Of a stretch of 52,092 nt of DNA, positions 1 to 52,092 are shown piece after piece. The translations under genes were made by a program, and so were the position numbers. Position 1 is the stretch's first letter; each line of letters starts with the position of its first letter. Location of the stretch: the IMG/VR virus record IMGVR_UViG_3300047380_001099, positions 1 to 52,092 of that record. One strand, written 5' to 3'. Below the pieces are notes generated by a model. It did no database searches. It was not told where the DNA came from and saw nothing but the letters and a program-made list of their open reading frames with translations. Source of the stretch: a virus.

Positions 1-1484
1 AATCAGTAGTTACTGAAGCCAAAGCCAAAAAGCTTACATTTAAAGATATTGAAAAGGCATGGGATCTTTCTTATGGTGAAGATTTTGAATATGAATATGG
101 TAGTATCTATGTTGAAATCATGGATAAGTATAAAGGTAAAGTTACTAAATATGAATTAGCTGAAATATGGGACGAAAAGTATGGTGAAGATTTACAAAGT
201 GAACACTTTGACTTCTTTGATAGGCTAGACGAAAAATTATGTGAAGCTACTGTAATAATGGATGCTACAGACCCTGAATCAAAAGGACTTAAAAAACTTT
301 TAAAGAAACACAAAGTTGAATTAAAAGTATTAAGAGAGATTGGCCCAGCAGGAGGACATCCAGAAGTTGAATTAACTGGAAAAAGAAAAGATATTGAAGC
401 TGTTTTAGCCGATTCTAAATACGGATGGGATGATGATGGACATTTAGCTAGTTTTATCGAAGAATCAGCTACTACTGAGTCAGAATATAACGTATTAAAC
501 GAAAAAATATCTAGTGCTATATTATCAGGTATTTTACAAAGTAACCAAGAAGGAAAACACGCTAGAAAAAACGTAGCTAGATTAGCAGGTGGTTTTTACC
601 AACTGACTAAAGTTGCCCTTGATAAAATACAAGATGAAGATTTTATTTTAGACAATAACCCACAAAAAGCATTTAAAAACCATGGTGGTTCTAAAAATAT
701 TATTTTCTTTATTTCAGATAATGAAAAAGAGAATCCATATTTACCACAGGATTCTAGGTCATACAATGCAATGAGCACAATTCCAGGTGGCGGGTGTTTA
801 TTAGCAGCTATGGGTGGTGATAGAGAATTTTATACTAACGACTGGTCTAGATGGGCTAAGACAACTTCATGGAAAAAAGATGGTAGAAAAGGTTCTGCAG
901 ATCAAGTTGGTGTAAACAAGAAATATAGAGGCTGGGGTGCTTCTGGTTTAAGTAATGGTAAAAGAATTGCAGAAGTTTCTGATAGAGTTATTATTGTAAG
1001 CTTAGATCTAATTAGACAGAAGTATTCTACTGAAAACTTAAGAGGTGACAGAGCAAGAGCAAAAGAAGGTGCAACTGCATTTACAGATGATGCAGCTTTT
1101 AAGAAAGCTAACGCAGACAGATATCACCAAATTTTAGCTACCAAGGCAGCTTCTTTACCAATTGATAAAATGGTTGAAAAGGCTATTGATGAATTAGCAG
1201 AACAAATTAAAGCCGGATTGTCGAGTGGTAATAAAACTAGATATGATGAAATTAAAATAGGAGAAAACTCTAAAGGTAGAGAAGCTAAATTAAGAGATGC
1301 TTCTAATCACATGTCAAATATTTTAGATAACTATTCTAGATATTGTGATTACATTAGACAGGGTGAAGAATCTGAAGAAAGATATGGACAATCTGAATCT
1401 TACTACGAAAGAGAAGCTAAAAATTACGCTAAAACAATTAAGGATCAAATATCTAAAATTGAAACTTTTGATTACGCTTGGTAA
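1..1484 (+). CDS. Unrecognised large phage protein, 5' end outside the window
   Basis: The frame is open from base 3, so the gene begins before the window; about 494 residues are visible and the first internal ATG (120) need not be the start. I do not recognise a family. The visible N-terminus holds two similar stretches of about 35 residues, one around IEKAWDLSYGEDFE and one around LAEIWDEKYGEDLQ, which looks like an internal duplication. The middle is Gly/Trp-rich (around KKYRGWGASGL) and the C-terminal 120 residues are charged and helical. No signal peptide or membrane segment is seen. A capsid-targeting-like gene follows after 19 bases, so a virion or internal head role is possible but only by context. 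Confidence 0.7.
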   Translation, partial: SVVTEAKAKKLTFKDIEKAWDLSYGEDFEYEYGSIYVEIMDKYKGKVTKYELAEIWDEKYGEDLQSEHFDFFDRLDEKLCEATVIMDATDPESKGLKKLLKKHKVELKVLREIGPAGGHPEVELTGKRKDIEAVLADSKYGWDDDGHLASFIEESATTESEYNVLNEKISSAILSGILQSNQEGKHARKNVARLAGGFYQLTKVALDKIQDEDFILDNNPQKAFKNHGGSKNIIFFISDNEKENPYLPQDSRSYNAMSTIPGGGCLLAAMGGDREFYTNDWSRWAKTTSWKKDGRKGSADQVGVNKKYRGWGASGLSNGKRIAEVSDRVIIVSLDLIRQKYSTENLRGDRARAKEGATAFTDDAAFKKANADRYHQILATKAASLPIDKMVEKAIDELAEQIKAGLSSGNKTRYDEIKIGENSKGREAKLRDASNHMSNILDNYSRYCDYIRQGEESEERYGQSESYYEREAKNYAKTIKDQISKIETFDYAW

Positions 1485-1503
1485 ATGAAAAACAAAAACA
1501 ACT

Positions 1504-1983
1504 ATGAAATACGTACCAACATTTGAGTCATTCATTGATGATATCAATGAAAATATAACTCCAGCTGGAATGGGCGGAATGGGACCTGTTGTATTGCCAA
1601 TGGATGGTGGTGTAGGTTCTGGTGATGTTCCTGCCGGCAGGGGTGACGCAGAAGAAGAGTACAAAAAAAAGAAAAAGAAAAGAATGAAGCATTTAAAATC
1701 ATTTGAGGCTTTTAATTTTGATTACGATGGCATCGATATTAAAAATCCATTTACTGACGAAACAGCAAGACAGGATGTAGATCCTAATAGTTACTATGGA
1801 AAGGACTATGCAAAATCCGATATTAAGAAAATAGTGGATGCATCAGAATTGTTTGTTTCTAAATATACAGAGTGGAGAGATATGCAGCCTTTAGATGCTG
1901 ATGAAGATCTTCATGCAGATTTTGGTGAACATGTTGGTAAATCTTTAGATGAATTAACAAAGACAATTAAAAAGTTTGGATAA
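1504..1983 (+). CDS. Putative capsid-targeted small protein; apparent fusion of two short genes
   Basis: A 159-residue protein starting MKYVPTFESFIDDINENI. This resembles the T4 capsid-targeting sequence (MKTYQEFI-type) that sends internal proteins into the prohead and is removed by gp21. A Gly/Met/Pro-rich stretch follows, then a lysine run (about residues 54-59), then a second MKHLKSFEAF motif at residue 61 (ATG 1684), which again looks like a targeting N-terminus. The A-rich bases before that codon look like a start region in this genome, so two proteins, or one fused from two, may be made. An intrinsic terminator follows the stop. The internal-protein role is inferred from the N-terminal motif only. 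Confidence 0.6.
   Translation: MKYVPTFESFIDDINENITPAGMGGMGPVVLPMDGGVGSGDVPAGRGDAEEEYKKKKKKRMKHLKSFEAFNFDYDGIDIKNPFTDETARQDVDPNSYYGKDYAKSDIKKIVDASELFVSKYTEWRDMQPLDADEDLHADFGEHVGKSLDELTKTIKKFG
1663..1686 (+). promoter_or_regulatory. Probable internal translation start inside 1504-1983
   Basis: About 20 purine-rich, A-dominated bases precede an in-frame ATG at 1684. The encoded peptide begins MKHLKSFEAF, the same N-terminal pattern as MKYVPTFESF at 1504 and MKNLKTFEDF at 27527. Starts elsewhere in this window have A-rich rather than Shine-Dalgarno leaders, so this is a credible independent start giving about 99 residues. Confidence 0.4.
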
Positions 1984-1991
1984 TTGTTAAT

Positions 1992-2063
1992 AACTTTAAC
2001 AAAATAATTAGCCTGAGATTTTTTAGTCTCAGGCTTTTTTATTATATTAGTACTGTAATTAAA
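1992..2063 (+). promoter_or_regulatory. Host-type promoter P1 (TATATTAG cassette)
   Basis: The core at 2035-2063 contains TATATTAG (2043-2050) followed by TACTGTAATTAAA. It is identical over about 29 bases to the core of P2 (2258-2287) and close to P3 (35825-35854). TATATTAG is one base from the Bacteroidetes -7 consensus TAnnTTTG. The upstream block (AAAATAATTAGCC) is also shared with P2/P3, but a terminator hairpin occupies the place of their ATGTCAAT segment. It reads into the small gene at 2075. Confidence 0.6.
2011..2040 (+). terminator. Intrinsic terminator after 1504-1983
   Basis: GCCTGAGA (2011-2018) pairs with TCTCAGGC (2027-2034) across an 8-base loop, followed by six T. The T-run is also the start of the promoter core at 2035-2063, so termination and re-initiation are packed together. 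Confidence 0.85.
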
Positions 2064-2074
2064 GCACAAATACA

Positions 2075-2212
2075 ATGGACAAGAATAAAAAACTAGAAAA
2101 AACACAGTTTACCATACAAGAGATATGGCAAGCAATGCGTGGTAATGTCCATAAAAGTAAGAAGCAATACACAAGAAAGGATAAACATAAAGGCAAAAAT
2201 AAAGACTTTTAA
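2075..2212 (+). CDS. Small basic protein (45 aa), unknown
   Basis: The ATG at 2075 lies about 12 bases after the P1 core and the frame runs 45 codons to TAA. The protein is strongly basic: 16 of 45 residues are Lys or Arg, concentrated in the C-terminal half (HKSKKQYTRKDKHKGKNK). The segment TIQEIWQAMRGN resembles the DIEKAW/LAEIWDE helices of the protein ending at 1484. It stands alone between two host-type promoters, which suggests early expression and perhaps a nucleic-acid-binding or host-takeover role. That role is a guess from charge and position. Confidence 0.55.
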   Translation: MDKNKKLEKTQFTIQEIWQAMRGNVHKSKKQYTRKDKHKGKNKDF

Positions 2213-2213
2213 C

Positions 2214-2287
2214 AAAGTTTTTGCAAAATAATTGCCAAAAAGTTTTTTTATGTCAATCTTTTTTATTATATTAGTACTGTAATTAAA
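2214..2287 (+). promoter_or_regulatory. Host-type promoter P2 (TATATTAG cassette)
   Basis: A shared block AAAGTTTTTGCAAAATAATT (from 2214) is followed by TTTTTTTATGTCAAT (2243-2257) and a core with TATATTAG (2267-2274) then TACTGTAATTAAA. The 23-base upstream block matches P3 at 35782-35804 exactly. It drives 2313-2630. Similarity to Bacteroidetes housekeeping promoters suggests early transcription by unmodified host polymerase. Confidence 0.65.
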
Positions 2288-2312
2288 CATCAACACTTAA
2301 ACAACACAAATT

Positions 2313-2630
2313 ATGAAAAGTAAAGTTATTATCAATTGTCAATACAAAGAGAACTATGGAGCTCATGATTGGGATGGAAACGGTCAATGTCCACAGCATT
2401 GGAAAATGAAAGGTGGTTTTCAATTCTCAGTTGAGATGGATGCTGATTTTCTTCTTTATGAAGAGGAAAGTTGCGTTGCAGTCTTTAATCAAATGCTAGA
2501 GGCAGAGTCTAATGACTACGAAGCATTCGAATATATAGATCATGAGATACAATGGTCAGAGCCAACTAAGTTAGATTCCGATAAATTTCTTAAATTACTT
2601 CAAAAAGAATCAGCGAAAAGGTTCGCATAA
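2313..2630 (+). CDS. Conserved hypothetical protein (105 aa), early-expressed
   Basis: A 105-residue acidic soluble protein. The N-terminus reads KVIINCQYKENYGAHDWDG followed by a Cys/His-bearing stretch (GQCPQHWKMKGG). I remember similar short hypothetical proteins with an NCQYKENYG start in phages and elsewhere but know no function. It is the first gene after promoter P2, with a 25-base leader and no Shine-Dalgarno sequence. No membrane segment or catalytic motif is evident. Confidence 0.65.
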   Translation: MKSKVIINCQYKENYGAHDWDGNGQCPQHWKMKGGFQFSVEMDADFLLYEEESCVAVFNQMLEAESNDYEAFEYIDHEIQWSEPTKLDSDKFLKLLQKESAKRFA

Positions 2631-2632
2631 TC

Positions 2633-2663
2633 TTGAAACAATTAACAAACTATTCACTATAAA
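2633..2663 (+). promoter_or_regulatory. Putative middle promoter A (TTGAAAC / TATAAA)
   Basis: TGAAAC (2634-2639), 18 bases, then TATAAA (2658-2663), 15 bases before the ATG at 2679. The same pair of elements occurs before the dUTPase, gp45 and gp44 genes. The spacing here is one base longer than at the gp45 and gp44 sites. Confidence 0.4.
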
Positions 2664-2678
2664 TTAAAAATAAATTAT

Positions 2679-3812
2679 ATGCCAACAGTAACAACACTAT
2701 CCAATTCAGTAATTGAAAGCCGTAAAGCGGAAACTTTAAACTCACAAGCAATTCGTAAAACTATTGCAGTTAGAGAAATTACTCTTGTTAATGACACAAC
2801 TATTGAAATCAAAGGTAAACGCCTAGAGATTACTAAAGATGCATTTAAGAGTCTAATTAAGCTAATTGGAATGAGTCAAACATTTGCTAAAAAGTTTGAT
2901 AATCTTTTCTCTCCTGAAGCTAAAGCATCATTTGTTAATCAAATGAAAAACGCAATGGCATCTCAATTAAACGAGATTACATTAATTGTATCACCTACTA
3001 CTAAAAAAGTATTAGGTTTTTCAAAAACAGCAACTGGGCTTATTAGTCATTCAAGGTTTATAAATCTTGCAGATCAAATTATAGATCAACATGGATTTGA
3101 AGTTACAAACTGGGGCGTTGATGCTAATAAAGGTTTAGTAACTATTAATGCATATAACCCTAATGCTGAATTCGGAGTTGCTGATGAGGTTTTTAAATCT
3201 GGATTAACGCTAACAAATAGCCCAAGCAACGGAATTCAAGTTATGCCTTATATTAATCGACTATGGTGTTCAAATGGACTTTCAACTCCAATGGCAAAAG
3301 AATCTTACTCTCTTAATAATTTAAGTAAAGATTCTATGGAAAAGTTTTTTCAACACATGTCTGATTTGCGTAAGACTGGATTTGTTCCTAATGATTTTGC
3401 AAACACAGTAAATAATGCAATGAACACTCCAGCATCTCTATTTGAAATGCAAAGAGCACATAGCACTATTAAAAGTCACGTTGGAGATGCTGCTGATAAT
3501 TGGATTCCACTTAGCGAAAACCGTTCAGCTTACATTAAGAACAATCAAAATCCTACAGAATTCACAACAGATGAATTAAAAAATGCACATACAAACCAAT
3601 CAATTTGGTCTCTAGTAAACGGAATGACTCACGTGGCAACACATGCCCCAGAACAACTTGCGTTTGCAATGACTGACAAAGACTCTACTGAACTAATGAT
3701 TAAGTCTGGTAATATGTTGGGTAAATCTTGGAACCTTGGAAATCAAGTTCCAAACCCATTTAAAACAAACCAACTAGATCCTAGAGCACAAGTCGGAGCC
3801 TTATTGAATTAA
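2679..3812 (+). CDS. DUF932-like phage protein
   Basis: 377 residues, soluble. The segment ITLIVSPTTKKVLGFSKT and the later INRLWCSNGLSTPMA resemble hallmark strands of the DUF932 (phage/plasmid TIGR03299-like) family, whose members have the R-L-x-C-x-N-G signature; the function of that family is not established. The remainder is helix-rich with a Trp/Asn-rich C-terminus. The gene stands alone between a putative middle promoter and a strong intrinsic terminator, so it is probably a single-gene transcription unit. The assignment rests on one motif seen by eye. Confidence 0.6.
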   Translation: MPTVTTLSNSVIESRKAETLNSQAIRKTIAVREITLVNDTTIEIKGKRLEITKDAFKSLIKLIGMSQTFAKKFDNLFSPEAKASFVNQMKNAMASQLNEITLIVSPTTKKVLGFSKTATGLISHSRFINLADQIIDQHGFEVTNWGVDANKGLVTINAYNPNAEFGVADEVFKSGLTLTNSPSNGIQVMPYINRLWCSNGLSTPMAKESYSLNNLSKDSMEKFFQHMSDLRKTGFVPNDFANTVNNAMNTPASLFEMQRAHSTIKSHVGDAADNWIPLSENRSAYIKNNQNPTEFTTDELKNAHTNQSIWSLVNGMTHVATHAPEQLAFAMTDKDSTELMIKSGNMLGKSWNLGNQVPNPFKTNQLDPRAQVGALLN

Positions 3813-3837
3813 GATCTGAAACTCTACTTCCTAAATT

Positions 3838-3863
3838 GGCCAGTCGAAAGACTGGCCTTTTTT
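3838..3863 (+). terminator. Intrinsic terminator after the DUF932-like gene
   Basis: GGCCAGTC (3838-3845), GAAA tetraloop, GACTGGCC (3850-3857), then six T. A perfect 8-bp stem with a GNRA loop. Confidence 0.93.
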
Positions 3864-3919
3864 ATTGGTTTAAATCTAAACAAACTAGCAATTACACATA
3901 TAACACTAAAGTAAATCAC

Positions 3920-4237
3920 ATGAATATATTAAACGAAGCTGACAAGATTATTAATCATAGATCAGAAGAGAAAGAACGCATGTATGGCCCTTTTGAAGAA
4001 GGTATGCGTCGAGCTGCAATGGTTTGCTCAGGTATGACTGGCAAAGAATTTACCGGAGCTGACATGTATGCTGCGTTAGTCGCACTTAAATTAAGTAGAC
4101 ATTCTTATAATTATAAAGAAGATAACCTTCTTGATGCTGTTGCATATATTGGCGGCCTAGATAACTATATTAAAAAATATGGGTATGGCGAAACTGAAAA
4201 ACCAATCAATACAACCGACGCAGATGCAGGAATTTAA
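3920..4237 (+). CDS. DUF6378-like phage protein
   Basis: The start is set at ATG 3920 (leader AAAGTAAATCAC); the longer in-frame opening from 3836 would begin inside the terminator hairpin. The 105-residue product reads ILNEADKIINHRSEEKERMY, then GMTGKEFTGADMYAALVALK and EDNLLDAVAYIGGL. This matches my memory of the small all-helical DUF6378 family that is common in phages and has no assigned function. The last 14 bases overlap the start of the next gene, so it probably begins the operon running to about 8 kb. Confidence 0.6.
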   Translation: MNILNEADKIINHRSEEKERMYGPFEEGMRRAAMVCSGMTGKEFTGADMYAALVALKLSRHSYNYKEDNLLDAVAYIGGLDNYIKKYGYGETEKPINTTDADAGI

Positions 4238-5294
4238 GTACTTCACAGAATTAGAACCACACACTGATATTAAGATTGGAATTGCAATTTTAGTTGGTAA
4301 GTTTTCAGATAAGTTAAGTTCGCATAAAAGTGCTTGGCCTTTTATGCTTGCAAATCAATTAAGAACTGCTGGATATAAAGATGTGACAGTAATTACTAGC
4401 GTTAGTGAAGACTGGACTAAATATGACAGAATCATATTAGATCATGGTATGGAATTTAAAGGCACCTTTAATATTTTTGGAGGTGCAAATGATGATTTAT
4501 ACCATCAACTAAATAGATTATTTTGTGGAGTAAGAATGTACAGTATGCACCACGATATGCCAGATATTGGTGAGCTTATAACTAAAAGACTTAAGACCGG
4601 ATCTGATCTATTTAAAACTCTAGAAGATAAAATAGAAATGGCTACTAAAATTTGTAGTGATTTTATTCATAGAGTAGATCATATTGAAAAAACAGATAAA
4701 CTCTGTTTTGGTGATAGTCATTCTTTTAGTATGTATACTCCTGGGTATATGGTAAATCGTAATGATGGTTTAACTTTATTCGGGACCCTAAAACGTGGAC
4801 TCGCAGAGTATGTTTACCCATGGACCACTGATCTTAGGATCTACCTTGGTAATATCGACATAAGACATCATTTAATGCGACAGTCAGATCCCAGTGCGGC
4901 CCTAACTAAGATGATGGCTCAGTATGAGCAAGCGCTTATTGATTCAGGTATAAAAACTATAGAAGTTATACAAGCATTGCCTATTGAGAATGAATCTCGC
5001 AAGCTACCAAAGACTGGTTATTATAAAGGAACACCATTTGCTGGCTCTTGGCAAGAGAGAACTAATCTGGTAAATCTTATGAATGAGATGATAGTTTCAA
5101 TGTGTGATCGTAATGGTTGGTCTACATGGCAACATTCAGATGCATATAAAAATGCACTAGGCGAATTAAGTTTTGATGTTATGGAAAAACCTAAATCAGT
5201 ACACTTGGCTAGAGAATTCTATAGATGGGATTTAATTAACAATGAACCTAATAAAAAATTAGAAGTCGCAACTATTCAAACAGCGCTATTTTAA
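4224..5294 (+). CDS. Putative SGNH/GDSL-like hydrolase
   Basis: The frame is open from ATG 4179, but ATG 4224 gives only a 14-base overlap with the previous gene, so it is preferred (356 aa). The N-terminal about 130 residues look Rossmann-like (IKIGIAILVGKFSD... YDRIILDHG). The C-terminal part has KLCFGDSHSFSMY, resembling block I (GDS) of SGNH hydrolases, then YLGNIDIRHH in the place of the block III Gly-Asn-Asp, and SVHLAREFY resembling the His block. The family removes acyl or acetyl groups; the substrate is unknown. It lies directly upstream of a possible base-modification gene pair. The C-terminus ends TALF. Confidence 0.5.
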   Translation: MQEFKYFTELEPHTDIKIGIAILVGKFSDKLSSHKSAWPFMLANQLRTAGYKDVTVITSVSEDWTKYDRIILDHGMEFKGTFNIFGGANDDLYHQLNRLFCGVRMYSMHHDMPDIGELITKRLKTGSDLFKTLEDKIEMATKICSDFIHRVDHIEKTDKLCFGDSHSFSMYTPGYMVNRNDGLTLFGTLKRGLAEYVYPWTTDLRIYLGNIDIRHHLMRQSDPSAALTKMMAQYEQALIDSGIKTIEVIQALPIENESRKLPKTGYYKGTPFAGSWQERTNLVNLMNEMIVSMCDRNGWSTWQHSDAYKNALGELSFDVMEKPKSVHLAREFYRWDLINNEPNKKLEVATIQTALF

Positions 5295-5296
5295 AT

Positions 5297-5449
5297 ATGA
5301 AAGCAATAGACTACAGAATTAGAATTACACCACACAATGCACCAGATGCAAGCTATGTTTTAGAGATAGCAACAGCAGATCTTAATTGGTCTATGGATCA
5401 GTATCAGAGAAATAGAGATGCATTAACATGGGAATTAATTAAAGATTAA
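5297..5449 (+). CDS. Small hypothetical protein (50 aa)
   Basis: ATG 5297 lies two bases after the preceding stop. The frame runs 50 codons and its TAA shares the last A with the ATG of the next gene (5449), typical translational coupling in this operon. The product begins MKAIDYRIRITPHNAPDASY and ends DALTWELIKD, mixed in character with no membrane segment or known motif. Its precise fit between two genes supports it being real. No function can be suggested. Confidence 0.6.
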   Translation: MKAIDYRIRITPHNAPDASYVLEIATADLNWSMDQYQRNRDALTWELIKD

Positions 5450-6666
5450 TGCAGATAACAACAACAAAATATTACGATGAGTTTTTAAGGTATTTTGCTC
5501 TTGCTAAAAAGCAACAAGAGCTTTCAAACCTTGGTATGACTCCACATGATGAGAGTGGCATGCAAGATCCTCTTATGGAACAGATTCAATTATATGATGT
5601 TGTCGAGCGCAAGTATGCAGGTTTTAGTCAGATCATAAATGATTGTTTTTATGGTTGGGCCCCAGAACATCCTTATTGGAAACACATGCAAGCTGGTAAA
5701 ATTTACCCCCAAAGAGAAGAGGTTGCAAAGAATTGGACTGGAAGGCAAGAAGTTTTTGGATTAGAAGAATGGCTCTATATTTTTATTCTCCATAGAGTTT
5801 GTGGCTCTGCAATTAATTATGCAACTAAACCATCCGGATATCATAACACAATCTTATTTGATTTATATGATTGTGACACTATTGAAGATATGTGTGAAAA
5901 GGTGAAACACCATCCAACTTCTTTTTATACTTCAGTTGGCTATCAGTTTCCAGCATTTCCTAAGCCACCAAAACCCTCCGGGAATGAGGATTTATTTGTA
6001 GGAATGGATAACTTTACAGAACCAGAATATGTTTATAAAAAAGGTGGCGATTATTTCTTATGTGAGTTTGCACCGAGAATGGCAAGAGATATGGCAAACT
6101 TTTTAAGAGAAGGTGGTAAGAAGGATTTAAGAGAGCTTGGCCAGTGGATGTTTGATTGGAATGCTGCAAATGGATTAAGAGCTTATAGATTCCAGTATGC
6201 TGCAGTTATTGCAGATGTATGTGATTGGTACCCAGAATTTATGAATAGAGAATCAATGTTCTATTATGGTACTAATGCAGTAGAATGTATTGGTTATCTT
6301 GCAGATCCTGTAGAAAAGAAAGGTAAGAAATCTGAAGAGTTCTTGGATGCAGTTATGACTAAGATCTATGAAGATACTGGTAGTCTACCTTATAATGCTG
6401 AGGATGTAGCCTGTGACTTTATTAGATGGATTGAAAACTATCTAAGGCCAGGTGCTGATTATGCACATATTAACATGGATACTTTATGGAACTCATCTAC
6501 AATTAAAGACCATCCATCAGGAAGACAAAGGGCTATGTTAGACCTTGGTCTATTAGAAACATTTAATGGTATGACTTCATTTCCATCTGACCTTAAGGTT
6601 TTAGATGCGGCTGGAATTAAACCAGAAGAATATAAACAAAAAGTAAAAGAATTTTATGGCGCATAA
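5449..6666 (+). CDS. Putative alpha-glutamyl/putrescinyl thymine pyrophosphorylase-like (thymidine hypermodification) protein
   Basis: 405 residues, soluble, aromatic-rich and all-helical. Two regions recall the HhH-glycosylase-like helical family that in some phages phosphorylates 5-hydroxymethyl-dU in DNA or transfers amines to it (HMUDK/ADDT/aGPT-PPlase). One is FQYAAVIADVCDWYPEF followed by FYYGTNAVECIGYL, resembling the helix-GPGA-helix core. The other is LPYNAEDVACDFIRWIENY, resembling the DVEHxLCEFxKY helix. The next gene is a PLP enzyme, the same pairing described for complex thymine modification. No thymidylate-synthase homologue is in the window. The match is remote and by eye; it could be a different phage-specific helical family. 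Confidence 0.4.
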   Translation: MQITTTKYYDEFLRYFALAKKQQELSNLGMTPHDESGMQDPLMEQIQLYDVVERKYAGFSQIINDCFYGWAPEHPYWKHMQAGKIYPQREEVAKNWTGRQEVFGLEEWLYIFILHRVCGSAINYATKPSGYHNTILFDLYDCDTIEDMCEKVKHHPTSFYTSVGYQFPAFPKPPKPSGNEDLFVGMDNFTEPEYVYKKGGDYFLCEFAPRMARDMANFLREGGKKDLRELGQWMFDWNAANGLRAYRFQYAAVIADVCDWYPEFMNRESMFYYGTNAVECIGYLADPVEKKGKKSEEFLDAVMTKIYEDTGSLPYNAEDVACDFIRWIENYLRPGADYAHINMDTLWNSSTIKDHPSGRQRAMLDLGLLETFNGMTSFPSDLKVLDAAGIKPEEYKQKVKEFYGA

Positions 6667-7552
6667 TAACCACACAAAAAGTTTAATGAACCAGGATCTA
6701 AATCTAATGATGCCAAATAGACAGGCATGGTTAGATTTAGCAGGTGATTGGGAAGATCCTTTTGATTCACCACAACTAATAGACCACGATGGCTTTAAAG
6801 TTGTTAGGGAAGATATGATGGGCTTTGGATCTAAATGTAGGTTTGGAGATATTTTAGTTCAGAAAGCACCGACAGATACTTTGGTATATGTACAACCAAG
6901 ATATGGTTTCGCTGGTATTTCACTTGGATACCTAGCAAAAAAATATAATAAAAAATTAGTTCTATTTTGCCCAAGTCAAAAAGAGATTTCAGATCATCAG
7001 GCTATTTGTGCTGAACGAGGTGCTGAACTTAAATTTAAAAGAATTGCTGCAATGCCAGTATTAAATGCACATGCTAAAAAATGGGCCCAAGAAAATAATG
7101 CAACATTTATTCCACTTGGACTTCGTCATGAGCTTGTTACAGCAGCTGCTGTCAAGGTTGCATACGATCTTGCAGAGAAACATGGATATCCGGAAGAAGT
7201 ATGGTCAGCAATATCTACTGGCGTTCTATCTAGATCTTTACAAATAGCCTGGCCAGATGCTAATTTTAATGCAGTTGCAGTCTCTAGAAATATTAAAACT
7301 GGAGAGAGAGGTAGGGCAAAACTATGGTCTCATCCAAAGGCATTTACTCAAAACGTACACCCAGATAATATACCACCATTTCCATCAGCTCTTAATTATG
7401 ATGCTAAGGCATGGGAATTTATGGCTAAACATGGAAGTCCAGGTTCTTGGTTCTGGAATGTGGGCGGTGACCCTAAACCAGAATTATTAGATACAAAAAT
7501 AAATATGGACTCGGAAAGAGAGTGGGGCGAGATTAAAACAATGGATATGTAA
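6656..7552 (+). CDS. PLP-dependent enzyme of the cysteine synthase / ACC deaminase fold
   Basis: 298 residues. FKVVREDMMGFGSKCRFGDI supplies a likely PLP lysine (K60) in the ACC-deaminase-like Gly-x-Lys-x-Arg context. YVQPRYGFAGISLGYLAKKY is the substrate/cofactor loop plus helix, and WSAISTGVLSRSLQIAWP is the phosphate-binding Ser-Thr-Gly loop. The protein is a little shorter than free-standing fold-type II enzymes. It overlaps the upstream gene by 11 bases and the next by one. PLP enzymes of this fold sit beside thymine-hypermodification enzymes in other phages, where they act on an amino acid attached to the base. That role here is inferred; the fold call is firmer. Confidence 0.6.
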   Translation: MAHNNHTKSLMNQDLNLMMPNRQAWLDLAGDWEDPFDSPQLIDHDGFKVVREDMMGFGSKCRFGDILVQKAPTDTLVYVQPRYGFAGISLGYLAKKYNKKLVLFCPSQKEISDHQAICAERGAELKFKRIAAMPVLNAHAKKWAQENNATFIPLGLRHELVTAAAVKVAYDLAEKHGYPEEVWSAISTGVLSRSLQIAWPDANFNAVAVSRNIKTGERGRAKLWSHPKAFTQNVHPDNIPPFPSALNYDAKAWEFMAKHGSPGSWFWNVGGDPKPELLDTKINMDSEREWGEIKTMDM

Positions 7553-8046
7553 TGCGGTACATAAAAAGAAAATACAGACAGATAAAAAGAATATTTGAAT
7601 TCTTTCCATTAATATGGCATGGTGCAGATTTTGATTATAGATATGCTATTGATCTATTCTCGTATCAACTTTTAAGAACTGCAGATTATCTTGAAAAAAA
7701 GAACAGACATACTACGTCTCTTTCTGATGCTAAAAGAATTAGAACTGTAGTTGAGTTGTTAGAAAAAGTTTATGAAGAAGATTATGCTATGGAATATATG
7801 GATATTATTAAAGAAAAATATGGCCCTTCTGATTTTAGATTTATAGAATCTAAAGAAACTGATGCAAATAGTAATCCATATTATGAAATGGTTGAAGAAT
7901 ATGAGCATAATTATACGGATTCTGAGCTATTAATAATATCGGAAGAAAAGAGTGCAGAGCAACTTAATTCTAGAATAAAACAAAAAAGAGCCCACAAACT
8001 GGCGTGGGATTTAATAGAACATAATATTCAAAAATGGTGGGACTAG
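7552..8046 (+). CDS. Conserved phage hypothetical protein (164 aa)
   Basis: Starts on the last base of the previous stop. It begins with a basic Arg/Lys/Tyr stretch followed by FFPLIWHGADFDYRYAIDLF and a long helix YQLLRTADYLEKKNRHTTSL. This pattern is common in phage hypothetical proteins that share a DFDYxYxxDLF core. The rest is charged and helical, ending HNIQKWWD. No enzymatic motif is visible. As the last gene of the 3.9-8.0 kb operon it may belong to the same process as its neighbours, but nothing in the sequence proves that. Confidence 0.6.
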   Translation: MRYIKRKYRQIKRIFEFFPLIWHGADFDYRYAIDLFSYQLLRTADYLEKKNRHTTSLSDAKRIRTVVELLEKVYEEDYAMEYMDIIKEKYGPSDFRFIESKETDANSNPYYEMVEEYEHNYTDSELLIISEEKSAEQLNSRIKQKRAHKLAWDLIEHNIQKWWD

Positions 8047-8049
8047 TAT

Positions 8050-8076
8050 TGAAACTAATGGAATACTATCTATAAA
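8050..8076 (+). promoter_or_regulatory. Putative middle promoter B (TGAAAC / TATAAA)
   Basis: TGAAAC (8050-8055), 15 bases, TATAAA (8071-8076), then 20 bases to the dUTPase ATG. It belongs to the four-member set described under 13059-13087; its spacing is two bases shorter than at the gp45 and gp44 sites. Confidence 0.4.
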
Positions 8077-8096
8077 ACAATTATAAAAAAAATCAC

Positions 8097-8564
8097 ATGG
8101 CGAACATAGACAACGAATGTAAAGACCTTGAAGTAAAAGACTTCTACGCAGAATCAACAACACACTTAGAAGACATTATGTCTCATCAAAAAAACATGCA
8201 AGAAAAAACCTATGGTTTTAACTTTGAAGAAATGTCATTGCGAGATGTAATGAATTTTTGGCACTGTAATACTCATGCTGTAATTGATGAAATTCACGAA
8301 ATGACAGATGCTCTTGGTGGAATTAAAGACGGAAGTGGAAATGCAGTATGGAAATACTGGAAGAAAGACTTCTCAACATTTGATAACAAGAAAGTTTCTG
8401 ATTTATCTGAAGATGATAAAAAAGAACTATATATGGAATGGGTAGATATTCTACACTTCTTTATTAATTATGCCGCGTCCATAGGCCTTGACGCAAAGAC
8501 CGCTTACAATTACTATTTTGCGAAAGCAGAAGAGAATGTTCAACGTCAAAAAAGAGGCTATTAA
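8097..8564 (+). CDS. Dimeric dUTPase-like (all-alpha NTP pyrophosphatase)
   Basis: 155 residues, helical. The acidic metal-binding pattern of the dUTPase_2/MazG-like fold is visible: HAVIDEIHEMTDALGG, a WKYWKKDF stretch, then YMEWVDILHFFINYAASIGL and a closing YFAKAEENVQRQKRGY helix. Such enzymes hydrolyse dUTP (and dUDP) to dUMP, limiting uracil in DNA and feeding thymidylate or modified-pyrimidine synthesis. The gene begins a unit after a putative middle promoter and shares one base with the polymerase N-terminal gene, so both are probably made together at replication time. Confidence 0.75.
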   Translation: MANIDNECKDLEVKDFYAESTTHLEDIMSHQKNMQEKTYGFNFEEMSLRDVMNFWHCNTHAVIDEIHEMTDALGGIKDGSGNAVWKYWKKDFSTFDNKKVSDLSEDDKKELYMEWVDILHFFINYAASIGLDAKTAYNYYFAKAEENVQRQKRGY

Positions 8565-9964
8565 TGTTATTAGATATAGAACAAACAGAACGCGAGCTTA
8601 TCGTGTCTTATTACAACAAAGAGGGTAAGGTTTCATTTAAAAGATACCCTGTAGACAAATTCCAAAACTGGACTATTGCTAAAGATAGTGACAAGTGGCG
8701 AGATCAAAACTTTAAAAACTGGGATGGCCGTTCTATAAAACGTAGCATTTCTAAATCATTTAATAAGTTTAGTCTACTTTATTTCATGGATAGCCTTCCG
8801 GAAAAAGATAAAGAAGAGATCTATGAGTTTAATATGCCACGTACTTATTTTGTGGATATTGAAACAGAAATTGTAGATGGTTTTCCAAAGCCAGAAGAAG
8901 CTAAATCTAGAATCCTATCATTCTCTATTATCACGCCAGAACGTAAAGCTATTGTTCTCGGATTAAACGATATGTCTCCAGCTGAAATTAAAAAGATAGA
9001 AGACGATACAAATGCACACTTTAAAGATTATGACCAAGACTGGGAATTCTCTTATTATAAGTTTAAGGATGAGTATAATATGCTATATACATTCTTGCAT
9101 AAGTTTTTACCTAAATTCCCTATGATGACCGGCTGGAATTTTATCAATTATGATTGGCAATATATAGTTAATAGATGTAAACGTCTTCAGATTGATTTAA
9201 CTGAAGTAGCAATTACTGGTTCTTTAGATAAAAAAGATGGTCGACCTTTACACATGGGTATTTTAGATTACATGCAACTTTATGATAAGTACGATAGATC
9301 AGTTGCTGTTAAAGAATCTAATTCACTTGATTTTGTTTCAGGCGCAGTACTTGATGTTGCTAAAATTAAATACACAGGTGGACTACAAGAACTTTATGAA
9401 AATAACTTTGTAAAATATATCTATTATAACGTAGTCGATTCATGTCTTGTATATTATATAGATGAAAAGCTAAGATCAATGGAAGTTCTATTGACTTTAG
9501 CAACAATTACAAGAATGCCTTTATATAAAGCAGCCTCTCCGGTTGCTGTTACAGAATCTTTAATCGCTAGAAAACTAGCTACTGATAATAAAAAAATTGC
9601 AGTAGAATGGGATCGCGATACTAAAAAAGATACTAAATATGAGGGTGCTTTTGTTAAACAACCGATTGTTGGATATTACTCTGGGGTTAGCGCATTTGAC
9701 TTTGCTTCTCTATATCCATCGGTTATGAGGCAGTTTAATATCTCTCCTGATTCTTTTATAGAAATGATTCCAGAAATGGAAGTTAAACAAAAAAGAAAAG
9801 AAAAAGATATTATTGTTTGTGAAAACGGAGCTGTCTACAAAAAAGAAGATTCAATGCTAAAATTGATCCTAAGCGATCTATATGGACAACGTAAGGAATA
9901 TAAGAAGACTTCTTATACTTATTATGAAAAAGCACACGAATTGAAAAAAAAATTTAAAGTATAA
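8564..9964 (+). CDS. gp43A: DNA polymerase (family B, gp43), N-terminal half: exonuclease plus motif A
   Basis: 466 residues matching the first half of T4 gp43. Proofreading motifs are intact: Exo I FVDIETE (D98, E100), Exo II MTGWNFINYDWQYIV (D197), Exo III YYNVVDSCLVYYID (D292). Palm motif A is FDFASLYPSVMRQFN (D379), one of the two metal-binding aspartates. The protein stops in the fingers helix after LYGQRKEYKKTSYTYYEKAH; motifs B and C are absent here but present in 13859-15067. The halves sum to 868 residues against about 898 in T4, so the enzyme looks complete but split. It must assemble with gp43B to polymerise. Overlaps the dUTPase stop by one base. Confidence 0.93.
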   Translation: MLLDIEQTERELIVSYYNKEGKVSFKRYPVDKFQNWTIAKDSDKWRDQNFKNWDGRSIKRSISKSFNKFSLLYFMDSLPEKDKEEIYEFNMPRTYFVDIETEIVDGFPKPEEAKSRILSFSIITPERKAIVLGLNDMSPAEIKKIEDDTNAHFKDYDQDWEFSYYKFKDEYNMLYTFLHKFLPKFPMMTGWNFINYDWQYIVNRCKRLQIDLTEVAITGSLDKKDGRPLHMGILDYMQLYDKYDRSVAVKESNSLDFVSGAVLDVAKIKYTGGLQELYENNFVKYIYYNVVDSCLVYYIDEKLRSMEVLLTLATITRMPLYKAASPVAVTESLIARKLATDNKKIAVEWDRDTKKDTKYEGAFVKQPIVGYYSGVSAFDFASLYPSVMRQFNISPDSFIEMIPEMEVKQKRKEKDIIVCENGAVYKKEDSMLKLILSDLYGQRKEYKKTSYTYYEKAHELKKKFKV

Positions 9965-9989
9965 TTTTAGAAATTACCAGCAGCATGAA

Positions 9990-9998
9990 GATATATAA
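9990..9998 (+). promoter_or_regulatory. Isolated GATATATAA motif between gp43A and nrdB
   Basis: An exact copy of the proposed late-promoter motif, but in the replication region, and the terminator at 10056-10082 separates it from nrdB. It may be fortuitous, or may make a short late transcript across the gap. The gap also holds a perfect palindrome AGCAGCGCTGCT (10006-10017). Confidence 0.2.
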
Positions 9999-10055
9999 AA
10001 CACTAAGCAGCGCTGCTAGTAATTTTATTAAACAACTTATGTTATTGATTAAAGT

Positions 10056-10082
10056 GGGTCTACCTAAAAGCAGACCTTTTTT
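10056..10082 (+). terminator. Intrinsic terminator between gp43A and nrdB
   Basis: GGTCT (10057-10061) pairs with AGACC (10072-10076), extendable by a G-T pair, with a 10-base loop, followed by six T. With the terminator at 13007-13044 it brackets the nrdB-nrdA unit. Confidence 0.7.
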
Positions 10083-10118
10083 AGCCTTAACTGAATATTA
10101 AAAAAATCATTAGCAAAT

Positions 10119-11120
10119 ATGTCATTATTTAAAGAAAGAATAGAATATAAGCCATTTGAGTACCCAGAGTACTACACAGAAGGTTGGCTTAAACAAGCAC
10201 AAGCATTTTGGTTACATACTGAAATCTCTATGCAAGGAGATGTTAAAGATTGGAACGAAAGATTAACAGAACCAGAAAAAAATATTGTAGGTAATATACT
10301 TTTAGGATTTGCACAAACAGAATGTGCAGTTTCTGATTATTGGACACAATATGTAACCACATGGTTCCCGAAACATGAAATCAAACAGATGGCAATGATG
10401 TTCGGCTCTCAGGAAACAATACATGCAACTGCGTATTCTTACTTAAATGAGACATTAGGCCTAGAAGATTTTGCGGCATTCTTACATGAGCCAGCAATTG
10501 CAGAAAAGTTTGAGTTACTAACTTCAACTTCTGCAAATTATACACACAAGGATTTATCAGAAAACCCAACAGCAAGAAAAGAGGTGGCAAGATCTTTAGC
10601 AATTTTTTCTGCTTTTGCAGAAGGAGTAAGCCTCTATAGTTCTTTTGCAGTTTTATACTCATTCCAAATGAGAAACTTACTTAAAGGTATTGGGCAGCAA
10701 ATGAAATGGTCAGTTAGAGATGAATCACTTCATTCTAAAATGGGCTGCCAATTATTTAGACACATGTGCCAAGAATATCCAGAACTAAAACAAGAAGTTT
10801 ACCATGATGTATTACAAGCAGCAGATATGATGCGTCAAATGGAACACAAGTTTATTGATAAAATGTTTGAGATGGGCGATTTAGATAATATGAAGGCTGA
10901 AAGCTTAAAACACTTTATTACTAAAAGAACTAATGAAAAGCTAATAGAATTAGGCTATGAATCTGAATTTAAGTTTGATGAGGATTTAGCTGCAGAATTA
11001 GATTGGTTTTATCATTTAACTGGAGGGCACACGCATACAGACTTTTTTGCAATCAGACCTACTGATTATGCTAAAGCTGGAGAAGATGAAAACTGGGACG
11101 AAGACGATTTATTCGATTAA
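10119..11120 (+). CDS. nrdB: Ribonucleotide reductase class I small subunit
   Basis: 333 residues; generates and holds the radical that NrdA uses to reduce ribonucleotides. Di-metal ligands are visible: E68 (FAQTEC), E99 and H102 (QETIHATAY), E168 (FAEGVSLY), E202 and H205 (VRDESLH). The first ligand is Glu where E. coli and T4 have Asp. Y106, four residues after H102, is placed like the E. coli radical tyrosine Y122. The acidic C-terminal tail (ENWDEDDLFD) fits the NrdA-binding peptide. NrdA starts 9 bases downstream. The pair lies between the two polymerase halves, not in the usual T4 nrd location. Confidence 0.95.
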   Translation: MSLFKERIEYKPFEYPEYYTEGWLKQAQAFWLHTEISMQGDVKDWNERLTEPEKNIVGNILLGFAQTECAVSDYWTQYVTTWFPKHEIKQMAMMFGSQETIHATAYSYLNETLGLEDFAAFLHEPAIAEKFELLTSTSANYTHKDLSENPTARKEVARSLAIFSAFAEGVSLYSSFAVLYSFQMRNLLKGIGQQMKWSVRDESLHSKMGCQLFRHMCQEYPELKQEVYHDVLQAADMMRQMEHKFIDKMFEMGDLDNMKAESLKHFITKRTNEKLIELGYESEFKFDEDLAAELDWFYHLTGGHTHTDFFAIRPTDYAKAGEDENWDEDDLFD

Positions 11121-11129
11121 TAAAATAAT

Positions 11130-12950
11130 ATGACAGAAAAAGAAATAAACCACGGAGAAGACCTAGGTTGGGAGTTAGGAGTTGACTTTCCAACTTGGGC
11201 AAATACAGAAATTTATGTTAAAACAATAAGCAATGGATATCTTATGGATAGTGAAACACCTAAAGATGCTTATTGGAGAGTTGCAACTACTGTTGCTAAA
11301 AGACTTGAAAAACCGGAAATGGCAAGCAAGTTCTTTGATTATATATGGAAGGGCTGGTTAAACCTAGCCTCTCCTGTATTATCAAACACTGGATTAGAAA
11401 GAGGACTTCCTATTTCTTGTTTCGGTATTGATGTTGCAGATTCAATTCACGATATAGGTGAAAAAAACCTAGAGATGATGTTACTTGCTAAACATGGCGG
11501 TGGCGTTGGGATTGGAATAAATCAAATTAGACCAGCAGGTGCAAAAATCACAGGTAATGGAACAAGCGACGGAGTCGTACCGTTCTGCAAAATATATGAC
11601 TCTACAATCCTTGCTACTAACCAGGGGTCTGTCAGACGTGGAGCTGCGTCAGTTAATATTGATATTGAACATGATGATTTCTGGGAATGGCTAGAAATTA
11701 GAGAGCCTAAAGGAGATGTAAATAGACAATCTCTTAATATGCATCAATGTGTAATAGTACCGGATGGATTTATGCAAAAGGTAGAAGCTGGCGATAAAGA
11801 GTCTAGAAAAAGATGGGCCGCAGTGCTTAGAAAACGTAGATCTACTGGAGAGCCTTATATAATGTTTAAGGGTAATGTCAACAGAGCAAATCCAGATGCT
11901 TATAAGCAAAACGGATTAAAAGTCTATATGACTAACATCTGTTCTGAAATTACTTTACACACAGATGAATCTCATTCTTTTGTTTGTTGTCTATCTTCTG
12001 TTAACTTAGCAAGATATCAAGAGTGGAAAGATACTGATTTAGTCTATACAGCAACTTGGTTTCTTGATGGAGTCTTAAGTGAATTTATCCAAAAGGCTAA
12101 ATTTATGAGAGGCTTTGAGAATTCAGTAAGATCTGCAGAAAAAGGTAGAGCATTAGGACTTGGAGTTCTTGGATGGCATACTTATTTACAGAATAACAAT
12201 ATTCCTTTTGAGGGCTTAACTGCTCAATTTGAGACTAGAAAGATTTTTAGTCAATTAAAGACTGAAAGTGAAAAGGCTTCTAGAGATATGGCTTTAGAAA
12301 TGGGAGAGCCTTTATGGTGCGTAGGAACTGGAATGAGAAACACTCACCTTAGAGCCGTAGCACCAACTGTAAGCAACTCAAAACTTGCTGGTAATGTATC
12401 TGCAGGGATTGAGCCTTGGGCGGCTAACGTGTTCACAGAACAAACTGCAAAGGGTACTTTTATTAGAAAGAACCCAACACTAGAAAACGCTCTAGATTTA
12501 ATTGGTAAGAATACTAAATCTGTTTGGGATCAAATTCTAGCAGATGGTGGTAGCATTTTAGGCCTTGATTTTATTGATGAATATAAAGTTAGAATTGGAG
12601 ATCCTATTTCAAAAGATAATAAACCATTAAAGCTAAAGGCTTTTGATAGAATTCCGGATATGGATAAAGGAAATTATACGTCTTTAAAAAATATATTTAA
12701 AACCTTTAAAGAAGTAAATCAATTAGAGCTTGTAAAACAAGCAGGTGTTAGACAACAATATGTTGACCAATCTGTAAGTTTAAATTTAGCATTCCCTTCT
12801 GAAGCTACTCCTAAATTTATTAATCAAGTTCATTTAGAAGCTTATAAGCAAGGAGTTAAAACACTCTATTATATGAGAACAGAATCTGTACTAAGAGGCG
12901 ATATTGCAATGGCCGCAACAGATCCAGACTGTTTATCATGTGACGGATAA
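11130..12950 (+). CDS. nrdA: Ribonucleotide reductase class I large subunit, lacking the ATP cone
   Basis: 606 residues against about 750 in T4 and E. coli. The protein begins at the catalytic (alpha/beta barrel) core, so the N-terminal ATP cone that senses dATP is missing. Core features are present: NLASPVLSNTG and ISCF with the first redox Cys, GGGVGIG, the Asn-x-Cys-x-Glu active-site loop (TNICSEITL), a CCLSSVNL strand with the partner Cys, and a C-terminal CLSC pair that re-reduces the active site. It converts NDPs to dNDPs with NrdB. Loss of the cone suggests overall activity is not shut down by dATP, helpful during phage replication. A structured region and terminator follow. Confidence 0.95.
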   Translation: MTEKEINHGEDLGWELGVDFPTWANTEIYVKTISNGYLMDSETPKDAYWRVATTVAKRLEKPEMASKFFDYIWKGWLNLASPVLSNTGLERGLPISCFGIDVADSIHDIGEKNLEMMLLAKHGGGVGIGINQIRPAGAKITGNGTSDGVVPFCKIYDSTILATNQGSVRRGAASVNIDIEHDDFWEWLEIREPKGDVNRQSLNMHQCVIVPDGFMQKVEAGDKESRKRWAAVLRKRRSTGEPYIMFKGNVNRANPDAYKQNGLKVYMTNICSEITLHTDESHSFVCCLSSVNLARYQEWKDTDLVYTATWFLDGVLSEFIQKAKFMRGFENSVRSAEKGRALGLGVLGWHTYLQNNNIPFEGLTAQFETRKIFSQLKTESEKASRDMALEMGEPLWCVGTGMRNTHLRAVAPTVSNSKLAGNVSAGIEPWAANVFTEQTAKGTFIRKNPTLENALDLIGKNTKSVWDQILADGGSILGLDFIDEYKVRIGDPISKDNKPLKLKAFDRIPDMDKGNYTSLKNIFKTFKEVNQLELVKQAGVRQQYVDQSVSLNLAFPSEATPKFINQVHLEAYKQGVKTLYYMRTESVLRGDIAMAATDPDCLSCDG

Positions 12951-12958
12951 AAAAACGC

Positions 12959-13004
12959 CGATCTGAAATACGATCGGATTTTAGGACCGGGATAGTTCTC
13001 GGAT
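12959..13004 (+). other. Two extra hairpins in the nrdA 3' leader of the terminator
   Basis: CCGATC (12959-12964) pairs with GATCGG (12973-12978). CCGGGA (from 12988) pairs with TCTCGG (about 12998-13003) around a TAGT loop. Both lie immediately before the terminator hairpin, giving three stems in about 85 bases of GC-richer sequence. No known RNA family is recognised. Confidence 0.35.
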
Positions 13005-13006
13005 AG

Positions 13007-13044
13007 AAGCCAGGGGTTCGCTACTTCCTGGCTTCGCTTTTTTC
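13007..13044 (+). terminator. Intrinsic terminator after nrdA
   Basis: GAAGCCAGG (13007-13015) pairs with CCTGGCTTC (13028-13036), a perfect 9-bp stem with a 12-base loop, followed by GC and six T. It separates nrdBA from the clamp gene. Confidence 0.9.
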
Positions 13045-13058
13045 ATACAAATCTTACT

Positions 13059-13087
13059 GAAACTAATCTAGTTTTCAACATATAATA
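13059..13087 (+). promoter_or_regulatory. Putative middle promoter C before the sliding clamp
   Basis: TGAAAC (13059-13064), 17 bases, TATAAT (13082-13087), then 24 bases to the gp45 ATG. The gp44 promoter has the same two elements at the same spacing. Looser copies precede the dUTPase and the DUF932-like gene. It is the only promoter candidate between the nrdA terminator and gp45/gp43B. Confidence 0.55.
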
Positions 13088-13111
13088 ACTATATTTAAAA
13101 AAACAAAAAAC

Positions 13112-13855
13112 ATGAAGTTAAAAATTGATCGTATTGACCAACACGCTTTGACAGAGTTTATAAACCGCGTCAAGCTAATTGACTCTTTCATTTATATGAA
13201 AGTAGCCGAGGGCAGAGTAAAATCTGTAGTTTATTTACCACAACGAGATGCTGTTAAAAGTCACAGCGTAGACGTTTCTGAAATCTTCCAAATCAGCGAA
13301 TGGCCTGATACAGATAAAGAAATGAAAATCGCATTCTTTGAAGGAAACAAAGTTATTGATGCTATTAAGCACTTTGACCATGATGCTATTAAAGGCGAAA
13401 TTGAATTTATTGAGAACGATGAAGATCTAGTAGCATCTACATTCCGCATCTTTAATGACGAACTAGAAATTACATTATCTTGTTCAGAGCCGACATTAGG
13501 ATTTAAAGATCTTACTGAAACACAAGTTGAAGCAATATTTGCTAGAGATAATGGTAAATTTGATTTTGCACTAGATACTCACATGTTAGGAAAAGTAAAG
13601 AACTTATTCTCTCTAGATAAAGAAGAAACTTTTAATATTAAATCAGATGTTGCTGGTGTAAATGTAGATGGTAAATCATTTAAAGTTGTAGTTAATCCTG
13701 CAGCAAATGGAACTGGTAAAGTAACAGTTTACAAAAAATACTTAAATCTATTAGATCGTGAAGAGCAAACGGTATATGTTTCTGATTCTAAAGTTGTATT
13801 CCAATCAAACAACTCAGATACATTATTAACAATATCAACTTGCCAAACTGCGTAA
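13112..13855 (+). CDS. gp45: Sliding clamp (gp45)
   Basis: 247 residues against 228 in T4. The N-terminus (MKLKIDRIDQHALTEFINRV) and alternating short strands with acidic loops fit the repeated clamp fold, and TVYVSDSKVVFQSNNSDTLL near the end is typical of the last clamp strands. Identification also rests on position: it lies 3 bases upstream of the polymerase C-terminal gene, matching the 45...43 order of T4. The trimeric ring tethers the polymerase to DNA and, in T4, also activates late transcription through gp33 and gp55, which are both encoded in this window. It has its own putative middle promoter. Confidence 0.75.
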   Translation: MKLKIDRIDQHALTEFINRVKLIDSFIYMKVAEGRVKSVVYLPQRDAVKSHSVDVSEIFQISEWPDTDKEMKIAFFEGNKVIDAIKHFDHDAIKGEIEFIENDEDLVASTFRIFNDELEITLSCSEPTLGFKDLTETQVEAIFARDNGKFDFALDTHMLGKVKNLFSLDKEETFNIKSDVAGVNVDGKSFKVVVNPAANGTGKVTVYKKYLNLLDREEQTVYVSDSKVVFQSNNSDTLLTISTCQTA

Positions 13856-13858
13856 TTA

Positions 13859-15067
13859 ATGGATATCAAAGAATTAGAAAATAAACCAATAGATCAAATT
13901 TCACAAACTGAAGCTGAGCTGCTCATAAAACATTATGAGCAGCTTTCGGCTAAGTATACCGCATACGAACAGGCTGTTAAATTAACACTTAACTCTATTT
14001 ACGGTGCATTTGGAAATAAATGGTTTCACTTTTTTGATATTAATATTGCAGAGTCTATTACTAAACAGAGTAAAAATGCTATTCTTTATTCAGAAGACAT
14101 ATTAAACAAATATGTAAATGAGTTCTGGCATAAAGATACAAAAGTACATGAGCATTTTGGATTTAAAGTTAAAGGTAAGATTGAAAAGCCTGCAGTAATT
14201 TACATTGATACAGATTCTTGTTATATTCAATTTCAAGATCTATATGAATCTATTGTATGGCCGGATGAAGATAAAAAAGTTGCAATTGATGTTTTTATAT
14301 TAGAGCTTTATGCATTTAGGCTTAAAGATTATATTACTAAGTGCATGGAAAAATATGCAGACGCTAGAAATACTGACAATTACTTAATGTTTGAGTTAGA
14401 ATCATTAGCTTATAATGGAATCTGGTTAGCAAAGAAAAAGTATATTCAGAATCTTGCATGGGATGATAAATTAGAAGTGACCGATAGACACAAGCCTCTT
14501 AAGAAAGTTAAGACTATCGGCTTTGATACAATCCAATCTTCAACTCCTAAATTTGTTAGAGAAAAGCTTGTTGAAGCATTAAAGATTATTTTTAAGCGTG
14601 GAAGTACTCCGACTGCTGAAGATTTGCAAACTCTAGTTAATTTTATGAAAGAGACTAAGAAGGAGTTTCAAATGGCTAATATAGACGATATTAGTTTTAA
14701 TCGTAGAACTAATAATATTGAAAAGTATATTGTAGATGATCAGATTGAATTACAAGTAGGTCTAAAATGTCCAGCAAATGTAAAAGCAGCAGGTTACTAT
14801 AATTACTTATTAAATACTAATGCAAAATATAAAACAAAGTATAAAGTAATCGGTAATGGTGAAAAGCTTAAGATTTATAATTGTAAAAGTCCAATTAGTG
14901 AGGTTTACGCTTATATGCCTGGAGACCACCCTTATGAATTTGCACCGCAAGTTGACTATGATACTCAATTTGAAAAGTCAATGATAGATCCTCTTAATAG
15001 AGTTCTTGTAGCATGCGGCTTACAAACACTAGATACAAACTTAATCTATGCTTCGGCACTATTTTAA
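13859..15067 (+). CDS. gp43B: DNA polymerase (family B, gp43), C-terminal half: motifs B and C, thumb
   Basis: 402 residues matching the second half of T4 gp43. Motif B is KLTLNSIYGAFGN (K41, Y48, G49), and motif C is VIYIDTDSCYI (D117, D119). Then come LAKKKYIQNLAW and IGFDTIQSSTPKFV, equivalent to T4 KAKKRYALNV and METQQSSTPK, and a thumb. The C-terminus (NLIYASALF) sits where T4 gp43 carries its clamp-binding tail. About 40 residues before motif B complete the fingers helix begun in gp43A. ATG 13859 lies 3 bases after the gp45 stop, so clamp and catalytic half are co-expressed. No intein or intron sequence is visible at either break. Confidence 0.93.
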   Translation: MDIKELENKPIDQISQTEAELLIKHYEQLSAKYTAYEQAVKLTLNSIYGAFGNKWFHFFDINIAESITKQSKNAILYSEDILNKYVNEFWHKDTKVHEHFGFKVKGKIEKPAVIYIDTDSCYIQFQDLYESIVWPDEDKKVAIDVFILELYAFRLKDYITKCMEKYADARNTDNYLMFELESLAYNGIWLAKKKYIQNLAWDDKLEVTDRHKPLKKVKTIGFDTIQSSTPKFVREKLVEALKIIFKRGSTPTAEDLQTLVNFMKETKKEFQMANIDDISFNRRTNNIEKYIVDDQIELQVGLKCPANVKAAGYYNYLLNTNAKYKTKYKVIGNGEKLKIYNCKSPISEVYAYMPGDHPYEFAPQVDYDTQFEKSMIDPLNRVLVACGLQTLDTNLIYASALF

Positions 15068-15080
15068 AATAAAAATAATT

Positions 15081-15236
15081 ATGACAACACCAACATTTTA
15101 CGAAACAATTAAATCTCTTCATAAAGAACTTCCTAATAATATGGAATTTGGGGAGCAAGTTAGAAGTTTGATATGGAAAATAGAAGAGGCTAATCAGCCG
15201 GATCCTAATCAATTAAAAATAGAATTTCCAGAATAA
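15081..15236 (+). CDS. Small hypothetical protein (51 aa)
   Basis: Start set at ATG 15081, 13 bases after gp43B with an A-rich leader; the earlier in-frame ATG (15048) would lie inside the polymerase. The product begins MTTPTFYETIKSLHKELPNN and is acidic and amphipathic with no known motif. It is followed after 3 bases by another small gene, both between the polymerase and uvsX. The function is unknown. Confidence 0.55.
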   Translation: MTTPTFYETIKSLHKELPNNMEFGEQVRSLIWKIEEANQPDPNQLKIEFPE

Positions 15237-15239
15237 GAT

Positions 15240-15413
15240 ATGGATATTAATATGACACCAGAACAGGCAGCACATATAGAGAAATATAAAACTCTTTATG
15301 TGAAATTGTCTGTTATAGAAAATAATATGGCCGAATTAAAAGAAGAGGCTAATAAGCTTTTAGCAGAACTAGAAGTCTTACGAACTGAAGAAGAGAAACT
15401 TTTTGAAAAATAA
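15240..15413 (+). CDS. Small coiled-coil protein (57 aa)
   Basis: ATG 15240 to TAA 15413. After a short leader (MDINMTPEQAA) nearly the whole protein is a heptad-like acidic/basic helix: YKTLYVKLSVIENNMAEL followed by EEANKLLAELEVLRTEEEKL. That predicts an oligomeric coiled coil. It lies 12 bases upstream of uvsX, so an accessory role in recombination (as UvsY has in T4) could be tested, but it shows no clear similarity to UvsY and is much shorter. Confidence 0.55.
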   Translation: MDINMTPEQAAHIEKYKTLYVKLSVIENNMAELKEEANKLLAELEVLRTEEEKLFEK

Positions 15414-15425
15414 TCATACAATATT

Positions 15426-16538
15426 ATGGCAAAAACAAAAAAACAATTTAGCTTTGACGATATTAACGCAGAGCTAGCTAATTTAAACCCATTGGGATCT
15501 GTAATGGATCAATCAACATTTAGTGAAGTTACAGAGTGGATTGACACTGGTAATTATCACTTAAATGCATGTGTTAGTGGTTCACTTTTTGGTGGATGGC
15601 CAAACAATAGATCTTGTTCGATTGCTGGACCTTCTGGAACTGGAAAAACTTATTTAATTCTAAACTCTGTTAAGAGAGCAATTGACATGGGCTATAATGT
15701 AATCTTTTATGATTCTGAGGCAGCTGTTGATAAAACATTAATGGAAAAGTTTGGCATTGATACTAAGAAAGTTAATTACCAACCATGTAATACTGTACAA
15801 GAGTTTAGAACTTCTGTTACTACAATTACTGGAAAGATGCAAGATGTAAAAAGAGCTGGTGGTGAAGTACCTAAGGTTATGATTATCTTAGATTCTGCTG
15901 GTAACTTAGCAACTGCAAAAGAGATTGATGATGCAAGAACTGGATCTGAAAAATCAGATATGACACGTTCTAAGATTCTTAAGTCTATCTTTAGAATTAT
16001 TATGACGCCATTGGCTGATTTAAAAATTCCATTCTTATTTACTAACCACACATACCAGACTCAAGATTTTATTTCAAGACAAGTTGCTGGTGGTGGAACT
16101 GGACCAGAATATGCAGCATCAATTGTTTTATTCTTAGGTAAAGCACAACTTAAAGAAGGTGGAGAAAAGGCTGGTATTATTGTAAATGCAAAACCAAACA
16201 AGAATAGATTTGCAAAACCACATCCTATTAAATTCCACTTGCACTTTAGCGAAGGTATGAACAAGTATGTTGGATTAGAACAGTATATTGACTGGGAAGA
16301 TATTGGTATTACTAGAGGTAAAATTGAAAAGGGTGTTAAAATTCCAAAGGCAACAGCAAGAGGCTGGATTTGTAAACACATAGATGAAGTTGTATCAAAT
16401 AAAGAATTCTTTAGTGAAAAAGTATTTACGCAAGAAATTCTAGAAAAAATCGATAAAAAAGTTTATGACTTATTTAACTATAATACAAGTACAGAGCTTA
16501 ATGTTGATGAATTAATGAGCGCAACAGATGAAGATTAA
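15426..16538 (+). CDS. uvsX: UvsX RecA-like recombinase
   Basis: 370 residues against about 390 in T4. The RecA core is clear: Walker A AGPSGTGKT (K74), NVIFYDSEAAVD, Walker B-like KVMIILDSAGNL, an LFTNHTYQ strand and the GGGTGPEYAASIVLFLGK region before the C-terminal strands. It forms filaments on single-stranded DNA for strand exchange, repair and recombination-dependent replication. The N-terminal WIDTGNYHLNACVSGSLFGG matches the usual UvsX/RecA pre-Walker segment. It overlaps the next gene by 11 bases and begins the recombination/helicase operon that runs to gp46. Confidence 0.93.
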   Translation: MAKTKKQFSFDDINAELANLNPLGSVMDQSTFSEVTEWIDTGNYHLNACVSGSLFGGWPNNRSCSIAGPSGTGKTYLILNSVKRAIDMGYNVIFYDSEAAVDKTLMEKFGIDTKKVNYQPCNTVQEFRTSVTTITGKMQDVKRAGGEVPKVMIILDSAGNLATAKEIDDARTGSEKSDMTRSKILKSIFRIIMTPLADLKIPFLFTNHTYQTQDFISRQVAGGGTGPEYAASIVLFLGKAQLKEGGEKAGIIVNAKPNKNRFAKPHPIKFHLHFSEGMNKYVGLEQYIDWEDIGITRGKIEKGVKIPKATARGWICKHIDEVVSNKEFFSEKVFTQEILEKIDKKVYDLFNYNTSTELNVDELMSATDED

Positions 16539-16827
16539 TGAGGATAATACTCCAATAAAGTATATTCTCGGCATAGAAAAAGATCTTCCAGGATATCCGA
16601 CCGGATTTGATATTGTCTATAATGAAGTAAGAATGTGTGAGCGTAGCCCTGACAGATATAAGGGTAGCTTCACACTTCATGCTTTAAAGACATATAGATT
16701 CCCTGAAACAGAACAACCACATTTATTAGAATCTTTAAAAGACTTAAAAAACTTAGGTCTATTAGAACAAACTAATAATGAAGAAGGTAAAGAAGCATAT
16801 AAAATTTTAATAAACCCATTTGAATGA
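16528..16827 (+). CDS. Unknown protein (99 aa) between uvsX and the oxygenase
   Basis: Starts inside the last codons of uvsX and ends with a TGA overlapping the next ATG. The sequence (YILGIEKDLPGYPTGFDIVY, SFTLHALKTYRFPETEQPHL) suggests a small mixed alpha/beta domain with a charged C-terminus. The T4 equivalent position holds gene 40, but no similarity is apparent. The tight overlap on both sides supports it being translated. No function is assigned. Confidence 0.65.
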   Translation: MKINEDNTPIKYILGIEKDLPGYPTGFDIVYNEVRMCERSPDRYKGSFTLHALKTYRFPETEQPHLLESLKDLKNLGLLEQTNNEEGKEAYKILINPFE

Positions 16828-17396
16828 TAATAGTAATAGATAACTTTGTAAAGGATAGAGTACTTCTTGATAAGATCCAAAATGACTCTAATTTTTTTAA
16901 TGATCCAGGTGAATATTACTGGTGGGATGGTTGGTGGAATAGTCCGACAAACTCAGTTAAAAAAGAACTTATAGAATATATTTGGGCAGAAAACTGTCCT
17001 ATAAATGAAATATTTACAATAGAAGGTTTTGAGTATTGGACTGGCATTCAGTCTTCAGTAGATGATGGTTTTAATAATAAGCTTGAGCTACATATTGATA
17101 AAGATGAAGAATTAATGAAAGCTACTGGCGAATTGTCAACACCAGACATCGGCACAGTTTATTATCCGGAGCAAGACTTATTTGAAGGTGGAATGCTAGA
17201 AATTTATTCACATGGCCCAGACAAAGATCCAGAAAGAATATATGCAAGGCCTAATAGATTAGTTATTTTCGATGCTGGTAAATATTATCATAGAGTAAGT
17301 AATGTTACTAGTGGTGTTAGAAAGGCTATTGCAATTAATCTTTGGTCTACGGAACCTACCGGTAAACAAAGTGGTTCATTTAGCATAGAACCTTAA
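16824..17396 (+). CDS. 2-oxoglutarate/Fe(II)-dependent oxygenase (prolyl 4-hydroxylase-like)
   Basis: 190 residues in the double-stranded beta-helix pattern. Iron ligands are H90 and D92 (LELHIDKDE) and H156 (KYYHRVSNV), and the 2-oxoglutarate-binding arginine is R166 (GVRKAIAINLW). FEGGMLEIY and RLVIFDAG are the typical intermediate strands. Such enzymes hydroxylate protein or nucleic-acid substrates and are common in T4-like marine phages with unknown targets. It is coupled to its upstream neighbour (ATGA overlap) and sits 10 bases before the helicase, so it is expressed with the replisome. Action on a base or on a replication or host protein is inference. Confidence 0.8.
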   Translation: MIIVIDNFVKDRVLLDKIQNDSNFFNDPGEYYWWDGWWNSPTNSVKKELIEYIWAENCPINEIFTIEGFEYWTGIQSSVDDGFNNKLELHIDKDEELMKATGELSTPDIGTVYYPEQDLFEGGMLEIYSHGPDKDPERIYARPNRLVIFDAGKYYHRVSNVTSGVRKAIAINLWSTEPTGKQSGSFSIEP

Positions 17397-17406
17397 AATA
17401 ATATAT

Positions 17407-18723
17407 ATGCAATTCGGACAAGATTTTGAGAAAATATTCTTTAGACTTTCTTTACAAAAGCCTAAATACCTACAAGCAATTAAAAGTGGATATTATACGT
17501 CCGAAGAGATTGATGTGCTTAGTCACTTGGCTAATAAATTCTATACTAAGTTTAATGAGACTCCAACACAAGAGCAAATTAAGCTACTAGTAAGCCACTC
17601 TAATAAAGCTAAAGATAAAGTCACTGATAATATATTGGATATGTTATTCCAAGTAGACTTAGATCAGTATGACGAAGAATGGTTAACTAGTACTGCAGAA
17701 TCATGGATTAAATGGAGAACTTTCGATACGTCTCTATTTGATACTATTGAGTATATTAAAACTACACAAGTAACTCCAGAAAATGCAGACTCAGTTATAC
17801 AAAAGGTTAAGGGTTTAATTAATGATAGAAATAATCTAACATTTAATTCAGATCTAGGGCTTAACTTTTTTGAGGTAGACTCACATGATCAGAAAGAATC
17901 CGAAAAGGTAAGTACCGGATATAACTTTTTAGATAGACTACTTGGAGGTGGTTATGATAAAGGTGGTAATTTAATTGTATATGCTGGTGAACAAAACATT
18001 GGTAAGTCTATTTACTTAGCAAATGATGCTGCTAACTTTGTAAAAATGGGTACAAATACTGTAGTTATTACTGCAGAAATGGCTGCTCATAAGTTTGTAA
18101 AACGTATTGGTTCTAATCTACTTAGTATTAATATTAATGACTATGCTGAAAAGGCTAAAAATAAAGAACATGTACAACGTAGACTAGAAGCAGTCGGTGA
18201 TGGATTTACACCACCTGGTGAATTGTTTGTTAAACAGTTTCCAACATCACAGGCTACTGTGTTAGATATTGAAGCTTATGTTAGTCAAATAGAAGAAGAA
18301 AGACAAATTAAAGTAGGAGCTGTAGTAATTGACTATATTAACATTTTAGCTAATTATAGAAATCAAAATACAGAAAACACTTATATGAAAATTAAGCAAA
18401 TTGCTGAAGACCTTCGAGCAATGGGCATACGTAATAATTGGTTAATTGTTACTGCAACTCAAATCACAAGAAATGGTTATAATTCATCCGATATTGGAAT
18501 GACAGATATTGCAGAATCTGCAGGTCTTTCACATACAGCAGATGTTATGTTAGGTATTATTCAAGATGATTTAATGAGAGCTAACGCAGAATATTGGCTT
18601 AAATTATTAAAGATTAGAGATGGTGAAGGTAAAGGAACTAAGTGTAAATTAGACATTGATTGGAATTATATGCGTTTAATAGAAACGGATGATATAACTA
18701 ACTCAAATCTACATAGCATATAA
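17407..18723 (+). CDS. gp41: Replicative DNA helicase (gp41, DnaB family)
   Basis: 438 residues against 475 in T4. A helical N-terminal domain (residues 1-150) precedes the RecA-like motor: STGYNFLDRLLGGGYDKGG, Walker A AGEQNIGKS (K200), VVITAEMAAHKFVKRI, Walker B VGAVVIDYINIL, and WLIVTATQITRNG followed by DIAESAGLSHTADVMLGI. It forms a hexamer that unwinds DNA ahead of the polymerase and interacts with primase; the primase (gp61) is not in this window. It lies between the oxygenase and gp33, 13 bases before the latter. Confidence 0.92.
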   Translation: MQFGQDFEKIFFRLSLQKPKYLQAIKSGYYTSEEIDVLSHLANKFYTKFNETPTQEQIKLLVSHSNKAKDKVTDNILDMLFQVDLDQYDEEWLTSTAESWIKWRTFDTSLFDTIEYIKTTQVTPENADSVIQKVKGLINDRNNLTFNSDLGLNFFEVDSHDQKESEKVSTGYNFLDRLLGGGYDKGGNLIVYAGEQNIGKSIYLANDAANFVKMGTNTVVITAEMAAHKFVKRIGSNLLSININDYAEKAKNKEHVQRRLEAVGDGFTPPGELFVKQFPTSQATVLDIEAYVSQIEEERQIKVGAVVIDYINILANYRNQNTENTYMKIKQIAEDLRAMGIRNNWLIVTATQITRNGYNSSDIGMTDIAESAGLSHTADVMLGIIQDDLMRANAEYWLKLLKIRDGEGKGTKCKLDIDWNYMRLIETDDITNSNLHSI

Positions 18724-18736
18724 TAAAAATAAAAAC

Positions 18737-19177
18737 ATGGCAAAAAACGATAAAATATTTAATAATAATTTTGATTCTCCAGACTTTGAATTAAATGGCA
18801 CTATAAAATTTGACTTAGATCCATCATTAGACGATGGCTTACATGAAGAAGAACGAATTCATTTTGAAATGATAGCAAGATGGATCCATGAATTAATTGA
18901 AGGCTCTAGGTTTAGTAAATTTAATAAAGTAGATGATTTAGGCAGATGTACTAAATTAAAGAAAGCAGATATTAATGAAGTTTACGGATTTATAGTAGAT
19001 GAAATGGTTGCTAAATACAGTAGAATAGATTTATTTAGTGAGCTTTGTGTTTATTTTGATATTAAAGCAGATAAGTTCTATAGCTCATTATCAAATGTTT
19101 ATAAAGAAGATCTTATTCAAGAGCTTGATATACGTACTGGAATATTAGATAGAAAAAATATTAAAAAATTATTTTAG
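18737..19177 (+). CDS. gp33: Late transcription co-activator (gp33-like)
   Basis: 146 residues against 112 in T4. The C-terminal 70 residues line up with T4 gp33: VYGFIVDEMVAKYSRIDLF corresponds to GFIIEKMVEEFGMSYLE, DIKADKFYSSL to SIPETQFAKFI, and the end NIKKLF to the clamp-binding tail LDFLL. In T4 gp33 binds the RNA polymerase beta flap and the sliding clamp, coupling late transcription to replication. The extra N-terminal 70 residues are acidic. gp55 and gp45 in this window would be its partners. Identification is by eye; the location between gp41 and gp47 would also fit a generic conserved phage protein. Confidence 0.6.
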   Translation: MAKNDKIFNNNFDSPDFELNGTIKFDLDPSLDDGLHEEERIHFEMIARWIHELIEGSRFSKFNKVDDLGRCTKLKKADINEVYGFIVDEMVAKYSRIDLFSELCVYFDIKADKFYSSLSNVYKEDLIQELDIRTGILDRKNIKKLF

Positions 19178-19178
19178 A

Positions 19179-20294
19179 ATGATTGAATCTAAAACTATTA
19201 AAGCTGGTGCAAATAGGGTTTGGGTATTAGGAGATTTACATTTTGGAGTTAGAGCTAATTCAGTAGAATGGCTTAATATTCAAAAAGAATTCTTTGAAAA
19301 AGTATTTATACCAACATTAAAAAAGCACGTAAAACCTGGAGATGTCTTAGTTCAAGTAGGAGATACTTTTGATAATAGACAATCTATTAATATTAAGGTT
19401 TTAAATTATGCTGTAAATCTTTTTGAAAGGCTGGGTAAAATACTTCCAGTTCATATTATCTGTGGTAACCACGATATATGGGCTAAGAAAAGTAATGAGA
19501 TTACTTCTATTGATAGTCTTAAGTGGATCCCAAATGTACAGATCTATAAAGAGCCTAAATTAATGAAATGGTCTAATCGTAATATTTTGATGATGCCATG
19601 GAGAAGAGACGCAGAACATGAAGCTGAAACTTTAGCAGACTTTCCAACAGCAGATATAGTATTTTGTCATTCTGAAGTAAGAGGTATTTACCTTAATGCT
19701 AAGGTTAAGAATGAACATGGTACTGACTCTAATATTTATGATAAGTATACAAGAGTTTATAGTGGACATATTCACTTTAGACAAGAACGTGGTAAATTAT
19801 TAATGGTTGGAGTTCCTTATCAATTAACTAGATCAGACTCTAATAATGCAAAGGGATTTGATCTTGTCGACTTAGAGGACATGTCAGAGACCTTCTTTGA
19901 AAACCATATATCACCTAAGTTTTTAAAATATAATGTCACACAGCTATTTGATATCACATTAGGATCGTTTAAATCACAGATAGAAAATAATTTTGTAGAT
20001 CTTTATGTTCCTAGTCAAATAGCAACATCAAATGCTCTTTCAAAGCTTATTAATAAAATTCAACATATTAGTAGAAAGCTAGAACCTAATATTTACCAAG
20101 AGGATAATTATATTGATAAAGATTTTCACGACATAGACGAGATAGAAGAAATGTATAAGAATTACAATATTCTTAATCTTTGTAATATGTATGTTGATGG
20201 TATTGGCGATGATGATGAAATGAAACAAAAGGTTAAGGCTAAGTTACAACAACTATACACATTATGTGCATATAATTATGATACCGACAAATGA
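19179..20294 (+). CDS. gp47: Recombination nuclease subunit gp47 (SbcD/Mre11-like)
   Basis: 371 residues, a calcineurin-like phosphoesterase. Metal-binding motifs appear in order: VWVLGDLHFG (D19, H21), LVQVGDTFDN, IICGNHDIW, VFCHSEV and VYSGHIHFRQ. With gp46 it forms the Mre11-Rad50-type nuclease that processes DNA ends for recombination and degrades host DNA in T4. The TGA overlaps the gp46 ATG (ATGA), so the two subunits are made together. It starts one base after the gp33-like stop. Confidence 0.93.
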   Translation: MIESKTIKAGANRVWVLGDLHFGVRANSVEWLNIQKEFFEKVFIPTLKKHVKPGDVLVQVGDTFDNRQSINIKVLNYAVNLFERLGKILPVHIICGNHDIWAKKSNEITSIDSLKWIPNVQIYKEPKLMKWSNRNILMMPWRRDAEHEAETLADFPTADIVFCHSEVRGIYLNAKVKNEHGTDSNIYDKYTRVYSGHIHFRQERGKLLMVGVPYQLTRSDSNNAKGFDLVDLEDMSETFFENHISPKFLKYNVTQLFDITLGSFKSQIENNFVDLYVPSQIATSNALSKLINKIQHISRKLEPNIYQEDNYIDKDFHDIDEIEEMYKNYNILNLCNMYVDGIGDDDEMKQKVKAKLQQLYTLCAYNYDTDK

Positions 20295-21961
20295 GAATAG
20301 ATTATATTGAATTTAAGAACTTTGCATCTTACGGAAATAAAGTACAACGTTTAGAATTTGACCAAGATCAATCCGAGTTGTTTTTAACATTAGGTAAGAA
20401 TGGTGATGGTAAAACCACTATTGCAAATGCAATTATTTATGGGTTATATGGAAAGGTAGAAGGTGTAAAGCTTTCTGACCTGCCGAATAGGATTAATAAA
20501 GATCTACTTGTAAAAATAGGTATTCAATGTGGTACTATGAAAATCGATATTGAAAGAGGACTTATGCCAAATAAGTTTTCTGTTATGATTAATGGTATTG
20601 AATTTGATAAGGCTGGTAAAAAATCGGTACAAGACTATTTAGAAGAAGAGGTTTTTGGAATTCCATACCATGTATTTAAAAATATTATTATTCTGTCAAT
20701 TAATGATTTTAAATCTTTTTTAACTATGAACAATAGTGATAAAAGACAAATTATTGATAGGATGTTTGGGTTCTCTATTCTTAATGATATGCAAAAGCAA
20801 ATCAAAGAAGAGCGCAAGCAAGTCAAAATGGATATTGACACTTATGAATCTGAACTTAGCCAGCTTTTAGAATCTATTAAATCAGTTCGCGGTAAACTAA
20901 ATACACTCTTAGAAGAATCTAATACAGCTAATAAATCTAAGATCGAAGAATTAAAAGAGGGTTTATTATCATTAAAGAGTACTGTTGAAAAGTTAGATGT
21001 AGAAAGAAAGAGCCATGAGGGTGAGATGAATAAATTTAATTCACAATATAATGATAAACATTCTGATGCTAAAGATATTAAAAGAGAAATAGATTACTTA
21101 AAGAAAAAGTTAGCTCTATATGAAAGTGGTCACTGTCCAACATGTGAAACTAAACTGGATTCAGAATGGCATACAAATCAAAAGTGTGAGTTTGAAGAAA
21201 ATATTAAAACTAACATGGATAGTATTAAATCATTTAAAGTTGAGATGGATGCTTTATCAGAAAAAGTAACTGATGCAAGAGAATCAAAACTAGAATTAGA
21301 GGGACAAATCAGAGAGCATAAGATTAATATGGGCCAATTAAAGGCAGAACTATTAAAACTTAAAAATACACCTGATGATAAAAACTTTGACCACTTAAAA
21401 ACTTTAATTACAGAGTTTGAAGATAAAGAATCTACTAAATCAAATGAGAAGGATAATCTAAATGCTGATTATAATTTTATGGAAATTGTAGAACAAGTAT
21501 TAGGTGAAGATGGAGTTAAGAATCTTGCAGTTAAAACTATTCTACCAGGACTTAATGCTAATATTGCTGCCATGGCCTCAACGATGCATTTACAATTCCA
21601 TATTAGATTTGATGAAAAGTTTGACTGTATTATTAATCACTTAGGTGAAGATATTAATCCACTTACTCTTTCTACTGGTGAACGTAAGAAAGCAGATTTT
21701 ATTATTATCATTGCAATTATTAAAATACTAAAGTTAAGATTTCCACAACTTAATCTTTTATTTTTAGATGAGCTCTTATCTTCAGTAGATCACGATGGCG
21801 TTTACAATATATTAAAGATATTAAATCAAGTTATCAAAGAAAACAAGATAAATACATTTGTAATTAATCATACGGTACTACCGCATGAGATTTTTGATAA
21901 GAAAATACAAATATATCGTGAGAATGGTTTCTCTAAATTCAGTATTGAAAATATAGAGTAA
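20291..21961 (+). CDS. gp46: Recombination nuclease subunit gp46 (SbcC/Rad50-like ATPase)
   Basis: 556 residues, close to T4 gp46 (560). N-terminal Walker A LTLGKNGDGKTT (K41) and the Q-loop region, a coiled coil from about residue 170 broken by a zinc-hook CPTC (about residue 282), then the returning coil, signature LSTGERKKADF and Walker B NLLFLDELLSSVDHDG near the C-terminus. ATP-driven closure of the dimer controls gp47 nuclease. It ends the uvsX-gp46 operon; a proposed late promoter follows 10 bases after the stop. Confidence 0.94.
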   Translation: MRIDYIEFKNFASYGNKVQRLEFDQDQSELFLTLGKNGDGKTTIANAIIYGLYGKVEGVKLSDLPNRINKDLLVKIGIQCGTMKIDIERGLMPNKFSVMINGIEFDKAGKKSVQDYLEEEVFGIPYHVFKNIIILSINDFKSFLTMNNSDKRQIIDRMFGFSILNDMQKQIKEERKQVKMDIDTYESELSQLLESIKSVRGKLNTLLEESNTANKSKIEELKEGLLSLKSTVEKLDVERKSHEGEMNKFNSQYNDKHSDAKDIKREIDYLKKKLALYESGHCPTCETKLDSEWHTNQKCEFEENIKTNMDSIKSFKVEMDALSEKVTDARESKLELEGQIREHKINMGQLKAELLKLKNTPDDKNFDHLKTLITEFEDKESTKSNEKDNLNADYNFMEIVEQVLGEDGVKNLAVKTILPGLNANIAAMASTMHLQFHIRFDEKFDCIINHLGEDINPLTLSTGERKKADFIIIIAIIKILKLRFPQLNLLFLDELLSSVDHDGVYNILKILNQVIKENKINTFVINHTVLPHEIFDKKIQIYRENGFSKFSIENIE

Positions 21962-21971
21962 TATGTTCTAT

Positions 21972-21983
21972 GATATATATAAA
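21972..21983 (+). promoter_or_regulatory. Proposed late promoter (GATATATATAAA)
   Basis: A variant of GATATATAA with one extra TA step, about 20 bases before the gp15-like ATG (22003). It marks the switch from replication/recombination genes to virion genes. Confidence 0.45.
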
Positions 21984-22002
21984 AAACAAGGACTTCTAAA
22001 GA

Positions 22003-23109
22003 ATGGCAAGTTATAATCTTAAATTTAATAAAGACGATAGTGTTGTAAGACATGTTGTTGTTGGCCTTCTAGCTGATCTAAATTCAAAACTAAGTTTTTG
22101 GAGACAGATTAACCAGGATGAAAGGGTAATAGTAGACGTCCCATTTTATTATGCAATTGCTGGCGATGAAAACTTTATGAGAGACAATTTTTTATTTAGC
22201 ACATTAAATGGTGAAAATTGTGATCCGGATCCAATAAAGGCAGATGGTAACTATGATAGAGTACCAAGAGGTATTGTTAATCTAACTAGTATTGCAATAG
22301 ATCCATCTAAGTTAGTTAATAAAAGAAACTTAGGTCAATATAATATGATTACACCAAATGGTGAATTTAAAGGTTTTGTGGCAGAGTTTGAAATGATTCC
22401 AGTTAATCTAGGTGTTGATATTGAAATTATACTATCTAGTCAATTAGATATGTTTAAGGTTACTGAGGCTATTATTAAAAAAATGTATAAGGCTAATTTC
22501 TATAATGTAGATGCTGGACACTTAGACGAGGGTACATATAGAATCTCTTCTGAGTATATGATGCCAGAAGATTATACACAAGAAAGACCTGTAGAATATG
22601 GATTTGATGACAAACAAAATCATAAAGTAACTTTTAGCTTAGAAATAAATTCATTTATACCTTCATTTGATTTTGAAGAAGATATTTATACTAAGTTTAT
22701 TAGAAGAGACTATAGCGATAATAGTGCAATCACTTCTAATTATGGTGATCCAAATAAATATATTTCAGGTATAGTAATCCCTGACACAGACCCGGGATCT
22801 GGTGAAGAACCAACATCACCCGGAACTGGTAATTTATATTATGATGCTGATGGAAGTGTTTGGCAATGGGATGGCGAAGATACATGGGTTCAAACTGCAA
22901 CAAATTATACACCAACTGAAGAAGATCTACCAGGATTATATGAAGAAAGCGTTAGTTTAATTAGAACTAGCAGAAGAAGACCTAATGATAATAGAATATT
23001 TACTATGGGTAATTCTAAGGTAAATAAACCGGGTACGACAGAGGATGATAAAACATTACTTGGCGATGATTATAACGTTACCGGTAGAGAACTTCCATTT
23101 AATGAATAA
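22003..23109 (+). CDS. Putative tail completion / sheath terminator (gp15-like)
   Basis: 368 residues against 272 in T4 gp15. The layout resembles gp15: RVIVDVPFYYAIAGDENFM, a GIVNLTSIAIDPSKLVNKRN strand pair, FEMIPVNLGVDIEIILSSQL DMFKVTEAI (domain like T4 PYDITFELYVMTRNIDDM), then FSLEINSFIPSFDFE. The region from about residue 258 is an apparent insertion with a Gly/Pro linker and a Trp-rich YYDADGSVWQWDG motif like those in exposed phage fibre segments. gp15 caps the sheath at the head-tail joint. The call is from arrangement and pattern, not a strong alignment. Confidence 0.5.
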   Translation: MASYNLKFNKDDSVVRHVVVGLLADLNSKLSFWRQINQDERVIVDVPFYYAIAGDENFMRDNFLFSTLNGENCDPDPIKADGNYDRVPRGIVNLTSIAIDPSKLVNKRNLGQYNMITPNGEFKGFVAEFEMIPVNLGVDIEIILSSQLDMFKVTEAIIKKMYKANFYNVDAGHLDEGTYRISSEYMMPEDYTQERPVEYGFDDKQNHKVTFSLEINSFIPSFDFEEDIYTKFIRRDYSDNSAITSNYGDPNKYISGIVIPDTDPGSGEEPTSPGTGNLYYDADGSVWQWDGEDTWVQTATNYTPTEEDLPGLYEESVSLIRTSRRRPNDNRIFTMGNSKVNKPGTTEDDKTLLGDDYNVTGRELPFNE

Positions 23110-23116
23110 AAAACAA

Positions 23117-23125
23117 GATATATAA
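23117..23125 (+). promoter_or_regulatory. Proposed late promoter (GATATATAA)
   Basis: Exact motif, 23 bases from its end to ATG 23149, in a non-coding gap. Confidence 0.5.
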
Positions 23126-23148
23126 AAAAATAAAAAATCTTAATTAAG

Positions 23149-24324
23149 ATGGCAAAACTAAATAAAAACATAATCTCACCAGTATTAAAACATAACCACG
23201 GTTTTGTTTTTCATGCGTCTGGGCAAGATTTTAAAATGACTGGAAATGTCGTAGAAGGTTTTAATAATACTTCTAATGAATTTAAAACACTAGTCAATGC
23301 ATTAAACCTTTTTACTATTAATGAAAGTGGAATTGAGTTCTATTATGATTTTAATTCTAAATCTAAAGTTAGTAAAATAAATGAAAATGCAACTTCTAAC
23401 TATGATATGTTGTTAGAATTAACTAATAAATTAGAGTTCTTAAATGAATCTAAATCAACACAAAGTAAAAGTGGTGCTAATAAGGCAGTAACTGAACTTA
23501 AAAAAGAAATAAAATTAGTAGAATCTAGTATACAAGAAATTAAAAGAGGTCCATTAGCAATACATTTTAAATATGATGCTAATGAGAATAAATTCTTTGC
23601 TAATGCTACTGAGATCCTTTCAGAAAATGTTACCGAGCATGTATTTGCTGCAGGCCAAATTAGATATGAAGATAAATCTCTTTTTGAAACTTTTAGTTTT
23701 GCAGGTAAAAACTTTGAAAGCTATAAAGTTTTAGAATTTATTACAGAGTCTATTGACAAGAATGTAAAAATGTTAACAATGAGAGCAGATAATAATATTT
23801 TTGTTTGCAGAATTAACGAGACTACACAAATTGTTAAGTTTCAAAAAATGTTAGCAGATGCTGCAATTGAATATGTTGCAGAAGAAACGGGTTCCGATAT
23901 TACATTTATGGTTGAAGATATTCTTGAATCGTTTAAAGAGAGGCGAGCTGAAAAGAATGCTAAAATTCAAACAATGTTTGAGATGATTGCATTTTTAAAA
24001 GATCAAAAAGGAAGGCTAGATGAAGCAGATAGAAATATTCCAGAAATCAAAGCTGCAGATACTTTATTAAATTCTGAAATCGATAGAATCCAAGAAGAAA
24101 TAAATAGTCTACAATCAGAATCTGTTTTAAATAGAAGTGATGGTTATGTTACAGCTACTATTAAATCTAAAACTGAAGGACTTAATCAAGATGCTGAAGT
24201 TAAGGTTGATGCACTAGAATATACATCAGCTGCAAAGGATGATATTTTAACAGTATTCGCTGGAGACGAACCAATGAGAATTGAAAAATTTAAAATAGTA
24301 TTACCTGCTGAAGAACTTGCATAA
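23149..24324 (+). CDS. Unknown late (probably virion) protein, 391 aa
   Basis: A soluble protein with Phe/Asn-rich N-terminal strands (HGFVFHASGQDFKMTGNV) and two coiled-coil stretches, about residues 95-130 (NKAVTELKKEIKLVESS) and 265-325 (RLDEADRNIPEIKAAD to EINSLQSES). It sits between the gp15-like gene and gp55, has its own proposed late promoter 23 bases upstream and ends at a strong terminator. Late expression and lack of enzyme motifs suggest a structural or assembly role. I do not recognise the family. Confidence 0.6.
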   Translation: MAKLNKNIISPVLKHNHGFVFHASGQDFKMTGNVVEGFNNTSNEFKTLVNALNLFTINESGIEFYYDFNSKSKVSKINENATSNYDMLLELTNKLEFLNESKSTQSKSGANKAVTELKKEIKLVESSIQEIKRGPLAIHFKYDANENKFFANATEILSENVTEHVFAAGQIRYEDKSLFETFSFAGKNFESYKVLEFITESIDKNVKMLTMRADNNIFVCRINETTQIVKFQKMLADAAIEYVAEETGSDITFMVEDILESFKERRAEKNAKIQTMFEMIAFLKDQKGRLDEADRNIPEIKAADTLLNSEIDRIQEEINSLQSESVLNRSDGYVTATIKSKTEGLNQDAEVKVDALEYTSAAKDDILTVFAGDEPMRIEKFKIVLPAEELA

Positions 24325-24346
24325 GTAGTATTTAAAATAATGGTTT

Positions 24347-24377
24347 AAAACCCACTTGGAAACAAGTGGGTTTTTTT
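24347..24377 (+). terminator. Strong intrinsic terminator before gp55
   Basis: AAAACCCACTTG (24347-24358), GAAA loop, CAAGTGGGTTTT (24363-24374) and a T-run to 24377. A 12-bp stem with a GNRA-type loop. Confidence 0.95.
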
Positions 24378-24407
24378 GCATATAATAGTAAACAAACTAA
24401 AGATAAC

Positions 24408-24785
24408 GTGCCTAGAAAAAAGAATTATTTAAATAACAAAGACCTTTATAATGAGATTGTAAAGTCTAAAGAGTTAGATAAACTAACTCCAACTGCAGAA
24501 AAAATGTTTATATTACTTGCAGAACGAACAATAAATAAATTGACTTATGTGAGTGGAGATGATCGTAATGATTGCCTTCAGTTTGCATTATTAGATCTAT
24601 TAAAATACTGGAGAAATTTCAATCCTAAATACCCTAATGCATTTGCCTATTTTACAGAGATTGCAAAAAGAGGATATGCTAAAGGTTGGAATAAGATACA
24701 CCCAGTAAAATATAAAAACACAATGTCTATTGATAGAGTTAATACATCTGGATCAGATAGCGACGGTGGAATGTTTAACATTTAA
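24408..24785 (+). CDS. gp55: Late-promoter sigma factor (gp55-like)
   Basis: The start is set at GTG 24408; the in-frame GTG at 24366 falls inside the terminator stem. The 125-residue product reads RKKNYLNNKDLYNEIVKSKE, equal in pattern to T4 gp55 YNYVNNKELLQAI, then FALLDLLKYWRNFNPKYPNA FAYFTEIAKRGYAKGWNKIH, like T4 HNFDETKYKNPHAYITQA. It confers late-promoter recognition on host RNA polymerase in T4. It is shorter than T4 gp55 (185 aa) and lacks the long C-terminal linker; the tail ends GGMFNI, possibly a reduced clamp-binding end. It is the best candidate reader of the GATATATAA sites. A rare GTG start just after a terminator suggests low or controlled expression. Confidence 0.72.
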   Translation: MPRKKNYLNNKDLYNEIVKSKELDKLTPTAEKMFILLAERTINKLTYVSGDDRNDCLQFALLDLLKYWRNFNPKYPNAFAYFTEIAKRGYAKGWNKIHPVKYKNTMSIDRVNTSGSDSDGGMFNI

Positions 24786-25259
24786 ATGTCAATAAAAAAT
24801 CTACAGCCTAGTCAAAATTCAGGATTTATACAAGGTTATTACAATCCAAAAAATCCAGAAAAGTATATTGGACCTACACCAATCATATATAGATCCTCGT
24901 GGGAACGCAAGTTTATGATAATGTGTGATAATAAAGATAATGTAGTAAAGTGGTCTAGTGAGCCTGTAGAGATTAAGTATATATGGTCATTTGATAAAAG
25001 AGAACATAAATACTATCCTGATTTTTATATGAAGACAAAAACTGAAGAAGGCTTTGAAGAATTTTTAGTAGAAATAAAACCAGAGGCGCAAATTAAAAAA
25101 CCAAGCCCTCCTACTAAAAAATCACAAAAGGCACTTAAGTCATATAAGTTTTTGGCAGAGCAGTTTATAAAAAATCGTGATAAATATGTATATGCTAAAG
25201 CATGGGCAGAAAATAGAGGTTGGAGGTTTATAGTCTTAACAGAGAAGACATTAAAATAA
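24786..25259 (+). CDS. gp4: Head completion protein (gp4-like)
   Basis: 157 residues against 150 in T4. IYRSSWERKFMIMCDN, then EIKYIWSFDKREHKYYPDFY and FLVEIKPEAQIKKP give the E...PD-(x)n-ExK arrangement of PD-(D/E)xK nuclease folds that gp4 proteins keep. The C-terminus (WAENRGWRFIVLTEKTL) is typical. gp4 (gp50/gp65-type head completion) prepares filled heads for tail joining. ATG follows immediately after the gp55 stop and the stop abuts the next ATG, so the three genes are co-translated. Confidence 0.75.
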   Translation: MSIKNLQPSQNSGFIQGYYNPKNPEKYIGPTPIIYRSSWERKFMIMCDNKDNVVKWSSEPVEIKYIWSFDKREHKYYPDFYMKTKTEEGFEEFLVEIKPEAQIKKPSPPTKKSQKALKSYKFLAEQFIKNRDKYVYAKAWAENRGWRFIVLTEKTLK

Positions 25260-25874
25260 ATGGGTAAAATTAAAAACGACATAAAGGAGTTAATTAAAGA
25301 AAATCGCAGTAAGACGAAGGCTATGCTTAAGTCTAGATTGTGGTTTGAAAAAGCATCTATAGCAATGCGCGATAATTCTGTTGCATTTACTAGAGATCCA
25401 TTTAAACCAGGTATGATCTATGTATTTAGATATGATAAACCTAAACATATTGCAACACTACCATGGTGGGATAAAAACCCAGTAGTGTTAGCATTAGATC
25501 CAACAGATGCTGGAAATGATTGTGGTATTAATTTAAACCTATTACCAGTTGATGTTAAAGAAGATTTATTAGATTTAATTTATGAAAGAATGAAAGGTTT
25601 AATTAAATCAGCTTCATCTGGTAATAAAATGTATAATGCAAAAACACAAGCTCCAATAAAATTAGATTATAAAGGAGCTAAAAAGTTTTTAGATGATTTT
25701 GGCCTAGGTTTTGCAATCAGACAATATATTCCAAACCTTAAACAAAATCAAAAAGTAGTCTCTTATGAAAACTGGGCTCAAATAGCAATGTGTGACTTTT
25801 TAGAGTTAGAAGGCATCACAGTTAACGAGCTTAGACAGCAGTTTAGTAACTACTTAAAGAATAAAGATATATAA
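25260..25874 (+). CDS. Conserved T4-like structural/assembly protein, unassigned (204 aa)
   Basis: Starts directly after the gp4 stop. A basic N-terminal helix is followed by PGMIYVFRYDKPKHIATLPW WDKNPVVLALDP and GINLNLLPVDVKEDLLDLIY. I remember this Y-x-F-x-Y-D...LP-(W/Y)-(W/Y)-D pattern from cyanophage and marine myovirus hypothetical proteins near head and neck genes. In T4 gene 53 follows gene 4, but no similarity to gp53 is seen. Its stop overlaps the proposed late promoter of the portal gene. The exact role is unknown. Confidence 0.6.
   Translation: MGKIKNDIKELIKENRSKTKAMLKSRLWFEKASIAMRDNSVAFTRDPFKPGMIYVFRYDKPKHIATLPWWDKNPVVLALDPTDAGNDCGINLNLLPVDVKEDLLDLIYERMKGLIKSASSGNKMYNAKTQAPIKLDYKGAKKFLDDFGLGFAIRQYIPNLKQNQKVVSYENWAQIAMCDFLELEGITVNELRQQFSNYLKNKDI
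25866..25874 (+). promoter_or_regulatory. Proposed late promoter (GATATATAA) before portal
   Basis: Exact motif, 23 bases before the gp20 ATG. It overlaps the last codons (Lys-Asp-Ile-stop) of the preceding gene, so coding and promoter constraints coincide. Confidence 0.45.
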
Positions 25875-25897
25875 TTAGAATAGAATAATAAGATATT

Positions 25898-27496
25898 ATG
25901 GCAGGATTCACAGAAAATAGAAACGGACCGTTAAGTACTAACAGCAGGCCTTTTAGCATTTCCAATGCTTTAAAGACTCTCTCGTCATTTGGTATGAGAT
26001 ACGATGACCTCGTTTTAAGACAGTCACAGGCTATTGGACCAATGGAAGCAGAAATAGGCTATGGCCAAATTAATCCGCTTGGTTTAGACAATGATGACAT
26101 CTATGGAGCATTTGCAGCCATGTCAATGACCGACATTAATCTTAAAAAGAATATTCCGTTTTTTGATAATGAATATACTAGCAAAAGAGATGAGCTTAGA
26201 AAGTTTTCACAAAATGATGAGGTTGAAGATATATTAGATATACTTTGTGATGAGACTATTGTATATGATGAAAAAAACTTCTTCTGTCAACCTGAAATTT
26301 TAGGTCTAGATATATCTGAGCAGGTTGAAAAAGACCTTAACAAATACTTTAGACAAATCTATCACTACTTTGGATTTAATACAGATCAATCAGCTTGGTA
26401 CTATTATAGAAAATTCTTAGTAGATGGTTATCTTTCGTTTGAGATTATTTACTCACCAGATCAAAAAGAGATTATTGGATTTAAAGAATTAGATCCAACA
26501 ACAATTATACCAGGTTATAATCATGATGATGGTAAGAAAGTTTGGGTACAATATAAAGACGATCCAGTTCGAGAAAGAAAACTTTATGACTCACAAGTAA
26601 TTTATATTTCTTATTCTTCTATAACAACTGCAAGTAGAGTTAGTTATGTTGAGAGATTAGTAAGAGCATTTAACTTGTTAAGAATCATGGAACATACCAG
26701 AGTAATCTGGGCTGTAACAAATGCTTCATTCAGAATGAAGTTTATTATCCCGGTTGGTGGTAAATCTAAAACAAGAGCAAGACAATCACTTGCACAATTA
26801 ATGAATTCATATAAAGAGACTGTTGACTTTGATTGGGAATCAGCTTCACTTTCAACTGATGGTAAGCCAATGCTACAATTTAGTAAAGAATATTGGTTAC
26901 CAAGTAAAGAGGGAGAATCTCCAGAGATTGAAACTATTGGTGGTGAAGGTCCAGAATTAAATGACACTGAAGCACTTAAATATTTCTCAGATAAATTAAA
27001 ACATGTTTCTAAAATTCCTTACTCAAGATTCTTATATGAAGATGGTGGTGGAGATTTTAACTTAGCAGCAGATGGTATGATTAGAGATGAGATTAAGTTT
27101 GGTAAGTTTATCAAGCGTTTAAGATCTACATTCCAAGAAATTCTTGTTAAGCCTCTATTTATACAAATGTGTCTTAAATATCCAGAGTTCACTAACGATC
27201 CTCAATTTAAAACTCAAGTAGCACTTAGATTTAATGAAGAGAATGTATTTGCTGAAATGAAGAACATGGAAATCATGGGAATGAGATTAGAGTTTATTGG
27301 TAATATGAGAGACTCTCTAATGACAACTAACCAAGAGACTATGGAAGAAGAATACTATTTCGATCAAGAGTATTTAGTTAAAAAGTACTTAAAACTTTCT
27401 GATGATGAGATTAGAGCTAATGAGGCTGCTAAATCTAAAAAGTCAAAAGAAGAGGCTGAAGAGCCAGAAGAGGAAGACGACGGAATGGGCTTTTAA
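25898..27496 (+). CDS. gp20: Portal protein (gp20)
   Basis: 532 residues against 524 in T4. Portal signatures are clear: EILGLDISEQVEKDLNKYFR, GYLSFEIIYSPDQKEIIGFK ELDPTTIIPG, SYVERLVRAFNLLRIMEHTR, and SKEYWLPSKEGESPEIETIG GEGPEL followed by KLKHVSKIPYSRF. The dodecamer occupies the special vertex, nucleates prohead assembly and is the DNA entry/exit channel bound by gp17. The C-terminal tail is very acidic (EEAEEPEEEDDGMGF). It heads the capsid assembly set portal-core-protease/scaffold-capsid in T4 order. Confidence 0.95.
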   Translation: MAGFTENRNGPLSTNSRPFSISNALKTLSSFGMRYDDLVLRQSQAIGPMEAEIGYGQINPLGLDNDDIYGAFAAMSMTDINLKKNIPFFDNEYTSKRDELRKFSQNDEVEDILDILCDETIVYDEKNFFCQPEILGLDISEQVEKDLNKYFRQIYHYFGFNTDQSAWYYYRKFLVDGYLSFEIIYSPDQKEIIGFKELDPTTIIPGYNHDDGKKVWVQYKDDPVRERKLYDSQVIYISYSSITTASRVSYVERLVRAFNLLRIMEHTRVIWAVTNASFRMKFIIPVGGKSKTRARQSLAQLMNSYKETVDFDWESASLSTDGKPMLQFSKEYWLPSKEGESPEIETIGGEGPELNDTEALKYFSDKLKHVSKIPYSRFLYEDGGGDFNLAADGMIRDEIKFGKFIKRLRSTFQEILVKPLFIQMCLKYPEFTNDPQFKTQVALRFNEENVFAEMKNMEIMGMRLEFIGNMRDSLMTTNQETMEEEYYFDQEYLVKKYLKLSDDEIRANEAAKSKKSKEEAEEPEEEDDGMGF

Positions 27497-27514
27497 TATT
27501 AAATAATTGAAAAA

Positions 27515-27523
27515 GATATATAA
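27515..27523 (+). promoter_or_regulatory. Late-promoter motif immediately before the core-protein start
   Basis: Exact GATATATAA, but only 3 bases before ATG 27527. By T4 geometry transcription would begin at or after the ATG, so it either gives a leaderless message or serves no role for this start. Confidence 0.35.
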
Positions 27524-27526
27524 AAT

Positions 27527-27874
27527 ATGAAAAATTTAAAAACATTTGAGGATTTTATCTCAACTAGAGTACAAGAAGACGCTTTAAAGGCCGGAGAAGA
27601 ATCTGATCTTTATATTGATGACGTAAAACTGGATTCTGGTAAAAGCATTAAATCAGCAGAGATTCTAGGAAGTATTTTAGCTAAGTCTACTGAGAAAGAA
27701 TTCAAGCAATATTTCTATGATGAGTATGGCGAAGGTGCATTTGCAGAGGGTGAAATTGACCAACTTGTAAAGATGTATAATGATTATAAAACGGAAGAAG
27801 CTGAGAAGGAAAAAGAGGAAGAAGGCGACGCTGAAGGAGAGGGAGAAGAGGACGACCCGCTAGCCGGGATATAA
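27527..27874 (+). CDS. Prohead core protein (gp67/68-like) with capsid-targeting N-terminus
   Basis: 115 residues. The N-terminus MKNLKTFEDFISTRVQE matches the capsid-targeting pattern, and the last 35 residues are almost all Glu/Asp/Gly/Lys (EKEKEEEGDAEGEGEEDD). T4 places the short, very acidic gp67 and the gp68 core proteins between gp20 and gp21. This gene has that position and that composition, so it is probably a minor core protein cleaved by gp21 during maturation. No sequence alignment to gp67 can be shown by eye. Confidence 0.6.
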   Translation: MKNLKTFEDFISTRVQEDALKAGEESDLYIDDVKLDSGKSIKSAEILGSILAKSTEKEFKQYFYDEYGEGAFAEGEIDQLVKMYNDYKTEEAEKEKEEEGDAEGEGEEDDPLAGI

Positions 27875-27901
27875 TACCATGATATTTCGATAATAAATGA
27901 T

Positions 27902-27912
27902 GATATATATTA
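27902..27912 (+). promoter_or_regulatory. Proposed late promoter (GATATATATTA) before protease/scaffold
   Basis: A one-step variant of GATATATAA, about 21 bases before ATG 27934, in a 59-base non-coding gap. Confidence 0.4.
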
Positions 27913-27933
27913 AAAATAAGAAAAACACCAAAT

Positions 27934-30045
27934 ATGAAAAATAAGCATAATTTGCTGATTGTTGAGAAGTCAACATCTGCATTAACGGCGGTGGCTTCTG
28001 AAAACAAAGACTATGTTTTAGAAGGTGTTTTTGGTCAAATAGATCAAAAAAACAGAAACAATAGAATCTATACTGAGAGCGAATATGTTCCTCAGATTGA
28101 GGCTCTACAAGCTAAAATTCAGTCTTCTAAGCTTTTAGGAGAATTAGACCACCCGACACAATTTGATACATCTTTAAAGAATGTATCTCACGTTGTAGAA
28201 GAATTATTCTATGATAAAGAATCTAAAGAAGTAAGAGGTAAAATCAGATTATTAGATACAGATGCTGGTCGTCAGGCTAAAGCTCTTGTAGATGCTGGAG
28301 TACCTTTACAGATTTCTTCTAGAGCTGCAGGTGCGGTAGAATCTAATGGTAAGGTTAAAATTAAGCAATTATTTACTTATGATTTAGTTGCAGATCCTGG
28401 ATTTGAAAATGCAGAGCTAACTAGAGTTAATGAATCATACGGTTATTCTAATGATGATAGTCTTTTTATTTATGAAATGCACAAAGACGCTCCAACTTTA
28501 GTTGAAAATATTGAAAATCAAAACACAAACATACAAATAAAAGAAAACAAAAACATGGCAGACTTTGTAAAGGCTGAAGATTTCAATAAGTACTCTGAGT
28601 ACCTTGCAAATGAAATCAAGTCACTTAAAGAATCAATCGGTGCAAATGGAGAAACAGAAGCAACCGATATTAACAACGTAAAGGCACATAATAATCATAT
28701 TGTTGATAATGTTAATACATTAACAGAATATGTAGAAATGTTAGCCGAAAAATTAGATCAAAACATTCAGTACTCAGAGCATATTGCTGAAAAAACTGAT
28801 CAAAACATTCAGTATTCAGAGCATGTTGCTGTTAAATTAGATGAAAGCATTTCTTATACTGAACACGTATCTGAAGCAGTTTCTAAAGTAAAAGATTTTG
28901 CTAACTATTTAGCAGAAGCACATAATGATGGCGTTGAATCTAAAGAAAACTTAGTTGCTTATGTTGAATACTTAAAAGAAAATTTACAGTCAGTTTCAGA
29001 ATACACTGAATATATTGCTGAAGCTTTAAACGAGACAGTTGAAGAGGAAGAAGTAGAAGAAGAAGTTGAAATTAACGCTGAAGCTGAAGAAGCTAAAGAA
29101 GAAGAGGTAGAAGCAGCTGATAAAGTTGAAGGCGAAGAAGTTGCCAAAGAAGTTGCTGAAGAAGTTGCTGAAGAGGTTACTGAAGAAGAAGATCCGGCAA
29201 AGGGAAAAGACGAAGCTGAAGATAAAGAAGAAATCGAAAACATCGGTGATAATTCAGAAGAAGGTGATGTTGAAGGTGAAGAAAACGGAATTGAAGGTGA
29301 AGAAGTTGTAACTAAAGACGAAGAAGAACTAGAAGAAATTGGAGATAATGCACCAGAAGGTGATGTTGAAGAGGAAACTGGAGATTCTACTGAAGCTGAA
29401 GAACTTGAAGACGAAACAGAAACATCTGATTCTGAAATCGAAGATGAAACTAAAGAAGTTGAAGCTGGCGAAGGTGATGAAGAAGCTGAAGGCGAAGAAG
29501 GAGCATTAGATCCTTTAGAGGCTTACAAAAATGAAATCTCTTCTAAATTAGACGCTTTAGTTGAAACTGCAACTAAAAAAGAGAATGAGAATCCATCATT
29601 CTTTAAAGTTGTATCTTCTACAACAAGAGAAAAATATAATGAATTAACTGAATCTGCTAAGACTGATGTTAGAAATACTGTTTCTAAGAGAGGTTTCATG
29701 ACAGAATCTGAAATAGTATCATTAATGAATAACGCACAACTAATTGTAGAAAGTGCAGGTCAACAACCTTTATTCATTAGCGCAATGCCAACAGAATATG
29801 CTGAAGCATGGGCAAACTTATCAGAAGCTAAGCAGAATCAAATTGTAGCACAATCTAAATACCATAGTTTAAATACTGAATATCAAGTTGCTAATTTCTG
29901 GCAAACTAGAGATTTAAGAGAAGCTCCGGTTAAAATGGAGAAAGTAGCAATGGTTAGTGAATCTAAAGAAGTTGAAGCTAAAGATGATACTCTATATGAT
30001 GTATCAAATTATGCAGATGCATTCAAGAAAAGATTTAACAAATAA
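27934..30045 (+). CDS. gp21-gp22: Prohead protease (gp21) fused to scaffold (gp22)
   Basis: 703 residues. Residues 1-190 are gp21-like: VLEGVFGQIDQKNRNNRIYT, catalytic His in LLGELDHPTQ (H73), Ser in QISSRAAGAV (S128/S129) and LVADPGFENAEL. From about residue 208 (MADFVKAEDFNKYSEYLANE) the sequence becomes a long helical scaffold. A degenerate 14-residue YxE(H/Y)(I/V)AE unit recurs about eight times, including two near-identical copies in DNA at 28756 and 28798. Then come about 190 very acidic residues and a conserved-looking C-terminal domain (TTREKYNELTESAKTDVRNT). In T4 these are separate genes 21 and 22. A linker rich in Asn/Lys reads through what looks like an old intergenic leader. Confidence 0.85.
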   Translation: MKNKHNLLIVEKSTSALTAVASENKDYVLEGVFGQIDQKNRNNRIYTESEYVPQIEALQAKIQSSKLLGELDHPTQFDTSLKNVSHVVEELFYDKESKEVRGKIRLLDTDAGRQAKALVDAGVPLQISSRAAGAVESNGKVKIKQLFTYDLVADPGFENAELTRVNESYGYSNDDSLFIYEMHKDAPTLVENIENQNTNIQIKENKNMADFVKAEDFNKYSEYLANEIKSLKESIGANGETEATDINNVKAHNNHIVDNVNTLTEYVEMLAEKLDQNIQYSEHIAEKTDQNIQYSEHVAVKLDESISYTEHVSEAVSKVKDFANYLAEAHNDGVESKENLVAYVEYLKENLQSVSEYTEYIAEALNETVEEEEVEEEVEINAEAEEAKEEEVEAADKVEGEEVAKEVAEEVAEEVTEEEDPAKGKDEAEDKEEIENIGDNSEEGDVEGEENGIEGEEVVTKDEEELEEIGDNAPEGDVEEETGDSTEAEELEDETETSDSEIEDETKEVEAGEGDEEAEGEEGALDPLEAYKNEISSKLDALVETATKKENENPSFFKVVSSTTREKYNELTESAKTDVRNTVSKRGFMTESEIVSLMNNAQLIVESAGQQPLFISAMPTEYAEAWANLSEAKQNQIVAQSKYHSLNTEYQVANFWQTRDLREAPVKMEKVAMVSESKEVEAKDDTLYDVSNYADAFKKRFNK
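28525..28557 (+). promoter_or_regulatory. Internal translation start for free scaffold (ATG 28555)
   Basis: The A-rich stretch before ATG 28555 ends AAAAGAAAACAAAAACATGG. That is the same leader style as true starts here, for example AAAAAAACAAAAAACATG at gp45. It is in frame with the protease and would yield a 496-residue scaffold starting MADFVKAEDF. The arrangement resembles the lambda C/Nu3 nested protease-scaffold gene pair. Confidence 0.6.
28756..28840 (+). repeat. 42-bp tandem repeat in the scaffold region
   Basis: GATCAAAACATTCAGTA starts at 28756 and again at 28798, a 42-base period encoding DQNIQYSEHIAEKT and DQNIQYSEHVAVKL. Weaker copies flank it, so the array probably grew by in-frame duplication. 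Confidence 0.75.
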
Positions 30046-30051
30046 TTTATA

Positions 30052-30060
30052 GATATATAA
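30052..30060 (+). promoter_or_regulatory. Proposed late promoter (GATATATAA) for the capsid gene
   Basis: Exact motif, 90 bases before the capsid ATG 30151. It is the longest leader in the set, with a purine-rich A-tract (AACAAAAAAAACG) just before the start. Confidence 0.5.
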
Positions 30061-30150
30061 TTAACAAACAAAACATCGACGATAAGGGTGACAGAAGCAG
30101 AAAGCCCAATAAATGTCGAATATAAACAACAAAAAAAACGATCATTAAAA

Positions 30151-31620
30151 ATGGCAAATTTATTAAACGAAGCTGAGATCAGAAGTACATGGGCACCGAT
30201 CATTTCGGAAGCTACAGGTATCAATGAATCTAGCAAATTAGCATGGATGTCGACTTACTGTCACAACCATAAACTTTATGAGGACGCGAACATCATGACG
30301 CTCTCAAACAACCCTGGTCCAATGAACTTGGCTGGTATGGGTGCTGTATCATTCCCTAGCGCAATCTCTAACGGAGCTGGTGCAAACGGTAACGGTGCAG
30401 GTGGTAACGGTTCTGGAGACAAAGCTCCAACACTTTTACCTTTAGCAATGCAAGTTGCTGCTCAAACTATCGGTTTAGACTTAGTACCAGTAATTCCAAT
30501 GGCTGGCCCAATGGGATTATTATCTTACCTTGATTTCGTATACGAAGGTGGAACTCTTGAATTAGGTGGAACAGCTCCAACTTATGTTAAGGCTACAGGT
30601 GATTTAGAAGATATCGTTGCAGGTGCTGGAAACGGTGCACACGAATATGTTGGTGAATCTAGAATTGACGGAGACGCAATTTTCAAAGTAGGTACATTAG
30701 TAGCTGCTAACGTAAAGTTAGATTTAGTAGCTGCTGGTTACTCTAACGTTGCATTAGTTACTGCATTAGAAGATCACGTTCCTGGATTCTCAGGTGCTGG
30801 TGTATCTAATGGTAAAGCTAGTTACGAACCAATGACAAGAGAAGATGGTGAAAGAACTGCTGACAAAGTAATGGGTCTTTCTTTATTCTCTAAAAGTGTT
30901 GCTGCTGAAACTTTCCAAGTTGCTGCTGCAGTTACTAGAGAACAAGTACAAGATTTAAAACAATTCGGTGTAGATGCTGTTGCTCAAGTAGAAGCAGTTT
31001 TAACTAACGAATTAACTCAGTCTATTAACACTCACATTTTAGGTAAAATGAGAGCTATCGCTGAAGGTGGAATTACTGACTTCACATTAGATTACTCAGT
31101 AGGTGGAAACACTTACGGTGATGTAAACAGAAGAATCCTTACTCACATTCTTGCTGCTGCGAACTTAATCGCAAACAGAGGACGTAGAGGTGCTGGTAAC
31201 TTCGCTGTAGTTGATGCAAAAGTTGCTTCAGCTTTACAAGCAGTTGCTGGTTTCGTACCAAACCCAATGGCTAACACATTTAACCAAGTTGCAGGAGCAA
31301 TCTACCCAGTAGGTTCTGTTGCAGGTGTAAATGTTTACACTGATCCAAATCAACCATTTGATGGTGAAACTGTTTTAGCTGCAAATTCTGATTTTACTGC
31401 TGACACACTTGCTCACGAAGTATTAGTTGGTAGAAAAGGTGACGGTAACGGTGCTGGATTAGTATTCATGCCTTACTTAATGGCTGAATCAGTACAAGCA
31501 ATTGCTGAAGGAACTATGGCTCCTAAAGTAGCTGTTAAATCTAGATACGCTCTAGTTGAGGCTGGATTCCATCCTGAAACTCAATACCAAAAATTCTTTG
31601 TTGGTGGCGTAGCACTTTAA
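30151..31620 (+). CDS. gp23: Major capsid protein (gp23)
   Basis: 489 residues from ATG 30151 (a GTG at 30088 is in frame but its leader peptide looks non-coding). The HK97-fold T4 capsid pattern is visible: LPLAMQVAAQTIGLDLVPVI PMAGPMGLLSYLDFVYEGG, VAAAVTREQVQDLKQFGVDA, NRGRRGAGNFAVVDAKVASAL and the C-terminal GAGLVFMPYLMAESVQAI, VAVKSRYALVEAGF. The first 28 residues hold three sites fitting the gp21 consensus (I/L)-x-E before A/G/S: LNE|A, ISE|A and INE|S. Removal of a short propeptide by the upstream protease is therefore expected. Codon use is richer in GCT and GGT than in neighbours, as for highly expressed genes. Confidence 0.94.
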   Translation: MANLLNEAEIRSTWAPIISEATGINESSKLAWMSTYCHNHKLYEDANIMTLSNNPGPMNLAGMGAVSFPSAISNGAGANGNGAGGNGSGDKAPTLLPLAMQVAAQTIGLDLVPVIPMAGPMGLLSYLDFVYEGGTLELGGTAPTYVKATGDLEDIVAGAGNGAHEYVGESRIDGDAIFKVGTLVAANVKLDLVAAGYSNVALVTALEDHVPGFSGAGVSNGKASYEPMTREDGERTADKVMGLSLFSKSVAAETFQVAAAVTREQVQDLKQFGVDAVAQVEAVLTNELTQSINTHILGKMRAIAEGGITDFTLDYSVGGNTYGDVNRRILTHILAAANLIANRGRRGAGNFAVVDAKVASALQAVAGFVPNPMANTFNQVAGAIYPVGSVAGVNVYTDPNQPFDGETVLAANSDFTADTLAHEVLVGRKGDGNGAGLVFMPYLMAESVQAIAEGTMAPKVAVKSRYALVEAGFHPETQYQKFFVGGVAL

Positions 31621-31670
31621 TCTTTAATTAGATGAAGTTATACTCTAACAATTAGAATATATTTTATAAG

Positions 31671-31699
31671 AAGGCCTTCCGTTTGGAAGGCCTTTTTTT
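31671..31699 (+). terminator. Strong intrinsic terminator after the capsid gene
   Basis: AAGGCCTTCC (31671-31680), GTTT loop, GGAAGGCCTT (31685-31694), then a run of T. A perfect 10-bp stem. Confidence 0.95.
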
Positions 31700-31726
31700 A
31701 TTTTGTAGAAAACAAAAAATTAAGGG

Positions 31727-31735
31727 GATATATAA
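31727..31735 (+). promoter_or_regulatory. Proposed late promoter (GATATATAA) after the capsid terminator
   Basis: Exact motif preceded by GGG, 37 bases before ATG 31773. Its position just after a terminator is what a true promoter of the next gene would need. Confidence 0.55.
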
Positions 31736-31772
31736 TCTAATAATACTTACATTAAACAAAAAAGTAAACAAT

Positions 31773-34253
31773 ATGAAACTACGTAAAAAATTAATGTTAC
31801 TTGAGGATTTTGATGCTCAATCTAACGCTAAAGTAAATACTGAGGTCAAGGCTGAGGTTAAAACAGAAACTAAAACTGGAGAGGCTATTAGAACTGAAGT
31901 TATTGCTGATGTTGATGCTATCCTAACTAATCTAGAAACCCTATCAGCTCAAATGTCTGAAGGTAATGTTACACTAAACGAAAGTTTTGATGACCTAATA
32001 AAACAAATTATGTCTACTGCTATGTATGGTAGAGCAAAAAGCATGTTAGGTGAATTTGAGAAATTAGCAACAGACGCGGACCAAAATATTCTTGACGGCA
32101 GAATAGCTAGTAAGACTGAAGGGTTACTTAAAACTAAGCTCAAGCTGAAACTTGCGAAAGAAAAAGCCAAAGGTCCGCAAAAAGAAAAAATAACTAAGGA
32201 GATAGATAAATTAAGTGCTCAAGAAGATAAAATTACCGCATATAAAGAAAAGACAAAGGCAAAGGCTGACGATGTACTTACAGCATTCAATACTAAATAC
32301 TCTAAAGTTGAGGGTCAAGTAATAGGTAAGTTAAAAGAACTTTTAGCTGCAGAGAAAGCTCAAGTTACTTCTGATGTAAAACAAGCAGGACTAAAGTCTA
32401 AAGCTGAACTGTTAATTAAAAAGGGGGAAAAGGAGAGAGCAATAGCGGCCAAAACTGAATTAGAAGAACTTGCAGCAGATAGAAAAGCTATTGATGACAA
32501 AATCGCGGCCGGTAAGGATGTATCTGCGGATGAAATAGCAGAACTAAAAGGTATGCAGCCATTTATGGCAGAAATTGAGGCATTTACTAAAGCTAGAACC
32601 GAGGTTAGCAAAGTAGAAGCGGAAATTACTTCTGCAGTTCCTCAGTATAATCTTGGAGAGAGTTTAGGAATTGATCAAACTCTTAGCTTTTTAATAGAAA
32701 CTGAAATTTTAAACTTATTCACAAAAGCAAAGGGTGATGAAGATAAGGAAGAAGCTAAAAAGAACTTAGAAACTGCTAAAAAATTATCCGCTGCAGTTAA
32801 AAAAGCATCCGGAGAAGAATGGAAAGCTAAAAAAGCATTACATGATAAAGTTGCTGCTGCACCTAAGGTAACAACTAAATCATTAATTACACTAGCAGGT
32901 GGAGACGCTGATGCTGCACAAGAAGTAGATGGTGGTTATAAGCTTGGAGCATTAATACCTAAATGGGGTGGTGAAGAAGGATTTATTTCAGCAGAAGAAT
33001 TTAGTCCAATTAAAAAGGCAATAGAAGTAGAAAATGGTGTTGACCAAGCTATTAAAGATCTTGAAAATACTCCTACCGGTGAGGCTAAATCTGTTGAAGA
33101 TGTAGCTAAAGAAGCTATCGGCGAAGAAACCTATGGTACTCTTAAAAAGATTCCTGCGGGCACACAAGATGATAAACACCCAGAGAAAACTGATGCAGAT
33201 GGTAACACAATACAGGGCAAAGACAAATGGATAGAAAAGCAAGGTCCATTTAGAGCTAAAAACGCTGAAGGAGAAGATGAAGGAGAAGAATTCTATTTTG
33301 GTAAAGAACAGTCTAATGAATCTTTAGAAGTAAATGAAAATCACCCTAACTTCGACGCATATCTTAAAAAGCAAAAAAAGGAATTAAAGAAAGCTAAAAA
33401 GGCTATCGAACAAGGTGAAACTGTTTACGCAGAAAACGTTAGATTTCCTGGAAGATTTAAAATCGTAGAACTTGGAGATATAAACTCAAAAGTAGACTAC
33501 GAAGATGGTACAGGCCAAATGTACATGGATTCACTGAACATTGCTATTGATAAATTACAATTTGAATCAGTAGAAATCGAAGACGTAAACGAAGGTATTA
33601 GCCCTAAAATTAAGAAAGCTATAAAGGCTGTCGAAAAAGGCGAAACAGTTTATGGTGAAAACATTAGATTCCCTGGAAGATTTAAGATTTTATCTTTTAA
33701 CAAAGCAGGTAATATGGCTACTGTAGACTATGAAGACGGTACAGACGCATTTGATATGGCTGCAATGAACATTGCTATTGATAAATTACAATTTGAATCA
33801 GTAGAAACTGAAGACGTAAACGAAGGTTTACACCCTAAATTAAAGAAAGCTATGAAAGCTGTTGAGAAAGGTGAAACAGTTTACGGTGAGAATGTTAGAT
33901 TCCCTGGAAGATTTAAAATCATAGAAATGGGTGAACTATTTGCAACAGTGGACTACGAAGATGGTACAGACCCAATGGAAATGGCTTCAATGAATATCAG
34001 AATTGATTCTTTACAATTTGAATCAGTAGAAATCGAAGAAGGAAATGAATTCGGAGCTGCAAGAGCAGAAGCAATTGCAAAAGGTGAGAAAACATTTAAA
34101 GTAGGCGACGAAGAATATCCAGTAGAAGATGTTTCTAAGGAAGATGAAGAAAACGCTGAAGAATTTGTAGAAGAAGCAAAAGAAGAGTTACCTAAAACTA
34201 TTAAGTTAGATGAAGGATTAACTATAGCACAAAAATTCTCAAAATTAATGTAA
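31773..34253 (+). CDS. Putative internal head protein with three tandem C-terminal repeats
   Basis: 826 residues from ATG 31773 (an in-frame TTG at 31683 lies in the terminator). The N-terminus MKLRKKLMLLEDFDAQ is capsid-targeting-like. Residues about 20-350 are Lys/Glu/Ala-rich helix. Near the C-terminus three copies of about 75 residues follow one another, each with GETVY(A/G)EN(V/I)RFPGRF, (V)DYEDGT and IDKLQFESVE and ending near VNEG. Sites fitting the gp21 consensus occur (LNE|S, LGE|S, LDE|G). The position where T4 has gene 24 and the late promoter suggest a head protein, but no gp24 or other family is recognised. Packaged, processed internal protein is the working inference. Confidence 0.6.
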   Translation: MKLRKKLMLLEDFDAQSNAKVNTEVKAEVKTETKTGEAIRTEVIADVDAILTNLETLSAQMSEGNVTLNESFDDLIKQIMSTAMYGRAKSMLGEFEKLATDADQNILDGRIASKTEGLLKTKLKLKLAKEKAKGPQKEKITKEIDKLSAQEDKITAYKEKTKAKADDVLTAFNTKYSKVEGQVIGKLKELLAAEKAQVTSDVKQAGLKSKAELLIKKGEKERAIAAKTELEELAADRKAIDDKIAAGKDVSADEIAELKGMQPFMAEIEAFTKARTEVSKVEAEITSAVPQYNLGESLGIDQTLSFLIETEILNLFTKAKGDEDKEEAKKNLETAKKLSAAVKKASGEEWKAKKALHDKVAAAPKVTTKSLITLAGGDADAAQEVDGGYKLGALIPKWGGEEGFISAEEFSPIKKAIEVENGVDQAIKDLENTPTGEAKSVEDVAKEAIGEETYGTLKKIPAGTQDDKHPEKTDADGNTIQGKDKWIEKQGPFRAKNAEGEDEGEEFYFGKEQSNESLEVNENHPNFDAYLKKQKKELKKAKKAIEQGETVYAENVRFPGRFKIVELGDINSKVDYEDGTGQMYMDSLNIAIDKLQFESVEIEDVNEGISPKIKKAIKAVEKGETVYGENIRFPGRFKILSFNKAGNMATVDYEDGTDAFDMAAMNIAIDKLQFESVETEDVNEGLHPKLKKAMKAVEKGETVYGENVRFPGRFKIIEMGELFATVDYEDGTDPMEMASMNIRIDSLQFESVEIEEGNEFGAARAEAIAKGEKTFKVGDEEYPVEDVSKEDEENAEEFVEEAKEELPKTIKLDEGLTIAQKFSKLM
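33385..34040 (+). repeat. Three tandem repeats of about 230 bases
   Basis: The unit encodes KKAxKxxxxGETVYxENxRF then PGRFKI, VDYEDGT and a closing QFESVExED. Copies begin near 33385, 33609 and 33841; the shared tract TTAGATT(T/C)CCTGGAAGATTTA is nearly invariant at 33440, 33664 and 33896. The high DNA identity suggests recent duplication. Confidence 0.85.
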
Positions 34254-34255
34254 GA

Positions 34256-34765
34256 TTAAAGAGAGCGTTTAGCGTTCTTTTTAGCAAGTTTAAGAAACTC
34301 CTCTCGTTCTTCGAGTAGGAGTTTTTTACATTTATGGCGAAACTCAACAGAAGATTTAAGTATTCTACTATCAATCATTGGAGCCTCTAAAACATCATAG
34401 TATTCCGGGTGTAAAAAGTTCTTAGGATCAAAGTTCATAAACTTAGCTCTTATTGGTTTTAAACTAATTGCACAAACCCAATCTACTTCGTTATAATTTT
34501 GATGTAATTGTACCTTAGATACTGGTGTAAGGCTTTCCCAATCAAAATAAGTTTTTAACATGCTACTGTTTTTAACAGCAGGCCTCTGCATTCGTAGAAC
34601 ACAATGTACGAAACGATCGTCCTGAGACCATTCTTTTATATGGCGATGTTCTACTAGGAATTTTCTATATAACTTCATCAGCGGCTTAAGAATGATTCCA
34701 TAGCGGTTTTTTGGATAAGATCCACTGGTGCGTTTAATTTCTATATTAAAATATGATTTTGCCAT
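34256..34765 (-). CDS. Unknown protein (169 aa), the only minus-strand gene
   Basis: Reads MAKSYFNIEIKRTSGSYPKN at its start and is basic throughout, ending LLLEEREEFLKLAKKNAKRS. The middle has WSQDDRFVHCVLRMQRPAV and VCAISLKPIRAKFM; no motif or family is recognised and it does not resemble RegA, UvsY or gp59. It converges on the repeat protein with a 2-base gap and diverges from gp44 with 61 bases between starts. Reverse orientation in an otherwise one-strand window suggests separate acquisition or regulation. A long frame with phage-like composition supports it being real. Confidence 0.65.
   Translation of the reverse strand: MAKSYFNIEIKRTSGSYPKNRYGIILKPLMKLYRKFLVEHRHIKEWSQDDRFVHCVLRMQRPAVKNSSMLKTYFDWESLTPVSKVQLHQNYNEVDWVCAISLKPIRAKFMNFDPKNFLHPEYYDVLEAPMIDSRILKSSVEFRHKCKKLLLEEREEFLKLAKKNAKRSL
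34262..34282 (+). terminator. Intrinsic terminator for the + strand, inside the 3' end of the minus-strand gene
   Basis: AGAGCG (34262-34267) pairs with CGTTCT (34273-34278, one G-T pair) around TTTAG, followed by T. It lies within the last codons of the convergent gene, so one sequence serves as coding DNA on one strand and terminator on the other. Confidence 0.6.
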
Positions 34766-34779
34766 ATAGTATTTATTCG

Positions 34780-34808
34780 TGAAACTTTAGATGACTATTC
34801 CATATAAT
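34780..34808 (+). promoter_or_regulatory. Putative middle promoter D before gp44
   Basis: TGAAAC (34780-34785), 17 bases, TATAAT (34803-34808), 18 bases before the gp44 ATG. The elements and spacing are the same as at the gp45 gene. Confidence 0.55.
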
Positions 34809-34826
34809 CTACAAAATAAGTAGTAT

Positions 34827-35783
34827 ATGCAATCAATAAATCAACTCTTTACAGAGAAATATCGTCCAAAGAATTTAGAAGAACTAATTCTTCCTGGGCG
34901 TGTTATGAATAAGTTCAATGATGGACTAGTACAAAATATGTTATTTGCAGGTTCGCCAGGTACTGGTAAGACTTCTTGTGCAAAAGCCATAGTAAATCAA
35001 TTTGAATTACCTTATCTTTATATTAACGCGTCCACAGACACGTCAGTTGATGTAATTAGAACTAAGATTATAGACTTCTGTTCTACAGTTTCAATCATTG
35101 ATAAAGCTGGTATGTTTAAGGTGGTTATTCTTGATGAGGTAGATGGTGTATCAGATCAGTTCTTTAAAGCACTTCGTGCTACTATGGAGCAATTTGCATC
35201 TAATTCTAGATTTATTGCAACCTGTAATTATATTAATAAATTACCAGATCCAATACTTAGTAGATTTGAAGTTATTAATTTTGACTTTGATAAAGACGAA
35301 GAGACTGAGCTAACTAAGAAATATATTAAAAGAGTTTATGAGATCTGTGGTAAAGAAGGTATGACAATTGAGAAACCAGCTTTGGTAGAATTTGTACGTA
35401 GAAACTTTCCAGACTTAAGAAGTACTCTTAATAAATTACAGGGTTATAAAACTCAGGGCAATACTAATATTACAGTAGAAGATGTTAAGAAATTTAACTC
35501 TGTCTATAAAGATGTATTTGAATTAGTATTTAACGAAACAGACCCAGCAAAAAATTATCAATTACTAGTAAGTAATTATGCAAATAAAGTAGATGATATC
35601 TTACAAACATTAGGCGAAGAGTTTGTAGAATATATACAACAGGAGAAATCTGCTTATATTAAATTTATACCACAGATTATTGTTACTGTAGCAAAACATC
35701 AAGCTCAGAGAGTACACGTAATCGATCCGGTAATAACAATGTTAAGTTGTGTATATGAGATACAAAGTATTATTAACTCCTAA
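34827..35783 (+). CDS. gp44: Clamp loader large subunit (gp44, AAA+ ATPase)
   Basis: 318 residues against 319 in T4. FTEKYRPKNLEELILPGRV is the canonical clamp-loader start; Walker A AGSPGTGKTS (K48), Walker B VVILDEVDGV (D103, E104), sensor IATCNYINKLPDPILSRFEV with the SRF arginine finger, then FPDLRSTLNKLQGY (sensor 2). It loads the gp45 ring onto primer-template junctions using ATP. The gene sits in its own unit behind a putative middle promoter, separated from gp45 by 20 kb, unlike the adjacent 45-44-62 order of T4. A host-type promoter follows at the stop. Confidence 0.94.
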   Translation: MQSINQLFTEKYRPKNLEELILPGRVMNKFNDGLVQNMLFAGSPGTGKTSCAKAIVNQFELPYLYINASTDTSVDVIRTKIIDFCSTVSIIDKAGMFKVVILDEVDGVSDQFFKALRATMEQFASNSRFIATCNYINKLPDPILSRFEVINFDFDKDEETELTKKYIKRVYEICGKEGMTIEKPALVEFVRRNFPDLRSTLNKLQGYKTQGNTNITVEDVKKFNSVYKDVFELVFNETDPAKNYQLLVSNYANKVDDILQTLGEEFVEYIQQEKSAYIKFIPQIIVTVAKHQAQRVHVIDPVITMLSCVYEIQSIINS

Positions 35784-35854
35784 AGTTTTTGCAAAATAAT
35801 TGCCTCTAGATTTTTTTATGTCAATTATTTTGTTTATATTAGTACTGTAACATA
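35782..35854 (+). promoter_or_regulatory. Host-type promoter P3 (TATATTAG cassette) before RNase H
   Basis: The block AAAGTTTTTGCAAAATAATT starts at 35782, TTTTTTTATGTCAATT follows, and the core has TATATTAG (35835-35842) then TACTGTAA. It shares the 23-base upstream block exactly with P2. It starts inside the gp44 stop codon and precedes ATG 35885 by about 40 bases. Confidence 0.65.
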
Positions 35855-35884
35855 AAGGCAGAGCCTTTCTTAATAAGAATAAAA

Positions 35885-37141
35885 ATGAAAGTGGGAAAAC
35901 ACACATTATTAATCGACGGAAACTATTTTGTTTTTAGCAGATTATTTGTTTTACCAAAACCTAAAACAGGCAAGCTGTTGGGTGATGATAAACAAAAGAA
36001 ACAATTTATGCGCAAGCTATCAATTGACTTTGCATCAGAGATGCGTAAGCTTGGTGGTTTTGTAGATGACGTAGTTCTTACAGTAGATTCAAAGTCTTGG
36101 CGTAAGGACTTATATCCGGATGCCGGCTATAAAGGCACTCGTAAACCAAATAGTAATGTTGAATGGTCAGCAGTATATGAAGTCTATGAAGCATGGCAAG
36201 AAATACTTGCAACTAAAGGTGTAGTTGTACACCAAATACAAGGTGCAGAAGCGGATGATGTTCTATTCGGTTGGTCAACTATGCTAAATAATCGTGGTAA
36301 ATCTTGTCTAGTTTGGACAGGTGATAGAGACCTTATCCAATTAGTAAACTATTCAAAAGCTAATGACGCTCATACGATTTGGTATTACAATACTAAAAAG
36401 TCATTATATGCTTATGAAGGTTTTATGCAAGATATGATAGAATCGGCAGCTGCAGATATGTCAGAAGATGATATGCTATTTAATATGGGCGGTCAACACA
36501 TGATGCGAGATCGTTATCAAAAACAAATACTAGACTGGACTATTGCTAATAAGATAGAAACTACAGAAGTTGATTGTGAAAAGTTTATCTTTATTAAGAT
36601 TCTTACAGGTGACAAATCCGATAATATTCCTTCTGTTGTTACATGGCAAAAAGAAATGAAAGGCGGTAAATTGCGTAGCTATTCAATTACAGATAAGCTT
36701 GCAACTAAAATATATGAGCAGTTTATTAAAGAGGGTGAAACCTTTAAGATTGACTACTTGTTTTCAGAAGAACAAAAAGACAGATTAGTTGATATAATAT
36801 ACCGAGTTATTGGTCGTACTTCTACAAACCTTATTAAAAACAACCTTACTAATAATATTGCACTAATGTTATTACATAATAGAACTATACCAGATTCAAT
36901 TCAACGTGCAATCTATAGTGCTATAGAAAAAGATTGGGAAGGTGCCTTAGATAGCATTGAAGTTGTACAGGACATGGAAAAAATACTAGAAGGTACTGGT
37001 TGGCTAGAAGGTAAATCAAGTTATGCTCCAGATCCGTTTGCTGGCATGGATATTCCAAAAGAAGAAAAGGTTAAGCCTATGAAATTAGTAGGTAAGAAAA
37101 CTAAGAACATAAAGAAAGATCCAACTAAAAAGTTGTTCTAA
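35885..37141 (+). CDS. rnh: RNase H / 5'-3' flap exonuclease
   Basis: 418 residues against 305 in T4 RNase H. FEN-family acidic motifs appear in order: TLLIDGNYFVFSRL (D11), GAEADDVLFGW, VWTGDRDLIQLV and KILTGDKSDNIPSVV (H3TH region). The arch region carries WRKDLYPDAGYKGTRKPNS, the typical substrate-guiding loop. It removes RNA primers and flaps from lagging-strand fragments. The extra about 110 residues are mainly an insertion between the third and fourth motifs (around MSEDDMLFNMGGQHMMRDRY) and a basic C-terminal tail ending KKLF. It is driven by a host-like promoter, so expression may start early. Confidence 0.88.
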   Translation: MKVGKHTLLIDGNYFVFSRLFVLPKPKTGKLLGDDKQKKQFMRKLSIDFASEMRKLGGFVDDVVLTVDSKSWRKDLYPDAGYKGTRKPNSNVEWSAVYEVYEAWQEILATKGVVVHQIQGAEADDVLFGWSTMLNNRGKSCLVWTGDRDLIQLVNYSKANDAHTIWYYNTKKSLYAYEGFMQDMIESAAADMSEDDMLFNMGGQHMMRDRYQKQILDWTIANKIETTEVDCEKFIFIKILTGDKSDNIPSVVTWQKEMKGGKLRSYSITDKLATKIYEQFIKEGETFKIDYLFSEEQKDRLVDIIYRVIGRTSTNLIKNNLTNNIALMLLHNRTIPDSIQRAIYSAIEKDWEGALDSIEVVQDMEKILEGTGWLEGKSSYAPDPFAGMDIPKEEKVKPMKLVGKKTKNIKKDPTKKLF

Positions 37142-37142
37142 T

Positions 37143-37304
37143 ATGACACTAACTGATTATATTCAAATAGAAGAAATATTAGCAGAAGCAAATGCACATA
37201 ATCTAAAACCAGAAGTTATAGATCTTGCAAACAAAATTGAAGCTCTTCATAATTTTTCAAAAGTAGATGCATATCAACATGCATTTAACACTTTAATAGG
37301 GTAA
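37143..37304 (+). CDS. Small hypothetical protein (53 aa)
   Basis: ATG 37143 is one base after the rnh stop; 53 codons to TAA. The product (MTLTDYIQIEEILAEANAHN, ending HAFNTLIG) is an acidic amphipathic helix bundle with no known motif. Tight spacing with rnh and consistent composition suggest it is translated. The function is unknown. Confidence 0.5.
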   Translation: MTLTDYIQIEEILAEANAHNLKPEVIDLANKIEALHNFSKVDAYQHAFNTLIG

Positions 37305-37333
37305 ACTTTACTCTTTAAGAACATATAAGTAAT

Positions 37334-37768
37334 ATGCTAGATGATACTAAGTTATTTGACTTTGTAAAAATAATGTTTACAAAGCGTTCTCAATTCGAGA
37401 ATATAAAAAACCATACAAAGAAGCGACATCACTTTATGATTAATCGCTTCTTTGCTATTAAATATCCTACTAATTCAAATCTATTTAATCTAAATGGAAT
37501 TAGTGGTGCAAATGTTGTTGAGAGCTGGGGTCTGGTTGCTCAGCGTTTTAAATCAGTCCCAGGTTGGTGGTATACTAAGACTAAAAAGTCTGCCGCCGCC
37601 AAAAAGGCGGATAAATATATTCCAAGTGAAAAGGCAGTAGATCTATTTTTAAAAAAGAATGAAATAGGCATGCGAGAATTTAATGAATTAAAAACATTTG
37701 CAAAAGAAGATTTATATGCTGATTTGCAAAAAATCGAGACCCAAATAGATGTATACTCAAGAAACTGA
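37334..37768 (+). CDS. gp62: Probable clamp loader small subunit (gp62-like)
   Basis: 144 residues against 187 in T4. The segment HHFMINRFFAIKYPTNSNLF recalls the FM-(I/V)-N...FP pattern of gp62 (KFMVENALSQFPECM in T4; FMINR in cyanophages). It is followed by a helix, a basic VPGWWYTKTKK stretch where T4 has VPRGKRYGKW, and a helix-turn-helix-like closing region (AVDLFLKKNEIGMREFNEL). gp62 joins four gp44 subunits to form the clamp loader, and gp44 is encoded 1.5 kb upstream. No better gp62 candidate is in the window. Judged by eye, so uncertain. Confidence 0.45.
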   Translation: MLDDTKLFDFVKIMFTKRSQFENIKNHTKKRHHFMINRFFAIKYPTNSNLFNLNGISGANVVESWGLVAQRFKSVPGWWYTKTKKSAAAKKADKYIPSEKAVDLFLKKNEIGMREFNELKTFAKEDLYADLQKIETQIDVYSRN

Positions 37769-38399
37769 TAGATTTACAGAAGTAGTAGATATTACACTTT
37801 ATAAATATAATTCTGTAGACTTAAAAATATGGGGTTTGGTAAAAAGAAACTCAGGACATAAGATCCTTTCTGAAGATTCAATACTTGTTAGAGCAGATTC
37901 TTTAAAGACTATTATAAATAGTAGGTTTACTTATGATTTAAATAAAATAGCAGCACTTGGTGAAGGTACAATACACAAAGAGGCAACCTCAGTCTATTTT
38001 ATAAATCATATTTTTAAAACAATGTCTAATTTAAGTTGGGTTAAGATAACTCTTAATAAAAACGCTAACTATAATAGACTTACAGAAATTGATGAAATTA
38101 AAACAATTAAATTTAGCATTAAAACATTAAGAGGTACAATAAAACTTTTTAATGTTTTTAGAGAGAGTGAACTAGATAGTGTTAATAGACTTTTAATCCA
38201 TGGCGGAATTCTAAAAGATGGTGAGTACTTTAAAGTTTTTAGATTACATAACTTATTACAATCTTTAGATTTATACATATCTGAGCATAATTCAACAGAT
38301 GTTATGTCCTTATTAAATCCTATTATTTTAAAATTAGAAGCATTCGAGCCAGATAATCCTGAGGTGCTTTTAATCACTGATATTAAATCGGATATATAA
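37749..38399 (+). CDS. Unknown protein (216 aa)
   Basis: Overlaps the previous gene by 20 bases. It is soluble, with alternating strands and helices (EVVDITLYKYNSVDLKIWGL, TIKFSIKTLRGTIKLFNVF) and a helical C-terminal half. Position after gp62 recalls T4 regA, but length and sequence do not match. Its stop overlaps a proposed late promoter (38391), like the gene before the portal. No function is assigned. Confidence 0.6.
   Translation: MYTQETDRFTEVVDITLYKYNSVDLKIWGLVKRNSGHKILSEDSILVRADSLKTIINSRFTYDLNKIAALGEGTIHKEATSVYFINHIFKTMSNLSWVKITLNKNANYNRLTEIDEIKTIKFSIKTLRGTIKLFNVFRESELDSVNRLLIHGGILKDGEYFKVFRLHNLLQSLDLYISEHNSTDVMSLLNPIILKLEAFEPDNPEVLLITDIKSDI
38391..38399 (+). promoter_or_regulatory. 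Proposed late promoter (GATATATAA) before the neck protein
   Basis: Exact motif overlapping the last codons (Asp-Ile-stop) of the upstream gene, 31 bases before ATG 38431. Confidence 0.5.
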
Positions 38400-38430
38400 A
38401 CAAAACATAGGCGTTATGCCAGTATATTAA

Positions 38431-40368
38431 ATGGTAACTAATTACACAGCAAATCAAATAGGAGATGTTTTCTACAGTACAATGATAGAACCATATACCA
38501 GTGTTAAAAAAATACTCGGTTGGGATATTATTGCTGGTGTAACTACTCCAAATACTTATGGCAAACTTAATTTTATTGATGCAATCACAACAGTAACTTA
38601 TACTGGAGTTCCGCAATTGCCATTAATTGCTGGTCAGGAATTTATCGTAGGTAATGTTAAATATCAAGTACATGAAATAATTGATGCTACTACATTTACA
38701 TTAACCGAAGCGCCAGTCTTTACAGCATCTGGCCTTTCGTTTTATTTATTACCAGATAGTAATAATCAATTTAGCTATGAATATAGTTGGTCTCAAGAAC
38801 CAGAGGGTAGTTCTGGTGGGCAGATGAGTGAATTCTTACCATTAGGCCCAAGTTTATTAGCACTTGAATTTGATCCTAATAAACCACTTTGGATCAGATT
38901 AAAATTAAGTGTTACTGCATTGGGTGATGCAAATACAATAAGCTTACTTTCAAATTCATTTACACTTGAAACTGATGCTGGTACAATAGTGGTATGTCCT
39001 GATTTTTGTGGAGACTGTACAGATTCAATTGCAATGGATGGTTGTGCAAATATTATAGTGGATTGTGATGATAATCTTTATGACCCTTATAATTTAAAAC
39101 AACCAACTAAAACATACGAACAACTTACAGAATTATCAACAGACATTTGGGGACACACTGTAAAATACTTTAGAGTAGAACCTGATAAGAGAAGTAAAGA
39201 TGTGATTCTTATGGAATATTCTCTTTATAATGTTGTTGAGCAAGGTGAACTTAAGATAATGGTTCCAGATAATGAAATGCCAACTGCGCAATTTAGTTAT
39301 GATATTTTTGGAATGGGATTTGAAGATTTTGAAATTCATTTAACTAAAGGACAGTTTAAAAATGCATTTGGTATTGGACCAAGTCCTAGAATGAGAGATT
39401 ATTTATATTTTCCTCTTGTAAATAGAATGTATGAGGTAAATGCAGTTCAATATGCAGATGAGTTTAATGAACACATGACATATTGGAAACTCTTTTTGAA
39501 AAAGTTCGAAGAGCGTACGTCAAATATTATTACAGATACTACAGTTGAACAAGAATTAGAAGATTTAACAGTTGGTGTTGATGAAATATTTGGTGAAGAA
39601 ATTAAAGATGAATATGTACAGACTACTAAGCCAACTCAATATCAAACTACATTTACAGAAGTTGGTGATGGTACAAGGTTTAGAATTAACACTGGACTGA
39701 AAATTATCGATGGAGAGATTAGAAATAGATGGACTTTAGTATCTAAAAATCACTATGATCTTAGATCTACTCAAGATTCAAATGTAGAACTTCTAGTCTA
39801 TAATAAAAAATCACAACTTGGCGTTAAAGATAATTTAGCATTTACAGCCTGGATTAGACCTAAGTTTGTAGGAAATACACATCAGATTATATTTGATGGA
39901 TATCAAAATAATAAAGGTTTAGAAATAAGTATTAATGCAGAAGAAACAATTATTAAAATTAACAATGATTTACATACGATAGCACATGAAGTTGCACTAG
40001 ATAATAAAACATGGTATGGTTTTGTATTTAATTTAAACAATGGAATAAAAACATTTACAGTATCTACATATAAATTAGATCCTATGAGTAATTGGCAAAA
40101 TTCAAGTACTATGAATAAAACATTTGAAAGAATTAATCATACTGCCAAGAATTTTTCAAGTCCTTATGGATGGATGTTAGAAAAGAAATATCAATTAATG
40201 CCAGCGGATCTAGACATTACCAATATTAGATTATTTAAAAAGATAATTGGTACTGAACAGCACATGAATATTTTACAACAATATATTGTTAGAGATAATC
40301 AACTTGCACATATTATAGATAACGCTATCCCTTCAATTAACTTAAGAAGATACGACCAAAGCAGGTAA
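38431..40368 (+). CDS. Putative neck protein (gp14-like) with a C-terminal LamG-like domain
   Basis: 645 residues against 256 in T4 gp14. The middle (about 230-385), with GPSPRMRDYLYFPLVNRMYE VNAVQYADEF and the closing YWKLFLKKFEER, resembles the gp14 core (EGDLIYFPL...LFEIKFVEHE). The N-terminal 180 residues are beta-rich with repeated short strands. A Cys-rich stretch (VCPDFCGDCTDSIAMDGC) lies before the core. The C-terminal 200 residues look like a concanavalin/LamG sandwich: LAFTAWIRPKFVGNTHQIIF, TWYGFVFNLNNGIKTF. It lies directly upstream of the terminase genes with its own late promoter. The neck assignment is moderate; a whisker or fibre-like role for the C-terminus is inferred. Confidence 0.45.
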   Translation: MVTNYTANQIGDVFYSTMIEPYTSVKKILGWDIIAGVTTPNTYGKLNFIDAITTVTYTGVPQLPLIAGQEFIVGNVKYQVHEIIDATTFTLTEAPVFTASGLSFYLLPDSNNQFSYEYSWSQEPEGSSGGQMSEFLPLGPSLLALEFDPNKPLWIRLKLSVTALGDANTISLLSNSFTLETDAGTIVVCPDFCGDCTDSIAMDGCANIIVDCDDNLYDPYNLKQPTKTYEQLTELSTDIWGHTVKYFRVEPDKRSKDVILMEYSLYNVVEQGELKIMVPDNEMPTAQFSYDIFGMGFEDFEIHLTKGQFKNAFGIGPSPRMRDYLYFPLVNRMYEVNAVQYADEFNEHMTYWKLFLKKFEERTSNIITDTTVEQELEDLTVGVDEIFGEEIKDEYVQTTKPTQYQTTFTEVGDGTRFRINTGLKIIDGEIRNRWTLVSKNHYDLRSTQDSNVELLVYNKKSQLGVKDNLAFTAWIRPKFVGNTHQIIFDGYQNNKGLEISINAEETIIKINNDLHTIAHEVALDNKTWYGFVFNLNNGIKTFTVSTYKLDPMSNWQNSSTMNKTFERINHTAKNFSSPYGWMLEKKYQLMPADLDITNIRLFKKIIGTEQHMNILQQYIVRDNQLAHIIDNAIPSINLRRYDQSR

Positions 40369-40399
40369 ATAATATCTAAATTTTACCGTAGCATTTCTA

Positions 40400-40408
40400 G
40401 ATATATAG
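40400..40408 (+). promoter_or_regulatory. Proposed late promoter variant (GATATATAG) before terminase
   Basis: One mismatch to GATATATAA, followed by ATTATAATATAATA, 16 bases before ATG 40425. Confidence 0.35.
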
Positions 40409-40424
40409 ATTATAATATAATAAT

Positions 40425-41075
40425 ATGAGCGAAAAGAAACCAAGTATTTCAGAACAGGCTGATAAAATTAGAGAAGAGCTTGACTTTTTAATAGGAGATG
40501 AAGAAAGTCTAGATGTTGAAAGTGATCCAAATGATTTGCCAATATCAGAGCCTTCTAAAGATTTAGTACCGCAGGTTAATTATACAGAATTAAAATCTAG
40601 TGCAACTAAGAAAGCACAAAAGACTATAACTAGCCTTATGAAATTCTACCTTGATGCAGATATCATTGAGAAAGATGAATATATTGCTGCTAAGAAAAAG
40701 ATGGATGAGATGACAATGTCTTCTTTAATTTATCAATTACAAGCAGGTGAAAGAGCCTTAACTACTTTACTAGAAACAATTGACTCTGGAGAATTAGCAC
40801 CAAGAATGTTTGAGGTGTTAGCAACTTTACAGAAATCAATGTTAGATATTATTAAATCACAGACAATGTATTTAATGGCAGCTGAGGAATCTACAAAGCG
40901 TATTGCTAGAGATATTGAGATCTACAAGAAGAGAGATGATACTCGAGAAATAGAAGCAGCGGGCGGAGACTCAAATGATAAAAATATACAAAGAGGTACA
41001 AAAGATTTAATGGCTGCAATACAAGCAGGTATTAAAACATCGGATATAGAAGATATCGAAGAAGATAAAGAATAA
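40425..41075 (+). CDS. gp16: Terminase small subunit (gp16)
   Basis: 216 residues against 164 in T4. An acidic N-terminal 55 residues, then two long antiparallel helices, the second containing DSGELAPRMFEVLATLQKSM, which matches T4 gp16 QQSPRTYEVVGQLIKTTTD. A charged C-terminal tail follows (SDIEDIEEDKE). The ring-forming protein recognises DNA for packaging and stimulates gp17 ATPase. The stop overlaps the gp17 ATG by one base, the standard 16-17 arrangement. Confidence 0.85.
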   Translation: MSEKKPSISEQADKIREELDFLIGDEESLDVESDPNDLPISEPSKDLVPQVNYTELKSSATKKAQKTITSLMKFYLDADIIEKDEYIAAKKKMDEMTMSSLIYQLQAGERALTTLLETIDSGELAPRMFEVLATLQKSMLDIIKSQTMYLMAAEESTKRIARDIEIYKKRDDTREIEAAGGDSNDKNIQRGTKDLMAAIQAGIKTSDIEDIEEDKE

Positions 41076-42904
41076 TGAGCGATTACGTAGGCGATAATAA
41101 ATGGATTCCAAAGGGAGAGTCTGATGCAATGTCAGAAAGAATTGTTTGGTCAACTAAGCAGATCAATGATTTATTGGTTGCCATGGACCAGGGTTATCGT
41201 CCTAAGATTAAGTTACCTTTTTATGAAGGTAGACAATTTTTACGTAAAGGTAATATTGTATTTGAATATACAGATGAAGAGATTACAGAGCTTGCAAGAT
41301 GTGCAACCGATATCGTTTACTTTGCAGAGAAGTATGCAGTAGTAATGACAGATGAAGGTATTCAACAAGTAAAACTTAGAGATTATCAAAAGACTATGTT
41401 GAGAAACTTTCAAAATGAAAGATTTAATATTGTACTTGCTTCTCGTCAAATGGGTAAAACCGTAACAGCCTCTATATTTAATGCATGGTACTTAACATTT
41501 AATACTGATAAGAACACTCTACTACTTGCTAATAAATCAGATTCTACAAAAGAAATTATTGATAAGGCTAAAACTGTAGTTGAGAATCTACCATACTTTA
41601 TGAAACCTGGTATTATTAAGTATGATGTAATGAATGTAAGATGTGATAATGGCTGTCGACTAATAGGTCAATCAACTACGGCAAAATCAGGTATTGGATT
41701 TACAATCCATAACTTATACTTAGATGAGTTTGCTCACATTCACCCTTCAATTGCAGAAAGTTTTTATGAAAATGTTTATCCAACTCTTTCAGCATCTAAT
41801 GTTTCTAGAATTACAATTACATCCACTCCAAATGGGTTTAACAAATTTTATCAAATATATGCAGGTGCAGAACGAGGTGATAATGTTTATAATGCACAAC
41901 GTATTGATTGGTGGGAACATCCAGATCGAGATGATGCTTGGTATGAAAGAGAATTAGGAAACTTAGGCTCTATTGAAGCCTTTAATAAACAATACGGAAA
42001 CGAATTTGTAAGTTCTTCTAATCTTTTATTAGATCCTATTTCTATTAAAAAAATGCGAAAGCGTGCAAAGAAGTATATACATCATGAATTTGATGAGTTT
42101 GATTATATTTCAATTGATGTAAAGGGTTTCTTAGAATGGGATGCTAATTTTGATATTGATGAATGTAGAAATCCAGAAAAATTCTGGTTATTTTCTGTAG
42201 ATATTGCAGAAGGTAATGGTGGTGATGCTTCGGTAATTAATATTTTTGAATTACAGCCAATGAATATGAAAGAGCTAGAGGCGGTTAATAACGCCGGAGC
42301 AATGTATGACTTCTTTAAATTTAAGCAAGTTGCTAGATTTAGAAGTAATGAACATGTCATTGAAGATTTTGCAAAAGTTCTTTATACATTATCTGTAGAT
42401 ATATTTTATAATGAGAACGTTAAAATGATTGTGGAATATAATACATACGGTACTGTTCTTTTTCAATATTTAAAAACAGTGTTTCCACAGAAGAATGATT
42501 TTGATGATGAGATGATTGTAAGATTTAAACATAGGCATGATGCAAGGACTTTAAAACCAGGTATTAAACTTAAATCTGATAATAAAGCAATATTTTGTCA
42601 GAATTTCTCTAAATTGTATGGAGATAATAGGATAGATATAACAGATGAAGAAACAGTAATCGAAGCGAGTCTATTTGGTACATTAAGAAATGGAAGTTAT
42701 GGGGCTCAAATGGGACATGATGATGTTATAATGACTGCGATTACTGCAACTGAATTTTTTAATACAACTGACTATGCAGATTTTGTAGAAGAGGCCCTAG
42801 ATTTTATAGATTTAGAGATACATAATAAAATGGAAAGTATATTATTTAAAGATAATGATAGCGAAGGAGATCTACAATATGATATTTATGACCTACTTAA
42901 ATAA
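41075..42904 (+). CDS. gp17: Terminase large subunit (gp17), packaging ATPase and nuclease
   Basis: 609 residues against 610 in T4. ATPase: LRDYQKTMLRNF (adenine-binding Q motif), Walker A NIVLASRQMGKT (K128), Walker B HNLYLDEFAHI, and the coupling motif RITITSTPNGF. Nuclease: FWLFSVDIAEGNGGDASVIN with the first Asp, and a C-terminal MGHDDVIMTAITA with the third acidic site, RNase H fold. The pentamer on gp20 drives DNA into the prohead and cuts the concatemer. All catalytic motifs are intact. Confidence 0.96.
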   Translation: MSDYVGDNKWIPKGESDAMSERIVWSTKQINDLLVAMDQGYRPKIKLPFYEGRQFLRKGNIVFEYTDEEITELARCATDIVYFAEKYAVVMTDEGIQQVKLRDYQKTMLRNFQNERFNIVLASRQMGKTVTASIFNAWYLTFNTDKNTLLLANKSDSTKEIIDKAKTVVENLPYFMKPGIIKYDVMNVRCDNGCRLIGQSTTAKSGIGFTIHNLYLDEFAHIHPSIAESFYENVYPTLSASNVSRITITSTPNGFNKFYQIYAGAERGDNVYNAQRIDWWEHPDRDDAWYERELGNLGSIEAFNKQYGNEFVSSSNLLLDPISIKKMRKRAKKYIHHEFDEFDYISIDVKGFLEWDANFDIDECRNPEKFWLFSVDIAEGNGGDASVINIFELQPMNMKELEAVNNAGAMYDFFKFKQVARFRSNEHVIEDFAKVLYTLSVDIFYNENVKMIVEYNTYGTVLFQYLKTVFPQKNDFDDEMIVRFKHRHDARTLKPGIKLKSDNKAIFCQNFSKLYGDNRIDITDEETVIEASLFGTLRNGSYGAQMGHDDVIMTAITATEFFNTTDYADFVEEALDFIDLEIHNKMESILFKDNDSEGDLQYDIYDLLK

Positions 42905-42921
42905 ATTACAAGAATAAACCG

Positions 42922-42930
42922 GATATATAA
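42922..42930 (+). promoter_or_regulatory. Proposed late promoter (GATATATAA) before the sheath gene
   Basis: Exact motif in a 56-base gap, 30 bases before ATG 42961. Confidence 0.55.
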
Positions 42931-42960
42931 TAAAAGTAAAAAAAATAAATTAGAACAACT

Positions 42961-45858
42961 ATGGCATTAAGTCCTCAATTACAACAGTTCAAGAGCTCAG
43001 GCGTATATCGCTTAGAGTTTGACAAATCACAGACGGTTAATATCCCTGCTGAAACTATTAGATTAGTTGTAGGTAGATCTAAAAAAGGTCCTTACAACAC
43101 TCCAGTATTCATTGAAGATACTGAGCAATTCGTACAAGTTTTCGGTGGTATTGACAAGTCTTTAGAAAAAGATGGAATGTTTTTCCACAGATCAGCATTA
43201 GAAACTCTATCAAGAGGTCCTATTTTAGCACTTAACTTAACTACAGCAGATGCAAAAGAAGCACTTTTAGCAGATTCTGATCAAGTAAGTATGGTGTCTT
43301 TAATTACTGATGGTGGCGAACAAGGAATCAACGCATCTTTTTTAACAACAAAATATGCAGATGTATTTGATACAGATAAGTTCTGGACTCCGTCTGACGC
43401 GAAAGTGTTAGCAGCAGCTAGTAATACTGAATCAAATTCAAATAAAGCTATTACGTTTACAAACATTAAACAAGATCCAATTACGATTATTGTAAAACAA
43501 GCTGCAAATGTTGCAGGCTTTGAAGTTACAGCAAGAGAGTGGTATGGTGAAGGAAATATTCCAGAAGGAATCGACGCATTAGAATATGTTTCTGATTACA
43601 TGGTAGATGTTTTAGTTTATAAAGGTAATTTTGATGCACCTACATTAAATAACGACCCAGTTTACGGGCAGTATTTTGATACTAAAGGTTTAATAAAATC
43701 TCAATTAGGAGCATTTACAAACTTAAGAGAAGTAAGTTTAATTTCACAATATAGTGGATCTTTAATTCCAGAATTTATGGATAATGAAGGAAGACAATTA
43801 TATATTGAAACTTTAATTAATCTAGAAGCAAGAAGAACAGGTTTATTCTGTGCAGTTAATGAAGATGCTTTAGAAAATATTGATCTTATTGGTGAAGGTT
43901 TTGATCTTTATCAAGATTATCAATTATTATCACACAATATCGCACAGGGAGTTTCTGTAGATGATCTTGCACTTAATAAAACAGTGGAAATTGATGGTAA
44001 TGATTTATATGTTAGAAATACATTAATTGGTGATTTACCAACAGATCTTGAAGTTGGTAGCTTTTTATTATCAACAATCGCTGGATTAAATAATGAATAT
44101 TCTCAAGTTATATCTATATCAGATGACGGGACTGATTCAAAAATTACAGTTAGTGGTGCGTTTGGAATCAATGAAATTGATGGAACATACGAATCATTTA
44201 CTACAGTTGGAAATCCACCTACATTCGCTGATGCAACTACAGGTGTAGCTTATAACGCAAATATTACTGTTGGCCTTGATGGTAAACTAGTAATCGATGC
44301 GCCAATTGCTGATGTGATTTTCGGTGATTTAGCAGCAGGTGCTTTCTTAAAGAGCGCATCAACTGGTGAAAAGGTAAAATTTATTAATGCAGTTGAAGTT
44401 AGTGGACAAACTATATTAAATTGTGAAGACGCAGTTTCTAGTGAATACGTAGAAGCAGGTGCGGCATCATTCTTAGTATACCAAAGAGCAGATACTGCTA
44501 TATTACCAGTATATACAATTAATGAAAACGATAGAGTAGAATTAATTACTTCTGGATGGACATTTACACCAGAAGGAACTGGTAAATCTAGATTCACTAA
44601 AACAGTTGCTATTGCTGCAGCAGAACCTGCATTTAATTCAAACATTAAAGTAGGAATGTATGTTCTAGATTCAGTATCTGGAAAACTAGCAAGAATCTTA
44701 CAGATTCAAAAAGCTCCAGTAGTTGAAGACGTAGCAGCAGGTACTAAAACTTATACATATAGATTTATTACACACAGAAACTTAGAAGTTGAACCTACAT
44801 ACGCTCTTAAGAGATATGAAGATGCTACTTCAACTTATACAATGTTCCCGATTGAAGGTGCAGTTATTAATGACAGAAAAATTTCTGAATTATTAGCACA
44901 ATTAACACCGGGTAACGGCTTATCAAATACTTTAGTTGATAAAGATGCTATTACATTTAGATATGTAGTTGATACATTTGGTTCATTAGAAGGCCCAACA
45001 ATTCTTAACAAAGAAGCAATTACGTTACTTTGTAAAGAAAGACAAAATGCATCTGCGATCTTAAACGGACCAATGGTACATGAGCTTAAAGCTTCTACTA
45101 ACCCATCATTCTTAAACGCTCAAACTGGAGCATTTGAAGTAAGACACATTGCAACAGGTGGTAACTTAGAATTAAACCCAACGTTATTATATACATTACC
45201 AAGCCTTAATGAAGGTGCAAACTTTGGATTCTACTACTCTCCAGGTCTTAATGTCCTAGAGAATGGAAGAGTTAAAATTGTTCCACCAGCGGCTTACGTA
45301 TCAAATAACTATATTGATAAATACAGCGACGCATTACCATGGTCAATCATTGCAGGGCCAAGAAGAGGTGTTGTAGGCGGTACTAACGTACAATCACTTG
45401 AATTTTCATTTGATAAAAACGATAGAGATGTTCTTGAGCCATTTGGTATTAACCCAATCGTATTCGAAAGAGGCGTAGGATTAACAATTAAAGGTAACAA
45501 GACTGCACAACAATCAATTCAATCAGCGCTTTCTTCTGCTCACGTAAGAGAAGCAATGATTTACATTGAAGATGGACTTGCTGAAATCTTAAAGAATTAC
45601 TTATTCGAATTTAATAACGCTCAAACGAGATTAGAGATTAAGACTTTAGCAGACAACTTTATGGAGTCAGTTAAGAAAGATGGTGGTGTTTACGATTACA
45701 GAAACATCATGGACGGAACTAACAACACTAACGAAGTTATTGACAACAACATGGGTATTTTAGATACTTACGTTGAGCCGGTTAAAGGTCTTGAAATCTT
45801 AGTATCGAGAGTAACAATCTTAAATACAGGAGAAATTGCAACTGGAAACTTTGCATAA
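42961..45858 (+). CDS. gp18: Tail sheath protein (gp18), enlarged
   Basis: 965 residues against 659 in T4. Sheath hallmarks at the ends: YRLEFDKSQTVNIPAETIRL VVGRSKKGPYNTPVFIEDTE at the N-terminus; PWSIIAGPRRGVVGGTNVQS, FERGVGLTIKGNKTAQQSIQ SALSSAHVREAMIYIEDGL and a closing YVEPVKGLEILVSRVTILNT at the C-terminus. Residues about 330-640 are a beta-rich insertion with repeated short strands (VDGNDLYVRNTLIGDLPTDL, VGLDGKLVIDAPIADVIFGD) that is not part of the conserved core and would lie on the tail surface. Contraction of this sheath drives the tube through the cell envelope. It has its own late promoter. Confidence 0.93.
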   Translation: MALSPQLQQFKSSGVYRLEFDKSQTVNIPAETIRLVVGRSKKGPYNTPVFIEDTEQFVQVFGGIDKSLEKDGMFFHRSALETLSRGPILALNLTTADAKEALLADSDQVSMVSLITDGGEQGINASFLTTKYADVFDTDKFWTPSDAKVLAAASNTESNSNKAITFTNIKQDPITIIVKQAANVAGFEVTAREWYGEGNIPEGIDALEYVSDYMVDVLVYKGNFDAPTLNNDPVYGQYFDTKGLIKSQLGAFTNLREVSLISQYSGSLIPEFMDNEGRQLYIETLINLEARRTGLFCAVNEDALENIDLIGEGFDLYQDYQLLSHNIAQGVSVDDLALNKTVEIDGNDLYVRNTLIGDLPTDLEVGSFLLSTIAGLNNEYSQVISISDDGTDSKITVSGAFGINEIDGTYESFTTVGNPPTFADATTGVAYNANITVGLDGKLVIDAPIADVIFGDLAAGAFLKSASTGEKVKFINAVEVSGQTILNCEDAVSSEYVEAGAASFLVYQRADTAILPVYTINENDRVELITSGWTFTPEGTGKSRFTKTVAIAAAEPAFNSNIKVGMYVLDSVSGKLARILQIQKAPVVEDVAAGTKTYTYRFITHRNLEVEPTYALKRYEDATSTYTMFPIEGAVINDRKISELLAQLTPGNGLSNTLVDKDAITFRYVVDTFGSLEGPTILNKEAITLLCKERQNASAILNGPMVHELKASTNPSFLNAQTGAFEVRHIATGGNLELNPTLLYTLPSLNEGANFGFYYSPGLNVLENGRVKIVPPAAYVSNNYIDKYSDALPWSIIAGPRRGVVGGTNVQSLEFSFDKNDRDVLEPFGINPIVFERGVGLTIKGNKTAQQSIQSALSSAHVREAMIYIEDGLAEILKNYLFEFNNAQTRLEIKTLADNFMESVKKDGGVYDYRNIMDGTNNTNEVIDNNMGILDTYVEPVKGLEILVSRVTILNTGEIATGNFA

Positions 45859-45866
45859 TAAAATTA

Positions 45867-45875
45867 GATATATAA
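45867..45875 (+). promoter_or_regulatory. Proposed late promoter (GATATATAA) before the tube gene
   Basis: Exact motif, 21 bases before ATG 45897, in a 38-base gap. Confidence 0.55.
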
Positions 45876-45896
45876 ATAAAATAAGAAATTAAAGAT

Positions 45897-46454
45897 ATGG
45901 CTTTACCACATTATTCAGAGGATCAAACACAAAAGAAAGGCAGAAATTTTGAGCCAGTACAGGCTAACCTGTTCGAAGTAACTATTTTACCACCAGCGGG
46001 AGTAGGTGGACAGGAATTGTTACTACAGCACATAAATTCTATTTCTGGACTTGATGGTCTACACAAAGGAGTTGACGCAATAACTCAAAAATACAAATTT
46101 GCTAGCAGATCATTTGCTGGTACAATTGGTGAAACTACAGTTGATGTAACTGTTAACTTTTCATTAAACTTAAACGAAGCAAACCAAGCTTATTTATACA
46201 AAACGTTAAGACAATGGTATAGAGCTCAATATAATCCAGAAACTGGAGAAATGGGTCTTAAAAAGAACTATGTTGGTACAATTGTAATCGTACAGTTTAA
46301 CAGAGAAGGAGACATCTACAGAAAGGTAACACTTGATGACTGTTTTATTACCTCTGGTATCGGATTCACTTCGGAACTAAGTTACGAAAGTGGAGATGCT
46401 GCTTCATTAGAAATTGGTTGGAGATCAGATGTATGGTCTGAAGAATTAAACTAA
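45897..46454 (+). CDS. gp19: Tail tube protein (gp19)
   Basis: 185 residues against 163 in T4. FEPVQANLFEVTILPPAGVG, LLQHINSISGLDGLHKGVDA and KYKFASRSFAGTIGETTVDV are typical of the T4-like tube, followed by LYKTLRQWYRAQYNPETGEM and a C-terminal RKVTLDDCFITSGIGFTSEL strand pair. Hexamers stack to form the tube inside the gp18 sheath. A strong terminator follows, so sheath and tube form separate short units, allowing very high tube synthesis. Confidence 0.94.
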   Translation: MALPHYSEDQTQKKGRNFEPVQANLFEVTILPPAGVGGQELLLQHINSISGLDGLHKGVDAITQKYKFASRSFAGTIGETTVDVTVNFSLNLNEANQAYLYKTLRQWYRAQYNPETGEMGLKKNYVGTIVIVQFNREGDIYRKVTLDDCFITSGIGFTSELSYESGDAASLEIGWRSDVWSEELN

Positions 46455-46474
46455 TTATAAATTCTATAATAGAG

Positions 46475-46504
46475 GAGGAGTTCCTAGGAACTCCTCTTTT
46501 TTTA
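46475..46504 (+). terminator. Strong intrinsic terminator after the tube gene
   Basis: GAGGAGTTCC (46476-46485) pairs with GGAACTCCTC (46488-46497), followed by seven T. A perfect 10-bp stem. Confidence 0.95.
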
Positions 46505-46552
46505 ACCAAAGAAAATATATTATAATATTAACAGAATACATAATAAAATACT

Positions 46553-46774
46553 ATGGAAAATACAAAGCTTACAAAAAAGCTACAGGTGTTGCTAACCGAA
46601 ACAGAAGTCAGTCAAATTAATAGAGTTATTTTAAACGATGCTTTAGAAAATGAAGCTCGTCCAGTTTCAGTAAGTGCTTTTATTAGGGGACTAATACAAG
46701 ATGAGTTGTCTAAAAGAACACCAGATCAAAAATCATATATCAAACAAAATTTAAAAAACTTAAAATCAAAATAA
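46553..46774 (+). CDS. Small ribbon-helix-helix-like protein (73 aa)
   Basis: KLQVLLTETEVSQINRVILND could form the strand and first helix, and PVSVSAFIRGLIQDELSKRT the second helix, of a ribbon-helix-helix (Arc/CopG-type) DNA-binding domain; the SVSAFIRxLIxDEL wording is typical. A basic tail ends the protein. Such dimers usually act as repressors. It is separated from the tube gene by a terminator and starts one base before the gp26-like gene, so it may tune late tail-gene expression. The fold call is by pattern only. Confidence 0.6.
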   Translation: MENTKLTKKLQVLLTETEVSQINRVILNDALENEARPVSVSAFIRGLIQDELSKRTPDQKSYIKQNLKNLKSK

Positions 46775-46775
46775 T

Positions 46776-47762
46776 ATGTCAGAACAAAACAAACCTTCAA
46801 AGGAAGAATTGTCAAAAATGTTAGATGCTCGTGAAGGCGTTAACCAGACAAGTGAACCTACAGTTAATGTTGAATCAGTAGAGGCTGTAATTGACGAACA
46901 AGGCTTAGGTAAAGTTAACATGAAAGATTTTGGCCCAACAAAGGCTGAACATTCAGATGTATATCTAGGTTGGCACGAGCTAGATATGGAAACAATGCCA
47001 TCTAAGGGTAGATTTTATCCGGATGATATCATTGTTAAAATAAGACCAGCAAAAGTTGCTGAAATTAGACACTTCTCAACAATGGATGAAAATAATTTAT
47101 TAGATATCGATGATAAATTAAATGCTATTGTAGAATCTTGTACAACTGTAAATTCTAAAACATCTAGAATGTCTGTAAAGGATATTTTAGAAGAAGATAG
47201 ATTTGTACTTATTTTATCAATTAGAGACTTAACGTTTCCAGAACCAGAGGCAACTTTAAAAGTTGAACACCAAACTAAAGATGGTAAAAAACATGAAGTT
47301 GAAATTAAAAGAGAATACTTTCAGTATTTTTCAATTCCTTCAGAAATTGATAAGTACTATGATAATGAGCGTAAAGGTTTTTTAATTAAAACTAGAAACC
47401 ATGGTGAGTTCATGATGAAGCCACCGACAGTTGGTACTATGCAAGAAATTACTAAGTACATCAAAGAAAGAAGAGAAAAGGGTCTAAATATAGATCAGTC
47501 ATTAATCCAAATTGCACCTTATATTGCAGTTGACTGGAGAACGTTTAACCAAAAGAGACTATTCGATTTAGAGATAGAAATGAACGGATGGGATCCTAAA
47601 AAATACATGCTAATCTACAGAATTGCAGAGCAACTTAAAGTTGGTTTACAACCTGAAATGAAGGTTATGCTAGGGGATGTGGAGGAGACGATCCCCATCA
47701 ACTTTCGTGGCGGCGTCAAATCTCTTTTCATTGTTCAAGATCTCTCTGGAGAACTTCTTTAA
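46776..47762 (+). CDS. Baseplate hub protein (gp26-like)
   Basis: 328 residues against 208 in T4 gp26. ETMPSKGRFYPDDIIVKIRP AKVAEIRHFSTMDENN, then LNAIVESCTTV and VKDILEEDRFVLILSIRDLT match the T4-like baseplate family (Pfam T4 base plate protein, gp26), whose members share the LPSKG-x-x-Y...IRP...EDRLYLL-x-x-IR pattern. The N-terminal 60 residues are extra and acidic. Its last codons (GAA CTT CTT TAA G) form a possible +1 slip site into the small downstream frame. It lies two genes before the tape measure, a place occupied by tail-assembly chaperones in many tailed phages. Confidence 0.65.
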   Translation: MSEQNKPSKEELSKMLDAREGVNQTSEPTVNVESVEAVIDEQGLGKVNMKDFGPTKAEHSDVYLGWHELDMETMPSKGRFYPDDIIVKIRPAKVAEIRHFSTMDENNLLDIDDKLNAIVESCTTVNSKTSRMSVKDILEEDRFVLILSIRDLTFPEPEATLKVEHQTKDGKKHEVEIKREYFQYFSIPSEIDKYYDNERKGFLIKTRNHGEFMMKPPTVGTMQEITKYIKERREKGLNIDQSLIQIAPYIAVDWRTFNQKRLFDLEIEMNGWDPKKYMLIYRIAEQLKVGLQPEMKVMLGDVEETIPINFRGGVKSLFIVQDLSGELL

Positions 47763-47817
47763 GACAAAGTTTTATATTTATCTACACTTACATATCCAAC
47801 CGAGTGAACTTGATAAC

Positions 47818-47982
47818 ATGGAATACTACGAGTACCATTATATCATTAAAGATTTAATACAACACTTAGAGAACGAACAAAAAGCGAACCAAGGTGAAAA
47901 AGACATGGCTGGTGACATGATGGGCAAAATGAAAATGCCAAACATGCAGATGCCGAAAATGTCAATACCGAAAATGGGGTAA
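47818..47982 (+). CDS. Small protein upstream of the tape measure (54 aa)
   Basis: ATG 47818 begins MEYYEYHYIIKDLIQHLENE, an acidic helix, followed by a Lys/Met/Pro-rich tail with repeated PKM/PNM units (MKMPNMQMPKMSIPKM). The frame is open without stops back through the end of the gp26-like gene, so it could also be reached by a +1 frameshift. The location just before the tape measure suggests a tail-assembly accessory or chaperone role. No family is recognised. Confidence 0.55.
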   Translation: MEYYEYHYIIKDLIQHLENEQKANQGEKDMAGDMMGKMKMPNMQMPKMSIPKMG

Positions 47983-48016
47983 CGCGATAGCGATAGCCTA
48001 TTAAGATTAATATATA

Positions 48017-48046
48017 CAAGAGTCCTGCATTGTTGTAGGACTCTTG
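48017..48046 (+). other. Perfect 10-bp hairpin abutting a late-promoter motif
   Basis: CAAGAGTCCT (48017-48026) and AGGACTCTTG (48037-48046) form an uninterrupted inverted repeat with a 10-base loop. No T-run follows; instead its last G is the first base of GATATATATA, so it is not an ordinary intrinsic terminator. Confidence 0.6.
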
Positions 48047-48055
48047 ATATATATA
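48046..48055 (+). promoter_or_regulatory. Proposed late promoter variant (GATATATATA) before the tape measure
   Basis: A variant of GATATATAA, about 50 bases before ATG 48106. It shares its first base with the upstream hairpin. Confidence 0.4.
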
Positions 48056-48105
48056 CCACATGCAATTTACATTGCAATAAAAAATAAGGCATATTAGAAC
48101 ATCTT

Positions 48106-51100
48106 ATGATGAATATTTTTTCAAAGTTATTAGCACCAACTAATAAGTTAGCCGAATTTGCAGAAGAGCAATTAGAAGAAGCAAAAGCTTTAAATGTTAT
48201 TACTTTAGATATAAGAGATGAAGCTGTAATATCTAATGAAGAGCTAAAAAAGCAGACTATTCTTTTAACAGATATTAAAACGCTTATTAAAGAGCAAATT
48301 GATTCTGGTAATTCCGGTGGTTCATCTACAGAATTTGGTGATGCAAGTAAATTTAAAGGTCTTGCTCCAGATAAAGCTACTCAAATGGCTGGGATTGCAA
48401 TTGGTAGTATGGTAGCCATTACAGTGGCAGCAGCCTTAATACAATATACACCAATTATTTCTATAGGACAATTATTAACAGTGATCGCAGTAGCGGGTGC
48501 ATTGGCATTAGTGGTGCCAGCATTTTTAGATATTGCGACTCAATTAAGTGGTAGTGAAAGCTCTTTGGCTATGGAAGGTGATGGTGCATTTAATGCCAGT
48601 TCTAAATCCGGCCCTGGATTAGCAGGAGTTGGAGTGGCTACTTTAGCACTTGTTGGTATGTCAGTAACTATTCTTTTGACTTCATTTATATTTAGTATGA
48701 TTGTGCCACTTACACCGGCAAATGCGATTTCAGCATTAGTTATCGCGGCATTACTTATCCCAGTGGCATTTGCTTTTAGTCTGATTACAAAAGAATTAGC
48801 AAAGGCAATTGGTACTAAAAGCGCAGGCTTTGAAGGTATGGAAGTATCTGCAACTGATTCGAGTGGTTTAGCACCACTTGCAGGCGCAGGATTATTAAGT
48901 TTATTAGGAATGGCATTTGTTATAACTGTATCTTCTTGGGTATTTCAGCTTATAATGCCTTTAAGTATGCCACAAGCATTAACAGCAATACTTATATCAC
49001 TTACAATGGTGGGTCTTGCATTATCAATAGGAAAAATTCTAGTAGCATTAAAAGATGCTAAAATAAAACCAAACGCTAAGGGAGTTAAAAACGTATTAAT
49101 GGCCGGAATGGCAATGGTTGTTGGGGTTATAGCTCTAGTTGCAGCATCTGCAGCACTTCAGTTATTACAACCAATAACTATGCAGCAATTTATAGGAATG
49201 CTTGCAATTGGTATTGGATTAATACCTCTTGCGTTTTCATTCGGAATGATAATTAAAGCATTAGGTGATGCTGGCGTAAGTGGAATGAAAGGTGTTGGTT
49301 TAGTAATGATCGCCGGATTAGCAATGATAGCAATCGGTGGAGCTATATTAGGTATTTCTTATGTATTTCAATTATTACCAGATACGTATAAAGCACCACC
49401 TTTATTATGGTCACTTATAGTAGGTCTTTCTATGGTTGCATTCGCGTGGAGTTTTAGTACTATTATGAAAGCTGTTAAAGGTGCATCTTTAAAAGAAATA
49501 GCGTTTGGAACAATAGCTACTGTATTAGTTGCAGTTGCAATACTCGGAGCTGCTTATGTATTTACACTATTTCCAGAAGAGACTAGGGCTCCGGGTTGGA
49601 AATGGAGTTTACAAACTGGTTTAGCTCTATTAATGTTTGCACTTCCATTTACATTAATAACAATACTCTTTAAATCTATGAGTGTTGGTATTAAAGAAAT
49701 AGGAATGGGAACTCTTGGATTAATTGCAGTAGCACTTGGTATTATGGTGACTGCACATATATTTGCTTATTTACCGGACGATATTCCAGAAGAATCTCCA
49801 TTCTCATTTGCATGGATTTTAGGAGCTGCTGGAGCTATATTCTTCTTTGCAATTCCAGTCGCGGCGATTGGATTAATCGCAACATCAGGTGTTGGTGCTA
49901 TGGGTATTGTATTAGGAGTTGTTGGTATGATTGTAATTGCAGCAGGTATTCTTGCAGTAGCATGGATATTCTCTGCGCTACCAGATCTTGGAGAGATTGG
50001 AAAGAATATTACAAACTTAATCTTAGCGCCAATTAACGGTATTGTAGATGTCTTGGCTAGATTAAAGAAAGAAGTAGGTGTTAGTAATTTATTACCACTT
50101 GCCGGTGGTATTGCAGCAATATCTTTATCATTACTTTTATTAGCAGGAGCAACCGCAGGTATTGCAGCTGGTGGTGTTGTTGCAGCAATTGGTAGTGCGG
50201 TAAAAGGATTAGTTGATGGTATTGCAAGTTTCTTTGGTGGTGAAAAATCTAAAGGACCACTTGATATATTAGATGATTTAATTAAGAAAAGAAATAAAAT
50301 AGCACAACTTGCTAAACCATTAGGAACTGTAGCAGCAGCATTAGAAGGTATTATTTTAGCTGGAAACGCAGTTAAGACTATTAATAAGTTTTTACAAACA
50401 TTAATAACAATGTCTTCAAACTATGGCGGAAGTAGTCTTATTGATACTGCAGCAAATGGATTGGTTAGAGTTGGAAATGCTTTTATGGGTGTAAGAAGTG
50501 CAATGATTGGATTTACTACAAAACCACTACATGTTTTAGCAAAGTTATTTAAGATGAGAAAAATGATTGGTGTTACTGCTAAACACATGGCACATTTAGC
50601 TATATCATTTGCATCATTTGCAACACAAGCATATATTGCAGGTAGAGGATTAAAGTTAATATCTGATGCGTTTGTAAGAATGACAAATGTAGATGAGGCT
50701 AGAATAAAACCTGTTGTAGATTTTATGAAGCAATTAACAGCAGATACTTATATACCTCAGTCAATGGCATTTATGACTATGGCTAAAGCTATCGTTAAAA
50801 TAGCACCAGTGGCTGAATTAGTTGGAGATGCATTATCGACTATAGCCGGCGCATATTATGAAATAGTTTCTCAAAATCCTAGTAGGATTATCCCAGTAAT
50901 GATGTTCTTAAAACAATTAGGAGCACATACTTATATTCCTCAATCGGTTGCAATAGCTTCTATGTCTAAATCATTTACTAAAATGTCGCTTGTAGCTACT
51001 TTAGTTGGTAGAGAATTAAATAATATAGCTAAAGCATATTTATTAATGACTAGTGTTGAGCCGGAAAGAATTGTACCAGTAATGACATTACTAAAGCAGT

Positions 51101-51810
51101 TAACCGTAGATACTTATATGCAACAAGCTATGGCCTTTAGAATGATGGCTCCGGCTGTAGTTTCAATTTTAGGTGGTGGTGATAATCAAGGGTTCTTTGA
51201 TAAATTGTTTGGTAGAAAAGAAGAAGACCATCCTTTTGTTAAAATTATGTATGCTATGCATGCTTGCGCAGATAAAATAGTTTTATTAGCACTACCTTTA
51301 GTTTCGGTAGCAGCCTCGTTTACTCAAATAGCAACGCAACCTCTTAAGAAAGTTACTGCAGCTACTCGAATGTTTAAAACATTATCAGAATCTAGTTTTG
51401 ATAAACAGGCTAGAGCCTTAAAATCTGTTGCAACTTCAGTTGAAAGAATTGCAGATGGTAGTAACAATATGAATATTGAAGCAATTGATTCAAGTACTAA
51501 AATGTTTAAAGCATTAGCTTATTTAAGTGCTACTGGAAAGGACAATGCAATTGCCGACCTAGGAAATGCTTTAGTAGATGCTATCGGAGAGCTTGGAGAT
51601 ATTATGGCTGAATTTGGAAATACAGTTTCTGATGGTATGGGAGATAGTAGAAATATTGTTGAAAGAGGATTAGACTATATCACTGGTGATAGCGCACCGA
51701 GAAGAAGTGCACCAAGACCAGCACCAGTAAATCTAAAACCTGTTGTTAATGCAATTCGAGATCTAGAATCTAAATTATCAGACGATGGTATAAAAATTAA
51801 AAAAATCTAA
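48106..51810 (+). CDS. Tail tape measure protein with tandem hydrophobic hairpin units
   Basis: 1,234 residues. An acidic helical N-terminus (residues 1-75) and a Gly/Ser linker lead into about 600 residues of strongly hydrophobic sequence. It is arranged as about eight related units of 70-80 residues, each with two membrane-like helices around a proline-bearing turn: FSMIVPLTP, FQLIMPLSM, LQLLQPITM, FQLLPDTYK, FTLFPEETR, FAYLPDDIP. Later come three related units of about 60 residues (RIKPVVDFMKQLTADTYIP, RIIPVMMFLKQLGAHTYIP, RIVPVMTLLKQLTVDTYMQ). Size, place after tube genes, and the hydrophobic centre fit a tape measure that sets tail length and is ejected into the envelope. It does not resemble T4 gp29. 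Confidence 0.75.
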   Translation: MMNIFSKLLAPTNKLAEFAEEQLEEAKALNVITLDIRDEAVISNEELKKQTILLTDIKTLIKEQIDSGNSGGSSTEFGDASKFKGLAPDKATQMAGIAIGSMVAITVAAALIQYTPIISIGQLLTVIAVAGALALVVPAFLDIATQLSGSESSLAMEGDGAFNASSKSGPGLAGVGVATLALVGMSVTILLTSFIFSMIVPLTPANAISALVIAALLIPVAFAFSLITKELAKAIGTKSAGFEGMEVSATDSSGLAPLAGAGLLSLLGMAFVITVSSWVFQLIMPLSMPQALTAILISLTMVGLALSIGKILVALKDAKIKPNAKGVKNVLMAGMAMVVGVIALVAASAALQLLQPITMQQFIGMLAIGIGLIPLAFSFGMIIKALGDAGVSGMKGVGLVMIAGLAMIAIGGAILGISYVFQLLPDTYKAPPLLWSLIVGLSMVAFAWSFSTIMKAVKGASLKEIAFGTIATVLVAVAILGAAYVFTLFPEETRAPGWKWSLQTGLALLMFALPFTLITILFKSMSVGIKEIGMGTLGLIAVALGIMVTAHIFAYLPDDIPEESPFSFAWILGAAGAIFFFAIPVAAIGLIATSGVGAMGIVLGVVGMIVIAAGILAVAWIFSALPDLGEIGKNITNLILAPINGIVDVLARLKKEVGVSNLLPLAGGIAAISLSLLLLAGATAGIAAGGVVAAIGSAVKGLVDGIASFFGGEKSKGPLDILDDLIKKRNKIAQLAKPLGTVAAALEGIILAGNAVKTINKFLQTLITMSSNYGGSSLIDTAANGLVRVGNAFMGVRSAMIGFTTKPLHVLAKLFKMRKMIGVTAKHMAHLAISFASFATQAYIAGRGLKLISDAFVRMTNVDEARIKPVVDFMKQLTADTYIPQSMAFMTMAKAIVKIAPVAELVGDALSTIAGAYYEIVSQNPSRIIPVMMFLKQLGAHTYIPQSVAIASMSKSFTKMSLVATLVGRELNNIAKAYLLMTSVEPERIVPVMTLLKQLTVDTYMQQAMAFRMMAPAVVSILGGGDNQGFFDKLFGRKEEDHPFVKIMYAMHACADKIVLLALPLVSVAASFTQIATQPLKKVTAATRMFKTLSESSFDKQARALKSVATSVERIADGSNNMNIEAIDSSTKMFKALAYLSATGKDNAIADLGNALVDAIGELGDIMAEFGNTVSDGMGDSRNIVERGLDYITGDSAPRRSAPRPAPVNLKPVVNAIRDLESKLSDDGIKIKKI

Positions 51811-52092
51811 TGGGTCTTTTAGGAAACGTATACGGTAATATAAATAGTTCTACTGGAGCTGCAACTAAAAGTTCAGGTAATTTAAGTATTAAAGCAGATA
51901 AAGAAACTAGTAAGAATACTAAATCTGAAGTCGATATTACACAATTTGATAATTTGCCATCAAAGGGTACTCAAAAGCCTTTAGCAGATTCGAATTCTAA
52001 TTTTGCCGATATGAATAAACAGGCTGCTAAAAATAATGATAAGATAAACGCAGCTGGAGACCCTAAAGATCAAGCAGATAGTTTAGATCTTA
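51810..52092 (+). CDS. Start of an unrecognised late gene, 3' end outside the window
   Basis: ATG 51810 shares its A with the tape-measure stop. The 94 visible codons begin MGLLGNVYGNINSSTGAATK and are Ser/Asn/Lys/Asp-rich and low-complexity, without hydrophobic or catalytic motifs. Coupling to the tape measure suggests a tail or baseplate-hub component whose folded part lies beyond the window. It is truncated here. Confidence 0.6.
   Translation, partial: MGLLGNVYGNINSSTGAATKSSGNLSIKADKETSKNTKSEVDITQFDNLPSKGTQKPLADSNSNFADMNKQAAKNNDKINAAGDPKDQADSLDL

Follow-up and report, generated by a model that had tools for sequence, protein, structure and literature searches.

A putative DNA-base hypermodification cassette, probably acting on cytosine, in a T4-like phage lineage

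Which DNA base would be decorated by the products of an overlapping gene run located immediately upstream of the DNA polymerase gene in a T4-like phage, and by which chemistry? The run was found in the window, that is, the whole 52,092-nucleotide stretch analysed here (IMG/VR record IMGVR_UViG_3300047380_001099, positions 1 to 52,092). The initial annotation had read it as a possible thymidine hypermodification locus, and every ORF named there is present on the plus strand, overlapping or nearly so: an SGNH-like protein (4224-5294, with another in-frame ATG at 4179), a 50-aa protein (5297-5449), a 405-aa helical protein (5449-6666), a PLP enzyme (6656-7552), a 164-aa protein (7552-8046) and a nucleotide pyrophosphatase (8097-8564). 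The gene of the family-B polymerase gp43 follows right after the run and is split on the same strand into an N-terminal part (8564-9964; phrog_2062, 6.1e-79; DNA_pol_B_exo1, 5.5e-12) and a C-terminal part (13859-15067; phrog_1918, 3.8e-68). Just 5' of the SGNH gene, a plus-strand gene for a DUF6378 protein (3836-4237; PF19905, 5.9e-10) is conserved at the same place in relatives of the window type and might have an accessory role. Homologues of the 50-aa protein, encoded by ORFs of 49-57 aa, hold the same place in loci L008, L063 and L046, and also occur in L002, L003 and L006. The 164-aa protein, previously described as a conserved hypothetical, was found only in the two closest of the relatives listed and is not clade-wide.

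The PLP enzyme links the run to a known hypermodification system. Its assignment to fold-type II was borne out by matches to phrog_7093 (4.3e-40) and to PALP (2.3e-4, under Pfam's cut-off), and by the PLP-binding Lys60, which is invariant (15/15). In hhalign, it aligned with the PLP protein encoded beside ADDT in phage M6 over 221 columns (probability 97.2, E 2.9e-11), and judged by these profiles it is of the same family as the M6 gene product. Relatives of the enzyme were also observed in Erythrobacter and Microcystis phages.

The 405-aa helical protein, here named ADDT-A, was harder to place. Searches of Pfam and PHROGs by hmmscan with this protein and its relatives produced no usable match, and profile and fold searches of the PDB returned no credible match for it. 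The Pfam ADDT model (PF18724) matched neither the window protein nor any further sequence in two alignments of relatives, and was absent from the genomes of 16 large relatives, with M6 and PhiW-14 as positive controls. In direct pairwise hhalign comparisons, ADDT-A gave no significant match with ADDT, with HMUDK_hel or with ADDT-B, a companion protein that occurs in some phages, so the ADDT assignment is weak at the level of sequence; ADDT and HMUDK_hel themselves reach just E 0.0044 against each other. The predicted fold and a short motif speak for it. In a Foldseek search of BFVD, ADDT-A matched an ADDT-labelled homologue at E 6.7e-33 and a distant ADDT-labelled viral protein with probability 1.00 and E 0.017, and EndoIII and the PhiW-14 HMUDK_hel ranked lower, without significance. 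A C-terminal ExxxCx[FWY] motif is present in 42/42 ADDT-A, 27/28 ADDT and 22/25 HMUDK_hel sequences; the motif of ADDT-A was aligned at the equivalent place by hhalign, and a merged ADDT, HMUDK_hel and ADDT-B profile gave E 0.0034. The remote similarity to these families proposed earlier finds support in the predicted fold and, more tentatively, in the motif, but not in HMM or pairwise profile searches. The model suggests that ADDT-A has the helical fold of the ADDT/HMUDK_hel superfamily, which makes it a candidate transferase or base-flipping subunit.

The SGNH-like hydrolase was confirmed as a true SGNH protein and was found to carry an additional N-terminal domain that had been missed. The top Foldseek PDB matches of its AlphaFold2 model (pLDDT 86.4) are GDSL/SGNH esterases (probability 1.00), and GDSH at residues 163-166 (block-I Ser) and His327 (block-V His) are kept in 42/42 members. 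Ahead of the SGNH domain, at approximately residues 16-127 when numbering begins at 4224, lies a domain that hhalign aligned with the beta-glucosyltransferase (BGT) family over 106 columns (probability 95.7, E 9.6e-9), scoring 69 compared with a maximum of 25 over 100 column shuffles. Only residues 1-116 of T4 BGT, its N-terminal domain, were aligned; the second GT-B domain, which binds UDP-glucose in BGT, is absent from the window protein, the remainder of which is SGNH. T4 BGT was not among the best 50 PDB fold matches of the protein, and the claim of a BGT-like domain is drawn from the profile comparison with its shuffle control. An Asp aligned with the catalytic base of BGT is present in 32/42 members. 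On this comparison, the N-terminal domain is considered homologous to that of T4 BGT, an enzyme that acts on 5-hydroxymethylcytosine (hmC), and the two-domain proteins would represent a new type of hmC-acting enzyme.

We found that the three genes travel together. In the 66 distinct loci of relatives that had 4 kb or more of flanking DNA on both sides, the SGNH gene was present in 65 and the PLP gene in 64, in several gene orders, and conversely the helical gene was present in all 63 PLP-selected loci having enough upstream DNA. This linkage is near-perfect and beyond chance. In some relatives, sugar genes were inserted into the cassette. Scans of viral contigs yielded at least 477-485 related stretches, so that the cassette is apparently common, and tblastn with the 405-aa protein found no relative among 50,697 cultured phage records. 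Taken with the M6-type PLP enzyme and the ADDT-like fold, the tight linkage makes the hypermodification of a DNA base a well-supported function of the locus.

The nucleotide-metabolism genes bear on which base is modified. The product of 8097-8564, earlier called a dUTPase, shares 31% identity with T4 gp56 over 108 aa (E 3e-20) and matched 1402 phage records, mostly T4-like and many annotated as dCTP pyrophosphatase; a generic dUTPase was thus set aside in favour of the T4 gp56 dCTPase/dUTPase family of all-alpha NTP pyrophosphatases. Because gp56 is also listed in T4-like phages without gene 42 (Petrov et al., PMC2993671), it was not taken alone as proof of hmC. The window fragment contains no hydroxymethylase, and the base was therefore inferred from relatives, gp56 and the BGT-like domain. 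In 59 relatives' loci, ADDT-A is preceded at a distance of 40-1575 bp by a gp42-type dCMP hydroxymethylase, which is found at other places in further large relatives (G002, G006, G008, G011, G016 and G017 among them). At the specificity position (ThyA Asn177, the equivalent of Asp179), Asp was present in all 66 relatives' loci with a hydroxymethylase match, 59 of them within 1.6 kb of ADDT-A, and an Asn-to-Asp change here turns the preference from dUMP to dCMP (PMC8670742). The cassette-adjacent enzymes group with gp42 of T4 and 44RR, apart from the dUMP enzymes of SPO1, M6 and PhiW-14. Several large relatives' contigs, which may be fragments, had no TS-like gene. The initial annotation had suggested a search for a dUMP hydroxymethylase and a kinase; no dUMP hydroxymethylase was found in any relative searched, every divergent TS-like gene of the large relatives having Asp, and canonical Td or ThyX was found in relatives. 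Likewise, no HMUDK kinase was seen in the cassette, and HMUDK_hel (PF18723) gave no match above threshold in the 16 large relatives (one at E 0.012, under the cut-off), with M6 and PhiW-14 again positive. Given gp56 in the window, the BGT-like domain and the Asp-bearing gp42-type enzymes of relatives, the decorated base is probably cytosine rather than thymine, and these genes support, at the level of homology, a T4-style synthesis of hmC in this phage lineage.

We therefore favour, with a probability of roughly 0.7, a post-replicative cassette acting on hmC, which it would turn into an amino-acid- or amine-derived 5-methylcytosine. The hmC would be made by the gp42-type hydroxymethylase together with the gp56 dCTPase. 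The BGT-like domain may then dock on hmC in DNA, and the Ser-His SGNH domain may modify or activate the 5-hydroxymethyl group of the base. Probably an acyl transfer, this step would replace the one carried out in thymidine pathways by the P-loop kinase HMUDK. An amino acid could then be attached at the 5-hydroxymethyl carbon by the ADDT-like protein, together with ADDT-B in some phages, and be remodelled by the PLP enzyme, as proposed for M6. The finished base might shield the DNA from restriction. Substrate, chemistry, step order and product are all inferred here.

Comparison with known systems shows where this proposal borrows and departs. As in M6 and ViI, an ADDT-type gene directly precedes and overlaps a PLP gene, which encodes a fold-type II enzyme of one shared family; unlike in those phages, the hydroxymethylase is dCMP-type, no radical SAM gene was seen in the cassette, an SGNH/BGT-like protein and gp56 are present, and ADDT-A is very divergent. 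The gp42-type enzyme of relatives, gp56 and the BGT-like domain recall the T4 hmC pathway, whereas the SGNH domain takes the place of the glucose-donor domain of BGT and the ADDT-like and PLP enzymes are extra. The hmC carbamoyltransferase loci found by MetaGPA (eLife 2021, PMC8670742) also have a TS-like hydroxymethylase, a pyrophosphohydrolase and a dCMP deaminase beside the transferase, which is, however, unrelated to the SGNH, ADDT-like and PLP proteins.

The same evidence weighs on the other readings. In the thymidine route, 5hmdU would be incorporated and activated, after which the ADDT-like and PLP proteins would supply the amino acid. Lee et al. reportedly characterised the ADDT and PLP enzymes of M6 and ViI on 5hmdU, and the strong PLP family match to M6 agrees with this route, the pathway of which has been outlined (PMC6449724). 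Nevertheless, we regard it as improbable here, with no dUMP hydroxymethylase or above-threshold HMUDK_hel in the large relatives, canonical Td or ThyX in relatives, and gp56 and the BGT-like domain indicating hmC. Still less probable is a cassette directed at nucleotide pools or RNA: it does lie among nucleotide-metabolism genes, and the hmC carbamoyltransferase also uses 5hmdCTP (PMC8670742), but the ADDT-type fold, the BGT-like domain and a PLP relative inside a DNA methyltransferase-like protein of phage R6L point to DNA. A variant that keeps cytosine as the base is doubtful, though a stronger contender than these two: the SGNH enzyme would come in last to acylate or deacylate the completed adduct, and hmC would be activated in some other way for the ADDT-like protein to act on it. 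SGNH enzymes are mostly esterases or acyltransferases, and the SGNH gene lies before or after the ADDT and PLP genes depending on the clade; yet the BGT-like domain fits direct action on hmC, and a fusion of SGNH with an HMUDK_hel-like domain in phage 44RR parallels the architecture of M6, where a helical domain is joined to a kinase.

The hypermodification of cytosine by this route would be new. To our knowledge, 5-hydroxymethyluracil is the only base on which complex amino-acid adducts have been characterised, and the groups known to be added to hmC are glucose, arabinose and carbamoyl; if true, an ADDT/PLP pathway working on hmC would produce a DNA base of a new class and offer phages a new way to counter restriction. 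Thymine hypermodification in a T4-like phage, which the initial annotation had presented as a new variant, is not itself new, since the Delftia phage PhiW-14, listed as T4-related, makes alpha-putrescinylthymine (PMC2993671, PMC5977210). PhiW-14 would resemble the window lineage in having an amine-hypermodified pyrimidine and ADDT/HMUDK_hel genes, and differs in its dUMP hydroxymethylase with Asn and its thymine scaffold.

The idea is open to testing in cultured Aeromonas phages, 44RR for one, whose genomes encode the SGNH-HMUDK_hel-like fusion. The BGT-like/SGNH region was recognised in T4-like phages with 43 related records, among them 44RR ORF233c and its AS4 homologue; unlike in the window, SGNH is fused to the HMUDK_hel-like domain in 44RR and AS4, and no PALP-type enzyme was found in these genomes. 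Phages 44RR, 31 and 25 have gene 42 and no known glucosyltransferase, and further modification of their hmC was left as an open question (Petrov et al. 2010, PMC2993671), for which the cassette and the SGNH fusion offer a concrete candidate. Tentatively, and at somewhat less than even odds, uncultured T4-like phages forming a large clade may make amino-acid-derived 5-methylcytosines, with the BGT-like/SGNH protein replacing the activating kinase and the ADDT-like and PLP enzymes finishing the base, and the related fusion may do a comparable job in the cultured Aeromonas phages. In Aes012, SGNH occurs as a gene of its own, located near a gene for UDP-galactopyranose mutase.

All ORFs that the initial annotation had grouped into a thymidine hypermodification locus (4224-8564) were found on the plus strand, with neighbours abutting or overlapping, and the 50-aa ORF (5297-5449) is indeed a real, conserved gene. 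The 164-aa ORF (7552-8046) had been described as a conserved hypothetical, but its conservation is confined to the nearest relatives. The product of 8097-8564, labelled a dUTPase, is better described as a T4 gp56-type dCTPase/dUTPase (31% identity to T4 gp56, E 3e-20); its 1402 phage matches were mostly in T4-like phages, and many were annotated as dCTP pyrophosphatase.

The product of 4224-5294 was correctly recognized as an SGNH protein. Its model was confident (pLDDT 86.4), the top PDB matches were GDSL/SGNH esterases (probability 1.00), and the GDSH motif and C-terminal His were present in 42/42 non-redundant relatives. Profile comparison indicates that this protein also carries a glucosyltransferase-like domain. 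One relative weakly matched the Pfam model of the T4 beta-glucosyltransferase (BGT; E 0.0021), and the profile of the 42 SGNH proteins aligned with seven BGT sequences over 106 columns from BGT residue 1 (probability 95.7, E 9.6e-9); the score was 69, whereas the best of 100 column-shuffled controls reached 25. The NxFGG motif of the domain was retained in nearly all SGNH proteins, and the Asp aligned with the catalytic base of BGT, Asp100, was retained in 32 of the 42. BGT acts on 5-hydroxymethylcytosine (hmC) in DNA, so the BGT-like domain provides evidence within the window for an hmC substrate.

The hydroxymethylases of relatives were examined for the choice between cytosine and thymine, the base originally proposed. 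A hydroxymethylase gene was located 40-1575 bp upstream of the gene for the helical protein ADDT-A, on the same strand, in 59 loci; none was found in the window fragment or in roughly half of the contigs from large relatives. Those with T4 gp42, the dCMP hydroxymethylase, as nearest query were 50-66% identical to it. Asp occupied the specificity position in 66/66 loci with a hydroxymethylase match, and Asn in the dUMP enzymes of SPO1, M6 and PhiW-14; changing this Asn to Asp switches dUMP to dCMP (PMC8670742). In a tree with some long branches, the cassette-adjacent enzymes were placed around T4 and 44RR gp42, with the dUMP enzymes apart. Asp-type enzymes were also found elsewhere in the genomes of two relatives whose gene order is that of the window (G006 and G011) and of two carrying a second helical family, ADDT-B (G002 and G017). 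Canonical Td or ThyX was present in several relatives, and thymidine itself is therefore probably normal. Sixteen large relatives gave no above-threshold match to HMUDK_hel, the helical domain of thymidine hypermodification, with M6 and PhiW-14 controls positive. The companions of hmC carbamoyltransferase in MetaGPA loci, namely a TS-like enzyme, a pyrophosphohydrolase and a dCMP deaminase (PMC8670742), are the same as those at the cassette loci.

The similarity of ADDT-A (5449-6666) to the ADDT (amino acid:DNA transferase) and HMUDK families was borne out in part: ADDT-A had no match in Pfam or PHROG, and support came from its fold and a motif. The predicted fold (pLDDT 73) matched proteins labelled 'Amino acid:DNA transferase domain-containing', one from a phage with 58% identity (E 6.7e-33) and one distant (probability 1.00, E 0.017); EndoIII and PhiW-14 HMUDK_hel ranked lower and were not significant. 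An ExxxCx[FWY] motif close to the C-terminus was shared by M6 ADDT (27/28), M6-type HMUDK_hel (22/25), ADDT-A (42/42) and ADDT-B (21/26). In hhalign this motif was aligned between ADDT-A and the merged family (E 0.0034), in a match about as strong as that between ADDT and HMUDK_hel themselves (E 0.0044). On these grounds ADDT-A probably belongs, as a distant member, to the ADDT/HMUDK_hel superfamily; it is not taken as a proven ADDT.

The PLP identity of the 6656-7552 product was confirmed. In profile comparison it matched the family of an M6 ORF that lies downstream of, and overlaps, the ADDT gene (probability 97.2, E 2.9e-11, 221 columns); the M6 ORF itself is a PALP protein and its neighbour an ADDT at 1.4e-46, so that M6 and the window have the ADDT-then-PLP order in common. 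M6 is reported to carry 5-(2-aminoethyl)deoxyuridine (PMC6449724). A relative of the PLP domain is inserted in gp1 of Erythrobacter phage R6L, annotated only as DNA modification methylase, a protein that also has ParB-like and N6/N4-type DNA methyltransferase-like parts; the methyltransferase reading is based on the record annotation and on Pfam/PHROG matches of Microcystis phage equivalents.

Scans of viral contigs recovered at least hundreds of ADDT-A relatives. Among distinct loci flanked by 4 kb or more at both ends, the SGNH gene was present in 65/66 and the PLP gene in 64/66; conversely, ADDT-A was found in 63/63 PLP-selected and 57/57 ADDT-B-selected loci with upstream room. Since many of the contigs overlap or resemble one another, the counts represent distinct ADDT-A sequences at best. 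ADDT-B (327 aa) is absent from the window. Gene orders varied, including SGNH-A-PLP-gp56, SGNH-A-B-PLP-gp56 and hydroxymethylase-deaminase-A-B-SGNH-PLP (A and B being the two helical families), and this linkage kept despite rearrangement argues for a joint function of the cassette genes as a unit. The cassette genes also occurred at six loci in bacterial genome assemblies wherever the contig was long enough, and these are probably binned phage contigs.

Some cassettes of uncultured relatives contained a GT2 gene with UDP-galactopyranose mutase (L226:7809-10089) or a galactosyltransferase-like gene (L132:3921-4790), hinting at further sugar decoration. In some relatives, a LOG/'lysine decarboxylase' family gene (PF03641) lay directly before the PLP gene (L006:11206-11877, L055:12345-13016), a CitG-like gene (triphosphoribosyl-dephospho-CoA synthase family) separated the SGNH gene from that of ADDT-A (L046:9191-9988), or a small uracil-DNA-glycosylase-superfamily-like gene stood between dCMP deaminase and ADDT-A (L193:1978-2394, with a PF03167 match under the cut-off; L081:2589-3002, similar by eye).

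Among cultured phages, relatives of the SGNH protein were found in 43 records, from T4-like phages of Aeromonas and a small number of other phages. Phages 44RR, 31 and 25 carry gene 42 without a known glucosyltransferase, and whether such phages modify hmC otherwise was left undecided (Petrov et al. 2010; PMC2993671). In 44RR and AS4, the BGT-like/SGNH region is fused to a C-terminal domain matching HMUDK_hel at E 0.003-0.004, under the Pfam cut-off; the 44RR fusion is ORF233c (L084:6004-8391), annotated only as 'hypothetical protein'. In Aes012, the SGNH relative is near UDP-galactopyranose mutase.

The sequences support the family assignments, the linkage, hmC metabolism in the lineage and the BGT-like domain. 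In the proposed mechanism, which draws on the M6 chemistry, the SGNH enzyme would activate or modify hmC at its hydroxymethyl group, and an amino acid would be attached by the ADDT-like protein and remodelled by the PLP enzyme. The weakest step is the SGNH enzyme as a stand-in for a kinase, suggested by the absence of HMUDK and by the 44RR fusion.

The window, the virus record complete as deposited at 52,092 bases and probably a genome fragment, has T4-like gene content: large terminase, portal, major head protein, tail sheath, UvsX, gp41-type helicase, gp46-type SbcC subunit, clamp loader and family-B polymerase. Its gp43 DNA polymerase gene is in two ORFs (8564-9964 and 13859-15067), with nrdB, nrdA and a putative sliding-clamp ORF of 247 aa lying between them, a split also present in relatives. 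Directly after the polymerase gene of one relative is a tryptophan-halogenase family gene (L077:5120-6598; PF04820, 1.5e-91).
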